From Nitrososphaerota archaeon (lineage in GTDB: Archaea; Thermoproteota; Nitrososphaeria; Nitrososphaerales; Nitrosopumilaceae), in the NCBI GenBank assembly GCA_021325595.1, contig JAJPGX010000042.1:1-47482 (forward strand): a stretch of 47,482 bases of DNA, in the 5' to 3' direction. Below are positions 1-47,482 of this stretch, in pieces (within the stretch, counting starts at the first letter, position 1; each line of letters begins with the position of its first letter). The translations under genes were made by a program, and so were the position numbers. Below the pieces are notes generated by a model that did not search any database, had not been told where the DNA came from, and worked only from the letters and a program-made list of their open reading frames with translations.

Positions 1-786
1 ATTGATCATCCTGATGTAATAATGTCTGGCATAAACAACACATTTTCTATTGAATTATTAAATGATCAACAAATGCCTTTGTATGTTGATCATGATATCA
101 CTGTTAATTTAGTTTCAAGTGATCCAAAAGTTGTAGATTTGCCAGCAAATGTTCAGATTCCAAAAGGATCATACTTTACAACATTTGTTGTGCAGGCAAA
201 AAATGAAGGCCAATCAGAAATAGCTGTCTTGGGAGATGAAGTACCGCTTTCAAAATTCGATGTTAATATTTCAAGTCTTGTGCCTGAAGTCAGCATACAG
301 TCTCCAGATTTTGGAGCTACTCATGCACCATTGAATGTAAATGTTGTTGCCATGTATCACAAAGTACCATTACGAGACCTCCATGTTGAATGGACAGTCG
401 ACGGTGGTAATATACAACAAATGGACAAAGTAACAGATAGTAACGGAATTGCCAAAATCAGTGTCATATCAAATGACGCAGGAACTTTGCATATATCTGC
501 CAGTGTCTCAGGCGGGCTCTATCAGACTGCAACAGCGTCAAAAGACATCACAATAAATGCTCCGTTATCTGCTAATACATCATCGCAACTACTTCAAGGG
601 GCAACACAAAGCACTTTCACAATATTTGGAATTAATCCCTTTATGATTGTGATACCTATAGCAGGTGGCATAGGATTTATTATTTTTAAGAAAAAAGACA
701 TGCTATCATCTATGATGGAACAGAGTGGTCTTGGAGAAAAATTTTCAGAAATAAAAGATAAAGTAAGCGGGTTAGGAAAAAAGTAA
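1..786 (+). CDS. C-terminal part of a membrane-anchored surface protein with Ig-like domains (5' end outside window)
   Basis: The reading frame is open to the left edge, so the protein very probably starts upstream; the ATG at 22 is only the first Met inside the window. What is visible is beta-rich sequence resembling bacterial/archaeal Ig-like repeats, with a Thr/Ser-rich stretch near the end. One hydrophobic helix follows (about residues 205-222 counted from position 22) and then a Lys-rich cytoplasmic tail. This is the layout of an extracellular protein anchored by a single C-terminal helix. There is no PEFG motif, unlike the exported protein at 28360-29133. The neighbouring prepilin peptidase could imply a role at the cell surface, but that is only context. 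Confidence 0.75.
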   Translation: MDHPDVIMSGINNTFSIELLNDQQMPLYVDHDITVNLVSSDPKVVDLPANVQIPKGSYFTTFVVQAKNEGQSEIAVLGDEVPLSKFDVNISSLVPEVSIQSPDFGATHAPLNVNVVAMYHKVPLRDLHVEWTVDGGNIQQMDKVTDSNGIAKISVISNDAGTLHISASVSGGLYQTATASKDITINAPLSANTSSQLLQGATQSTFTIFGINPFMIVIPIAGGIGFIIFKKKDMLSSMMEQSGLGEKFSEIKDKVSGLGKK

Positions 787-1035
787 GAGTGGTTTGACAA
801 CTCCCTTGACTGCAGATAGGTGTGCAAGTAACGCATTTCCTACTGTAGAATTTCTACTGAGCATAAACAAGGAGAAAAACCCTTCAAAAAATGTCATGGT
901 GTTTTGGATATATGTGGTGTGAATCAATTGCATGGTAGTAAAAAGAACTGTTCCAGTTACTACCGTAAGGACCACTGTATAGTATATTGTGTATTTTTTT
1001 GTAGACGGATTGTGAAAGGCCGAGAACAATTTCAT
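772..1035 (-). CDS. possible small membrane protein (87 aa)
   Basis: This open frame fills the otherwise empty 787-1183 interval. It starts with ATG and encodes a short polar N-terminus, a convincing membrane helix (about residues 17-40) and a second, weaker hydrophobic stretch. It runs tail-to-tail into the surface-protein gene with a 15-nt overlap. Codon use looks like that of the neighbours. I do not recognise a family and see no clear TATA box at the right distance, so it could be a chance frame. If it is not real, the interval holds no gene I can support. Confidence 0.42.
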   Translation of the reverse strand: MKLFSAFHNPSTKKYTIYYTVVLTVVTGTVLFTTMQLIHTTYIQNTMTFFEGFFSLFMLSRNSTVGNALLAHLSAVKGVVKPLLLFS

Positions 1036-1183
1036 AAACGTTATTCCACAGACAGGGATTTAACAATATTCTACCAAATTTGGAAACGTGCGATCAGATT
1101 ATGATTTATATCTTAACAAGTAACTGGACAGGCGTTTATCTGGAAAGTTGCAAGACTTGTCATAATTTAACAAATGAGATACT

Positions 1184-1879
1184 ATGCTAGAATCAGTTTC
1201 CCAATTATATTATATACGAATAATTTTAGCACTGGTAATGTTACTTACAGCTTCCTTTCTTGACATAAGAAAAAGGGAGATCAATGACATGTTATGGATT
1301 GGGTTTGGAGCTATTTCTGTAGTTTTGATCTTTTTTGATACTGATGTCTGGCATACTGTTTTTACATTGGCATTTGCTATGATAATAGCGCCTGTCGCAC
1401 TTTTACTTTGGAGATTAGGTATTTTTGGTGGAGCGGATGCCTTGTGTTTGATAGTGCTTGCATCTCTTGCACCAATGCAGACGCTAAATAACACGCAGAT
1501 AACACCATTTACATCTCTTACAAATGCAGCAATATTCTCAATTGCCCCGATTTTTGTCAATATTGGCAGAAACATGATTGCCGTTTTAAGAAAAGAGGAT
1601 CTTTTCAAGGGAGTTGAAGCATCAAAACTAAACAGGGCAATGGCTTTTTGCATAGGCTACAAGACAAAAAACATTCCAAAGTACAGTTTTTCCATGGAAC
1701 GTATGACTGATGGGATTAGAAAGCTTGATTTTTCACTCAAACATGCTGAAAATGAAACATTCTGCACAGCTGAAAATACTTGGGTTACTCCTGGTATACC
1801 GTATATAATTTACATCACTGCAGGCTTTATCACACAGATCTTTTACGGTGATCTAATATTGAATATGATTCCAAGATAA
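1184..1879 (+). CDS. archaeal prepilin/preflagellin peptidase (A24 family)
   Basis: A 231-residue polytopic membrane protein with the signature of GXGD-type aspartic peptidases. The first catalytic Asp (D27) follows TM1 in the context S-F-L-D-I-R. The second (D85) lies in F-G-G-A-D at residues 81-85. Such enzymes cleave class III signal peptides of archaeal pilins and archaellins at the membrane before assembly. The central segment (about residues 125-195) is a soluble insertion before the final helices. The motif reads GGAD rather than GGGD, which I believe occurs in archaeal members. The only possible pilin-like substrate nearby is the small membrane protein downstream, which lacks an obvious class III signal. 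Family certain, substrate unknown. Confidence 0.85.
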   Translation: MLESVSQLYYIRIILALVMLLTASFLDIRKREINDMLWIGFGAISVVLIFFDTDVWHTVFTLAFAMIIAPVALLLWRLGIFGGADALCLIVLASLAPMQTLNNTQITPFTSLTNAAIFSIAPIFVNIGRNMIAVLRKEDLFKGVEASKLNRAMAFCIGYKTKNIPKYSFSMERMTDGIRKLDFSLKHAENETFCTAENTWVTPGIPYIIYITAGFITQIFYGDLILNMIPR

Positions 1880-1955
1880 AGTATATTTTATTTCATCAAT
1901 CAAACAAGCTAGGAATATTTTGAAGATTTATTACATGTAAAATTGGAGGAGCCAT

Positions 1956-2348
1956 ATGGCACTAAAAGTAGCATTGATCATATCGATTGTATCAATCGTA
2001 TTATTGGCTATTTATGGCGCTGATTCTATTTTGGCCATAACAGAGAAAATTGGTATTCAAAATTCTGCCTTTCTTAATATTGATGTCAAGGTAAGAGGAG
2101 TAGTATTTGGCTTAATTCCTGCTGCCCTTTTGATAATTTCATATTTTATCACGAGACAAGAATCATCAAAAATATTGGGGATCCTAATAATTGTTGGAGG
2201 CGCTTTGATGATGATAGGTGTTGGAATAATATTTGCTTTGGCAGCAAACCAAATCCCAGACTCGGGTAAAGGTGAATTTGGGGCAGTTGTCGGTATCGGA
2301 ATAATCATAGCCATTTTGGGCGGATTAAAAATTAAAAAATCACGCTAA
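1956..2348 (+). CDS. small four-helix membrane protein, unknown function
   Basis: 130 residues, almost entirely hydrophobic, with about four membrane helices (near residues 5-28, 45-65, 72-95 and 103-124) and a Lys-rich C-terminus. A strong Shine-Dalgarno-like GGAGGAG lies a few bases before the ATG, which fixes the start. I do not recognise a named family; small proteins of this kind are common in ammonia-oxidising archaea. The gene stands alone between the peptidase and a tiny zinc protein. Confidence 0.75.
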   Translation: MALKVALIISIVSIVLLAIYGADSILAITEKIGIQNSAFLNIDVKVRGVVFGLIPAALLIISYFITRQESSKILGILIIVGGALMMIGVGIIFALAANQIPDSGKGEFGAVVGIGIIIAILGGLKIKKSR

Positions 2349-2364
2349 TTCATAATATAACAAT

Positions 2365-2505
2365 ATGCAAACATGCTCAAAGTGTGGAAAAGAATCAAAA
2401 AAGATCTATGATTGCGAGCATACAGAAGATAAAGAATTTTGCACAGAATGCTATACCGAACTTTATTATTTGACCGAGCCTATCGATAACAAACAAGAAT
2501 CTTGA
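2365..2505 (+). CDS. 46-aa zinc-ribbon-like small protein
   Basis: A short ATG-initiated frame encoding a hydrophilic peptide with an N-terminal C-S-K-C knuckle (residues 4 and 7), a Cys at 17, His at 19 and a C-T-E-C knuckle (26 and 29). Two CxxC pairs about 20 residues apart are the usual zinc-ribbon arrangement. It starts 16 nt after the stop of the preceding membrane protein. The partner (DNA, RNA or protein) cannot be told. Related tiny Cys-rich proteins recur in this window (11512, 14434, 34710, 47268). Confidence 0.65.
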   Translation: MQTCSKCGKESKKIYDCEHTEDKEFCTECYTELYYLTEPIDNKQES

Positions 2506-2552
2506 TAGTACTTTTCCAAATCTTTTAATTGTAAATGAGGACGCGTTGTAAT

Positions 2553-3239
2553 ATGCAAGCTGTTATTTTATCTGGAGGAAAGGGAAAAAGGTTGCAGCCA
2601 ATAACGAGTTATATTCCAAAATCACTTGTACCAGTAGATAATGTTCCAATAATAGAATGGCAGATAAGATATTTCAAGAGATTTGGAATAAGAGATATTG
2701 TAATTTGTGCCGGTCATCTATCAAATCAGTTGATAAATCATTTGGAATCAAAAAAACTAGACGTACAAATTAGATTTTCTATTGAAAATACACCTCTGGG
2801 AACTGGCGGAGCTATAAAGAAGGCTAGAAAGTATATCAAATCTGATACTTTTTTTGTCATAAATGGAGATGTTATTACAAATATCGATTTAAAAAAATTA
2901 CAAACCGCAAATTCAATAGCCGTGATCCCACTTAGAACTGCCTATGGTGTGATTCATACACTTGGAAATAAAATTACAAAATTTGAAGAAAAACCGGAAA
3001 TTTCAAACAATTGGATGAACTCTGGTATATATTATCTAGACAAGACAATTTTTGATCATCTGCCTCAAAAAGGTAATATTGAAACTATAGCATTTCCGTC
3101 ACTAGCAAAAAAAAGGCAATTAAATGTAGTCAAATTCACAAACGTGTTTTGGAATTCTATTGATTCTCACAAAGATATTGAAACATGCTCATCTGACATG
3201 AAAAAAAACCAGTATGAAAAATTCCTGCAGGTGAAATAA
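2553..3239 (+). CDS. sugar-phosphate nucleotidyltransferase (NTP_transferase family)
   Basis: Opens with the family signature: A-V-I-L-S-G-G-K-G-K-R-L-Q-P binds the NTP and P-K-S-L-V-P-V holds the sugar-phosphate side. Further on are G-T-G-G-A and a V-I-N-G-D metal site. Enzymes of this fold join NTP and a sugar-1-phosphate to give an NDP-sugar plus pyrophosphate. At 228 residues it consists of the catalytic domain only, without the C-terminal left-handed beta-helix of GlmU/GlgC types. I start it at the ATG at 2553, where the conserved sequence begins, rather than the in-frame ATG at 2535. It heads a four-gene operon (2-nt gap to the next gene). Sugar specificity is not determinable. Confidence 0.85.
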   Translation: MQAVILSGGKGKRLQPITSYIPKSLVPVDNVPIIEWQIRYFKRFGIRDIVICAGHLSNQLINHLESKKLDVQIRFSIENTPLGTGGAIKKARKYIKSDTFFVINGDVITNIDLKKLQTANSIAVIPLRTAYGVIHTLGNKITKFEEKPEISNNWMNSGIYYLDKTIFDHLPQKGNIETIAFPSLAKKRQLNVVKFTNVFWNSIDSHKDIETCSSDMKKNQYEKFLQVK

Positions 3240-3241
3240 TT

Positions 3242-4213
3242 TTGCGAATCGGATTTAGTCTAGGTTCATTACTTACTGTCGACCAAATAATGGCATGTTC
3301 TAAAATATTATCCGAACATGAACCAGACTCAATTTGGATACCTGAAACATGGGGCATGGAATGTGCTTCTGTCATAGCATCTGTTTCACAGATAGCAAAA
3401 AAACCAAAAATAGGTTCATCAATAATGAATATCTATTCAAGAAGCCCAGCACTTACTGCCATGACCGCTGCTACTTTGGATACAATATCTCAAGGCAGAT
3501 TCATTCTAGGACTTGGAACAAGTAGCCAAGCTATAGTTGAGGACTGGCATGGAATCAAGTTCAATCATCCTGTTTCAAGAATGCAAGAATATGTGGAGAT
3601 AATTCGATTAATTCTAGCTGGAAAAAAAGTCAATTATGATGGAAAGTTTTTTCATTTAAGAAATTTTAGGCTTTTAATCTCGCCATATCGAAATACTATT
3701 CCGATATATCTTGCAGCTATTAACCAGAAAATGGTAGATTTAACTTGGAATGTTGCAGACGGTGTTATATTTTATCTAAGACCAATTAATGAATTAAAGG
3801 AGACTATACAAAAAATGCAAAGAAAGCGAAAAATCAATGTTGCATGCCAACTGATAACATCACTATCAGAAAATGCAGATGATGCAATAACAAGAGCAAA
3901 AAAAACAATAGCGTTTTATGTGTCAGTTGGAAAAATTTATCGTGAATTCTTGGAAAAGAATGGATTTGAGAAAGAAATTAAATTAATCTACGAAGAATAC
4001 CAAAAATCAGGTTTCAAGGATAATCACATTTATGTTACAGATGATATGACAAAGTCATTAGCTATATGTGGAACGCCAGATGATGTACACAAGCAACTTG
4101 CAAGATTTGTTAGTTCAGGTATTGATCTTCCAATACTTCAATTCAATCCGGTAGGTGATGTCAAAGTGTCATTTAGTATGCTTGTTTCAACTTTAAAGGA
4201 GGAAATGAATTGA
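3242..4213 (+). CDS. luciferase-like (LLM) flavin/F420-dependent oxidoreductase
   Basis: 323 residues with the TIM-barrel pattern of the bacterial luciferase superfamily: N-terminal I-G-F-S-L, S-I-W-I-P-E-T-W, the A-A-T-L-D-T-I-S-Q-G-R-F segment and L-G-L-G-T-S. The length and the C-terminal C-G-T-P-D-D-V element fit the Mer-like subgroup that uses coenzyme F420, which ammonia-oxidising archaea make. Initiation is at TTG, 2 nt after the upstream stop. The 3' end overlaps the thiolase gene by 4 nt, implying translational coupling. A role in redox modification of a thiolase substrate or product is inference. Confidence 0.82.
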   Translation: MRIGFSLGSLLTVDQIMACSKILSEHEPDSIWIPETWGMECASVIASVSQIAKKPKIGSSIMNIYSRSPALTAMTAATLDTISQGRFILGLGTSSQAIVEDWHGIKFNHPVSRMQEYVEIIRLILAGKKVNYDGKFFHLRNFRLLISPYRNTIPIYLAAINQKMVDLTWNVADGVIFYLRPINELKETIQKMQRKRKINVACQLITSLSENADDAITRAKKTIAFYVSVGKIYREFLEKNGFEKEIKLIYEEYQKSGFKDNHIYVTDDMTKSLAICGTPDDVHKQLARFVSSGIDLPILQFNPVGDVKVSFSMLVSTLKEEMN

Positions 4214-5319
4214 GAAAAGTCGGAATAGCTGCATCCGGTTTAACAGAGTTTTCTAAAAACGATCTACCGATTGACACACTTATGCTCTCTGCTGTTAAAT
4301 CTCTCTTTGACGAATCTCAAAATCTATCACAAAAAGATATTGATGTAGTCATAACATCGACAAATGACAACAACAAGTATTTGGCCAATATAATATCAGA
4401 ATTATCTGGAATTAGTCCAAAGTCTGCGCATGCCATAGAAAGCTTGTGCAATTCAGGTACTAGTGGCATCGTATCAGCATATTCTTATGTTGCTTCCGGT
4501 CTTGCAGACTCGGTACTTGTAATAGGCGCTGAAAAATCCAACAATCCTGGATTGGTATTAGAATGGGACAAGTCACGTGGTCAGTATACGCATCCCATAT
4601 ACTGGTCATCAATGTTCACAAATGCACACATGCGCAAATACGGCACAACATTAGAAGATATTGCATATGTTAGTGCTAAAAATCACAGAAATGCTATAAA
4701 CAATCCTTATGCATTTTTTAAAAAAGAGTTCACAATAGATGAAATTATGAAATCAAAACCACTTACTGAAAATCTGAGACTTTATGATTGTTCCATGCCA
4801 TGTGATGGTGCTGCGGCGGTACTGGTTTCAGCAGAGAATACTATTAAAAAATTCACTGATTCTCCAGTCTGGATTTCAGGAATAGGTCAAAAATCCATCT
4901 CTGCTGGATTTACAAAAAATGAGGAACTCACATCAATGTCATCAGTAATTCAATCAGCATCCTCGGCGTGTCAGATGGCAAAAAAAACTATTTCTGACAT
5001 CGATGTGGCAGAATTGCATGATGCCTTTGGCATATGTGAAATAATTGAACTTGAGGATCTTGGGTTTGCGCCAAAGGGGAAAGGTAGTACATATGTTAAA
5101 AATCTCTATGATACTGATGACAAGAAAATAAATCCAAGGGGAGGCTTGATTGGAAGCGGCCACCCTCTTGGCGCCACTGGAATAGCACAAACAATAGAAA
5201 TATTTCAACAATTGCAAGGAAAGGCCAACAAACGACAAGTAGAGGGAGCAAAAACAGGATTGGTCCAAAATATGTCCGCTGCAGCTACTTCCTCAACAGT
5301 ACTCATACTAGAATCATGA
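4210..5319 (+). CDS. thiolase (SCP-x/acetyl-CoA acetyltransferase family)
   Basis: 369 residues with all thiolase catalytic elements: nucleophilic C80 in S-L-C-N-S-G, H270 in H-D-A-F-G, and H318 in G-S-G-H-P-L-G-A-T-G. The archaeal/SCP-x subfamily works with a DUF35 partner, and a DUF35 gene follows with a 4-nt ATGA overlap. Known archaeal relatives form a complex in which thiolase, DUF35 protein and HMG-CoA synthase channel acetoacetyl-CoA. Here the HMG-CoA synthase is 14 kb away. The TTG start overlaps the upstream stop (TTGA). The active-site Cys context, C-N-S-G-T-S-G, is less usual than the common C-A-S-G type, so the acyl substrate may differ from acetyl-CoA. Confidence 0.88.
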   Translation: MRKVGIAASGLTEFSKNDLPIDTLMLSAVKSLFDESQNLSQKDIDVVITSTNDNNKYLANIISELSGISPKSAHAIESLCNSGTSGIVSAYSYVASGLADSVLVIGAEKSNNPGLVLEWDKSRGQYTHPIYWSSMFTNAHMRKYGTTLEDIAYVSAKNHRNAINNPYAFFKKEFTIDEIMKSKPLTENLRLYDCSMPCDGAAAVLVSAENTIKKFTDSPVWISGIGQKSISAGFTKNEELTSMSSVIQSASSACQMAKKTISDIDVAELHDAFGICEIIELEDLGFAPKGKGSTYVKNLYDTDDKKINPRGGLIGSGHPLGATGIAQTIEIFQQLQGKANKRQVEGAKTGLVQNMSAAATSSTVLILES

Positions 5320-5642
5320 ACAAATTCGAACAAGAATTAAAAAATAACAATTTTGTTTGTACTTTTTGTACTCATTGCAATAAACTTGTGTGGCCTATAA
5401 GTGATTTTTGTAACCAATGTTTTGGCATGGCTATATGGAAAAAGGTGAACAGAACAGCCAAGCTAATAGAATTCTCACGTAAGGATGGTGAAATATTTTG
5501 CATCTCCGAGTTTGAAGATGGGCTGAGAATAATGGGAAACATAATAAATGCACCAAATTTACAGATTGGGCAATCATTGAATCTTGTAAAATGTGACTAT
5601 GAAAACGGACATGCAGTGTTTATCTTAGAACCTATCTACTGA
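5316..5642 (+). CDS. DUF35 OB-fold/zinc-ribbon acyl-CoA-associated protein
   Basis: 108 residues with the two-part DUF35 design. An N-terminal rubredoxin-like zinc ribbon has C-T-H-C (Cys 19 and 22) and C-N-Q-C (Cys 32 and 35), followed by an OB fold. In archaea these proteins bridge thiolase and HMG-CoA synthase and bind the CoA of the intermediate. It is the last gene of the operon and its ATG overlaps the thiolase stop by 4 nt, supporting a complex with that thiolase. Its 3' end overlaps the convergent membrane-protein gene by 11 nt. Confidence 0.85.
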   Translation: MNKFEQELKNNNFVCTFCTHCNKLVWPISDFCNQCFGMAIWKKVNRTAKLIEFSRKDGEIFCISEFEDGLRIMGNIINAPNLQIGQSLNLVKCDYENGHAVFILEPIY

Positions 5643-6429
5643 TTTTATTCGAATTTCTTTCTATGTTTTTTCCAAAAATTTTGATATGATCATATACCCC
5701 AAATGCGTATAATATGTATGACCATAACAATACTACATCCACTGGATGTCCGGTATAGTACGTCTCAGTAAATTGTGCGAATTGAAAACCAGTATCTCCC
5801 AAAAATGAACACACTATCCCTATGCAAATTAGTGACCAAGTAAAGTTAACTTCGCCCCTAAAGAAAAGGGATATTCCTATAATTGCTGGAACAAAAATTA
5901 TCGAGTCAGCAATCGGATACGTAGTAGCAATTATGTTTTCAAACCATGAGACTTTTGGATCAAAGGAGTAAGCCATGTAAATGCCTGGAATTGCCATAGC
6001 TATTGATACGGATATTGCAGTAACTAGCATTTTTCTTGTTATCGCTTTTTTTATTGGTTTGATGTAATTTATTAAAAAGAGCAACATAAACGGATATCCT
6101 GCAATGTAGAATACATCTGCAAGAGATGGAAATGGGTTCACATGATAAATTAATTCGTATACTGTCCACAGAGTTTCAGCTATGAACCATGATGTCATGG
6201 CGCCAAGAAATAATGCCCAGGCTTTTCCATGAGAGCCTTTGAGTCTGAATCGTACTGCCAGAATCAAGGTCAAAATTACTAGCGCTCCTGTTATGTGAAC
6301 ATACATCAAATCTGTCGTGATTTCGCCTATCTGTTTATCTATATACGTTGTACCAATTATGACTAACCCAATAATGAAAAGACATGCCAGTAATGGTTTG
6401 GCTGATCTGTTTTGTTCGATTATTAGCAT
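5632..6429 (-). CDS. 8-TM membrane protein, module A (paralogue of 8080-8880)
   Basis: 265 residues with about eight membrane helices (near 12-30, 42-61, 70-95, 103-123, 133-156, 168-191, 197-221 and 230-248) and a short basic tail. It matches the 266-residue protein at 8080-8880 in length, helix spacing and motifs: an Ala-Asp at the start of helix 4 followed by Phe-Tyr and Tyr-Pro, a Gly-Asp in helix 7, and a final Tyr/Asp-His-Lys segment. The conserved acidic residues inside helices are unusual for a structural protein and would suit a sensor or carrier. It begins 1 nt after the module A helical-domain gene. I recognise no named family. Confidence 0.85.
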   Translation of the reverse strand: MLIIEQNRSAKPLLACLFIIGLVIIGTTYIDKQIGEITTDLMYVHITGALVILTLILAVRFRLKGSHGKAWALFLGAMTSWFIAETLWTVYELIYHVNPFPSLADVFYIAGYPFMLLFLINYIKPIKKAITRKMLVTAISVSIAMAIPGIYMAYSFDPKVSWFENIIATTYPIADSIIFVPAIIGISLFFRGEVNFTWSLICIGIVCSFLGDTGFQFAQFTETYYTGHPVDVVLLWSYILYAFGVYDHIKIFGKNIERNSNKISR

Positions 6430-6430
6430 C

Positions 6431-6784
6431 TTATCTGCCTATTGTTTTGATTAATACTTCTATTCCTTTGTCGCTCATGTGATCTTGAAGTTCAACGGTT
6501 ATAGCATGAACAATTGTATGATACGAACTGCCAAAAACTGATTTTAGTATATCTTCTAGATACTCAGGATGATCATAGCAGTCAGGCAGGTAACATTGGT
6601 ACTTTTTATACAACTCGTTTGTTACTTTATCTAATACTGGTTTTCCTATACTCAAAAGAGTCTTATCAATTGCAAGTGCGACCAAGGCCTTCATTATGTA
6701 CGGTTTATCATAATTCATACCGCTGTCAATAGGTATGAATTTTGATTCAAAATGATCTTCTTTGTTTCTATGAAAAAATTTCAT
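6431..6784 (-). CDS. helical-domain protein, module A (shared domain with 8888-9499)
   Basis: With the ATG at 6784 the protein has 117 residues and begins 4 nt after the TrmB gene, with a GGTGA ribosome-binding site inside the TrmB 3' end. The longer frame to 6859 would overlap TrmB by 71 nt and is less likely. Residues about 33-105 align with the N-terminal 75 residues of the regulator at 8888-9499 (pattern V-x-x-K-x-x-x-x-L-x-x-K-Y/F, then L-x-x-x-L-x-x-x-F-G, then an amphipathic helix). Here the domain stands alone, without the helix-turn-helix. It may be one of the thaumarchaeal output domains (NitrOD type); a profile search would tell. Confidence 0.78.
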   Translation of the reverse strand: MKFFHRNKEDHFESKFIPIDSGMNYDKPYIMKALVALAIDKTLLSIGKPVLDKVTNELYKKYQCYLPDCYDHPEYLEDILKSVFGSSYHTIVHAITVELQDHMSDKGIEVLIKTIGR

Positions 6785-6788
6785 TTCA

Positions 6789-7655
6789 TCACTCACCTTT
6801 ACTATCTTTAAAGTATCTAGAGTTTGACCAAATATACGTAAACAATAATCTGAGTGCATATATCATGGAATAAGAATCTGTCCACATTATCAGAATGTTC
6901 TTAGCATCGTTGGTTTTTTTCATAAACAAGACTGCTTCATTATCATCTTTTATAATAAAGCATAAATCTTCTTTAATTTTAAGTGGCATTCTTTTTACTT
7001 TATTTTTTAGCGATCCTGAAAAAATATACTCTGTTTTACTTGAAGAAGATGACACTAGCTGTGTCTCTACTTTGGAATCCCTCATTAATTCTAGAAATCC
7101 TGCGTGATAAAATTTCATAAAATCCTTTTCTGATGCAAGTACCTGAATTGATTCTTTTGCATTTATTAGCATCTCACTTATTTTGCTAGTCATTTGATTC
7201 TGACCTTGTAGCATTTGAAATTTCCCATCTTTTATTTCGTCCTTATCTAATCCAAACTTTGGCATTGTCTCCCAAAGTGCTACAATGTCTTTTTCCTGGT
7301 TTTCTAAGCTTTTGACTCGTTCTTTTTCTGCATTGATTAAAACTCCTATGGCTTTATCAAGTGGATAGGCGCTAAATTTAATCGGATGTTGAAATGACGC
7401 AGATACGATTCCGTTGTTTTGTAGGTTTGTCAGTAGATGATATGTCTCGGTTCTTGGAATCTTGAGTGCTTTACTTATTTGTGTAGCAGTACTGGGACCG
7501 TGCTTTTCCAAGAATAGGAAAACCTTGGATTGATTTTGAGTTAGACCAAATTTTGATAACTCATTTTTCATTTTATCAAATAGCACATCATATTCACTAG
7601 GTTTTGTATCCGGTACGGATTCGGATATTGAAAGATTAGTCATATCCTGTGTCAT
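6789..7655 (-). CDS. TrmB-family transcriptional regulator
   Basis: 288 residues. A winged helix-turn-helix at about residues 33-108 contains the TrmB pattern F-G-L-T-x-x-x-S-K-V-F followed by A-T-Q-I-S-K-A-L-K-I-P-R-T-E-T-Y. Next comes a coiled stretch (about 108-140) and a C-terminal PLD-like ligand or dimerisation domain. TrmB proteins typically control sugar or redox genes; the effector is not visible here. It is the first gene of a minus-strand operon with the helical-domain protein (4-nt gap) and the 8-TM protein (1-nt gap). A perfect palindrome lies 38 nt upstream of its start and could be its own operator. Confidence 0.9.
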   Translation of the reverse strand: MTQDMTNLSISESVPDTKPSEYDVLFDKMKNELSKFGLTQNQSKVFLFLEKHGPSTATQISKALKIPRTETYHLLTNLQNNGIVSASFQHPIKFSAYPLDKAIGVLINAEKERVKSLENQEKDIVALWETMPKFGLDKDEIKDGKFQMLQGQNQMTSKISEMLINAKESIQVLASEKDFMKFYHAGFLELMRDSKVETQLVSSSSSKTEYIFSGSLKNKVKRMPLKIKEDLCFIIKDDNEAVLFMKKTNDAKNILIMWTDSYSMIYALRLLFTYIWSNSRYFKDSKGE

Positions 7656-7692
7656 ATTACAATAATACGGGATACAATTCTTAGAGATCAGT

Positions 7693-7711
7693 GTGTAATA
7701 CCCTATTACAC
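7693..7711. promoter_or_regulatory. 19-bp perfect palindrome upstream of the TrmB gene (putative operator)
   Basis: The sequence GTGTAATA-CCC-TATTACAC has perfect 8-nt arms and a 3-nt spacer. It sits 38-56 nt before the TrmB start codon, where a regulator would meet the basal factors TBP and TFB. Autoregulation by the TrmB protein is the simplest reading, but the winged-helix regulator of module B could also bind it. A looser GTATCCCGTATTA match lies closer to the start. Confidence 0.55.
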
Positions 7712-7727
7712 AGGTTATAACTTATGT

Positions 7728-7952
7728 CTAGCGAAGATTTTGTGTTATAACTGATATTTCATTTATGATGCATTGCAAGTCATCATCTTTTTGTCCTAGT
7801 TTGCCAGTGTTTTTTATCAGTATTGCAGTAAGCATAGCATTTACTATCTCAACAAGTTTTGGTGTACCTTGATTTTTCTTCACAGATAAAACACCTTCAT
7901 CTCTTTGTGAATTGCCTACATCACATGAACAGCTTGTTGCTTGTTGAAACAT
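7728..7952 (-). CDS. 74-aa hypothetical protein between the two sensor modules
   Basis: The in-frame ATG at 7952 is preferred over the upstream start at 7994, because a TATA box at 7971-7981 lies about 24 nt before it, as expected for a leaderless mRNA. The peptide has a Cys pair near the N-terminus (C-S-C, residues 8-10), a basic middle and an amphipathic helix toward the end. No family recognised. Its position between the TrmB module and the winged-helix module is suggestive, but I cannot assign a role. Confidence 0.5.
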   Translation of the reverse strand: MFQQATSCSCDVGNSQRDEGVLSVKKNQGTPKLVEIVNAMLTAILIKNTGKLGQKDDDLQCIINEISVITQNLR

Positions 7953-7970
7953 GTTTCTATCTTCTTTCTG

Positions 7971-7981
7971 TATAATAAAAA
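7971..7981 (-). promoter_or_regulatory. TATA box for the 74-aa gene
   Basis: On the minus strand this reads TTTTTATTATA, centred about 24 nt before the ATG at 7952. That spacing predicts transcription starting at or next to the start codon and decides between the two possible starts. Confidence 0.45.
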
Positions 7982-8079
7982 GATGTTCTACCACTTTTGG
8001 AAATTAAATCAACTATTAATCATCATTAAGTAATATGATATTATGACACGATCTGTTTGTTACTGTATGTAAAATTTCA

Positions 8080-8880
8080 TTAGATGGTTTTTTGATGTTT
8101 GTATAGCGCATATGCTATTACCATATAGCTTGCATACCAACATAAGTTTACTGGGCTGACCAGTGTATAGGTGCCAAAACTGTCAAGATACGAAAACCAC
8201 ACATCTCCAGTTGTTTGAAGTATAATTCCAATTAAAAGAACCAGCCAGGCTACACCAAGTATTCCTTGTCTGAAGATTCTAGCGCCTAACATGGTACCAG
8301 ATAGCGTACTTGAAGAGAGCATAACATAAGCCAAACCTGCGAAGAACATGGCATCGATGTTGGTGGCATCTTCTATTGATAAAATACTGTATATTGATGT
8401 GATAACAATCGGAATTGCTATGACCCATGCTTTAGTTATCTTGCTTATTTTTGGCTTGAAAAATCGTATGTTTAGGAAAAGGTGGATCATAACCATTGGA
8501 TAGAATGAATAAAAGACAATATCCGCAACAGTAAATGTGGTATCTAGTCCAAGTACATCATAGACTCCATAAATTGACTCGCCTACTGCGTTTAGTGCTA
8601 GTGCAATAGCTAATGCGAGATACGCCTTTCCAAAAATTTCGGTTCCGCGATATTTTTTAGCTGTATAAAATCCAAATGCAGCTGCAATGGATGGATTTAT
8701 GACGGAAACTACATCTACAAGTTTTGATGCGTCACCAGGATTAGGAAATGCGTAATAAAGGTAAGTTTGAAATGATACTACTATCACTCCAATTAAAATT
8801 AGAATTTTATAATTAATCGAAGTTGCAAGACGTTCTGGTACTATGTCAGGTTCAGACTTTTTTCCCTTCCATGCTAACAA
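8080..8880 (-). CDS. 8-TM membrane protein, module B (paralogue of 5632-6429)
   Basis: 266 residues with eight predicted helices at nearly the same spacing as the module A protein (near 27-44, 57-76, 86-111, 118-138, 150-168, 178-201, 210-234 and 241-263). It keeps the A-D-I-V-F-Y and Y-P pattern in helix 4 and T-G-D in helix 7. The N-terminus is longer and charged. The start is TTG, supported by an AGAGGT ribosome-binding site (8891-8896) inside the 3' end of the upstream regulator. The gene lies 7 nt downstream of that regulator, so the two are cotranscribed. Function unknown; a membrane sensor that passes its signal to the regulator is my inference. Confidence 0.85.
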   Translation of the reverse strand: MLAWKGKKSEPDIVPERLATSINYKILILIGVIVVSFQTYLYYAFPNPGDASKLVDVVSVINPSIAAAFGFYTAKKYRGTEIFGKAYLALAIALALNAVGESIYGVYDVLGLDTTFTVADIVFYSFYPMVMIHLFLNIRFFKPKISKITKAWVIAIPIVITSIYSILSIEDATNIDAMFFAGLAYVMLSSSTLSGTMLGARIFRQGILGVAWLVLLIGIILQTTGDVWFSYLDSFGTYTLVSPVNLCWYASYMVIAYALYKHQKTI

Positions 8881-8887
8881 TAATATC

Positions 8888-9499
8888 TTAACCTCTAATC
8901 ATTGGCATGATGGAGCTGTTGTTAAGATATTCTCTTGCTGGTTGAACTTGAATCACTACTTTGTTCTTTTCCATGTGGATCTGAATGTTTTCAAATACTG
9001 CTTTGTATTTGTTAACTATCTTTCCATCACGAGTTGTTTGGTGTCCACTAATAGTTAACAATCCATTTTGAATTAGACTATTGATCTTTCTGTACCCTGA
9101 TGTCTGAGGAATGTTACAATCCTCTAAAATCTCTGAAATTATCTTGGATTTGTCAAGCACAGAATTTAGAATATTTTTAGTATCATCGTCACCAATTGCC
9201 TCTAAAATTACTTTGTTGATCCTAGAGTCGCCAATACTTATCCATTCTTTATTCTCGACCTTGTTTTGTTCTATGACCATTATGTTTTGTAATAACTTTC
9301 TTTCAATGCCTTCTGCACCATCACCAAAGAATTCTCTTAATACCATGTCTAATTTAGGAAAATCACCTGATGCTTGAACTAAATTTGTGCCAAATTTTTC
9401 AAATAGCCTTTGTTCTATTTTTTCCACGGTGGTTTGACCTAGGTTGTCCTTTATAACATCAACTAGCGACTTGCCTATTAGGCAATCAAACGCTGGCAT
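8888..9499 (-). CDS. two-domain regulator: N-terminal helical domain plus winged helix-turn-helix
   Basis: 203 residues. Residues 1-75 form the helical domain shared with the stand-alone protein at 6431-6784. Residues about 95-175 look like a winged helix: a helical pair around I-I-S-E-I-L-E-D-C-N-I-P-Q-T-S-G-Y, a recognition helix ending I-Q-N-G-L-L, then a wing with T-T-R-D-G-K and a beta strand. In module A the same two functions are split between TrmB and a separate small protein. The minus-strand TTTTAATTAAAAG, about 25 nt before the ATG, suits a leaderless mRNA. It is probably a DNA-binding regulator controlled by the downstream membrane protein; target genes unknown. Confidence 0.82.
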   Translation of the reverse strand: MPAFDCLIGKSLVDVIKDNLGQTTVEKIEQRLFEKFGTNLVQASGDFPKLDMVLREFFGDGAEGIERKLLQNIMVIEQNKVENKEWISIGDSRINKVILEAIGDDDTKNILNSVLDKSKIISEILEDCNIPQTSGYRKINSLIQNGLLTISGHQTTRDGKIVNKYKAVFENIQIHMEKNKVVIQVQPAREYLNNSSIMPMIRG

Positions 9500-9561
9500 G
9501 CTATACCCTATCGACTTTTAATTAAAATGACTTTGTCTGTAATAGTACGGTATGACAATAT

Positions 9562-9575
9562 TGATCCTTGGATCA
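9562..9575. promoter_or_regulatory. short palindrome TGATCC-TT-GGATCA in a divergent promoter region
   Basis: Perfect 6-nt arms around a 2-nt spacer, lying between the divergently transcribed module B regulator (start 9499) and the HEAT-repeat gene (start 9624). It could be an operator for the regulator. It is short and differs from the TrmB-upstream palindrome, so chance is possible. Confidence 0.3.
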
Positions 9576-9623
9576 GCATAATTTGACGCCTGTACTAAAA
9601 ATCATGCTTTTAAGAAGTAATAT

Positions 9624-10136
9624 ATGAGTAGTAGACTTATTCTCGATGAGAATAACCTTAGAAGTTTACCTGTTGAAAAACGCCTAAAACGTTGCATCGA
9701 GATAGTAGAAAAAGAGGATGATGAATCACTCCGCTGGGATGCTGTTTGGCTTGCAGGGGAGGTAGCAGAAATAGTTGGCTCTAAAAATCCACTATTTACA
9801 AAAGTAGCAGATTTGATGTCTTGGGTATTAAAAAATGATACAAATGGAGTGGTAAAGCACGAGGCATGTTATCAAATAGCTGCAAGAGATATGAGAGATA
9901 AAATACCTGACCTTGTTCAAACTGCACTGTTTGATACTAGTGTGGTAGCAAGACATGAAGCATTGGAATCATTAGGGTTAATGCGTGCTTTTGATAGTAC
10001 AAAATTAATTTTAGAAGCAACCAAAGATCCAAATCCTGATGTGAAAGAAACTGCAGACTTTGTAATCAAAAGATTGCACAGATTAGAAAAACTACATGGT
10101 GCAAGAAAAACCTACAAACCATCAGACATCGTTTAA
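9624..10136 (+). CDS. HEAT-repeat protein
   Basis: 170 residues built of paired amphipathic helices with the HEAT/PBS-lyase pattern: L-R-W-D-A-V-W-L-A-G, V-V-K-H-E-A-C-Y-Q-I-A, V-A-R-H-E-A-L-E-S-L-G and D-V-K-E-T-A. That gives about four repeats, with Asp/Glu and Arg/His at the turns. Such proteins are usually scaffolds; relatives include deoxyhypusine hydroxylase, but I do not see that enzyme's paired His-Glu iron sites. It is monocistronic and convergent with a transporter gene. Biological role unknown. Confidence 0.75.
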   Translation: MSSRLILDENNLRSLPVEKRLKRCIEIVEKEDDESLRWDAVWLAGEVAEIVGSKNPLFTKVADLMSWVLKNDTNGVVKHEACYQIAARDMRDKIPDLVQTALFDTSVVARHEALESLGLMRAFDSTKLILEATKDPNPDVKETADFVIKRLHRLEKLHGARKTYKPSDIV

Positions 10137-10149
10137 AGGCTTTTAAAAT

Positions 10150-11112
10150 TTATTTTGGTCTTTCCATTTTTGTAACTGATTGTTTTCCGGCTAGCCTATT
10201 TCTGAGAAGATATAGACCTGCAAACGCAATGCTCACAGAAACCACATTTGCTATATTTACCTGCTCATTGAGAATCGCATATGCCAATACTATGCCAAAA
10301 CCAGAATTAATAGAATACAACAATATGGTACGTACCGCACCTATTAGTTTTAACGCTGTTATGAAAAGTGCAGTTGACATGCCTATGCTGATTATGCCTA
10401 TTATTGCTATGATTGGTATCTGTATAGGTTCAACAGATAATGGGATTTGAAAGATAAACATCAAAGAAAGAGCAAACAGGCCCGCTGCAAATGATGATAA
10501 CTGTGTTATTCTTTGAGATCCTAATCTGTTGCTTACATAGTTTGACATGTTGATATCTAATGCCCAAAACAATCCAGCTACAAGAAGTAAAATGTCGCCT
10601 ATTACAAGTTTTGATGTTTCGATACCATTTGTGTAAAAATCATATCCTATTGGTATGATTATCATTCCTGCGATCATCATCGAAAAAGGTATCCGCTCCA
10701 TCTTCTGTAATCTCTCCCTGAAAATGATTATTGCTAAAATGGCTGAAAACAAAATTTCACCATTATTGAGAACAGAAGCGTTTATTGCAGTAGAATAATG
10801 CAACCCAAAAAAATACGTAATTAATGCTGCACTCTCAGCTATCCCAATTAGCGCTACAAAAAATAGATCCTTTTTTTGAACATGTCTTAACGAAATACTT
10901 TTTCTAGCAAATGGAGTAAAGAATAATCCATTTACAATAAATATGATAAATGCGATGGTCAGAGGGCTTACTTCTGAAAAAGGAACCTTGTCTGGAACCA
11001 AGAGTGCTTTTGAAAGTATCTGTCGAAACGCTTCCAAAGTAGCAGCCAATATTATTGCAATATACCCTAAAGTAGTAGGACTAAGGGTTTTTGTTCCTAT
11101 AAGACGTACCAT
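10150..11112 (-). CDS. EamA-type drug/metabolite transporter (DMT superfamily)
   Basis: 320 residues with about ten membrane helices in two EamA halves; each half carries the typical loop between helices 3 and 4 (A-I-I-I-F-R-E-R-L in the first, A-Y-A-I-L-N-E-Q in the second). DMT proteins move small metabolites, amino acids or amphipathic compounds across the cytoplasmic membrane, often as exporters. Substrate cannot be predicted. It stands alone on the minus strand. Confidence 0.85.
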   Translation of the reverse strand: MVRLIGTKTLSPTTLGYIAIILAATLEAFRQILSKALLVPDKVPFSEVSPLTIAFIIFIVNGLFFTPFARKSISLRHVQKKDLFFVALIGIAESAALITYFFGLHYSTAINASVLNNGEILFSAILAIIIFRERLQKMERIPFSMMIAGMIIIPIGYDFYTNGIETSKLVIGDILLLVAGLFWALDINMSNYVSNRLGSQRITQLSSFAAGLFALSLMFIFQIPLSVEPIQIPIIAIIGIISIGMSTALFITALKLIGAVRTILLYSINSGFGIVLAYAILNEQVNIANVVSVSIAFAGLYLLRNRLAGKQSVTKMERPK

Positions 11113-11257
11113 GTCCTAAAATGTGAAAATATCATAAAAGCATCAAGAGGTAGTAAATTTGACTTAATCTTAGTAAAATCTCACCTAATTCAGAATATTG
11201 TATGTTCTTTTTCATACTCACAACGTGCTATATCTATTAACACAAAAATAGGAATAG

Positions 11258-11512
11258 TTGAATTCAAAAATAGTCTCAGCATTATCTCTTGTTACAAGCT
11301 CGGTGATTTTCTTAATTTTTGCTGGTTTTAATATAATAACATGGTCAAATGGCATAGTCCAATCTGATATTTTGGCAAAACCATCAGTTCTAAAAAACAT
11401 AAGCGATGATAATCTCACATTATTGATTGGAATATGGTTAGCACTCATAGTCTTTGGAGGTTATTTATTAACCCACATTCATTTTAGAGTTTTAAAAAAG
11501 GAGGCTAAATAA
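11258..11512 (+). CDS. two-helix membrane protein (84 aa)
   Basis: TTG start with TATATCTATTAA about 25 nt upstream, consistent with a leaderless transcript. There are two hydrophobic helices (about residues 8-28 and 53-73), a polar loop between them and a Lys-rich C-terminus. No family recognised. The stop codon overlaps the ATG of a tiny Cys-rich gene (TAATG), so the two are probably made together. Confidence 0.65.
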   Translation: MNSKIVSALSLVTSSVIFLIFAGFNIITWSNGIVQSDILAKPSVLKNISDDNLTLLIGIWLALIVFGGYLLTHIHFRVLKKEAK

Positions 11513-11622
11513 TGTTCATTGCGTATGAATGCAAAGATGATGAGCATGAGAAGTGCCTTACTGTACCATGTGATTGTAGTTGTCACAGAAATTACCATAA
11601 TGCCATCATGTGGAAGAACTAA
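11512..11622 (+). CDS. 36-aa Cys/His-rich small protein
   Basis: The ATG overlaps the upstream stop codon by one base (TAATG), and GGAGG lies about 9 nt before it, both good signs of a real gene. The peptide has Cys at 7, 15, 20, 22 and 24 and four His, with the cluster C-D-C-S-C-H near the middle. It resembles the 37-residue protein at 14434-14547 in size and in this C-x-C cluster. Metal binding is likely; function unknown. Confidence 0.6.
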   Translation: MFIAYECKDDEHEKCLTVPCDCSCHRNYHNAIMWKN

Positions 11623-11642
11623 CACGTGCATATTATGACAAT

Positions 11643-11975
11643 CTAGGGAAAAACCAAAGTTGTTTTTTCTAGTTCTATTATTGGAATATACAAAGACATG
11701 CCATCGTTTCCAACTTTATCCACAAAAGTAAAATCACCACTTAATCTTTTCATTTCTATGAATTTTTTTGGGGGTTTACTTTTTTCTAATAAATAATGTA
11801 CAACTATTCCTCCAATTGTACCAGTTTGTATGAATACTATCTCTTGATTTTTGTAATTTATGCTGTATAGTAAAGGAACCACCCCTAGCATAGATTGCGA
11901 TGAGTACAATATGACTTTCAAAAGATCTTCATAATTTTTGTATTTTAGATATGTTATTGGATTTTCAGTGGACAT
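11643..11975 (-). CDS. conserved-looking hypothetical protein (110 aa)
   Basis: A mixed alpha/beta soluble protein without Cys, signal peptide or membrane helix; the middle reads like alternating strands (I-V-F-I-Q-T-G-T-I-G-G-I-V-V) and the end like two strands. It is convergent with the 36-aa gene, 20 nt apart. I do not recognise the family. Confidence 0.6.
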   Translation of the reverse strand: MSTENPITYLKYKNYEDLLKVILYSSQSMLGVVPLLYSINYKNQEIVFIQTGTIGGIVVHYLLEKSKPPKKFIEMKRLSGDFTFVDKVGNDGMSLYIPIIELEKTTLVFP

Positions 11976-12110
11976 ACCACTTACATTTTAGATCCATCTT
12001 ATTAATCTGATGTAGATATATATGCAGAAATATGCTCTGAAAATAGGCTACATGGTGTTAATATAATTACCACGCACTCTATATTTTGAATTATCTTTTC
12101 AATCACACAT

Positions 12111-12680
12111 ATGGAACTCACATTACCTAAGAAACTAAATCTGAAAAAACAGAGTTCCTTAATATCTAAAATGAATCAAAAGGTTGCCCGCACTAGAAGA
12201 CAGCGTGGTTATAATTGGGAAGACACCTTGGTTAAAAGATTCAATGCCCGCGATACCTGGAAAGCGTTTAGGTTAGGTTCACCAAGCGTAGCCCTTCCAG
12301 ATATCTTAGTTGTAAATACCAGTGAAAGCATAATTTACGTCATTGAAGCAAAGTCTGGAACCAGTACTACTCTACGCGTTCCTTATGATCAAATTATTCG
12401 ATGCCTAAAATGGATAGACACCTTTGAACTCTATCGCACAAGAAAAATGATAATTGCATTCAAATTTATGTCTAAAAAAAGAATAGGGAAGGGAAAATAT
12501 GAGCATCGCGAATTAAAAGAATATTATAAAATATGGGACAAATCACTGACCCCAATGGATTTTGTATGTACTTATGATGGTGAAACATATGCCATCTCCG
12601 GAGGAAAGAGGCAGTCAATTGTATTAGATGATTGTTTAATGCCGTTTTCTAAAACCAAAAATGATCGAATACTTCTTTAA
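12111..12680 (+). CDS. Hjc-like Holliday junction resolvase (PD-(D/E)XK nuclease)
   Basis: 189 residues. After a basic leader comes R-R-Q-R-G-Y-N-W-E-D carrying the first acidic residue, then R-L-G-S and A-L-P-D-I-L-V with the catalytic Asp. Y-V-I-E-A-K-S supplies the E-x-K pair and Y-D-Q-I-I-R-C-L-K-W the late Gln helix. The order and spacing match archaeal Hjc, a dimeric endonuclease that cuts four-way junctions during recombination and fork restart. It is longer than typical Hjc (about 130-140 residues); the extra ~60 residues lie at the C-terminus and look structured. Another nuclease of the same fold cannot be excluded. Confidence 0.75.
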   Translation: MELTLPKKLNLKKQSSLISKMNQKVARTRRQRGYNWEDTLVKRFNARDTWKAFRLGSPSVALPDILVVNTSESIIYVIEAKSGTSTTLRVPYDQIIRCLKWIDTFELYRTRKMIIAFKFMSKKRIGKGKYEHRELKEYYKIWDKSLTPMDFVCTYDGETYAISGGKRQSIVLDDCLMPFSKTKNDRILL

Positions 12681-12702
12681 TCCGAACATATGCAGATAAT
12701 AT

Positions 12703-13062
12703 ATGAGCTTTGAAGATTTTGTGGACGAAAGAAGTTTGATAAGTAGGGATGCGCTTGGAACTAAAGAAATCAAACTGAAGTTATTAGAAGTAGAAGATGA
12801 TGCTTCAGATCATGTTTGGAGGTTTGGAGTCAGAGTAAAAGTCAAAAAAATATTGGTAACAATAAAACACATAACAAACCAACAAGTCGAAGAGGGAGAA
12901 TTTGATCTAGGTGTGATTGAAAAAGAAATGAAGGAAAAACGCCATTATAGTTCCACAAATAGATGGGTTCAAACAACTGATATCAAGAATGGCTACATTC
13001 TAAGTTCAAGACATGCCTCATTGCTTGCTGATGCAGTAGCGTTGGATTACATTGTAATTTAA
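12703..13062 (+). CDS. hypothetical protein (119 aa)
   Basis: Soluble and charged, mostly beta in appearance (alternating residues around W-R-F-G-V-R-V-K-V-K-K-I-L-V-T-I), ending in a hydrophobic helix and strand. It follows the Hjc-like gene by 22 nt and may be cotranscribed. No family recognised. Its stop codon overlaps the convergent flavin-reductase stop in a 4-nt TTAA. Confidence 0.6.
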   Translation: MSFEDFVDERSLISRDALGTKEIKLKLLEVEDDASDHVWRFGVRVKVKKILVTIKHITNQQVEEGEFDLGVIEKEMKEKRHYSSTNRWVQTTDIKNGYILSSRHASLLADAVALDYIVI

Positions 13063-13928
13063 AGTAAAGAATTCAAAAACTTGTTATCTTTTTCCCATAC
13101 AAAGTTTTTAGAGTTTGTTTTCAAATGTCCAACAAATAAAACAAAATTTATTCTTTGAACTTTTTGTTTGTTTACTAAAATTACTCTTCGTAGAACTGGT
13201 TTATCCATCACTGAAACATCAAGTCCATTCTCTTGAAGATATTTTTCCAAGTGTTTTTTATAATCCATCTTTCTTGGGCTCTTGATCAGTGGAATCATTT
13301 TATGGAAATTTTTCTGCTTAAATGTCAATATTCCATGTTTTGATTTTATAACGATTCCAATATATTTTAAAATGAATTTTCCTTGAGATTCCCTCTTGAA
13401 CGCTTCAAATATGCCAGTATTGACAGAAATTTTTTTTCTATCAGGCTCTATAGGTAAACCTATTTGGAAATATCGGTTTCTGTGATAAATGAGTGGTTTT
13501 TTTGTTTTATCATGTCGTATCCGTACTACCTTTCCAACAATCATGACATGATCACCTATAGTTTTTTTCATGACTACTTTGCACTCTGCAGATATGACGC
13601 ATCCTTGTATCAATGGAGTTTTAATTTTCTTTGGCTTTACAGTTTTAAAAACATCGGTAATTAACAGCTTGTCAAGCTCAATTCTGCTAAAACCACCAGC
13701 AGTACTTATCGCAGTAGATTGTTCATCAGAAGCCATGTTTACGCCAAATTCTTTTGTTTTTGTGATATTCTTCAACGTAACCGAACCCTTGTGTATAAAA
13801 ATTGCAATTAGCATGGGATCATAAGATATCTGCATGGTCCATTCAGCTGCCATAACATTGCTGTTCTTGGCACCACCAGATGTGATCATACTTACTCCAG
13901 TTGCAAAATATCTATGAGCATCACTCAT
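13059..13928 (-). CDS. flavin reductase-like FMN-binding protein with degenerate Nudix-like C-terminal domain
   Basis: Residues 1-155 match the flavin reductase/FMN-binding split barrel: F-A-T-G-V-S-M-I-T-S at the start, A-A-E-W-T, a nucleotide-side F-G-V-N-M-A-S, and G-D-H-V-M-I-V-G-K-V. Typical single-domain members stop near residue 160-190. Residues about 175-289 are extra: strands, a helix ending L-E-K-Y-L-Q-E-N-G-L-D-V (227-238) that resembles the second half of a Nudix box, and then V-L-F-V-G-H-L. The Gly and upstream Glu of the Nudix box are absent, so hydrolase activity is unlikely. The fusion reading is mine. It is divergent from the 113-aa gene at 14021. Confidence 0.78.
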   Translation of the reverse strand: MSDAHRYFATGVSMITSGGAKNSNVMAAEWTMQISYDPMLIAIFIHKGSVTLKNITKTKEFGVNMASDEQSTAISTAGGFSRIELDKLLITDVFKTVKPKKIKTPLIQGCVISAECKVVMKKTIGDHVMIVGKVVRIRHDKTKKPLIYHRNRYFQIGLPIEPDRKKISVNTGIFEAFKRESQGKFILKYIGIVIKSKHGILTFKQKNFHKMIPLIKSPRKMDYKKHLEKYLQENGLDVSVMDKPVLRRVILVNKQKVQRINFVLFVGHLKTNSKNFVWEKDNKFLNSLL

Positions 13929-14020
13929 GGCATTTCACTCATTTTACTGATTATTTTCTTCTGGTAATTGTTCTTTGCTTACAGAAAACTTTATGAAAGT
14001 AGAACTGAGAGACCAAGCAC

Positions 14021-14362
14021 ATGATAAGTCAGGAAATAACGTTAAACGGTAAGAAATATCGCCTAACGTTGACCGATCAAGTACTTTCAGACGTAAGGAG
14101 GCTAAAGGCATTGTATAGTGCAGCCTATGAAGATCCAGAAAGTTTTGAGGAGGTAAGCTCTGCTATTTCTGACACTATCAATCAGATTGCCAGCTCGGTA
14201 GAACCACAAGTTTCTGATAGCGATTTAGATGGTCTCATACAAGCTGTTATGAAAGCAGTTGATGAGAAAAGTAAAGAAACCGAAGATGCCAAAGCAAAGC
14301 ACGCAGAAGAAAAATCAAGGGCAGACAAGAAGACTACGGCCAAGTCAAAAAAATCAAAATAA
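14021..14362 (+). CDS. hypothetical protein with charged C-terminal tail (113 aa)
   Basis: A short beta hairpin (I-T-L-N-G-K-K-Y-R-L-T-L) is followed by a long helical part and a Lys/Glu/Ala-rich tail of about 35 residues that should be extended or coiled coil. The basic tail could bind nucleic acid. No family recognised; it is the first gene of a small plus-strand group. Confidence 0.6.
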   Translation: MISQEITLNGKKYRLTLTDQVLSDVRRLKALYSAAYEDPESFEEVSSAISDTINQIASSVEPQVSDSDLDGLIQAVMKAVDEKSKETEDAKAKHAEEKSRADKKTTAKSKKSK

Positions 14363-14433
14363 GCAGAAATTGAGCAAAACACCTAGAGAAGAAACCCCAT
14401 ATTGGTTAAATGCATAGTACTAAAAGAAATATC

Positions 14434-14547
14434 ATGCAAACTCACTGCGAATGCGGAATATGTGGTCATATATCAGAGAAGGAATGCATTTCCAAAGAAT
14501 GCAAGTGTTGTATTAATTTTCACATGCGTTCTGGACCAAAAAAATAA
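14434..14547 (+). CDS. 37-aa Cys-rich small protein
   Basis: ATG-initiated peptide with Cys at 5, 7, 10, 18, 23, 25 and 26 and His at 4, 12 and 30. The C-x-C-x-x-C start and C-x-C-C end suggest a compact metal site, zinc or iron-sulfur. I prefer it to the overlapping frame on the same strand (14402-14623), which has no protein-like character. Similar in size and composition to the gene at 11512. Confidence 0.58.
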   Translation: MQTHCECGICGHISEKECISKECKCCINFHMRSGPKK

Positions 14548-14622
14548 GCGTCTGTTTTATCCAGTTAACCAAGATTCCATAACTCCTCTAGATTTAAATA
14601 AGAACCATCTAAATTTTGCATA

Positions 14623-15954
14623 ATGAAGTCACAAGCTTACCTAAAATGCATAGATCCGACTTGTGGTTTAGAATACAACATTTCAGACATCAGAATAGAA
14701 TGCGATAAAGGGCATCTTTTGGATGTAAAATACAAAACCGTACCACCTACATCACTTAAAGAAGTATTTTACATGCGAAGAAATCATGCTAATAATATTT
14801 TTAATGAAAGTGGAGTTTGGCGTTTTAGAGAGTTATTAAATTTCTGTCAAATAGAAACCGAAGCCATAGATCAATGTTCAAAATATTTAGTGTCATTAGA
14901 TGGCGCAGAAGGTCGCTTATCAAAACCATATCACATGTCCAAAGTATCAGAATATGTTGGAGTACAAAGCCTATGGCTTCAACCAGAAGGATACAATCCT
15001 AGTGGATCATTCAAGGATAACGGAATGACTACTGCAGTTACTCATGCCAAACTAGTAAAAATAAAAAAAATAATTTGTGCTTCTACAGGAAATACCTCCG
15101 CGTCTGCTGCAATGTACGCTGCAAATGAAAACATGGAATGTGATGTATATATTCCAGCAGGCGAAGTCGCACCAGGGAAATTAAGTCAAGCATTTCAATT
15201 TGGTGCTCAAGTGATAGAAATCAATGGAAATTTTGACGATGCCCTTTCTACATCTCTAAAACAAGCTGGTGAGGTAGGTGGATACACCGTTAATTCTGTT
15301 AATCCATTTAGAATAGAAGGACAAAAGACAATCATATTTAGAGCATTAGAATATTTAGATTGGAATCCTCCTGATTGGATTGTTTATCCTGGTGGGGCTC
15401 TTGGAAACACGTCTAGTTGCGGTAAAAGTTTGATGGAATTATACGAATGGGGTTGGATTAAAAAAATCCCACGTCTTGCAGTTATCAATTCAGAAGGGGC
15501 AAATACACTTCACACATTATACAACGGAAAGTTTGAGGAAACGAAACTTAGATGGAACAAAGGGAAACCAGATACTGATTTGATCAAAAGGTACTATGAG
15601 CATATGGATAAGAGTGGAATAAGGCCAAAGACAAAGGCAACTGCAATACAAATTGCAAAACCTGCAAACATATTAAAAGGAATACGCGCCCTTGAATTCA
15701 CAAATGGAGTAGTAACTCAAGTTTCAGATTCAGAGATGCTTGATGGAATGGCATTGGTAGGTCTTAATGGATTTGATTGTGAAATGGCTTCGGGATCAGT
15801 ACCAGCTGGAGTAAAAAAATTGAAAGATGAAGGTGTTATTAAAAAGGATGACACCGTGGTGGGAATTTTGACTGGAAGGCAAAAGGATTCTTCAATACCA
15901 GTAGATTATCATAAAAATTCTCAAAACAAGTTTGCCAATCCACCAAGATCCTAG
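14623..15954 (+). CDS. thrC: threonine synthase
   Basis: 443 residues of the fold II PLP family. The PLP Lys is K131 in N-P-S-G-S-F-K-D; other signatures are A-S-T-G-N-T-S-A-S, Y-P-G-G-A-L-G-N for the phosphate cup and a late S-G-S. The enzyme converts O-phosphohomoserine to threonine. The N-terminus has a zinc-ribbon-like element (C9, C14, C27, H31), common in archaeal and bacterial threonine synthases of this group. Upstream and downstream threonine genes are not adjacent, though threonine dehydratase and ThrRS lie elsewhere in the window. The stop overlaps the convergent CNNM gene in a 4-nt CTAG. Confidence 0.92.
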   Translation: MKSQAYLKCIDPTCGLEYNISDIRIECDKGHLLDVKYKTVPPTSLKEVFYMRRNHANNIFNESGVWRFRELLNFCQIETEAIDQCSKYLVSLDGAEGRLSKPYHMSKVSEYVGVQSLWLQPEGYNPSGSFKDNGMTTAVTHAKLVKIKKIICASTGNTSASAAMYAANENMECDVYIPAGEVAPGKLSQAFQFGAQVIEINGNFDDALSTSLKQAGEVGGYTVNSVNPFRIEGQKTIIFRALEYLDWNPPDWIVYPGGALGNTSSCGKSLMELYEWGWIKKIPRLAVINSEGANTLHTLYNGKFEETKLRWNKGKPDTDLIKRYYEHMDKSGIRPKTKATAIQIAKPANILKGIRALEFTNGVVTQVSDSEMLDGMALVGLNGFDCEMASGSVPAGVKKLKDEGVIKKDDTVVGILTGRQKDSSIPVDYHKNSQNKFANPPRS

Positions 15955-17204
15955 GTGATAATTTTTTCTATCTTAACCTGATTTGCTTGATTGTTTACTA
16001 CCTCTTCAACAGTCATTTTTATAGAATCTATCTCTATCTTATCTCCTACTTTTGGAATATCTTTTAATTTGTCATGGATTAGTGCATTTATTGTTGAATA
16101 GTCATCACCGTGCGAAATATTTGATTTGAATATCTCATTTACTGTATCTATCTCAACATCTCCGCTTGCAAGAATTGTATTTTTATCCAACATCTTGAAA
16201 TTAAGCTCGATTTTGTCTGTCTCATCCATTATTTCGCCGACTATTTCTTCTAAAAGATCCTCAAGTGTGACACATCCTTCCACACCTCCAAATTCATCTA
16301 CAACTATCGCCATGTGTGTCTGTCTACCTTGTAGCTCCCGTAACAGATTTCCAATTTTTTGTTCCTGTGATACAAATATGGGTTTACGGCTAATTGATTC
16401 TAAACTAACCATTTTTTCATCTTTTTCTAAATACTTTAACAAATCTCTAACATGCAATATTCCAACAATTTGATCAGGTGTGTCTTTATAGATTGGGATT
16501 CTAGAATATCCACTTTTACTAATTAGTGGCAATGCATCGAAGAGAAGAGTTTTTGCAGGAAGAACAAACATCTTAATTCTGGGCGTCATGACTGCACGAA
16601 TCACAATATCATCAAACTTCAGAGCACCATGCACCAGTTCTCTTTCATGTTTTTTTAATGCCTTGTCTTCTAATCCTTGTTCTATGACACTGTAAATTTC
16701 TTGTTCTGTTATAGGTGGAGGATGATGCGAACTTCCAACCATTTTTAATATGGCATTAGTTATTTTCTCAAAAAGTATTACAAATGGATAAAAAACATAA
16801 CTAAATGCCAACAATATGCCACTTACTTGTAAAGAAACTTTTGTCGCATTAGCATTGCAATAGGATTTTGGCGTAATTTCTCCAAATACGAGTAATAAAA
16901 AAGTCATTGCACCTATAGCAATGGCAAGACCATTATCTCCAAATAATTCCAAAGCAGTTTGGGTTGCAAGTGCGGAAGACCCAACATTGACTAGATTTGT
17001 TCCAAGATTTATTGTGGCAAGCATTCTACTTGGATTTGATTTTAATTTATGTAGCGCAGATGAGCCTCTTACTTTTTCCTTTACAAGTTGATTTACCTTT
17101 GCCTTGCTTACTCCTATAAGGGCTATCTCCGCACCGCTGAAAAATGCAGATAATCCGATTAAAATTGCTAGTACTGTTATATCTATGGCAAAACTAGTAC
17201 TCAT
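15951..17204 (-). CDS. CNNM/CorC (HlyC-like) family membrane protein with CBS pair
   Basis: 417 residues in the usual order: an N-terminal DUF21/CNNM membrane domain (about 1-190, four helices), two CBS domains (about 205-325) and a C-terminal CorC_HlyC domain (about 335-415). A-V-M-T-P-R marks the first CBS boundary and E-F-G-G-V-E-G the second. Members are linked to magnesium (and cobalt) homeostasis, with ATP or AMP binding in the CBS pair. Cation direction and specificity are not shown by sequence. Confidence 0.9.
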   Translation of the reverse strand: MSTSFAIDITVLAILIGLSAFFSGAEIALIGVSKAKVNQLVKEKVRGSSALHKLKSNPSRMLATINLGTNLVNVGSSALATQTALELFGDNGLAIAIGAMTFLLLVFGEITPKSYCNANATKVSLQVSGILLAFSYVFYPFVILFEKITNAILKMVGSSHHPPPITEQEIYSVIEQGLEDKALKKHERELVHGALKFDDIVIRAVMTPRIKMFVLPAKTLLFDALPLISKSGYSRIPIYKDTPDQIVGILHVRDLLKYLEKDEKMVSLESISRKPIFVSQEQKIGNLLRELQGRQTHMAIVVDEFGGVEGCVTLEDLLEEIVGEIMDETDKIELNFKMLDKNTILASGDVEIDTVNEIFKSNISHGDDYSTINALIHDKLKDIPKVGDKIEIDSIKMTVEEVVNNQANQVKIEKIIT

Positions 17205-17380
17205 TTTTTGTCTACTCCATTTTTGTTATTTTTGAGTTTGACCAGTAGATTATGTTTGTTAAATAATGAATTTAGTTTCATGGTTGAGAACAAATTTTTG
17301 TATATTAATTATTGAATACCGTCTCTTATAAATTCACATTAAAATAAACGCTCAAATTCGTCAACTTGGCAATTTTTGAG

Positions 17381-18430
17381 TTATTTCATTGAAAAATGTT
17401 CTTGAAGTAGTTTTTTCTTTTCTTCCATGTGGAATAATTCTTCAGTGTGTTTGAATGCCTCTGCCCTTTTCTTTTTGAATAACATTGCTTGCATTAATAT
17501 ATGATTTTCTGGTACTACAATTCCTGTTTGATCATCAGAATAAGTCAATTTTATAACATCATCTTGTCTTTCAGTTACATCTGCATGAATGTGGATCATG
17601 TTTGTATCTTTAAAATTAAATTTTATTGATTCTGCAAAATCTCGTATGTCTTTTGTACCTTTTACACCATATAACGTAGCTACACCATACTCATTTTTGA
17701 ATAAATCTATAATCTCAGACGTACTTGGGGCTGGACCATCAAATCGTATATCCATCAAGTGAACATGCATTTGTCTTGTTGGAACTTTGAATACTCGGAT
17801 AAACAGTGGCGTATCAGCACCCATGTAATTTTTAACATCTTCATCATGATGTGGTTTTTTTGTCCATTCAATTGAATCTTTTACTGGTGTTTTTGTATCT
17901 TCCAAATCTGCCCACCTTCTAAGTAATGTAGCATCAAATCGCTTCAATTTTTTTCCATATTTTTCTTTCAGTGGCTGAAGGATGCGTCCCATGCCAGTTA
18001 CATTACAGCTTCCTTGCATGACATATTTGTTTTCAAACGCCTTTTCATAATTGACACGCGAATTAAAAATCAAAGTAGATACGGATTTGTCACCTGTAAC
18101 TTTTTCCCCACCTTGGAAAATTGCTTTCAAGTTTTTAGGTTCATAAAGCGTCTTTTTATTCTCATAACCAACTCCACCAGGTGCTGCATCTATTACTAAA
18201 TCACAGCTATCTAGAACTTCTTCGATTGTACCACTAACCTTATAGTTTTTAAAAGAATCCATCTTGGATTTTGGTACATAAACTTTGAAACCTCGTGATA
18301 TCGCATCTGCAACTTTTTCATCGGGAGAATACTTTCCTACACCTGCAACTTCAATTTCTTTATCATCCGCAATAAACTGAGCAATTCTGCTTCCTATTGA
18401 ACCATATCCATTTACGAAAACTCTTTTCAC
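17381..18430 (-). CDS. gap: type II (archaeal) glyceraldehyde-3-phosphate dehydrogenase
   Basis: 349 residues with the archaeal type II features: N-terminal N-G-Y-G-S-I-G-S-R Rossmann motif and catalytic C142 in G-S-C-N-V-T-G-M-G-R. It interconverts glyceraldehyde-3-phosphate and 1,3-bisphosphoglycerate. In organisms of this kind it mainly serves gluconeogenesis, together with the FBP aldolase/phosphatase at 23558. It is divergent from the DsbA-like gene with a 63-nt shared promoter region. Downstream, 17205-17380 holds only an AT-rich stretch with a weak CTCAAA/TTTGAG hairpin. Confidence 0.93.
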   Translation of the reverse strand: MKRVFVNGYGSIGSRIAQFIADDKEIEVAGVGKYSPDEKVADAISRGFKVYVPKSKMDSFKNYKVSGTIEEVLDSCDLVIDAAPGGVGYENKKTLYEPKNLKAIFQGGEKVTGDKSVSTLIFNSRVNYEKAFENKYVMQGSCNVTGMGRILQPLKEKYGKKLKRFDATLLRRWADLEDTKTPVKDSIEWTKKPHHDEDVKNYMGADTPLFIRVFKVPTRQMHVHLMDIRFDGPAPSTSEIIDLFKNEYGVATLYGVKGTKDIRDFAESIKFNFKDTNMIHIHADVTERQDDVIKLTYSDDQTGIVVPENHILMQAMLFKKKRAEAFKHTEELFHMEEKKKLLQEHFSMK

Positions 18431-18493
18431 AATTGTTGTGAAAATTTCCCTACTTATTTAGATACTCTTCAACAAGAACTAAATAATCTCAAG

Positions 18494-19198
18494 ATGACCA
18501 TACTTACATTGAAACTTCACTGGCCATCGTTTGGTATTGGGATTGGGACTATGGTTGGGATCGCAGTAGTATTATTCTTTGTTTACGGTCAAATGCTAGA
18601 AAAAAACCCAGATTCAACCCAAGTACAAAGTGATACTCAAACAACACTTGACTTGATAACTGGCAATGCGTCCCCTGAATTAGGTTCAAAAGATGCACCA
18701 ATAACAATGGTTGAGTTTGGGGACTATCAATGCTATTATTGTAATCAATTTTATCATAAAACAGAATCAGATATTGTAAAAAACTATATAGATACAGGAA
18801 AAGTTCGTCTAGTTTTTAAGGACTTTACAATCATTGGGCAAGACTCTGTTAATGCGGCACATGCAGCACATTGTGCCCAAGAGCAAGGAAAGTTTTGGCA
18901 ATACCATGATACATTATATAACAACTGGGCAGGTGAAAATACAGGCTGGGCATCGTCTAGCAACCTGTTGACCTTTGCAAAACAAGAGAGTCTTGACATA
19001 AACCAATTTAATCAATGTATGTCAGAGTCTCGCTATGTTAAAATCATAGAGGATAGTATGTCAAATGCCAAAGACCTTGGCCTTACAGGAACACCTGATT
19101 TTTTCATCATTGGGACAGATCACTCTGTTACCAAGGTGGTAGGTGCACAACCATACGAAGTTTTTGATGAAATTTTTAAATCTAAACTAAAATCATAG
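18494..19198 (+). CDS. membrane-anchored DsbA-like thiol oxidoreductase
   Basis: 234 residues. One membrane helix at about 14-31 anchors an extracytoplasmic thioredoxin-fold domain. The redox motif is C80-Y-Y-C83 after E-F-G-D-Y-Q, and T-G-T-P at the cis-Pro loop completes the DsbA/BdbD-like active site. It should form or shuffle disulfides in exported proteins. Thaumarchaea often carry several such copies. No quinone-reducing partner (DsbB/VKOR) is next to it. Confidence 0.9.
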   Translation: MTILTLKLHWPSFGIGIGTMVGIAVVLFFVYGQMLEKNPDSTQVQSDTQTTLDLITGNASPELGSKDAPITMVEFGDYQCYYCNQFYHKTESDIVKNYIDTGKVRLVFKDFTIIGQDSVNAAHAAHCAQEQGKFWQYHDTLYNNWAGENTGWASSSNLLTFAKQESLDINQFNQCMSESRYVKIIEDSMSNAKDLGLTGTPDFFIIGTDHSVTKVVGAQPYEVFDEIFKSKLKS

Positions 19199-19273
19199 AA
19201 TAAATCAGGCATAGTATGAAAAAAGTGAATAAAAACTACTATTTTATGAGATCATTTTTGACTCTCAAAATGC

Positions 19274-19279
19274 TTATAT
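19274..19279 (+). promoter_or_regulatory. TATA box of the HMG-CoA synthase gene
   Basis: TTATAT centred about 26 nt before the TTG at 19303. The spacing predicts transcription starting at the start codon and supports that TTG as the true start. Confidence 0.5.
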
Positions 19280-19302
19280 TTGTTACATCAAAGGTTTAGC
19301 TA

Positions 19303-20697
19303 TTGGCTGCAGGTATAGATGACATAGCTATCTACGTCCCAAGGCTATTTGTTGACGCAAGAGACTTTGCCAAGGCACGTGGTATGGACCCAGACAAGCT
19401 ACAGCGAGGTCTGGGTGTTTCACAAATGGCTATGGTAGATACTAATCAAGATCCAGCATGTATGGCTGCAAATGCTTGTTTTAGACTAATGGAAAGAAAC
19501 AAGATTGCACCAAAAGATGTCGGGAGACTCTATGTTGCAACTGAATCATCGCTTGATGAATCAAAGGCCATGAATTCTTATGTTATTGGCATGTTGGAAC
19601 AAGTTTACGGTACTGATTCTCTTGAGCATTGTGGTGGAATTGAATGTAAGTTTGCATGTGTCAGCGGTTCATATGCATTATATGACAATTCCAATTGGAT
19701 ACGAGCAGGAGAGGCAGAAGGTAAAAATGCGATAGTCGTAGTATCGGATATTGCAAAATATGACTTGGGTTCAAGTGGAGAATATACACAAGGTGCAGGT
19801 GCGGTTGCCATGCTGCTTAATGATAATCCACGAATTATGACCTTTGACCCTAAAGTAACATCTACTTCAATTAAAAACGAATATGATTTCTATAGGCCAT
19901 TTGGCAAGGAAACACCAATAGTAAATGGACAATATTCCAACTTGCTTTACATGATTCAAGTTAAGAAAGCACTAATGGCATACAAAGAAAAAGCGCTTTC
20001 AACAGGATTGATCAGATTAAAAGAAGATGAAACAATTTTAGATTATATTGATTTCATTAACATGCATTTGCCATATAGCAACATGGGAAAGAAAGCCCTA
20101 GCTTATTTGTTAAGACATGAATGGAGAAACCTTCCACGTTGGAAGAAAATTATCGACAAGATGGGCATGTACGAACCAACTCCAAAAGATCCACGTGGTA
20201 CTATCGAGTCAGTACTAGCAGATGAGGAATTTATGCAAAAAGATCATGAATTTACAAAAAGATTTTCCATGACCGAAGAATTCCAAGAAACATATGATAC
20301 AAAACTTGCAAGTTCATTGATCGCATCAAGAGTTGTTGGCAATCTTTACACTGCTTCATTATACATGGGATTCCGAAGCTGTTTAGAGTTTGAATTTCAA
20401 AAGGGCACTGACTTGGAAGGAAAAAGATTCGGATTCGGTTCATATGGAAGTGGTAGTAGCGCCATGGTATTTAGTGGAATAATCATGCCATCTTACAAGG
20501 AAGTTGTTAAAGACATGAATCTAGAAGCCGAGATTGGTGACAGAATAAAAATATCTCTAGAAGAGTATGAACAAATACATGAAAATAAGCGAGGCCTAAC
20601 TGAGAATATCTTAGATAGTAAAAAAGAGTTTGTTCTAGTAGATGTCAAAAATACTCCTGAAATGCGTGGTCAGCGAAAGTACGTTTTCAAAGAATAG
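19303..20697 (+). CDS. hydroxymethylglutaryl-CoA synthase
   Basis: 464 residues with the initial-condensing thiolase fold. The catalytic Cys is C119 in E-C-K-F-A-C-V-S-G. Other signatures are D-I-A-I-Y-V-P-R at the N-terminus, N-M-H-L-P-Y-S-N-M-G-K-K-A with the active-site His, and F-G-S-Y-G-S-G-S near the end. It condenses acetyl-CoA with acetoacetyl-CoA to HMG-CoA, the first committed part of the mevalonate route to archaeal isoprenoid lipids. It is longer than euryarchaeal homologues (about 350 residues) and closer to bacterial/eukaryotic length. The thiolase/DUF35 partners may be those at 4210-5642. TTG start, leaderless. Confidence 0.92.
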   Translation: MAAGIDDIAIYVPRLFVDARDFAKARGMDPDKLQRGLGVSQMAMVDTNQDPACMAANACFRLMERNKIAPKDVGRLYVATESSLDESKAMNSYVIGMLEQVYGTDSLEHCGGIECKFACVSGSYALYDNSNWIRAGEAEGKNAIVVVSDIAKYDLGSSGEYTQGAGAVAMLLNDNPRIMTFDPKVTSTSIKNEYDFYRPFGKETPIVNGQYSNLLYMIQVKKALMAYKEKALSTGLIRLKEDETILDYIDFINMHLPYSNMGKKALAYLLRHEWRNLPRWKKIIDKMGMYEPTPKDPRGTIESVLADEEFMQKDHEFTKRFSMTEEFQETYDTKLASSLIASRVVGNLYTASLYMGFRSCLEFEFQKGTDLEGKRFGFGSYGSGSSAMVFSGIIMPSYKEVVKDMNLEAEIGDRIKISLEEYEQIHENKRGLTENILDSKKEFVLVDVKNTPEMRGQRKYVFKE

Positions 20698-20757
20698 TAC
20701 TACCGATCAACGATAATTAGCAAAAAGGATATAAAATCAATAAGAAATAATTATTCC

Positions 20758-20883
20758 ATGAAAGAGCGAACAATGCCAATTTGTTTTACTTCTGATCAAT
20801 ACCAGAAGATCGAACAGATAGCAAAACAAAAGGGAATGTTAAATCCAAGTCAGCTTCTAGAAGAAGTTCTAAACGAAGCATAA
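20758..20883 (+). CDS. 41-aa ribbon-helix-helix-like protein
   Basis: The ATG-initiated peptide has one short strand (T-M-P-I-C-F-T) followed by two helices (D-Q-Y-Q-K-I-E-Q-I-A and P-S-Q-L-L-E-E-V-L), the minimal RHH/CopG DNA-binding layout that works as a dimer. A TATA-like ATAAAATC lies about 25 nt before it. No toxin gene is adjacent, so an antitoxin role is unsupported; a small transcription regulator is more likely. Confidence 0.6.
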   Translation: MKERTMPICFTSDQYQKIEQIAKQKGMLNPSQLLEEVLNEA

Positions 20884-20954
20884 AAGAGAAACCTCTCTTT
20901 ATCTATCTTTTATCCTAATCAACCCTTTTTAATGGATTCATAGAAGGTACTTTG

Positions 20955-21362
20955 TTGGGTTTATTCCAAAAGAAATTTACGTGTGCAAATTGTAAAAAGG
21001 AGTCTAGCCACAGGCACAAACCAAAAAGTGAATGGCAAGTAGAAGGTCCACTATGTGGAGATTGTTATGTGAACCAAATGAAAAAATTCTACGAATCTAG
21101 TCTCAGACAGCAATGCGTAATTTGCGGTATGGAAAAAGATGTACCTGATATGTGGGAGCCAAGATACCAGTGGGATATGAAGGGTTTATTGTGTAAAACA
21201 TGCTTTGATAAGAAAGATGCTGAACATAAAAGTCTTAAGACTTTTTGTGGAATTTGCGGGAAAAAACTAGGTGTTTTTAGATACAATCCAAAAAAGAAAT
21301 GGATCATAGATGGACAGTTGTGCAGAGAATGCTGGGATACACAAAAAGCAAAGTTGGGTTAA
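20955..21362 (+). CDS. protein of three tandem zinc-ribbon repeats
   Basis: About 135 residues made of three copies, period about 45, of one unit: C-x-x-C, a basic spacer with an aromatic-x-W segment, G-x-L-C-x-x-C and then an aromatic residue. Each copy should bind one zinc. Two TTG codons stand in tandem at 20952 and 20955. I choose the second because it yields M-G-L-F, the same start as the next gene, M-G-L-F-K-K. Function unknown; nucleic-acid or protein binding is likely. It abuts the C2H2 gene with no gap. Confidence 0.7.
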   Translation: MGLFQKKFTCANCKKESSHRHKPKSEWQVEGPLCGDCYVNQMKKFYESSLRQQCVICGMEKDVPDMWEPRYQWDMKGLLCKTCFDKKDAEHKSLKTFCGICGKKLGVFRYNPKKKWIIDGQLCRECWDTQKAKLG

Positions 21363-21560
21363 ATGGGATTATTTAAAAAATATAGTTGTGACAAATGTGA
21401 TGCAAAGTTTAAACAACAAGAAGAGTTAATGCAACATGAACAGTTGAAACATGGTAACAAGTTTTATGATTGTAAAGTGTGCAACAAAAATTTTTCAAGC
21501 ATGGAAGAAATGAGAACTCACTTACAAAGATACCATAATTATTCTGGCAGTAGAGATTAG
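21363..21560 (+). CDS. small C2H2 zinc-finger protein (two fingers)
   Basis: 65 residues with two eukaryote-like C2H2 fingers: C-D-K-C ... H-E-Q-L-K-H and C-K-V-C ... H-L-Q-R-Y-H. Each has the hydrophobic F and L at the expected positions. Such fingers are infrequent in archaea but known in small proteins. Its ATG directly follows the stop of the triple-ribbon gene, so both are cotranscribed. The stop overlaps RpoP's stop in a 4-nt TTAG. DNA binding is likely, targets unknown. Confidence 0.75.
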   Translation: MGLFKKYSCDKCDAKFKQQEELMQHEQLKHGNKFYDCKVCNKNFSSMEEMRTHLQRYHNYSGSRD

Positions 21561-21751
21561 AATGCTTTGATTGTTTTGACAACTGGTGGTCTTATTTTAG
21601 TAAAAACCCGAAAACCACAAATGCATTTTATTTCTGGAAGTCTTGTTAGTTCAGATTGAGTCACATTAGTACCGCAACGCATGCATGAATATATTACATT
21701 AAAGCTTGCTGGTTTCTCTTCAGGCGGGTTTTCTTGTATTGGTTCAGACAT
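21557..21751 (-). CDS. rpoP: DNA-directed RNA polymerase subunit P (Rpo12)
   Basis: 64 residues; the last 45 match Rpo12/Rpb12: Y-S-C-M-R-C-G, then I-K-C-I-C-G-F-R-V, and the near-invariant tail T-K-I-R-P-P-V-V-K-T-I-K-A. The four Cys bind zinc. The first ~18 residues are a Pro/Glu-rich extension not needed for the fold. It lies on the same strand downstream of uS10 and EF-1alpha, a translation/transcription gene group. Confidence 0.9.
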   Translation of the reverse strand: MSEPIQENPPEEKPASFNVIYSCMRCGTNVTQSELTRLPEIKCICGFRVFTKIRPPVVKTIKAF

Positions 21752-21789
21752 GTTTTATCACAAAGTTTTCTCTAATTTAAGGCTACGAT

Positions 21790-22098
21790 TTACTTGAGTG
21801 TAAGTTCGATGTATACGTCATTTGGTATTTTGATACGCATTAATTGTCTAATTGCTCGGTCATCAGCACTGAGGTCTATTACTCTTCGATGTATTCTCAT
21901 TTCCCATTTTTCATAGGTATTTGTTCCTTGACCACATGGTGACTTGCGTGTAACTACATTTAATTTTTTTACTGGCAATGGAGTTGGGCCTTTTACTTTT
22001 ACTCCAGTTTTCTCTCCTATTCCCTTGATTTCGGTGCAGACCCCATCTAGCCTTTGTAAACTTGTACTCGTTAATTTTATTCTGGCCGTTTGGGTCAT
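21790..22098 (-). CDS. rpsJ: 30S ribosomal protein uS10
   Basis: 102 residues with standard S10 features: A-R-I-K-L-T-S-T, then P-L-P-V-K-K-L-N-V-V-T-R-K-S-P, W-E-M-R-I-H-R-R-V-I-D and a final I-P-N-D-V-Y-I-E-L. It is in the small subunit head. It begins 8 nt after the EF-1alpha gene, the classic archaeal tuf-rpsJ order, so it is cotranscribed. Confidence 0.95.
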   Translation of the reverse strand: MTQTARIKLTSTSLQRLDGVCTEIKGIGEKTGVKVKGPTPLPVKKLNVVTRKSPCGQGTNTYEKWEMRIHRRVIDLSADDRAIRQLMRIKIPNDVYIELTLK

Positions 22099-22106
22099 TC
22101 AGATCC

Positions 22107-23414
22107 CTATTTTGTAAATTTCTCAGTGATCTCTTTTACTATACCAGCTGCAATTGTTGCGCCCATGTCTCTTAGAGCAAATCTTCCAAGTTCTGGAAAG
22201 TCTTGGAATGTCTCGATTGGTAAGGGTCTTACTGGTTTGATTCTTACAATTGCAGAGTCTCCTGCTTTTAAGAACTTTGGATCTTTTTCTTCAATTGCAC
22301 CAGACTGTGGGTTTATTTTTGCTTCAAAGGCAACTATTGTTGCTGCCACTTGAGCTGTATGTGCATGCATTACTGGTGTGTAACCAGGTGCAATTGCTGT
22401 TGGATGGTGAATAACTATGATTTGTGCTCTGAATTCTTTTGCAACATTTGGTGGATTGTCAGGCGTTCCGATGACATCTCCCCTTTTGATATCTTTCTTT
22501 TCAATACCTCTTAGGTTGAAGCCAATGTTGTCTCCTGGTTCTGCTGATTCCATTTGTGTGTGATGTGTTTCAATCGATTTGATTTCACCTGTTGCACCTG
22601 ATGGCATTACAACTATCTTCATGTTTGGTTTTGCAACACCAGTCTCTACACGTCCTACTGGTACTGTACCTACACCCGTAATTGTATAAACATCTTGTAC
22701 TGGAATTCGAAGTGGTTTGTTTGTTGGCTTGTCTGGGACTTTAAAATCATCAAATGCCTCGTATAATGTTTTACCAGTCCACCAAGGCATATTTGCAGAT
22801 TTCTTAACCAAGTTGTCTCCTTTCCAACCTGATACTGGGATGATTGGTACTGATTCAAGTTTATAGCCTACTGACTTTAGTAATTTTTCGGCTTTCTCTT
22901 TTGCAACTTTGAATGCCTGTTCAGAATAATTACTGTCATCCATCTTGTTAATGGCAACTACTAGCTGTCCTACTCCTAATGTTCTAAGAAGGAATGCATG
23001 TTCTCTTGCTTGCCCTCCTGGTGCAGTTGCTGTATCTGTTTCACCTTCTTTTGCAGAGAGCACTAGTACTGCACAGTCTGCTTCAGAAGCTCCTGTAATC
23101 ATATTTTTGATAAAGTCTCTGTGTCCTGGTGCATCAATTAATGTAAAGAAGTACTTTGGTGACTCAAATTTTTGAAATGCGAGATCTATTGTAATGCCTC
23201 TTTCTCTTTCGTCTTTGATATTATCCATGACCCATGCATACTTGAAGGTGTCACCCTTTCCTGTTTTTTCAGATTCCGCGGCATGTGCTGCAATTGTTCT
23301 TTCATCTACTAGACCAAGATCCATCAAAAAGTGACCCATTGTAGTAGATTTTCCATTATCAATATGTCCTACGACTATCATGTTTAAGTGTGGTTTTTTA
23401 CTTGCTGCGCTCAT
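22107..23414 (-). CDS. tuf: translation elongation factor 1-alpha
   Basis: 435 residues with the GTPase motifs G-H-I-D-N-G-K-S-T (G1), D-A-P-G-H (G3) and N-K-M-D (G4), followed by the two beta-barrel domains of aEF1A. It carries aminoacyl-tRNA to the ribosome. It heads a minus-strand operon with uS10. The 143 nt to the divergent FBP aldolase/phosphatase gene hold both promoters. Confidence 0.97.
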   Translation of the reverse strand: MSAASKKPHLNMIVVGHIDNGKSTTMGHFLMDLGLVDERTIAAHAAESEKTGKGDTFKYAWVMDNIKDERERGITIDLAFQKFESPKYFFTLIDAPGHRDFIKNMITGASEADCAVLVLSAKEGETDTATAPGGQAREHAFLLRTLGVGQLVVAINKMDDSNYSEQAFKVAKEKAEKLLKSVGYKLESVPIIPVSGWKGDNLVKKSANMPWWTGKTLYEAFDDFKVPDKPTNKPLRIPVQDVYTITGVGTVPVGRVETGVAKPNMKIVVMPSGATGEIKSIETHHTQMESAEPGDNIGFNLRGIEKKDIKRGDVIGTPDNPPNVAKEFRAQIIVIHHPTAIAPGYTPVMHAHTAQVAATIVAFEAKINPQSGAIEEKDPKFLKAGDSAIVRIKPVRPLPIETFQDFPELGRFALRDMGATIAAGIVKEITEKFTK

Positions 23415-23526
23415 GTCGATTCCTACCTGAAATGGGCTTTATTACCATTTCGATTTTTTGAAATAGTTTGATCAAATTTTGAATAAATTACTGAAGAGAT
23501 TTTATCGTCAACTATTTTTCACATAC

Positions 23527-23533
23527 TATAAAT
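23527..23533 (+). promoter_or_regulatory. TATA box of the FBP aldolase/phosphatase gene
   Basis: TATAAAT centred about 27 nt before the ATG at 23558, predicting a leaderless or near-leaderless mRNA. Confidence 0.5.
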
Positions 23534-23557
23534 CAAAGTATTTTATGACTAGGGATA

Positions 23558-24862
23558 ATGAAAATAACTGTAACTGTAATCAAAGCTGATGTTGGTGGAA
23601 TAGGTGGCCACACAAGACCAAGCGATGGTTTGTTGAATGCAGTAAGAAACATCATTAAACCTCAAGTAAGAAAAGATGAAAAAGGATTGCTAATTGATTC
23701 CTACATAGGATATTGTGGTGATGACATACATATTGTCATGACTCATACAAAAGGCATCAATAACAGTGCAATTCACGGACTTGCATGGAGAGCATTTGAG
23801 GCAGCAACCAAAGTAGCTAAAAACGAAGGACTGTACGGTGCAGGCCAGGATCTTTTGAAGGATTCATTTTCAGGAAATGTAAAAGGAATGGGTCCCGGGG
23901 TCGCAGAAATGACATTTGAAGAACGACCAAATGAGGCTTTTACAATTTATGCTGCAGATAAAACAGAACCTGGTGCCTTTAACTATCCATTTTATAGAAT
24001 GTTTGTAGATACACTAACTAACACAGGACTCATCATAAACAAAAACTTGGCAAGAGGTGTCAGAATCAACGTCATGGATGTTGAAAAAGGAAAGATTGCA
24101 CAGTTAGAAATGTGGCAAGACAAACCTACACTTGAAGCTGCATTGATGTATCCTGGGAGATATGTCGTCTCAAGCGTATACACTAAAGATAATCAACCTA
24201 TACTTTCAGCATCAACCGATAGATTACACAACATTGCTGGCAAATATGTTGGAAAAGATGATCCAATTTGTATAATAAGAACGCAGAAAGATTTTCCTGC
24301 AACAGAAGAGGCAGGAGCAGCATTTGGCAATCCACATCTTGTAGCAGGAAACACACGAGGAAGTCATCACATGCCACTAATGCCTGTAAAGATTAATTCT
24401 CCTGCAAGCATCAACTATGCTATACCGATTGTTTCCGCACTTGTGTTTAGCATGCATAATGGAAGACTAGTTGGACCAGTAGATGGATTTGGTTCTGTAG
24501 ATTGGGATTATATCCGAACCATAGCTGTAAAAAGAGCATTGGCAATACGTAGTCAAGGATTTGTTCACCCTGCAACATTAGTTCCAGATGAGCTCGAATA
24601 TGCAGAAGGATATCGAGCCAGAATGAGTGTTCTCTGGAGTAAGATGAGGCCAATACCAGGTTCAAAAGGCTCACAAAATAAACAACAAAAACCTCAACCA
24701 CAAAAACAACAAACTAGACCACAACACTCACAAAAACAGACTCAAAAAGCTAAACCAACAATTCCTAAAACAAAAAAGCCTAGTACACCGCGTAAATCAA
24801 AACCTGTTGAAACCAAAACTAGTACAGAACAAAAGCCAAAACCTGTCACTGAAAGCAAATAA
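23558..24862 (+). CDS. bifunctional fructose-1,6-bisphosphate aldolase/phosphatase with basic C-terminal tail
   Basis: 434 residues. The start K-A-D-V-G-G-I-G-G-H is the invariant metal/substrate segment of archaeal FBPA/P, and further Asp clusters (G-Y-C-G-D-D) and the Schiff-base region follow. The enzyme makes fructose-6-phosphate from triose phosphates in one active site, the ancestral gluconeogenic step. The catalytic part ends near residue 368. The last 66 residues are Gln/Lys/Pro-rich and low-complexity, absent from typical members of about 365-385 residues. The tail may bind nucleic acid, membrane or partner proteins; that is open. Confidence 0.92.
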   Translation: MKITVTVIKADVGGIGGHTRPSDGLLNAVRNIIKPQVRKDEKGLLIDSYIGYCGDDIHIVMTHTKGINNSAIHGLAWRAFEAATKVAKNEGLYGAGQDLLKDSFSGNVKGMGPGVAEMTFEERPNEAFTIYAADKTEPGAFNYPFYRMFVDTLTNTGLIINKNLARGVRINVMDVEKGKIAQLEMWQDKPTLEAALMYPGRYVVSSVYTKDNQPILSASTDRLHNIAGKYVGKDDPICIIRTQKDFPATEEAGAAFGNPHLVAGNTRGSHHMPLMPVKINSPASINYAIPIVSALVFSMHNGRLVGPVDGFGSVDWDYIRTIAVKRALAIRSQGFVHPATLVPDELEYAEGYRARMSVLWSKMRPIPGSKGSQNKQQKPQPQKQQTRPQHSQKQTQKAKPTIPKTKKPSTPRKSKPVETKTSTEQKPKPVTESK

Positions 24863-24911
24863 GGTTTTATTTTTAACTACCATTTTATTATGGATGTTTT
24901 GTAATTATATT

Positions 24912-25421
24912 ATGCCAAAACGAATTCAAATTTTAATTATAGGTAACAATGAAAACAGTTCCAATCCCGAACTTGAAAAAATTGCATATGAGACAGGTTC
25001 TGAAGTTGCAAAAGCAGGTGCAATTTTAGTAACGGGTGGGTTAGGCGGAGTTATGAATGCCGCATGTCATGGAGCAAAAGATGCAGGCGGAATGACTTTG
25101 GGCATAATTCCTCAGAATGATCCATCATTTGCAAATGAATATTGTGATATTGTAATTCCAAGCGGAATTGGATTGGCAAGAGACTTTTTGACAGCTTTAT
25201 CTGGAGATGGAGTAATAATAATTGGTGGGGGATCAGGTACGCTTTCAGAAGCATGTTTTGCATACATGCACAAGCGTCCAATTGTTGCGGTAAAAGCAAC
25301 CGGCGGAGTGGCTGAAAAATATGCAGATCAGTATCTAGATCACAGGCAAAATATGAAGATAATAGGTGTTACAGATCCTAAAGAAGCCGTAAAAACAATA
25401 ATGCGCGAAATTAAGAAATAG
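24912..25421 (+). CDS. SLOG/LOG-like Rossmann nucleotide-binding protein (TIGR00725-type)
   Basis: 169 residues from the ATG at 24912. The longer frame to 24807 would overlap the FBPA/P tail by 56 nt with unrelated sequence, so I reject it. Motifs are V-T-G-G-L-G-G-V-M-N-A-A for nucleotide binding and I-G-G-G-S-G-T-L-S-E-A, the LOG signature variant. Relatives bind nucleotides or molybdenum cofactor, or act as nucleosidases; this subgroup has no firm function. It overlaps the convergent dehydrogenase gene by 11 nt. Confidence 0.8.
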   Translation: MPKRIQILIIGNNENSSNPELEKIAYETGSEVAKAGAILVTGGLGGVMNAACHGAKDAGGMTLGIIPQNDPSFANEYCDIVIPSGIGLARDFLTALSGDGVIIIGGGSGTLSEACFAYMHKRPIVAVKATGGVAEKYADQYLDHRQNMKIIGVTDPKEAVKTIMREIKK

Positions 25422-26550
25422 AAGTCAGATAAGGATCTGGTTGATAGAAACTACCATGTTTTTGAGAAAGCATCTTTAACTCACTTACTATTTTTGATAT
25501 GCCAAATTCTTTGGCAGTGTCAAATATGGGTTTTTTTAAACCCATTCCAAGGCTTAAGGCTTTTTCAATCTCTAAAACATCGCTTACTTGATTTGTTACT
25601 AGCCATGCGGCATTATTTAGTATTGTACCAAGCAATTGAATCGGATCAAATTTTTTGGCCAATTCTTCAGTAAGATTAATTCGCTCATATTTTTCACCAG
25701 AATATTCATAAAATCCAGAGCCAGATTTTTGTCCTAATTTCTTTTCATTAAATAATTTTTCAATTAAAGGATGTGGGTTTATTACCTTCTTATCGCGAGA
25801 GTGCATCTCAATTGTTGCTTTGTGAATTACGTCTAGACCTGTAAAGTCTGCCAATTCAAATATTCCCATAGGAAAATGCAGTGTAAATTTTACGGCGGAA
25901 TCAATTTCTTCTTTTGTTGCTCCAGTTCTATCCATTGCCCATGCAGCTTCATGTACCAGAGGTATGAAGATCCTATTTACAATAAATCCTGCAACGTCTT
26001 TTTTGCATAACACTGGTTCTTTTGAAATAGATTTTACAAAATTCATTGTAGTATCAATTAGTTCTTTAGATGTCTTCTGACCTGGTATGACTTCTACTAA
26101 TTTCATTAGTTGTGGTGGGTTGAAGAAATGTATTCCAATAAATCTTTCAGGTCTGGTGGTGGTGTTTGCTATTTCTGTGATTGGCAAAGTACTAGTGTTT
26201 GATGCAAAAACTGTCTTGTTTTCTGCTACTTTGTCTACTTCAGAATACACTTTTTTCTTCAAATCCATGATTTCTGGCACTGCTTCAATCATCAAATCAC
26301 AATCTTTTAACGCCTCAGCAAGATCAACGACTGGAGTTATTCTTGCAAATATCTTCTCGTCTTCTTCTTGAGATATTTTTTGTTTTGATACTAGCTTATC
26401 AAGACTCCATTTGATCTTCTCCATTGCCTTGTCAAGAAATTGTTGCTCTATATCTCTGAGAACAACATCATATCCTGCCATAGCTGAAACCTGAGCAATA
26501 CCGTGACCCATTATTCCAGATCCTAAAACTGTGATTTTTTTAATTGTCAT
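25411..26550 (-). CDS. 3-hydroxyacyl-CoA (3-hydroxybutyryl-CoA) dehydrogenase
   Basis: 379 residues. NAD site G-S-G-I-M-G-H-G-I-A, catalytic H in I-G-I-H-F-F-N-P-P, and N in G-F-I-V-N-R. It is longer than the usual ~285 because of a second 3HCDH C-terminal helical domain (about 300-375), as in other archaeal members. It oxidises 3-hydroxybutyryl-CoA to acetoacetyl-CoA. In ammonia-oxidising archaea this step belongs to the regeneration half of the 3-hydroxypropionate/4-hydroxybutyrate carbon-fixation cycle, and that assignment here is by family and taxon. A thiolase for the next step could be the one at 4210. Confidence 0.88.
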   Translation of the reverse strand: MTIKKITVLGSGIMGHGIAQVSAMAGYDVVLRDIEQQFLDKAMEKIKWSLDKLVSKQKISQEEDEKIFARITPVVDLAEALKDCDLMIEAVPEIMDLKKKVYSEVDKVAENKTVFASNTSTLPITEIANTTTRPERFIGIHFFNPPQLMKLVEVIPGQKTSKELIDTTMNFVKSISKEPVLCKKDVAGFIVNRIFIPLVHEAAWAMDRTGATKEEIDSAVKFTLHFPMGIFELADFTGLDVIHKATIEMHSRDKKVINPHPLIEKLFNEKKLGQKSGSGFYEYSGEKYERINLTEELAKKFDPIQLLGTILNNAAWLVTNQVSDVLEIEKALSLGMGLKKPIFDTAKEFGISKIVSELKMLSQKHGSFYQPDPYLTSIS

Positions 26551-26618
26551 ATGTGATGAGGTAAATTTTACATCTATTTGTAAGTTTTTAGTAAATTATA
26601 TTTTAGCAAACTACTCTG

Positions 26619-26873
26619 CTAGAGACTCTCTACGATTTGTCTGATATGTTGTGGGACTTCGGGAAGTTCGCCTATGTGACTGACATTGTTTTGTAATACG
26701 TCAGGACCGATTCTTCTTACTCTTTGGGTTGCAATCAACGTTGCAATTCCTCGGTCTACGTCTTTTTGAGGTAGAACAGTCTTGAGTTTTTCAAGCAACG
26801 TGTTTTCGTCTTCATATTTACTAATTGCGTGTTGTAAGAGCACCAGCTTGTCTTCACTTGATAGTTCTTCCAT
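26619..26873 (-). CDS. hypothetical helical protein (84 aa)
   Basis: I start it at the ATG at 26873; the frame extends to a TTG at 26915, but those residues are Lys-rich and unlike the rest. The protein is acidic and helical, ending in P-E-V-P-Q-H-I-R-Q-I-V-E-S-L. It lies 68 nt after the dehydrogenase start on the same strand, so it is transcribed toward it and might share its mRNA. No family recognised. Confidence 0.6.
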   Translation of the reverse strand: MEELSSEDKLVLLQHAISKYEDENTLLEKLKTVLPQKDVDRGIATLIATQRVRRIGPDVLQNNVSHIGELPEVPQHIRQIVESL

Positions 26874-26975
26874 GTTTTTTGTCTTTTTATCTCCATAAAA
26901 AATCTTTTTACACAATACATCAACATTGGTTTTAGCTATCTTCTTAATACCCGGATACAGACATAGTTTTGGATT

Positions 26976-27635
26976 TTGGATATCGAAAAATTCACTGAGG
27001 ATGTATATACTGTTGCAGAAAAATTAACGCTTGATAAATCACCTGATCTCAAATCTAAGATAAATTTTGTCAGGGAAAGACTAATTGAGTTATATAAAAA
27101 AAACCTAGTAAAAATCAATCACTCTGTACTTGAAATGATTTGTGCGTCAAATCTAATTTCTCAAGGATATACAGTTGACATAGAAAAACATCTCTCAGAC
27201 ATACTAGTTTGTGATGTATTTGCTACCAAGGGAGATGGTACTTTCATAATGGAAATAGAAACAGGGTTTACCCCTCCTGATCATGCGTTAGATACTATTG
27301 ATTATTATGTTGCAAGAATTGCAAGTAAAATAGCTAGATACAGTCAATACTGTTCTAAATTCGCACTTGCAACTCCAGTAGTTGGAATTTTACCTATCCC
27401 AAAAATATTTTTAAAACCACCCAGTAAAAGGACAAAAAGTGAGATTGAAGTGATAAAAAAATTAGTAGATAGATTTTATAAGAATCCGCCAATTGCATTA
27501 GAAGATATACTGAATGCCAGATTGCATTCTGTGTATCTGATAAATATTGACAAATGTTTTGCAAAACAAATGGATCCATATTCATACATGGAACTAATAG
27601 AAAAATTACAAGAAACTAGTGAATTAGATCTCTGA
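26976..27635 (+). CDS. conserved-looking protein, possible restriction-endonuclease-like fold (219 aa)
   Basis: TTG start. Residues about 45-95 show a helix with a Glu (V-L-E-M-I-C-A-S-N-L-I), a strand, an Asp in C-D-V-F-A and a strand with M-E-I-E-T-G. That order (E, D, E-x-E) resembles the core of PD-(D/E)XK nucleases with the Lys replaced. The second half is helical with Y-Y-V-A-R-I-A-S-K-I-A-R-Y. The fold assignment is weak and catalysis doubtful. No clear neighbours in function; divergent from the 84-aa gene. Confidence 0.62.
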   Translation: MDIEKFTEDVYTVAEKLTLDKSPDLKSKINFVRERLIELYKKNLVKINHSVLEMICASNLISQGYTVDIEKHLSDILVCDVFATKGDGTFIMEIETGFTPPDHALDTIDYYVARIASKIARYSQYCSKFALATPVVGILPIPKIFLKPPSKRTKSEIEVIKKLVDRFYKNPPIALEDILNARLHSVYLINIDKCFAKQMDPYSYMELIEKLQETSELDL

Positions 27636-27642
27636 CTTGTTT

Positions 27643-28020
27643 TCAACTATCTGGTATCGTTTGAAGATTTTTAGAATTTTCAAGTTGCATTACAGAACGA
27701 AGTATCAATCCAGAAATTCCTAGATGCGAGGTAAGAAATGCTGCAGCTTCTTCTAAAGGATTTTCTCCACGATATCCTTCATCATATGTCATCTCTATCA
27801 ATCCCTTATCAGTTTCCACCTGTGTCGTTAGTAAGGAGTATGGACCTAGTTTTGTATTTTTTTGTTGGATATACAAATTCAGTTGTACTTTTTTTACAAT
27901 ATATCCTTGCTCAAGAAACTTGCCATCTGACAGTAAAACAATGGTCTTGTCTGGAGGTCTTGCAATACGCTCGGGTTGAACTACATCGATTACCTTCACT
28001 ATATTACACTCGCATCCCAT
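27643..28020 (-). CDS. hypothetical protein (125 aa)
   Basis: A soluble alpha/beta protein starting M-G-C-E-C-N, with strands around K-T-I-V-L-L-S-D-G and K-K-V-Q-L-N-L-Y-I, and a helix with N-P-L-E-E-A-A-A-F-L. No signal or membrane helix. It is convergent with the preceding gene (7-nt gap) and 42 nt downstream of the RAM-domain gene on the same strand. Family not recognised. Confidence 0.6.
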   Translation of the reverse strand: MGCECNIVKVIDVVQPERIARPPDKTIVLLSDGKFLEQGYIVKKVQLNLYIQQKNTKLGPYSLLTTQVETDKGLIEMTYDEGYRGENPLEEAAAFLTSHLGISGLILRSVMQLENSKNLQTIPDS

Positions 28021-28062
28021 TCTAAATAATCTTCTGTACTTAACTTGTATTATATGTGTAAT

Positions 28063-28314
28063 TTACTCGTTATCAATTGTGCCGCCTTGGCCATAGATGA
28101 CTGGCATAGTTACTGTTCCGGTTATATGAGGAACGTTTCTGACTTTGCTTATTGTAGAGTCTACTTTGATGGCATCGTCAGCTCGAACTTTTACAAATAC
28201 ATCGTATTTTCCCATTATTCCATTTACTTCCACAACATTTGGTAAATCTTTGATTTTTTTTATGACTTCTTTTTCATTTCCGGGTACGCATATAGCAAGT
28301 ATGTATGCAATCAT
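28063..28314 (-). CDS. stand-alone Lrp/AsnC effector (RAM) domain protein
   Basis: 83 residues matching only the C-terminal ligand-binding domain of Lrp/AsnC regulators: A-Y-I-L-A-I-C-V-P-G, then V-N-G-I-M-G-K-Y-D-V-F-V-K-V and a final T-V-T-M-P-V. No helix-turn-helix. Stand-alone RAM proteins can assemble as rings, bind amino acids and modulate full-length Lrp proteins. A second one lies at 40564-40860. Ligand unknown. Confidence 0.85.
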   Translation of the reverse strand: MIAYILAICVPGNEKEVIKKIKDLPNVVEVNGIMGKYDVFVKVRADDAIKVDSTISKVRNVPHITGTVTMPVIYGQGGTIDNE

Positions 28315-28359
28315 GACTACAAAACAACTTGTGATATTAAATAACCTATCTTTTGTATA

Positions 28360-29133
28360 CTATTTCTTTCTGAGTTGAAATTTTGATACCAAAACAGATG
28401 CAAATAATGCAGAAAACATTACTATGCTTACCACTGGTCCAAATTCGGGTATTACTACGCTTCCAACAAATTGTATCTCTTTTGAATTGGCTGGAATTAG
28501 ACAGTCCAGAATTCTTTCAGAAGATGTTTCTGTCCTAGTACATGTTATTTGGTTGCCATCTACCTTTACAATCAATTGTTGGCCTGGATAGTCTATTACG
28601 ACCTTTGGAATTTGGTATTCTTGCATTATCTTATTTCCTGTCAATGCGGATGAGTTCATTGAAATTGTTATGGTTTTAGATTCGGTAGACACTCTCACGT
28701 TGTCATATTGTATTAATTCAGTACCATTAGTTCTGACTTTGATCTGGTTGTTAAGAACAGGTATGAGTGTCAGTTGTCCAGCGTTTACGGAAAACTGAGT
28801 TTGAAACGATCTATCCCCATATTTTACGTTGATAACATACACCCCACCCAAGGCATCATCATTTAATACGAAATCATGCACAAAAATTTTGTTTAGGAGT
28901 TTTACTTGTCCTACTTCATACACATTACCGATTGGATTTCTAACTATAATCGTGGCAGGGTTATCATTTACTATTTGAGGCACGGATCCTGTGATTATTA
29001 CCTTGTCCCCTGGTTGATATGTCATTTTATTTGTTGAAGCATAAAGTTGACTAGGTGTTTGTGCATATACAGGAATTATTACTACAAGTATAAGAAATGC
29101 TAATCCTATGAACACTTTCGTGCTAGCATGCAT
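28360..29133 (-). CDS. exported beta-rich protein with PEFG-CTERM sorting signal
   Basis: 257 residues. A Sec signal peptide (hydrophobic about 7-22, likely cleavage after V-Y-A at 24) leads to beta-sandwich-like sequence beginning Q-P-G-D-K-V-I-I-T-G, typical of archaeal surface proteins. The end is P-E-F-G at 229-232, a hydrophobic helix and a basic tail Q-L-R-K-K. PEFG-CTERM is a tripartite signal processed by archaeosortase-type enzymes and is characteristic of Nitrososphaeria. So the protein is surface-attached after processing. No archaeosortase gene is in the window. Confidence 0.88.
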   Translation of the reverse strand: MHASTKVFIGLAFLILVVIIPVYAQTPSQLYASTNKMTYQPGDKVIITGSVPQIVNDNPATIIVRNPIGNVYEVGQVKLLNKIFVHDFVLNDDALGGVYVINVKYGDRSFQTQFSVNAGQLTLIPVLNNQIKVRTNGTELIQYDNVRVSTESKTITISMNSSALTGNKIMQEYQIPKVVIDYPGQQLIVKVDGNQITCTRTETSSERILDCLIPANSKEIQFVGSVVIPEFGPVVSIVMFSALFASVLVSKFQLRKK

Positions 29134-29198
29134 TTACTTGGACTGAATTATTATGATATTTAACTGTAGATTATTCTTTTGAAAATACAATTGTCAAA

Positions 29199-30728
29199 TT
29201 AGAAAAATGCGTCAAGCCCATTTTTTGGTGTAATTTCTCGCTGTTCCAAAACCTTGGACATTTTTTCTCCCATTTTTTTAGCAGCAGTTACTTTTCGCTT
29301 CCCTATCCAATAATATGCTTCATCTATAGTATCTTTTGCAATCAATACAATCAATTTACCAGTGTTTTTTCTACCTGTACGGCCTTTTCGTTGAACATAT
29401 CTTATTGAACTTGGAACATTATCAAAAAATATCACATAATTTACCTCCGATATGTCTAAACCTTCTTCACCTACCCTGGTTGCAATCAATGCCTTGTATT
29501 CGCCATCCCGAAACTTTTGTACTGTTTCAATCTGTTTTTTTTGTTTTAATCCTGTTTCTCCTGCTTTCCCAATTAAAAATCCAGCAGAAATTCCCATTGC
29601 GGTTAATTTTCGATGTATTATTTCTACAGAGTCCCGATAACTAGTAAAAATCAACACCTTGCTTGGAATTTGCTGTACAATTTCTTTTAATTTTATAATC
29701 TTTGAATGTTCAATCCCTTTTTCTTGCGCTGCTTTAGCTAACCTTATTGCTTTACCAAAATTAAGATCATTTTCAAACAAATCTCTAACGCCTACACTTT
29801 TTTTCTCTTGGGTCCTTTCACAGAATCTCAAAAATGATGTAACCCCATGCGATTCAAGAATATTTAGTGCATGGATTAGCCTTATTGCTGTAAAAAGAGG
29901 TTTTGCGGCTTTACGATTCTGTCTTAAAACAAAATCACGTACTCGTAAAAGTTGAGACAATGATCTGTTATCAGACAGATTAAGGCCGAGTCTTCGTAGC
30001 TCGTTGTATCTGGAATCAATAGCTGCTCTGATACATGATTGAATATCCTTCATTTCTGGAGGCAAGTCTATCATTACCCATTGAGTATCCGTCTGTTGTA
30101 CGTATGGGGTGACATCCGGGCTTTCTTCTGTTTTTTGTGCAATGCTTGAGATTTTCAATATTTTTAACATCTCAGATGCTTTTTCTTTTTCACTTGGGAG
30201 TGTAGCAGTCATTCCAATTATCCTAATATCAGAATTTTGAAAACGTTCTGCTATTCCAGCATACGCATAATCTCCAACAGTTCTATGGGCTTCATCAAAT
30301 ATTATCAAAGAGAATTGTTTAGGTGATACTAGTTGTCTGTCAAGATCATTTTTTACAATTTCAGGAGTGGCACAAATTATGCTATTTATCCATAATTTTT
30401 TACGTTTACTAAGCAAGTCTTCGCCAGTAATAAGAGCAATATCATCAACAAGTAAGTTATTTTTTAAAAACTCGTAATGTTGATGTGCTAGAACTCTAGT
30501 TGGTGCAAGAAATAGTGATCCACCCTTTCCTTCTAAAAGGAAATGAGCAATAACTTGTAGTGCTACTGCTGTTTTACCAAGACCTGTTGGCAGTACAATT
30601 AAGCAATTTTCTGCTATCGCTTGCTTTGCTAAGTTTGATTGATATTCCCTATATTCTATGCTTGATTTTTTAATTAGTTTGTGATCAACAAAGTTATTTT
30701 CCAAGCACAATTCATCTTGAATTTGCAT
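29199..30728 (-). CDS. Hef-type (FANCM-like) DEAH helicase, helicase part only, with C-terminal PIP-like motif
   Basis: 509 residues from the ATG at 30728; an in-frame TTG at 30752 would add 8. Superfamily 2 motifs: P-T-G-L-G-K-T (47-53), D-E-A-H (145-148), then a helical thumb-like insert between the two RecA folds as in Hef/FANCM, and Q-R-K-G-R-T-G-R as motif VI. Hef unwinds forks and branched DNA. Many euryarchaeal versions carry an XPF-type nuclease and HhH domain, which are missing here. The last residues K-N-G-L-D-A-F-F resemble a PCNA-interacting peptide. It is divergent from the dCMP deaminase/PolB genes. Confidence 0.9.
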   Translation of the reverse strand: MQIQDELCLENNFVDHKLIKKSSIEYREYQSNLAKQAIAENCLIVLPTGLGKTAVALQVIAHFLLEGKGGSLFLAPTRVLAHQHYEFLKNNLLVDDIALITGEDLLSKRKKLWINSIICATPEIVKNDLDRQLVSPKQFSLIIFDEAHRTVGDYAYAGIAERFQNSDIRIIGMTATLPSEKEKASEMLKILKISSIAQKTEESPDVTPYVQQTDTQWVMIDLPPEMKDIQSCIRAAIDSRYNELRRLGLNLSDNRSLSQLLRVRDFVLRQNRKAAKPLFTAIRLIHALNILESHGVTSFLRFCERTQEKKSVGVRDLFENDLNFGKAIRLAKAAQEKGIEHSKIIKLKEIVQQIPSKVLIFTSYRDSVEIIHRKLTAMGISAGFLIGKAGETGLKQKKQIETVQKFRDGEYKALIATRVGEEGLDISEVNYVIFFDNVPSSIRYVQRKGRTGRKNTGKLIVLIAKDTIDEAYYWIGKRKVTAAKKMGEKMSKVLEQREITPKNGLDAFF

Positions 30729-30822
30729 GGTAAAAAGCTTCGCGCAGATCAAACACTAATCATTGCATAACCGGGATTCAATTATTTTGTAATCTTATAT
30801 TGCGGCATGATGATGCCTTTTC

Positions 30823-31359
30823 ATGGGTAAAGAATTTGAGAGACCTACATGGGACGAATATTTTATGTTACAGGCAGAACTTGCCAAATTACGCTCAAAT
30901 TGTATCACAAGACAGGTTGGTGCAGTAATAGTTCGTGACAATAGACAAATTGCTACTGGATATAATGGAACACCCCCTGGGGTGAAAAACTGCTACGAGG
31001 GGGGATGTCAAAGATGCCAACTTCGAAAGCAAGGAAAGATTACATCAGGAGAAGGGTTAGACAGATGTATTTGCAATCACGCCGAAGCAAACGCAATAAT
31101 GCATTGTGCCATACTCGGAGTGGGTTCCGGTACAAAGGATTCAACACTGTATACCACTTTTGTAACATGTCTAGAATGCAGTAAGATGGCAATCACCATA
31201 GGAATTAAAAGAATAGTCTGCCTTGGAACATATCCTGAAACTGACTTTCATCTTTTACATGATGCAGGATTAGAAGTAGTAATTTTGGACAAGAACAGAA
31301 TTAACCACTGGATTCGAGTATTACTAGAGGAATCAGGTACCAATTTAATACCAAAGTGA
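30823..31359 (+). CDS. dCMP deaminase (ComE-type cytidine/deoxycytidylate deaminase)
   Basis: 178 residues. Zinc-dependent deaminase motif H-A-E-A-N-A-I and C-L-E-C supply the catalytic His, Glu and two Cys. An extra Cys-rich insert before it (C-Y-E-G-G-C-Q-R-C ... C-I-C-N-H) is typical of dCMP deaminases that bind a second zinc. It converts dCMP to dUMP for thymidylate synthesis. It lies 4 nt upstream of the PolB gene, so nucleotide supply and replication are cotranscribed. Confidence 0.9.
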   Translation: MGKEFERPTWDEYFMLQAELAKLRSNCITRQVGAVIVRDNRQIATGYNGTPPGVKNCYEGGCQRCQLRKQGKITSGEGLDRCICNHAEANAIMHCAILGVGSGTKDSTLYTTFVTCLECSKMAITIGIKRIVCLGTYPETDFHLLHDAGLEVVILDKNRINHWIRVLLEESGTNLIPK

Positions 31360-31363
31360 TAAG

Positions 31364-33913
31364 ATGCAATCTTCAGCAGTAAGTGAAATCACTAATACGA
31401 TGCCGCCTGCACTGTTAGTATCTGCTACATATGATAGCCAAAAAAAATCCGCCGTGCTAAAATTTTACGAGCCAATATCACAAAAGGTACTACTCTGGAC
31501 AGATAATACTGGACATAAACCATATTGTTATTCTAAATTAAATCCTGAAGAATTAAAATTTCTTTCAGAACGAAAAGACATAATCAAACTTGAAAAAGCC
31601 AGCAAACAAGATCTTTTAAGAGACAGAGCAGTTGACGTTACAAAAATAGTTGTATCAGATCCACTAGCAATTGGTGGCACTCAGACAGATAAGAGTATAA
31701 GAAATATACTGGAAACTTGGGAGTCAGATATCAAATACTATGAGAATTATCTCTATGACAATTCGTTAATAGTTGGCAAATATTACGCCATTGAAAATGG
31801 AAAACTAAAAGAGTTCTCATATTCAATTCCAGACGAGGTTCAACTTGCTTTAAAGGGACTATTGTATGACAAACTTACAAATGTAGGAATCATAGACACA
31901 AAAGAATTTCAAGATCACATAATCGAATGGGCAAATCTTCTCAATCAACCTGTACCAAAAATAAAACGTGTCAGTTTTGATATCGAAGTACAATCAGAAA
32001 CAGGTAGAATACCTGACGCGAAGATAGCAGAAAAAACAATTACTGCCATATCGTTTTGTGGTAGTGATGGACTCAAGGAAGTTTTTGTGTTAAAACTAGC
32101 AGGTAAACAATTAGGCACTAATGAACTGGAGCCTGACATCAAAATCTCATTTTATGATAAAGAAGTTGAAATGATACGCGATGCATTCAAGATTTTAACA
32201 AACTATCCATTTGTTATAACATTCAACGGGGATGATTTTGATATGCCATATCTGTATAACAGAGCAGAACGACTCGGAATTGAACTAAAAGACATACCGC
32301 TTATCATGATGAGAGATTCTGCAACACTAAAGCATGGTGTACACATTGATCTTTATCGTGCGTTTTCCAATCGTTCGTTCCAAATTTACGCCTTTAGTCA
32401 CAAGTATAATGATTTTTCTTTAAACAGCATAGCTGAAGGACTGATTGAAGAGTCGAAAATTGAATACGAAGGAGAGTTAGATGATCTTTCATTATATGAG
32501 CTTGCAAATTATTGTTTTAATGATGCAAGAATAACTGAAAAACTAACCAGTTTCAACAATGACTTGCTTATGAATTTGCTGGTGGTAATCACAAGAATAG
32601 GAAGAATGCCAATTGATGACATATCAAGAATGGGGGTATCGCAATGGATTCGAAGTCTATTTTATTATGAACATAGAAAACATAATTATCTAATTCCTCG
32701 ACGTGAAGAACTAGAACAAAAGTCAGCAACTGCATCAACGGAGGCAGTAATTAAAGATAAAAAATATCGAGGTGGCCTAGTCGTAGAACCTACAGAAGGC
32801 ATTCATTTCAATGTCTTTGTTATGGATTTTGCCAGTCTATATCCAAGCATAATTAAAGTAAGAAACCTCTCTTATGAGACAGTTCGTTGCACACATGATG
32901 AATGTAAAAAAAATACAATTCCTGGTACAAACCATTGGGTTTGTACGAAAAAAAACGGATTAACTGCAATACTTATTGGTTCATTACGAGACTTGCGTGT
33001 AAATTACTATAAGAGCTTGTCAAAAAACCCAAGCCTAAATGAGGATCAAAAACAACTTTATACCGTTGTAAGTCAAGCGTTGAAGGTTATTCTTAATGCA
33101 AGCTATGGAGTCATGGGTGCAGAAATATTTCCACTGTATTGTTTGCCTGTTGCAGAAGCGACTACAGCTGTTGGAAGATACACAATTTTAGAAACCATAG
33201 AAAAATGTAAATCAGTAGGAATTCAAGTTCTTTATGGTGATACAGATTCTCTTTTTCTTAAAGGTCCTACCAGAGATCAAGTGCAAAGCGTTGTAAATTG
33301 GGCAAAGACCGAGTTTGGTGTAGATTTAGATCTTGATAAAGAATACAGGTATGTTGTGTTTAGTACAAGGAAGAAGAACTACCTAGGTGTACAAAAAGAT
33401 GGTAAAGTAGACGTAAAAGGGTTAACTGGGAAAAAATCACACACCCCCCCTTTTATTCGCAATTTATTCTATGAGATACTTGGAATTTTATCAGAAGTAA
33501 AAACAGAAGAAGAGTTTTCCCAATCCAAACAAAAAATCGGAGACATGATATCTCAATATGCAAAGAAATTAAAAGCAAAACAAATTCCGCTTCAAGATTT
33601 AGCTTTTAATGTCATGATTAGTAAGGCGCCATCAGAATATGTTAAAACAATACCACAGCACATACGTGCGGCCAAACTCCTTGAACAGACCAGAGAAATC
33701 AAAAAAGGTGACATCATCTCATATGTCAAAATACTAAACAAGCCCGGAGTAAAACCTGTAGAGATGGCAAGACCCGACGAAATAGATTCTGCAAAATACA
33801 TGGAATTTATGGAAAGTACATTTGATCAAATACTATCATCCATGGATCTTGATTTTAATTCACTTATTGGCGCTCCAAAACAAACTGGCTTAGATCAGTT
33901 CTTTTGGAATTAG
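31364..33913 (+). CDS. polB: family B DNA polymerase
   Basis: 849 residues. The 3'-5' exonuclease has F-D-I-E (about 205-208) and F-N-G-D-D-F-D (about 287). The polymerase has D-F-A-S-L-Y-P-S-I (about 487), N-A-S-Y-G (about 577) and Y-G-D-T-D-S (about 624) with the catalytic Asp pair. The C-terminus Q-T-G-L-D-Q-F-F (840-847) is a canonical PIP box for the sliding clamp. Thaumarchaea have PolB and PolD; this is the monomeric replicative or repair PolB. It follows dCMP deaminase with a 4-nt gap and ends 2 nt before the convergent PAP2 gene. Confidence 0.96.
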   Translation: MQSSAVSEITNTMPPALLVSATYDSQKKSAVLKFYEPISQKVLLWTDNTGHKPYCYSKLNPEELKFLSERKDIIKLEKASKQDLLRDRAVDVTKIVVSDPLAIGGTQTDKSIRNILETWESDIKYYENYLYDNSLIVGKYYAIENGKLKEFSYSIPDEVQLALKGLLYDKLTNVGIIDTKEFQDHIIEWANLLNQPVPKIKRVSFDIEVQSETGRIPDAKIAEKTITAISFCGSDGLKEVFVLKLAGKQLGTNELEPDIKISFYDKEVEMIRDAFKILTNYPFVITFNGDDFDMPYLYNRAERLGIELKDIPLIMMRDSATLKHGVHIDLYRAFSNRSFQIYAFSHKYNDFSLNSIAEGLIEESKIEYEGELDDLSLYELANYCFNDARITEKLTSFNNDLLMNLLVVITRIGRMPIDDISRMGVSQWIRSLFYYEHRKHNYLIPRREELEQKSATASTEAVIKDKKYRGGLVVEPTEGIHFNVFVMDFASLYPSIIKVRNLSYETVRCTHDECKKNTIPGTNHWVCTKKNGLTAILIGSLRDLRVNYYKSLSKNPSLNEDQKQLYTVVSQALKVILNASYGVMGAEIFPLYCLPVAEATTAVGRYTILETIEKCKSVGIQVLYGDTDSLFLKGPTRDQVQSVVNWAKTEFGVDLDLDKEYRYVVFSTRKKNYLGVQKDGKVDVKGLTGKKSHTPPFIRNLFYEILGILSEVKTEEEFSQSKQKIGDMISQYAKKLKAKQIPLQDLAFNVMISKAPSEYVKTIPQHIRAAKLLEQTREIKKGDIISYVKILNKPGVKPVEMARPDEIDSAKYMEFMESTFDQILSSMDLDFNSLIGAPKQTGLDQFFWN

Positions 33914-33915
33914 TT

Positions 33916-34560
33916 TTATCTGATTCTTTTTCTAACAGAATCTGCAATACTAAATAATGGTTCAAATTTATTTTGAAAGCTAATCATAACAAAACTCGTT
34001 GCTGTACCCAATAGAATGCCACCAACTACATCTAGAAAATAATGTGCGCCGACATCAATCAAGGAAAAACCAACAAGTACTGCATCAAAACCCAGAATTA
34101 TTGACAAAATCTTTTGTCTTCCTGAATTATACTGTGTTAACATGATGCATGCACCCGAAGATGTAATCAATGCATGTCCTGAAGGAAATGACGGATCATT
34201 ATGCTCTGTAGTAAGTAACAAATCTGTAAAAGTGGCATCAGGTCTAGGCCTGTCAATCACATCTTTCACAATAATACCTAAAGGTATTAAGATAAGAAAT
34301 GTTATTACAAGTAAAATTGCAACTTTTCTTCCCTGAACCTTGCCAAACATAAATAAAAATCCTATGACTCCAATCCAAACAACTTCTCTGCCGTACACAC
34401 TAAAAACAAACATTACAAAATTAACAAAAGTACCATGTTTGATGTTTATTTTTTCAAAAGTTTCATAATCCCATTGCCTAAGAGGATCATTGGTCATCAC
34501 AGATATTGTCAGAATTATGAATATACTAAACAAAAATGCGGCTATCATAAGGTATTTCAA
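33916..34560 (-). CDS. PAP2-family membrane phosphatase
   Basis: 214 residues with about six helices and the three PAP2 motifs: K-x6-R-P (K-D-V-I-D-R-P-R-P), P-S-G-H and the final S/D-x-G-A-H-Y-F-L-D-V with the nucleophilic His. Such enzymes remove phosphate from lipid or isoprenoid phosphates at the membrane surface. In archaea a polyprenyl-diphosphate phosphatase role is plausible. The C-terminus is basic and cytoplasmic. Confidence 0.88.
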   Translation of the reverse strand: MKYLMIAAFLFSIFIILTISVMTNDPLRQWDYETFEKINIKHGTFVNFVMFVFSVYGREVVWIGVIGFLFMFGKVQGRKVAILLVITFLILIPLGIIVKDVIDRPRPDATFTDLLLTTEHNDPSFPSGHALITSSGACIMLTQYNSGRQKILSIILGFDAVLVGFSLIDVGAHYFLDVVGGILLGTATSFVMISFQNKFEPLFSIADSVRKRIR

Positions 34561-34709
34561 GTCAAACTAACCTGGTCACAATATGCCTGATATTTTGAGA
34601 TTAGATATACTAGATTATATAAAACCATTAATTTTATCAATGTTTTACACCAACAAGTCAAGACTAATATTCGCATAATTTATAAGTAAAATTTCTAATT
34701 TTTATAAAT

Positions 34710-34877
34710 ATGAGAATAGATTCATGCAGAACCTGTGGTAAAATAATGAAAGAATTTCAACGTTGTACAAGATGCAGTGAAATTAACAAATTCATATGCA
34801 CCAACTGTAAAAAGGCCAGCGATGAGCAGGTTCACATACAGTGTGATTCTGTAACACGAGAAGTAATTTTTAACTAA
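34710..34877 (+). CDS. 55-aa double zinc-ribbon small protein
   Basis: ATG-initiated peptide with four CxxC-type knuckles: C-R-T-C (6, 9), C-T-R-C (19, 22), C-T-N-C (30, 33) and a last Cys at 45. The minus-26 region reads TTTATAAG (about 34679-34686), pointing to a leaderless mRNA. At least one, probably two, zinc sites. No function assigned; it is one of the recurrent tiny Cys proteins of this window. Confidence 0.68.
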   Translation: MRIDSCRTCGKIMKEFQRCTRCSEINKFICTNCKKASDEQVHIQCDSVTREVIFN

Positions 34878-34906
34878 TTTCTAGTAGAACAAGGTTCATC
34901 GAGGCA

Positions 34907-34912
34907 TAAATA
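34907..34912 (+). promoter_or_regulatory. TATA-like box before the 34938 RNA candidate
   Basis: GCATAAATAG is centred about 26-28 nt before the first base of the long inverted repeat at 34939. That is the right distance for an archaeal promoter driving a small RNA that starts there. Confidence 0.4.
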
Positions 34913-34937
34913 GCAACTTGGTAAAACAAAATCTTAG

Positions 34938-35016
34938 ACGAGAACGCATTTTAGGTAAATTTTTACCTAAAACTCCAACAACCCCATCATGCGTTCTCGC
35001 CTTTTCTTGATTTTTA
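34938..35016 (+). ncRNA. candidate structured small RNA (nested hairpins)
   Basis: An 11-nt arm (34939-34949, CGAGAACGCAT) pairs perfectly with 34989-34999. Inside it, TTTTAGGTAAA (34949-34959) pairs perfectly with 34962-34972 around a 2-nt turn; the two stems share only one base. A 16-nt unpaired C/A-rich stretch follows the inner hairpin. A T-rich tract (35000-35016) follows, as for an archaeal terminator, and a TATA-like box sits about 26 nt before. The ureohydrolase gene downstream has its own TATA (about 35034-35042), so this is probably a separate transcript rather than its leader. Unknown family. Confidence 0.5.
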
Positions 35017-35062
35017 AAAATATTTGAAATATTATTATATTACACCACAATGATGAGCGATT

Positions 35063-35935
35063 ATGAGTTTTATTGATCTGTACATGAATCGTAATCCACT
35101 GATCACAAGTCCAAATGAAGGAGGGGATACATCTGCAATAGTATATGGAATTCCATTTGATTCAACTCATTCTTTTAGACCTGGTACTAGATTTGGACCA
35201 GATGCAGTAAGATTAGCCTTTAATAACATTGAGATCTTTTCAACAAAATTCAATGTAGATTTAGAGTCAGTAAATATCGAAGATCTCGGAAATACAAAAC
35301 ATACGGTTGTTGCAACTGAGGTATTAGATATGATTGGAAAAATTACAACTGAATTAATACCAAAAAACAAACAGATGATAATACTTGGGGGAGAACATTT
35401 GATAACATATGGAACATATATGGCCTTTCCAAAAAATACTGGGTATATCGTATTTGATGCACATTATGACTTACGCGATGAATATGCAGACATAAAACTA
35501 AGTCATGCTGCATACCTTAGAAGAATAATAGAAAAACGCGGAGCTGATAATATAATACATGTAGGCGCGCGTTCTTTTGTAAAAGAAGAACTAGTATTTA
35601 AAACAGAACACAATGTGAAAACTGTCACAGATAGAGATATTCGAGACGGCAAGGGTCCAAAACTTGTAAAAGACATGATGTCTACGTTTGATAACATCTA
35701 TGTGAGTATAGATTTGGATGTCTTGGATCCAGCATTTGCCCCAGGAGTTGGAAATCCTGAAGCAATGGGAATCACCTCTCGTGAACTTTTTGATATGATA
35801 TATGCGATGGAGGGCATCCCAATACGGTGTATGGACATAGTGGAATTATGTCCTCCATACGATAACGGAGCTACTGCGTCGTTGGCAGCCAAGTTAATGT
35901 CTGAAGTCATTGCAATGAATTTATCGCGCAAATAA
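35063..35935 (+). CDS. speB: agmatinase/arginase-family ureohydrolase
   Basis: 290 residues with the two-manganese site complete: G-G-E-H, D-A-H-Y-D-L-R-D and S-I-D-L-D-V-L-D-P. The N-terminal G-I-P-F-D-S-T is typical of agmatinases. It would release urea from agmatine to give putrescine, or act on a related guanidino compound; the family does not settle the substrate, and the urea could feed nitrogen metabolism in an ammonia oxidiser. The ATTATATTAC about 25 nt before the ATG suggests a leaderless mRNA. The symbol is by family. Confidence 0.85.
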   Translation: MSFIDLYMNRNPLITSPNEGGDTSAIVYGIPFDSTHSFRPGTRFGPDAVRLAFNNIEIFSTKFNVDLESVNIEDLGNTKHTVVATEVLDMIGKITTELIPKNKQMIILGGEHLITYGTYMAFPKNTGYIVFDAHYDLRDEYADIKLSHAAYLRRIIEKRGADNIIHVGARSFVKEELVFKTEHNVKTVTDRDIRDGKGPKLVKDMMSTFDNIYVSIDLDVLDPAFAPGVGNPEAMGITSRELFDMIYAMEGIPIRCMDIVELCPPYDNGATASLAAKLMSEVIAMNLSRK

Positions 35936-35962
35936 CTTAAGTAAGGTATTACTAAATTATTT

Positions 35963-36193
35963 ATGAACGAGAGAGTTCTTGACTTAATTAAAAAAGGAAA
36001 TGAGTTGATAAAAACTGAAAATTATGACGATGCGTTGAGTTATTTTGAGCAGGCATTGATCTTAGAACCAAATAATGCAGAATTGTGGAACAGAAAAGGC
36101 GTTGCACTTAGAAGCCTAGGTAGATACGATGAAGCACTAGAATGTTTTAACAAGTCATTAAGTATAGAACCAAGAGATAATAAAGCATCTTAA
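35963..36193 (+). CDS. small TPR protein (two repeats)
   Basis: 76 residues. Two 34-residue tetratricopeptide repeats with the classic pattern: A-L-S-Y-F-E-Q-A-L-x-L-E-P-N-N-A-E-L-W and A-L-E-C-F-N-K-S-L-x-I-E-P, plus a capping N-terminal helix. Likely a protein-binding adaptor. It follows the ureohydrolase by 27 nt on the same strand and ends 2 nt before the convergent ThrRS gene. Confidence 0.82.
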   Translation: MNERVLDLIKKGNELIKTENYDDALSYFEQALILEPNNAELWNRKGVALRSLGRYDEALECFNKSLSIEPRDNKAS

Positions 36194-36195
36194 AA

Positions 36196-38046
36196 TTAGA
36201 CCATTATCTGAGGTCTTTTTGCAACACTTCTATTCATATTCATACGTAAGAATGGTTTTCCCTTATTTTCTTCTTTTATTTCGGAGATCAATTGTTCTAT
36301 TGTTAGATTTCTAGGATCCTTTTCTTTTCTATCTCTAACTGAGAGCATCGTAGCATTGATTTCTTTTTCTCCTATGACCAAGATGTATCTTATCCATTCA
36401 GTTTCGGCATCGCGAATGCTTTTTCCCACACTCTCATTTCTATCATCTACATCAACTCGAATATTATTTTCTGTTAATTTATCTGCTAGATTGTTACAAT
36501 AATCCAAAAACTCGGGTTTTACAGGTATTATTCTGATTTGGGTAGGTGCAAGCCATAGCGGAAACATGGGTTTTTGTCCCTCTTTTTGATCTTTTGCGGC
36601 CTTTTCAAGTAAGACATACAAAACTCTCTCAATTGCGCCACTAGGTGAATTATGCAATATTATTGGATGTTGAGGCTTGTTGTTCTCATCAATAAATTCT
36701 ATGTTGTACCGTTCACCATTTTCAACATCAATTTGATCAGTCGATAGAGCAGAAGCTTTTCCTAAATTATCTATGTAGTTAAACTCCCATTTTAACACAA
36801 AATAGAAAAATCTCTCCTTCCACATTTCGACCAAAACTGGTTTGCCGTGTTTTTGTACCAATTCTTCAATGAGAGATTTATTGTTAGTGTAAAACTCTTC
36901 AGTAAATCTTATTGCCATTTCATAATCTGATTCTACGAGACCTAGTCCTTTGATTACCTCTTTTGACAAATCAAATCTTTTTCTAAATTCTTGCTTTGCC
37001 TGTTCCATATCTTTGCACATTGCATGACAATCTGGCATGGTAAATGCACGCAACCTTCGTAATCCAACTAGTTCACCTGATTGTTCTCTTCTAAAGCTAT
37101 ATCGTGTAAGCTCATATAATTTTAAAGGCAAGTTCTTGTATGACATTTGAAAGTCTTTCGCCATCAAGAATTGACCAAAACAAGCTGCAAATCTAAGAAA
37201 GAGTTGTTTTCCTTCAGAATTTACATTATATTGTCTTGCAGGAAATCTGTGAAAATAACTTTCCATGCTTGGATGATGAGAATCATACATAATTGGAGTT
37301 TCTACTTCCAATCCGCCGTATTCGACCACTTTGTCAGTTACGTATCTTTCAATCAGTGATTTCATCAATCTTCCGTTTGGAAAAAATCTCATATTTCCCG
37401 CATCTGATGCTGGTTCATAATCTGCAATGGCAAGCTTTTTCATTAGTTTTACATGAGGCGGAGGCTCATCAACTGATCTTTTCTTTGCCGCTTCATATTT
37501 TGCTAAAACTTCGAGATTTTCATGTTTTGAAAAATTAAAACTCGATACATCGTGTAATTTGCCATCAGTTGTCATGATGTGCCAAAATGATTGGATTTTT
37601 GATTCTGCTTTTAATGCCTCAGAAGTTGATTCTTTTTCTTCTCCAGCAGTGATTGTTTTCGAATTCTCAGCAAGAGGATGACCTTTTACTTTAAGATTGT
37701 ATGATTTAGTCCACCCAAATGGTGCCCTGTATATCTCAAGGTCATGTATATTTGATTCCATTTCTTTTAGTACAGACAATGCCATACTAGGTGATGCTAG
37801 TTTTGAGCTTAGGTGAGCATAGGGATATAGCAGTAATCTTTTACAACCAATTTTTTTCATTGATTCAGATATTTCAGACATTGCTTTTTTTGCAACTTCA
37901 GAATTATCTCCTTCCTCTACTGCTATAAACGCAACAACGATTTCTTCTAGTCTTTTTGTTTGAGGATCAATATCTTCTGCAGACTTGATTTCCTTTTTTA
38001 CAGGTGTAAATTCAACATAATCGCAATGTAATTGCAATATACGCAT
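36196..38046 (-). CDS. thrS: threonyl-tRNA synthetase (archaeal type)
   Basis: 616 residues. Residues 1-140 are the archaea-specific D-aminoacyl-tRNA-deacylase-like editing domain (L-Q-L-H-C-D-Y at the start). The class II core has motif 2 in T-R-Y-S-F-R-R-E-Q-S-G-E and motif 3 in S-G-A-I-E-R. The zinc ligands are the Cys of F-A-A-C-F-G-Q, the His of D-C-H-A-M-C and the His of I-I-L-H-N-S. A C-terminal anticodon-binding domain follows (W-L-A-P-T-Q-I-R-I-I-P-V). It charges tRNA-Thr and clears mischarged Ser. The tRNA-Val gene lies upstream on the other strand. Confidence 0.95.
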   Translation of the reverse strand: MRILQLHCDYVEFTPVKKEIKSAEDIDPQTKRLEEIVVAFIAVEEGDNSEVAKKAMSEISESMKKIGCKRLLLYPYAHLSSKLASPSMALSVLKEMESNIHDLEIYRAPFGWTKSYNLKVKGHPLAENSKTITAGEEKESTSEALKAESKIQSFWHIMTTDGKLHDVSSFNFSKHENLEVLAKYEAAKKRSVDEPPPHVKLMKKLAIADYEPASDAGNMRFFPNGRLMKSLIERYVTDKVVEYGGLEVETPIMYDSHHPSMESYFHRFPARQYNVNSEGKQLFLRFAACFGQFLMAKDFQMSYKNLPLKLYELTRYSFRREQSGELVGLRRLRAFTMPDCHAMCKDMEQAKQEFRKRFDLSKEVIKGLGLVESDYEMAIRFTEEFYTNNKSLIEELVQKHGKPVLVEMWKERFFYFVLKWEFNYIDNLGKASALSTDQIDVENGERYNIEFIDENNKPQHPIILHNSPSGAIERVLYVLLEKAAKDQKEGQKPMFPLWLAPTQIRIIPVKPEFLDYCNNLADKLTENNIRVDVDDRNESVGKSIRDAETEWIRYILVIGEKEINATMLSVRDRKEKDPRNLTIEQLISEIKEENKGKPFLRMNMNRSVAKRPQIMV

Positions 38047-38156
38047 GTTCTGCTTTTCGCGTCCATGTTGAATTAAACCTTATGTCGCTTTTAGCATCAT
38101 GTATGATCTGTTACCCTAAGCAAAGACAAAATAATTGCTTGATTTGCAGACAGTTT

Positions 38157-38252
38157 GGACCGGTAGTCTAGCGGTTAGGATGACGCTCTCACACAGCGTA
38201 AAGATTTGAAAAAATCTCGCTAAGGTCAGGGGTTCAAATCCCCTCCGGTCCA
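38157..38252 (+). tRNA. tRNA-Val (anticodon CAC) with non-canonical intron
   Basis: Acceptor stem G-G-A-C-C-G-G pairs with CCGGTCC (38245-38251), discriminator A at 38252. The D arm is GTCT/GGAT with G-U pairs. The anticodon arm is ACGCT (38183-38187), loop CTCACAC, AGCGT (38195-38199), with U33 and anticodon CAC at 38190-38192. The T arm is AGGGG-TTCAAAT-CCCCT. A 23-nt intron interrupts the variable loop (38201-38223). After removal the variable loop is the normal 5 nt AGGTC. CCA is not encoded. A short T tract follows at 38254-38258. Confidence 0.92.
38201..38223 (+). other. tRNA intron, bulge-helix-bulge type, after position 44
   Basis: The AGCG of the anticodon stem (38195-38198) pairs with CGCT inside the intron (38218-38221), leaving 3-nt bulges TAA and AAG on opposite sides, the standard motif cut by the archaeal splicing endonuclease. 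The intron itself folds as AGATTT-GAAA-AAATCT, a 6-bp stem with a GNRA-type tetraloop. Cutting within the bulges leaves a 5-nt variable loop, which supports this assignment over the usual 37/38 site. Confidence 0.8.
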
Positions 38253-38482
38253 CTTTTTGTGTACGCTAATTGGCGTATGGATTCTTTAACTCTAGAGGGT
38301 TTGATTTGTGCTTTGTCAGAGAAAATTTACACAAAATAGGCAGTAAGACAACCTTGAGTAGATAACAGAACTATTCTAAATTTTTTATTATAATTCAGAA
38401 CAGATAACCAAAAATTAGTTTCATGGCATAATGTGCTGATCAGTTAATAAGTCTCAAACACTCGAATCCTAAGAATGAGATT

Positions 38483-38719
38483 TTATGTCAGTTCATTATC
38501 ACAAATCGGGCACGTATGAATTCCTACATCCGCAGAATGATGTTTTCTTGGTTTTGCTTGATATCCACATTTCCTGCATGATCCAGTTGTGAAAATAGGC
38601 ATGACTATGGTAGGTGTCATCGTATTTAGGTTAGTTATGGAATCAACTAAATTATTGGTTCTGGTCTTGTAAGATTGAGATTCTGTAAAACTCACTCTAT
38701 TCATTACTGAACTGTACAT
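38483..38719 (-). CDS. hypothetical protein with C-terminal zinc ribbon (78 aa)
   Basis: The last 33 residues hold C-R-K-C (48 and 51) and C-P-I-C (70 and 73), a clean zinc ribbon with His and Lys between. The first ~40 residues are Ser/Thr/Asn-rich and could be partly non-coding; starts at 38719, 38704 or later are all possible. No neighbours of known function. The 38253-38482 interval between it and the tRNA has no gene I can support, only a short TACGC/GCGTA hairpin after the tRNA. Confidence 0.6.
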   Translation of the reverse strand: MYSSVMNRVSFTESQSYKTRTNNLVDSITNLNTMTPTIVMPIFTTGSCRKCGYQAKPRKHHSADVGIHTCPICDNELT

Positions 38720-38732
38720 ATGCCGTGCCTGA

Positions 38733-38834
38733 TTATTGTTCCATACATGATAAATTTTGATCTACGCGTCTTGCTCTCGGCGTATCATTAATTTCTTCTA
38801 GTTTTTTTTTCAATACTTTTCTATGTAGAGACAT
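38733..38834 (-). CDS. possible 33-aa basic peptide
   Basis: ATG-initiated, strongly charged peptide (M-S-L-H-R-K-V-L-K-K-K-L-E-E-I) lying in the gap between TFB and the zinc-ribbon gene on the same strand. It looks like one helix plus a tail. No clear promoter or ribosome site; chance is quite possible. Confidence 0.25.
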   Translation of the reverse strand: MSLHRKVLKKKLEEINDTPRARRVDQNLSCMEQ

Positions 38835-38912
38835 GAACCTTAAGTTACCGTGTTACAGAAGACTTAGCCTCTTACCTGAAACATTCTAAGATTCAGATTC
38901 TCACAGGATGAT

Positions 38913-39863
38913 TTACTGGATTTGCATGACGCCAGTCTTGGTTGGTACCTTTATGTCTAATAACTCTCGTAATCCTTTGTACCTGTTTCTTATTGTTACT
39001 TCAGTAACTCCAGCTGCCATGGCAATGACTTTTTGCGTTACACCTTCCTTGTTTATTACACATGAAAGATACAGTGCTGCAGCCGCAAGCCCCATAGGAT
39101 CTTTTCCTGCAGTAATTTCCATTGTGCTTGCATCTTCTAAAATTGTAAGAGCATATCGTTTTACTTTTTCACTAAGTTTAGCCTGACTTGATATTCGTGA
39201 CATGCATTTTATAGGATCTACGACTGGCATTGTCAGATCAAGTTCTTTTAGGAGTAATCGGTAGCATCTTGACACATCTTTTCTTTTTATGTTGATTTGA
39301 CGTGCTACATCATTTAGTGTTCTTGGCGTACCGGTGTCCCTGCATGCCAAGTATATGGATGCAGCCATCATTCCCGAAATTGATCTTCCTCTTGCAAGAT
39401 TTTTTTCTGCCGCTTTTCTGTAAATATATGCTGTCTTTTCTACAACTGAATCAGACAACGCAAGCTTGTCTTTCATTCTGCCAAGATCTCCAAATGCCTG
39501 TCTAAAGTTTCTCTCTTGAGATGCCTGAACTTGGCTTCTGCTATCCCATGTTCGAAGACGTTTAATTGTGCTCTTCATTGATGCTGAAAGTGGTTTTCCA
39601 GTAGCGTCTCTATCATCATGCCCTATTATTGTTGCAAGTCCCATATCGTGTATTGCAAGAGACGACGGTCCTCCTGTTCTTGTTCTATCCTCATGTTCCT
39701 CTTTTGAAAATGCACGTCTTTCTGGACCTGAATCATCGATTCGTTCGTTAATAACGAAACCACATTCTCCGCAAAATCTCTCTCCAGTGGAACTATCAGT
39801 AACCATGGCGCCTTTCCCACAACGAGCGCATCGTCTGTCAATATCATAATCTTGAAAAACCAT
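38913..39863 (-). CDS. tfb: transcription initiation factor TFB
   Basis: 316 residues. N-terminal zinc ribbon C-A-R-C ... C-G-E-C (residues about 12-37), then the B-finger/linker D-D-S-G-P-E-R-R-A-F, and two cyclin folds (about 115-205 and 215-305), the second ending V-T-E-V-T-I-R-N-R-Y-K-G-L, the BRE-reading helix. TFB recruits RNA polymerase to TBP-TATA complexes. Nitrososphaeria usually encode several TFBs, so this may be the general or a specialised one. It is divergent from the 78-aa gene at 39969. Confidence 0.95.
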   Translation of the reverse strand: MVFQDYDIDRRCARCGKGAMVTDSSTGERFCGECGFVINERIDDSGPERRAFSKEEHEDRTRTGGPSSLAIHDMGLATIIGHDDRDATGKPLSASMKSTIKRLRTWDSRSQVQASQERNFRQAFGDLGRMKDKLALSDSVVEKTAYIYRKAAEKNLARGRSISGMMAASIYLACRDTGTPRTLNDVARQINIKRKDVSRCYRLLLKELDLTMPVVDPIKCMSRISSQAKLSEKVKRYALTILEDASTMEITAGKDPMGLAAAALYLSCVINKEGVTQKVIAMAAGVTEVTIRNRYKGLRELLDIKVPTKTGVMQIQ

Positions 39864-39968
39864 CAGAATATCGTATTGGTATATTTCATGTACAATAAGA
39901 ATGGTCGTATTTTAGTAAATCATCTATGATAACAACAGATAGAAAGGCTGGTTTGAACATCATACAAT

Positions 39969-40205
39969 GTGAAAGGAAGAGATGAGCCTGTTGATTTGAT
40001 CTGGGTATCAACTAACTATTCTAGCGTATTCTTTTCTGAAAAAGAAATAAAACGTTTCTTAAATTCACTTGTACCTAAAAATGGAATTACACCAACTGGA
40101 TTGTGTATTGAGTTTCTTGAAACGCATTTGAACAAAAAATACACTAGAAATGAAATCATGAATGCAACCCCAGACCAGCTCAAAAAAATGATAATTTTGT
40201 CATAG
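39969..40205 (+). CDS. hypothetical protein (78 aa)
   Basis: GTG start (an ATG two bases earlier is out of frame and closes at once). Soluble, with W-V-S-T-N-Y-S-S-V-F-F-S, then helices, ending N-A-T-P-D-Q-L-K-K-M-I. No recognised family. Confidence 0.5.
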   Translation: MKGRDEPVDLIWVSTNYSSVFFSEKEIKRFLNSLVPKNGITPTGLCIEFLETHLNKKYTRNEIMNATPDQLKKMIILS

Positions 40206-40276
40206 AATTATTTTATAGGCAAGTCTTTTAATTCAGGAAAGACTATTACTATTATAGAGTAGTGTGAGTTTGCATA

Positions 40277-40301
40277 TCTCTGATGTCATACATGTCAGAG
40301 A
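40277..40301. terminator. hairpin between convergent genes
   Basis: TCTCTGA and TCAGAGA are perfect 7-nt arms around an 11-nt loop, between the convergent genes ending at 40205 and 40326. There is no long T tract, so a role in termination or mRNA-end protection is only a suggestion. Confidence 0.3.
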
Positions 40302-40325
40302 AGGACTGGAATAACTAACCAGCTC

Positions 40326-40562
40326 TCATATAATTTGTTTTTCGGTTTTGTCAATTGCTTTTCTTATCAGATCTTTAAGCTTGTCATGTGTCATGCTTTC
40401 TACATTGTTGCATATGCTTGACTCTATCTGATAAGTTAATTCTTTCTTAATATCGCTAAAGATTCTTTGCTGAAAATTATAGTCTGATATCCCAGCCTCC
40501 TTTACTGTTTGAGCAAAGACTTGTTCAATTACATCCCACGCAATTTCTTCCATATGCAGCAC
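40326..40562 (-). CDS. hypothetical helical protein (78 aa)
   Basis: All-helical and charged, without Cys motifs apart from one. The Met at 40553 (M-E-E-I-A-W) is an alternative start. It begins 1 nt after the stop of the RAM-domain gene on the same strand, so the two form an operon and may work together. Family not recognised. Confidence 0.6.
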   Translation of the reverse strand: MLHMEEIAWDVIEQVFAQTVKEAGISDYNFQQRIFSDIKKELTYQIESSICNNVESMTHDKLKDLIRKAIDKTEKQII

Positions 40563-40563
40563 C

Positions 40564-40860
40564 CTAAGCTAAACTCACTGGTTTTAAGGTCATGACAGAT
40601 CGAACTGCCTTCATACTTCGTATTTCTTTGTTAATTAATTCTGCCAATTCTGCTTCATCCATTCCTTCAAACTTGACTATGATATCGTATTGACCAACTG
40701 TTCGTTTAATCTCCCTAATTGGCTTAAGAGTGGATATTTTTTTCAAAACTAACTCCTCTTCACCCATATTGCATGTAATTAGAGCAAAGGTTGTGTTCAA
40801 CGCATGGTTCCTTATCTTTTCATCGTGATCAAAATGTTCTACTCTTGCATATTGTATCAT
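40564..40860 (-). CDS. stand-alone Lrp/AsnC effector (RAM) domain protein
   Basis: 98 residues. After a short extension the sequence fits the RAM domain: T-F-A-L-I-T-C-N-M-G, then E-I-K-R-T-V-G-Q-Y-D-I-I-V-K-F and a final S-V-M-T-L-K-P-V. There is no DNA-binding domain. It is the second such protein here (see 28063-28314), but with a different partner gene downstream. A likely sensor of amino acids or nitrogen state acting through other Lrp proteins; ligand unknown. Confidence 0.85.
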   Translation of the reverse strand: MIQYARVEHFDHDEKIRNHALNTTFALITCNMGEEELVLKKISTLKPIREIKRTVGQYDIIVKFEGMDEAELAELINKEIRSMKAVRSVMTLKPVSLA

Positions 40861-41002
40861 GTTATGATTTCACTAATTCTATTACGTGGTCGTCTCTAAT
40901 AAAGCAGTGTAATGTCTCATTTGCAGATAAAAATGAATTAAAAATGTTTACAGAACATAAACATGCTACAATAAATGATATAATGAAAAATCAGTTTTTA
41001 GG

Positions 41003-41410
41003 TTATTCGTTTTTTTCTTCTACGTTTATTTTCACGTATTTGCCAGAACCAGATGGCAGATGTTCTGCATCTACAAAACTGTGTTTGTATTTAGAATATA
41101 ACCCCTTTTCCAAGTCTTTCCTAATTGAATCACTGTTTATCTTTACGTACCTGAAAAAGGATCTTTTTTCTTTCAAAAATTGATTTAATTTTTCATTCGA
41201 TGTATAACCTGCAAGATGTTTTGAATATGTCTCTTTGAGATTATTACTTTCACCGACATAGCGTCTCGTAAAACCTCCATCACTTGTTTTTTTACCTTGA
41301 ATTTCATATACCCCTCCAGTCGATGGTATTGATTCTGCGTTGTCGTCACGATATTCAATTTTCTCTGACCAAATGATCTTTAATGTAGCGTTTACCACGT
41401 ATTTGTACAT
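41003..41410 (-). CDS. GIY-YIG-like domain protein with altered active site
   Basis: 135 residues from the ATG at 41410; the frame continues to a GTG at 41443, and a TATA-like ATATAAC near 41451 fits the ATG better. The pattern G-V-Y (33-35), Y-V-G-E-S (51-55), L-K-E-T-Y-S-K-H (58-65) and a later L-E-K-G-L-Y matches the GIY-YIG fold, including the final Glu. The catalytic Arg expected in L-x-x-R-x-x-x-H is not present (Thr at that place), so cutting may be lost or altered. No neighbouring homing or UvrC-like gene. Confidence 0.6.
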   Translation of the reverse strand: MYKYVVNATLKIIWSEKIEYRDDNAESIPSTGGVYEIQGKKTSDGGFTRRYVGESNNLKETYSKHLAGYTSNEKLNQFLKEKRSFFRYVKINSDSIRKDLEKGLYSKYKHSFVDAEHLPSGSGKYVKINVEEKNE

Positions 41411-41611
41411 GATTGATATAATAAAAGGGCTTGTATTCTTCACATCCAGTTATATTTGTCTTTTAATTCCACATAAATCAATTCGGAGTTTTTTATCATA
41501 ATTGATCAAGAACTAGTTCAAACATTTTGATCTTTCTATGTAAGTGAATTCAAAATAATAACGATATACTGTTATTCTACATTTCAGTTCACAAAAACCA
41601 GTTTAATTCTA

Positions 41612-42052
41612 TTATATTGTATTGCCACAGTTAGTGCAAAATTTTGCAGATTTTTTTGTGGGTAAACCACATGTTGGGCATGAAACGCCCTCAGATTTTG
41701 CATCAGAAATGCTCATCATAGTTGGGTTTTTTGATACAAAAAACGAGGAGAGTGAAGGAGATCGCTGGGATGAGGTATCAGTGACAGAGGACACACCTGT
41801 AACATTGGATTGGCCATTTCTATCAATGGTCTTTTTTATCTCAAATATGGATTTTATCGCAAGAAATTCCAATGCAGAATATTTTAGTACAGAATCAATT
41901 AATGCAGCAAAATATTCTTGATCTGTGATTTTTTTATCCTTATAATGATCAATTAATTGTGTAAATGCTTCATTATACTGATCATAACCACCTGAAATGT
42001 ACTTGAGCTTATCAAAAGTTAATGTTAGTGTATCTACATCCCCAAATGACAA
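41612..42052 (-). CDS. hypothetical protein with C-terminal zinc ribbon (146 aa)
   Basis: An N-terminal helical half (Y-D-Q-Y-N-E-A-F-T-Q-L, then helices), a Ser/Thr-rich linker (about 75-110) and a C-terminal zinc ribbon C-P-T-C ... C-T-N-C (about 124-142). The end resembles the zinc-ribbon tails fused to many archaeal regulatory or membrane proteins. The N-terminal half is not recognised. The flanking gaps, 41411-41611 and 42053-42112, hold no supported gene. Confidence 0.65.
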   Translation of the reverse strand: MSFGDVDTLTLTFDKLKYISGGYDQYNEAFTQLIDHYKDKKITDQEYFAALIDSVLKYSALEFLAIKSIFEIKKTIDRNGQSNVTGVSSVTDTSSQRSPSLSSFFVSKNPTMMSISDAKSEGVSCPTCGLPTKKSAKFCTNCGNTI

Positions 42053-42112
42053 TGTCTTACATACATTCTACTGGTAAATATTTTTAGTGAAATTAGAAAA
42101 CAATTGTGAAAA

Positions 42113-42556
42113 TTAGCGTTTAGCTGTCTTTCCCTGTTTTCTGTTGTATTCTAACTTATCCCATGGAAAAACCACGTATTCCCTATCAATTGTTTTTTTA
42201 GCATAGACTAGCTGTTTTGGATATTTTATCCCCTTTCTTGCAACCAATGTAGCAAAAACAAAGTTTTTCTTGTCAATTACCCTAGAAATTACTTTCTTGA
42301 ATGTATTACCGGTATCGTAAATGTCATCAACAAATAGTGTTTTTCCATAAATTTTTGATCTATCCACCAAGATTTTCTTAATATTAAACTGGTCTGCTAC
42401 AAGACGTGCTGGAATCAATCCTCCCCTAGCGACTGTAGTAATCTTGTCAAACTCAAACCCAGTTTTTTTTATTTTATCAACAAGAATTTTTACTTGATAA
42501 TCTATGTCAGCCCATGTAAGTTCATGTTTTCCCTTCCAGTTTGATCTTTTTTGCAA
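42113..42556 (-). CDS. phosphoribosyltransferase (Gpt/hypoxanthine-like)
   Basis: 147 residues with the PRPP motif L-F-V-D-D-I-Y-D-T-G-N-T-F and an upstream V-A-R-G-G-L-I-P-A-R-L, as in xanthine-guanine-type phosphoribosyltransferases. It would salvage a purine base with PRPP. The tail is basic. It is divergent from the NRAMP gene. Confidence 0.85.
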   Translation of the reverse strand: MQKRSNWKGKHELTWADIDYQVKILVDKIKKTGFEFDKITTVARGGLIPARLVADQFNIKKILVDRSKIYGKTLFVDDIYDTGNTFKKVISRVIDKKNFVFATLVARKGIKYPKQLVYAKKTIDREYVVFPWDKLEYNRKQGKTAKR

Positions 42557-42614
42557 CTAGGTTGGAATCAGCGTAATGACAATATAACTTTCAATTTTGC
42601 ACAGATTTACCCAT

Positions 42615-42639
42615 AGCTAAATTATATAACCTAAGCTAA
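42615..42639 (+). promoter_or_regulatory. NRAMP promoter: TATA flanked by AGCTAA direct repeats
   Basis: ATTATATAAC (42621-42630) is the likely TATA box, giving a start near 42650. AGCTAA occurs on both sides (42615-42620 and 42634-42639, 19 nt apart start to start). A metal regulator binding these repeats would cover the TATA box; the right half, AACCTAAGCTAAC, faintly recalls DtxR-type sites. Tentative. Confidence 0.35.
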
Positions 42640-42671
42640 CTTTTATTAGTGGAATCTCAGTATAGCGAAAT

Positions 42672-43916
42672 ATGTTCAAAGGAAGACTAGCGGATGCTAA
42701 GATCACAATTGCAAAATTTGTGGCATTTTGTGGTCCTGCTCTTATCATAAGCATAGGATACATGGACCCCGGAAATTATGGAACAGACATACAGGGCGGG
42801 GCAGCCCATGGGTACTCCCTATTATGGATAGTATGGCTTGCCAGTATGATGGCTATGCTTTTGCAGTATCTTTCAGGCAAGATTGGAATTGCAACTAATA
42901 TGTCATTGCCAGAACTAATACGTGAGAAATTAAAGAAAAAAATCTACATCATCCCATATTGGATAAGTGCAGAAATAGTTGCAGCTTCAACTGATTTAGC
43001 AGAATATCTTGGTACAGTTATTGCGTTAAACCTATTATTTGGGGTGGCATTGCTTTATGCTGCAATATTTGGCGCATTAGATGTAATCATAATTTTGGGT
43101 TTAACAGCAAAAAGATTTAGAATGATGGAACAATTTTTCTTATTGTTTGTGTCAGTCATTAGCTTTGGATATTTCTATGAAATCTTTCTTGCAAAACCAG
43201 ATCCGAGTGCAATACTCTATCATTCTCTAATCCCATCATTTACCAATGCTAACTCTGTATTCATAGCAGTGGGAGTGATTGGAGCAACTGTTATGCCACA
43301 TGTCTTGTTTTTACATTCGTCACTTACAAGGGACAAAGTCAAAGATGCAACACCACAACAAAAGATACAATTTAGAAAATTTCACAAAATTGAAACAATA
43401 ATAGTCCTAAGCATTGCAGCGGTGATTAATGCTTCAATTATGCTCATGTCAGCAGTTGCATTTAATCCAACACATCCAGGCTTGGAATCTATTTCAGAGG
43501 CTTACAAAACATTAATTCCAGTATTTGGTATTGCAGCTGCAGATATTTTTCTAATTACCTTGCTGTGTTCTGGAATCGCGTCATCAGTTACAGGAACACT
43601 CGCGGGTCAGGTCATAATGGAAGGTCTTTTAGGTAAAAAAGTAAACGTCTGGTTGAGACGAATCGTCACAAGATTTGTCAATGTAATACCTACTACTATT
43701 GCGCTACTTGTAGGATTGGATCCATTACACATACTAGTTTACAGCCAAGTAATCTTGAGTGTATTAATACCACTACCGATGATACCTCTTCTTCTTTTGA
43801 CCAGAAACAAGCAGATTATGGGCATATTCGTAAATAGAAAAATTACCACCGCAATAGCTACAGTTTTTGTCTGCGTAATTATTGCTTTTAATGGATACTT
43901 GCTGGTTAATCTCTAG
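42672..43916 (+). CDS. NRAMP-family divalent metal (Mn/Fe) transporter
   Basis: 414 residues with about eleven helices. The metal-binding D-P-G-N in TM1 (32-35) and the M-P-H in TM6 (208-210) are both intact, and G-T-D-I-Q-G-G-A follows TM1. It takes up Mn2+ or Fe2+ with protons. The start ATG is supported by the TATA about 45 nt upstream. It is one nucleotide from the convergent threonine dehydratase gene. Confidence 0.93.
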   Translation: MFKGRLADAKITIAKFVAFCGPALIISIGYMDPGNYGTDIQGGAAHGYSLLWIVWLASMMAMLLQYLSGKIGIATNMSLPELIREKLKKKIYIIPYWISAEIVAASTDLAEYLGTVIALNLLFGVALLYAAIFGALDVIIILGLTAKRFRMMEQFFLLFVSVISFGYFYEIFLAKPDPSAILYHSLIPSFTNANSVFIAVGVIGATVMPHVLFLHSSLTRDKVKDATPQQKIQFRKFHKIETIIVLSIAAVINASIMLMSAVAFNPTHPGLESISEAYKTLIPVFGIAAADIFLITLLCSGIASSVTGTLAGQVIMEGLLGKKVNVWLRRIVTRFVNVIPTTIALLVGLDPLHILVYSQVILSVLIPLPMIPLLLLTRNKQIMGIFVNRKITTAIATVFVCVIIAFNGYLLVNL

Positions 43917-43917
43917 C

Positions 43918-45126
43918 TTAAATGACTAGTTTAAACTTGATATTTTTTTTCTTCAAGAAAGAAATTAGTTGCTTTGCATGTTCTTCATCTTGGGTTTCAA
44001 GGCTAAGTGTGACACCGGCAGTACCTGCTGGAATACTGGAACTTAATCTATCATGAATCACTTCAACAATGTTCACGCTTAATGATGATATCTGGTCTAC
44101 GACTTCTTTTAATGCTCCAGGTTTGTCTGTCAAAAGTACTGATATCTTTACCATCCTTCCCATTTCGGTCAGGCCCTTTGCCACTATCTGCCCTAGTAGG
44201 TACATATCCACATTACCACCAGATAAAATTGGAACTACTTTCTTTCCCTTGCCAGTTTTCTTTTCAAGCAAGTATGCAAGACTGACAGCACCGGCTGGTT
44301 CTACTACCATCTTTGCTCGCTCCATTAAAAGAAACATTGCTTTGACAATTTCAGAATCATCTACCAGAACAATGTCATCTATTAATTCATTTATTATTTT
44401 GAATGTAAACTCTCCTGGTTTTTTTACTGATATACCGTCCGCAATTGTTCTTTTTCCTTCTACAGAAAGTAATTTTCCTTCATCAAAGGATTTTTTCATG
44501 GCTGGAAATCCAGAAGATTGTACACCGATTATTTTGACATGTGGTTTTTTTGTTTTAATTGCCTTTAGTATACCTGCTGCCAGGCCTCCACCACCTATTG
44601 GAACTATGATCTCATCAACGTCTGGCAAGTCTTCTAGTATTTCAAGACCGATTACACCCTGTGCTGCAATCACCTTCTCATCATCAAAAGCGTGGATGAT
44701 TGTACCCCCTGTTTTTTTAGATAATTCTACTGCTTTTGACCATGATTCATCATAAATTGCCCCCTCAAGTATTACTTTGGCACCATATGATCTTGTTGCT
44801 GCAACTTTGGCAGGAGATGCAGAAACTGGCATCACTATAGTGCATGGGATTTTTTCAAGAGCTGATGCATATGCCACACCCTGTGCATGGTTCCCTGCAG
44901 AAGCTGCAATGACACCTTTTCGTTTTTCTTCTTTTGACAATGTAGTAATCTTTGCATATGCACCTCTAACTTTAAACGAACCAGTTTTTTGCAAACATTC
45001 TGATTTTAGAAATACTTTTGCGCCAGTCATTTGACTAAATGTAGACGAACCTTCCATGGGCGTACGCCTGATTACATTTTTTTGAATTTTTTGTGATTTT
45101 AAGATCTCATCAAGAGTTAGATTCAA
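43918..45126 (-). CDS. ilvA: threonine dehydratase (threonine ammonia-lyase) with ACT domain
   Basis: 402 residues. Fold II PLP enzyme: PLP Lys K52 in K-T-G-S-F-K-V-R-G-A, S-A-G-N-H-A-Q-G, G-G-G-G-L-A-A-G for phosphate binding and S-G-G-N-V-D. The last ~75 residues are one ACT domain (K-I-S-V-L-L-T-D-K-P-G-A-L), giving allosteric control. It deaminates threonine to 2-oxobutyrate, the entry to isoleucine. One ACT domain and this length fit the shorter archaeal/catabolic-like subgroup. Confidence 0.92.
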   Translation of the reverse strand: MNLTLDEILKSQKIQKNVIRRTPMEGSSTFSQMTGAKVFLKSECLQKTGSFKVRGAYAKITTLSKEEKRKGVIAASAGNHAQGVAYASALEKIPCTIVMPVSASPAKVAATRSYGAKVILEGAIYDESWSKAVELSKKTGGTIIHAFDDEKVIAAQGVIGLEILEDLPDVDEIIVPIGGGGLAAGILKAIKTKKPHVKIIGVQSSGFPAMKKSFDEGKLLSVEGKRTIADGISVKKPGEFTFKIINELIDDIVLVDDSEIVKAMFLLMERAKMVVEPAGAVSLAYLLEKKTGKGKKVVPILSGGNVDMYLLGQIVAKGLTEMGRMVKISVLLTDKPGALKEVVDQISSLSVNIVEVIHDRLSSSIPAGTAGVTLSLETQDEEHAKQLISFLKKKNIKFKLVI

Positions 45127-45276
45127 TTAAAATTACCAGTTCTGTTACAGTATATTTGGTTTGTTACTCTAAATCAGGTTAGGTACGCGTGTTATTTTGA
45201 TATTTGTAGTAATAATTGTAGAAAAAAATGATGAATAATTACATTTTTTCAAAGATTTTCAAGGATCAGGAAAGCC

Positions 45277-45283
45277 TAAATAT
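45277..45283 (+). promoter_or_regulatory. TATA-like box before the 45307 RNA candidate
   Basis: TAAATAT in CCTAAATATC is centred about 27 nt before the first paired base of the structure at 45307, the distance expected of an archaeal promoter. Confidence 0.4.
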
Positions 45284-45306
45284 CTTTAAACGAAGATTTA
45301 GATCAA

Positions 45307-45373
45307 AGTCAAGGGGCCAAGAGGTGTCAACTCCCCAACTTTCAGACACCATAAAGTTCCATGCCCCTTGACT
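45307..45373 (+). ncRNA. candidate structured small RNA with possible pseudoknot
   Basis: An outer 11-nt arm (45307-45317, AGTCAAGGGGC) pairs perfectly with 45363-45373. Inside, GGTGTC (45323-45328) pairs with GACACC (45345-45350), and AACTTT (45337-45342) pairs with AAAGTT (45353-45358). The two inner helices interleave, so they would form an H-type pseudoknot or switch between alternatives. A TATA-like box lies about 26 nt upstream, and T runs occur at 45412-45426. It occupies the 289-nt gap between threonine dehydratase and the coiled-coil gene. No known family recognised. Confidence 0.5.
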
Positions 45374-45415
45374 AGAATATTACATAATAAAAAATACTGT
45401 CATATAAACAATTTT

Positions 45416-46252
45416 TTAATTTTTTAGAAATTTTATGATATCATCTAAGTGTTGAAGTAAATTTATTTTTGCTCTCTCAGGAATTTTTATCAGATTGATG
45501 TCACCTTGTCTAGTATTACCTTTATTGTATTCTAAATTAAAGTTACAAATACACCCCTCTTCTGCTGCAATCATTCTTGTTTCATCTATGAGCACGGGTG
45601 TTGTATGATATACTTCGATCAACATATTGTCTAATTCTTTAAAAAGACTTGATCTTTTCTCTGTTAACTGAGCTAGTTCTTTATGATTAGATTGAATTAA
45701 TTCTAAAAGTTCTTTTACGAGTATATCATTTTGAAAGAATATCTCAAACAATTTTTGGTGATCGACATTTTCATAGCCTTTCTGACGTAGTTTTTCTTCA
45801 ATTATTTTGTCATTTTCAGGATTGGTTCTAGTTTCAAGTAATTGTATTCTATCTGTAATGTCTGATAATTCTTTTTGTATTTCTATTACACGGTGATCTA
45901 ACTTGTAAAATAGCAATGCATGATATTGCAAAGACAAGTGTCCGGATAATAGATAATTGTCCTCTTTTACTTCAAATTTTATAAAAATACGACGTAGATC
46001 CTCATCCGATGTAGAAGAAACACCATCATTTTTCCAGCTAGTAAGATTTTTTAAAAAAGTGCCAAGAAAATCGCGTATTTTTGCAGGATCAAATGATTCT
46101 TGGTCTGTGACTGTGCCATCACCTAACATCACTTTAAGCGGTGCTTTTTTTGTCAGCTCTGTCACATGATTCAAGAATAGAGTACGAATTTGCTCTGCTT
46201 TATTACTCATAGACTTTATAAATACATCCTGATTTACAGAAGGAATTTGCAC
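45416..46252 (-). CDS. coiled-coil hypothetical protein (278 aa)
   Basis: A long helical protein: heptad-like stretches at about 120-150 (L-D-H-R-V-I-E-I-Q-K-E-L) and 175-215, and a C-terminal Cys pair in E-E-G-C-I-C-N-F. The Met at 46210 (M-S-N-K-A-E-Q) is an alternative start. No membrane helix or signal. Function unknown. Divergent from the zinc-ribbon/cyclase genes. Confidence 0.7.
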   Translation of the reverse strand: MQIPSVNQDVFIKSMSNKAEQIRTLFLNHVTELTKKAPLKVMLGDGTVTDQESFDPAKIRDFLGTFLKNLTSWKNDGVSSTSDEDLRRIFIKFEVKEDNYLLSGHLSLQYHALLFYKLDHRVIEIQKELSDITDRIQLLETRTNPENDKIIEEKLRQKGYENVDHQKLFEIFFQNDILVKELLELIQSNHKELAQLTEKRSSLFKELDNMLIEVYHTTPVLIDETRMIAAEEGCICNFNLEYNKGNTRQGDINLIKIPERAKINLLQHLDDIIKFLKN

Positions 46253-46332
46253 GCCCTTTTCCTTATTTTCCTTAAATAAATTTGATAGGTGCTTTAAATA
46301 CCAAGAATGTTCAACTACGAATAGAATTAATC

Positions 46333-46467
46333 GTGGCTAAAACTTCATCTTTTAAGAAAATAGTTTGTTGGAATTGTGATGTAGAAATTATACAATACTT
46401 TGATATAAAATACAAAGGAGAAAGAGCACAATGTCCTGTATGCGGAGTAAATTTCCCCCTAGAGTGA
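46333..46467 (+). CDS. 44-aa zinc-ribbon protein
   Basis: Read from the GTG at 46333; the frame extends to a TTG at 46282, but TTTAAATA at about 46291-46298 looks like the TATA box and leaves that start upstream of the transcript. The peptide has C-W-N-C and C-P-V-C knuckles about 22 residues apart. It stops 6 nt before the cyclase ATG, so the two are cotranscribed. Confidence 0.62.
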   Translation: MAKTSSFKKIVCWNCDVEIIQYFDIKYKGERAQCPVCGVNFPLE

Positions 46468-46473
46468 GTAGTA

Positions 46474-47271
46474 ATGAGTGAAGAACCCAACAAAGATCAG
46501 CCACCAGAATCAGTATCTACAAAAAGCATTGTAGATATGATGCTTGGCGGAGGAAGAACCGGCATACTGGATACAGAGAGTCTCATCAAAGAAACTCAAA
46601 AGAGAGTATGGAGTTCACTTAAGAAAGGATATGAATACGACTACTCGGTAGATGAATCAGACAAGTTTCTCCGTGATCATGTATCGCAGAAAATGCACAT
46701 GATTGTAATGTTTGTAGATCTTGTTGGTTCTACAGATATGGCTCTGCGTTTACCACCTGAGAAGCTTGGCATCATAGTAAGCTCGTTTTCCCAAGAAATG
46801 CGTTTTGTGATTAAACATCATGGAGGATATGTTTTGAAATATGTTGGTGATGCTGTAATAGGATATTTTGTAGCAGAAGAAAGTCCACTGGTTATTGCAG
46901 ATAGTGCTGTTAATTGTGCCAAGGCGATGATCGACGTAATAGAAAGAGGGATCAATCCAATTTTGAGCGAATATGATTATCCTGAACTCAGGGTTAAGAT
47001 CGGAATGGATTATGGTGAGAATGCCATTGTAAGATATGGATCAGACAAAGTTAGATCCCATGTAGATATTCTAGGACCGGCAGTGAGCATAGCTGCAAAA
47101 ATAACAGCTCTTGCAAGACCAAATCAAATTCTAGTTGGAGAAGATGTTTTTGAAAAATTACATCCTAGTTTAAAAGATCTTTTCAAGAAAGTAGAATGGC
47201 ACGGCAACCAATGGAATTATCATGACAAGGAAACTGGGAAACTTTACCAAGTTTATGCCATGCATGCTTAG
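46474..47271 (+). CDS. class III nucleotidyl cyclase-like protein
   Basis: 265 residues. An N-terminal ~70-residue lead, then the cyclase homology domain: metal Asp D82 in F-V-D-L-V-G-S-T, D126 in Y-V-G-D-A, K122 and D198 (purine-side positions typical of adenylate cyclase). The Asn and Arg that normally stabilise the transition state, 7 and 11 residues after D198, are Ser205 and Lys209. The domain may therefore be a weak, altered or non-catalytic cyclase. No membrane helix or obvious sensor domain. It follows a zinc-ribbon gene by 6 nt; the stop overlaps a convergent small gene in TTAG. Confidence 0.82.
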   Translation: MSEEPNKDQPPESVSTKSIVDMMLGGGRTGILDTESLIKETQKRVWSSLKKGYEYDYSVDESDKFLRDHVSQKMHMIVMFVDLVGSTDMALRLPPEKLGIIVSSFSQEMRFVIKHHGGYVLKYVGDAVIGYFVAEESPLVIADSAVNCAKAMIDVIERGINPILSEYDYPELRVKIGMDYGENAIVRYGSDKVRSHVDILGPAVSIAAKITALARPNQILVGEDVFEKLHPSLKDLFKKVEWHGNQWNYHDKETGKLYQVYAMHA

Positions 47272-47414
47272 ATAGTAAATTTGTCTGGACATTCTACATG
47301 TTCGTAATGATGATCTGTAAACTTTTGGTCTACAATATACATTACAATTTTATACAAATCGTTTGAAAGTATACTTTTTTTGCATTTTATGCAATGTATA
47401 TTTGATGTTTTCAT
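47268..47414 (-). CDS. 48-aa Cys-containing small protein
   Basis: ATG-initiated peptide with C-I-K-C (8 and 11), Cys 41 and several His (H-H-Y-E-H before the last Cys), a plausible one-zinc fold. The 4-nt tail overlap with the cyclase gene resembles other convergent pairs here. Upstream (47425-47460) is a TGATCG/CGATCA inverted repeat near the window edge. Confidence 0.5.
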   Translation of the reverse strand: MKTSNIHCIKCKKSILSNDLYKIVMYIVDQKFTDHHYEHVECPDKFTI

Positions 47415-47482
47415 CATTTGTTTCTGATCGATCTAACCATTCTATAAGGATCGGCGATCAATCGAATTTGATAAAAAATGAC

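Follow-up and report, generated by a model that had tools for sequence, protein, structure and literature searches.

Small RNAs of Gram-positive bacteria that carry a UCCC motif, such as LhrC, RsaE and FsrA, provide a precedent for UCCC seeds (PMC4132741). The element described here lies in a 47,482-nt stretch of DNA (the window) from a Nitrosotalea-clade archaeon. Like LhrC, RsaE and FsrA (PMC4132741), it appears to be a small multicopy RNA with an exposed C-rich motif and sibling copies at separate loci. Unlike them, it is archaeal and has a different fold, and the likeness, drawn here from sequence alone, does not imply homology. Among archaeal RNAs, sRNA162 of Methanosarcina mazei (PMC3510493) and sRNA132 of Haloferax volcanii (PMC6560208) are likewise stand-alone intergenic RNA genes of the 50-500 nt size class. 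In the main text of a review of archaeal sRNAs (PMC5867862), neither 'Thaumarchaeota' nor 'Nitroso' occurs. A keyword search of open-access papers found no description of this RNA, and no conserved regulatory RNA of ammonia-oxidising archaea was found in Rfam or the open-access papers searched. In Rfam 15, neither the element nor 15 related loci had a match at the gathering threshold, and the best sub-threshold score was that of STnc40 (17.4 bits vs a cut-off of 45). Archaeal H/ACA guide RNAs resemble the element in being hairpins about 70 nt long that contain an internal loop. However, the element has no K-turn or K-loop by eye and no H/ACA match in Rfam, and its conserved part is the apical loop, whereas H/ACA RNAs have variable guides.

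We conclude that the plus strand of the locus very probably encodes a stand-alone small non-coding RNA of a family outside Rfam, because the promoter spacing is conserved, the helices covary, the loci are fixed and the motif CUCCCC is nearly invariant. The original prediction was a small RNA with three helices, two of which cross each other as a pseudoknot or a switch. Conservation, covariation and synteny bear out the small RNA, its promoter and the helices P1 and P2, but not the pseudoknot or switch.

Promoter, helices and exposed motif

The features of the locus are as follows.

43918-45126, minus strand: threonine ammonia-lyase (threonine dehydratase) gene; divergent neighbour and syntenic anchor, outside the RNA
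45269-45283, plus strand: BRE/TATA promoter element, GGAAAGCC-TAAATAT
45300-45306, plus strand: predicted 5' end and leader AGATCAA; start placed about 24 nt after the TATA box
45307-45317, plus strand: outer stem P1, 5' strand, AGTCAAGGGGC; 11 bp with the 3' strand
45323-45328, plus strand: inner stem P2, 5' strand, GGTGTC
45329-45337, plus strand: apical loop AACUCCCCA; exposed and conserved, putative seed or binding site
45337-45342, plus strand: P3 (proposed crossing helix), 5' strand, AACTTT; conservation unsupported
45345-45350, plus strand: inner stem P2, 3' strand, GACACC
45353-45358, plus strand: P3 (proposed crossing helix), 3' strand, AAAGTT; conservation unsupported
45355-45363, plus strand: AGUUCCAUG, an unpaired stretch of the 3' joining segment and the second conserved motif; kept in classes A1, B and C
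45363-45373, plus strand: outer stem P1, 3' strand, GCCCCTTGACT; pairs with 45307-45317
45402-45425, plus strand: ATATAAAC (45402-45409) and T-tracts (45412-45417, 45420-45425); candidate 3' end or terminator
45416-46252, minus strand: 278-aa ORF; convergent syntenic anchor, overlapping the predicted RNA tail at its 3' end

The 11-bp outer stem and the two 6-bp helices are all present where they had been predicted, and P3 crosses P2 in the window sequence. The plus strand of 45300-45380 folds at -27.6 kcal/mol vs -13.8 in dinucleotide shuffles (z -5.2), and none of 200 shuffles was as stable. This indicates that P1 and P2 together are more than chance. The predicted energy of P1 with P2 is -26.2 kcal/mol vs -19.0 for P1 with P3; thus the two crossing helices are unequal partners.

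A TATA-like box at the proper distance had also been predicted. TAAATAT is present at 45277-45283, and its spacing to P1 is kept in the homologues: both Nitrosotalea and other genera have the TATA box 32-33 nt upstream of P1. The promoter is kept as RGGCTAAATA or TTAAATA in every paralogue class. As is looked for in a stand-alone archaeal intergenic sRNA, the element thus has its own promoter, with TATA at a conserved distance, and covarying helices, P1 and P2. The RNA would span about 45300 to 45373, with a possible tail to about 45425, and would be transcribed from this archaeal promoter. P1 would enclose the inner hairpin P2, in a fold that would keep (A/U)ACUCCCC unpaired. ACUCCCC is invariant in alignment A1. 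The GATC of the leader is also invariant in A1 and is kept in the Nitrosotalea clade. The AGUUCCAUG stretch is degenerate in Nitrosotalea sensu stricto, and the related GCCUCAGUUU is found in some other genera. Behind P1, ATATAA(A)C occurs at 27-31 nt in classes A, B and C and also in several other genera. It was observed that the minus strand of ATATAAAC is a TATA box, GTTTATAT, which faces the element from roughly as far away as the plus-strand promoter; the small RNA might therefore have an antisense partner.

Homologues, paralogues and diverged orthologues

Homologues were sought by DNA search, by a covariance model and by a gapped pattern. The DNA search found relatives in many genomes of the same genus, as well as a second copy at G000:C18 of the same genome. 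By the covariance model, 34 of the genus's 37 genomes have the element, among them all 19 high-quality ones, and the gapped pattern found it in all five genomes of the sister genus g25. In its exact form this pattern was absent from all other genera of the family. One model match, G012:C28 (L103), does not resemble the family by eye and appears to be spurious. Exact pattern matches in contigs labelled Porphyromonadaceae, Lachnospiraceae, Comamonadaceae and Jeotgalibacillus (L041, L055, L058, L063) misfit the element pattern and are probably chance.

The homologues form three paralogue classes whose loci are fixed, and the window genome has one copy of each. Class A, the copy in the window, lies between the divergent threonine dehydratase gene and the convergent 278-aa ORF, at 175-179 nt from threonine dehydratase in 22 Nitrosotalea-clade loci. 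Class B lies between the genes of VirB4-like and type II/IV secretion ATPases, and class C lies behind 3-dehydroquinate synthase II. All classes have the loop ACUC(UC)CCC in addition to the GATC leader, P1, P2 and the TATA box. Upstream of threonine dehydratase, G030 (L258) has a class A copy of decayed appearance and G029 (L257) has none, and both genomes retain class C. Paralogues may replace one another.

In the alignment of the Nitrosotalea clade, P1 covaries and is paired in 98.3% of cells. P2 is paired in 85.1% of cells, with two pairs changed on both sides, and was present in all 49 homologues when the helices were fitted sequence by sequence. Over P1 and P2, cells changed on both sides number 18 vs 5.8 in shuffles. 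The covariation check proposed with the original prediction therefore speaks for P2 in addition to the outer stem. Read as the plus strand, P1 has 23 G.U pairs vs 2 A.C pairs, a count that is indicative, as the sequences are related and not independent. Other genera repeat the signal, with about 25 G.U cells in P1. This excess of G.U over A.C indicates that the plus strand is the RNA.

Among 300 genomes of the order, sequence and model searches found nothing outside g1 and g25. Diverged orthologues were uncovered via synteny, by reading the gap upstream of threonine dehydratase genus by genus. Hairpins with CUCCCC or a close variant were found at the same place in g22, g23, g26, g29, g30, g36, g38 and g40, and sixty further stretches added g27 and g65. 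The gap lacks the element in g24 and g66, in most of g23 and in part of g29. Non-coding RNA families of this lineage can escape sequence search and surface only through synteny. CUCCCC is nearly invariant across at least 10 genera. The sequence of P1 in the other genera has changed, yet 95.3% of its cells pair. Five of its pairs are changed on both sides, and 18 cells are changed on both sides vs 5.6 in shuffles, a number reached in none of 500 shuffles. In per-species controls, the lengths and energies of P1 in these genera were rare in shuffles. A model built from 16 diverged orthologues was run on 400 genomes of the order and found the RNA in 73, which all belong to the same family and have about one copy each. 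All 51 model matches with a listed position of threonine dehydratase lie 122-152 nt upstream of that gene, on the divergent strand.

The inner fold differs between genera. When all diverged orthologues were aligned with MAFFT (A2), no consensus fold emerged, since the 3' arms of different genera were misaligned; a narrower set (A3) was used instead. In single-sequence predictions, made one by one, CUCCCC is followed by a stable 3' hairpin in g22, g23, g27 and g29 (mean z -3 to -4). In Nitrosotalea no 3' hairpin is favoured (mean z -0.24), and P2 encloses CUCCCC instead. The motif is unpaired in the predicted folds of both types, in an apical loop or in a single-stranded stretch. We tentatively propose, at somewhat less than even odds, a family-wide regulatory RNA whose inner fold was rewired in evolution, with CUCCCC ahead of a 3' hairpin in most genera and inside an enclosing loop in Nitrosotalea, and with this nearly invariant motif acting on a partner common to the family. 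If true, ammonia-oxidising archaea would thereby have their first known conserved sRNA regulon, according to the sources searched. These archaea are abundant nitrifiers of oceans and soils, and an RNA at a fixed locus over many genera, with defined stems and one nearly invariant motif, would be a precise handle on RNA-based regulation.

Possible partners of the CUCCCC motif and alternative explanations

The same six letters, CUCCCC, are always exposed, which suggests that the RNA is a regulator that binds a partner through them. It would work in trans, and the three paralogues would be a family of sibling regulators, because the neighbours of the three loci are unrelated and no same-strand gene lies downstream. 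The pair of threonine dehydratase and the 278-aa ORF stays together even in genera without the RNA, which also argues for action in trans. CUCCCC would pair with G-rich sites (GGGGAG) of target RNAs, as UCCC-motif sRNAs do with the G-rich ribosome-binding regions of their targets; like the C-rich motif of such antisense sRNAs, it is unpaired in the predicted folds. By this analogy, an antisense mechanism through CUCCCC is the likeliest mode, and we give it about an even chance.

Searches for targets gave no candidate within their scope. In the places examined, unrelated coding sequences held most of the matches to the extended complement TNGGGGAGTTGA (a 12-nt pattern) that lie beyond the element itself, and no conserved complementary target site was found with this pattern. 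In the window, GGGGAG occurs 6 times against an expected 5.4 and so shows no enrichment. With 16S rRNA, complementarity was no longer than 8-9 nt, a length to be expected by chance, and was seen in single genomes without being shared. Matches of 6-mers occur in the 16S rRNA loci and none is extended or shared, a weak test, as two of the four loci (L292, L294) may have been read on the wrong strand.

The main rival to antisense pairing is a protein-binding RNA, a scaffold or sponge, in which CUCCCC is the site of a conserved RNA-binding protein. The motif is nearly invariant over genera while the surrounding stems vary freely, it is single-stranded in two different inner folds, and no conserved RNA target was found in the places examined, all of which favour a protein. 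However, nothing points to any particular protein, and C-rich loops are also a classic sRNA seed. We regard protein binding as possible but the less probable of the two.

Alternatively, the element could be read on the minus strand as a cis-acting leader, attenuator or terminator that controls the downstream threonine dehydratase gene. Synteny with this gene is tight, and on the far side of the element a TATA-like box points towards it. However, G.U usage marks the plus strand as the RNA, class C behind 3-dehydroquinate synthase has no such gene on its minus strand, and the gene pair occurs without the element in some genera. Furthermore, threonine dehydratase has a proximal TATA-like box of its own, about 25 nt before its start and conserved in many genera. 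A cis-acting leader is thus improbable, and it was rejected on G.U usage and paralogue context.

A further alternative is the two-state switch or pseudoknot of the original prediction, in which P2 and P3 would compete or coexist and the binding of a ligand or target would select one of them. P3 in the window would recreate the arrangement of the other genera, CUCCCC and then a hairpin, and three species have P3-type helices of 6-7 bp. Shuffling the 3' joining segment yields a 6-bp P3 about 1% of the time, but P3 was chosen among many possible pairings. P3 is not conserved in the clade. It is paired in 36.8% of cells, the level of slid controls of the whole structure (29-45%), and complementarity of the loop to the 3' segment is at chance over the 49 homologues (mean z 0.00), reaching at least 6 bp in only three. 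In addition, P1 with P3 is weaker than P1 with P2 by 7 kcal/mol, and the lone 3' hairpin favoured in several other genera is not favoured in Nitrosotalea. An H-type pseudoknot, which needs two conserved crossing helices, was rejected on the same numbers. An alternative 4-bp pairing, AACU with AGUU, is too invariant on both sides for covariation to speak. The crossing helix did not hold up as a pseudoknot or switch, which we consider very unlikely; because P3 is not conserved, the better reading is that it is a coincidence of one species and plays no general part.

A simple mobile or repetitive inverted repeat (MITE, insertion-sequence end or REP-like), which the original prediction had named as its refutation, is hardly credible: the near-palindromic outer stem does occur at three loci of the window genome, but such repeats need many copies at variable sites, whereas genomes carry one to three copies each, which lie at fixed syntenic loci, promoter and loops are conserved, and viral contigs had no exact pattern matches.

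Neighbouring genes

The genes around the proposed small RNA gene are also conserved. The threonine ammonia-lyase matches TIGR01127 with 497 bits vs a cut-off of 379. In most of the genera examined in this family, threonine dehydratase is adjoined by the 278-aa ORF, which had no match in Pfam or NCBIfam. A predicted protein with a class III adenylate/guanylate cyclase domain (PF00211) is encoded at 46474-47271, and it is in the same neighbourhood across genera. Elsewhere in the window, 38157-38252 has an Rfam tRNA match (96 nt, 58 bits) that was not called by ARAGORN, and is probably an intron-containing tRNA gene.
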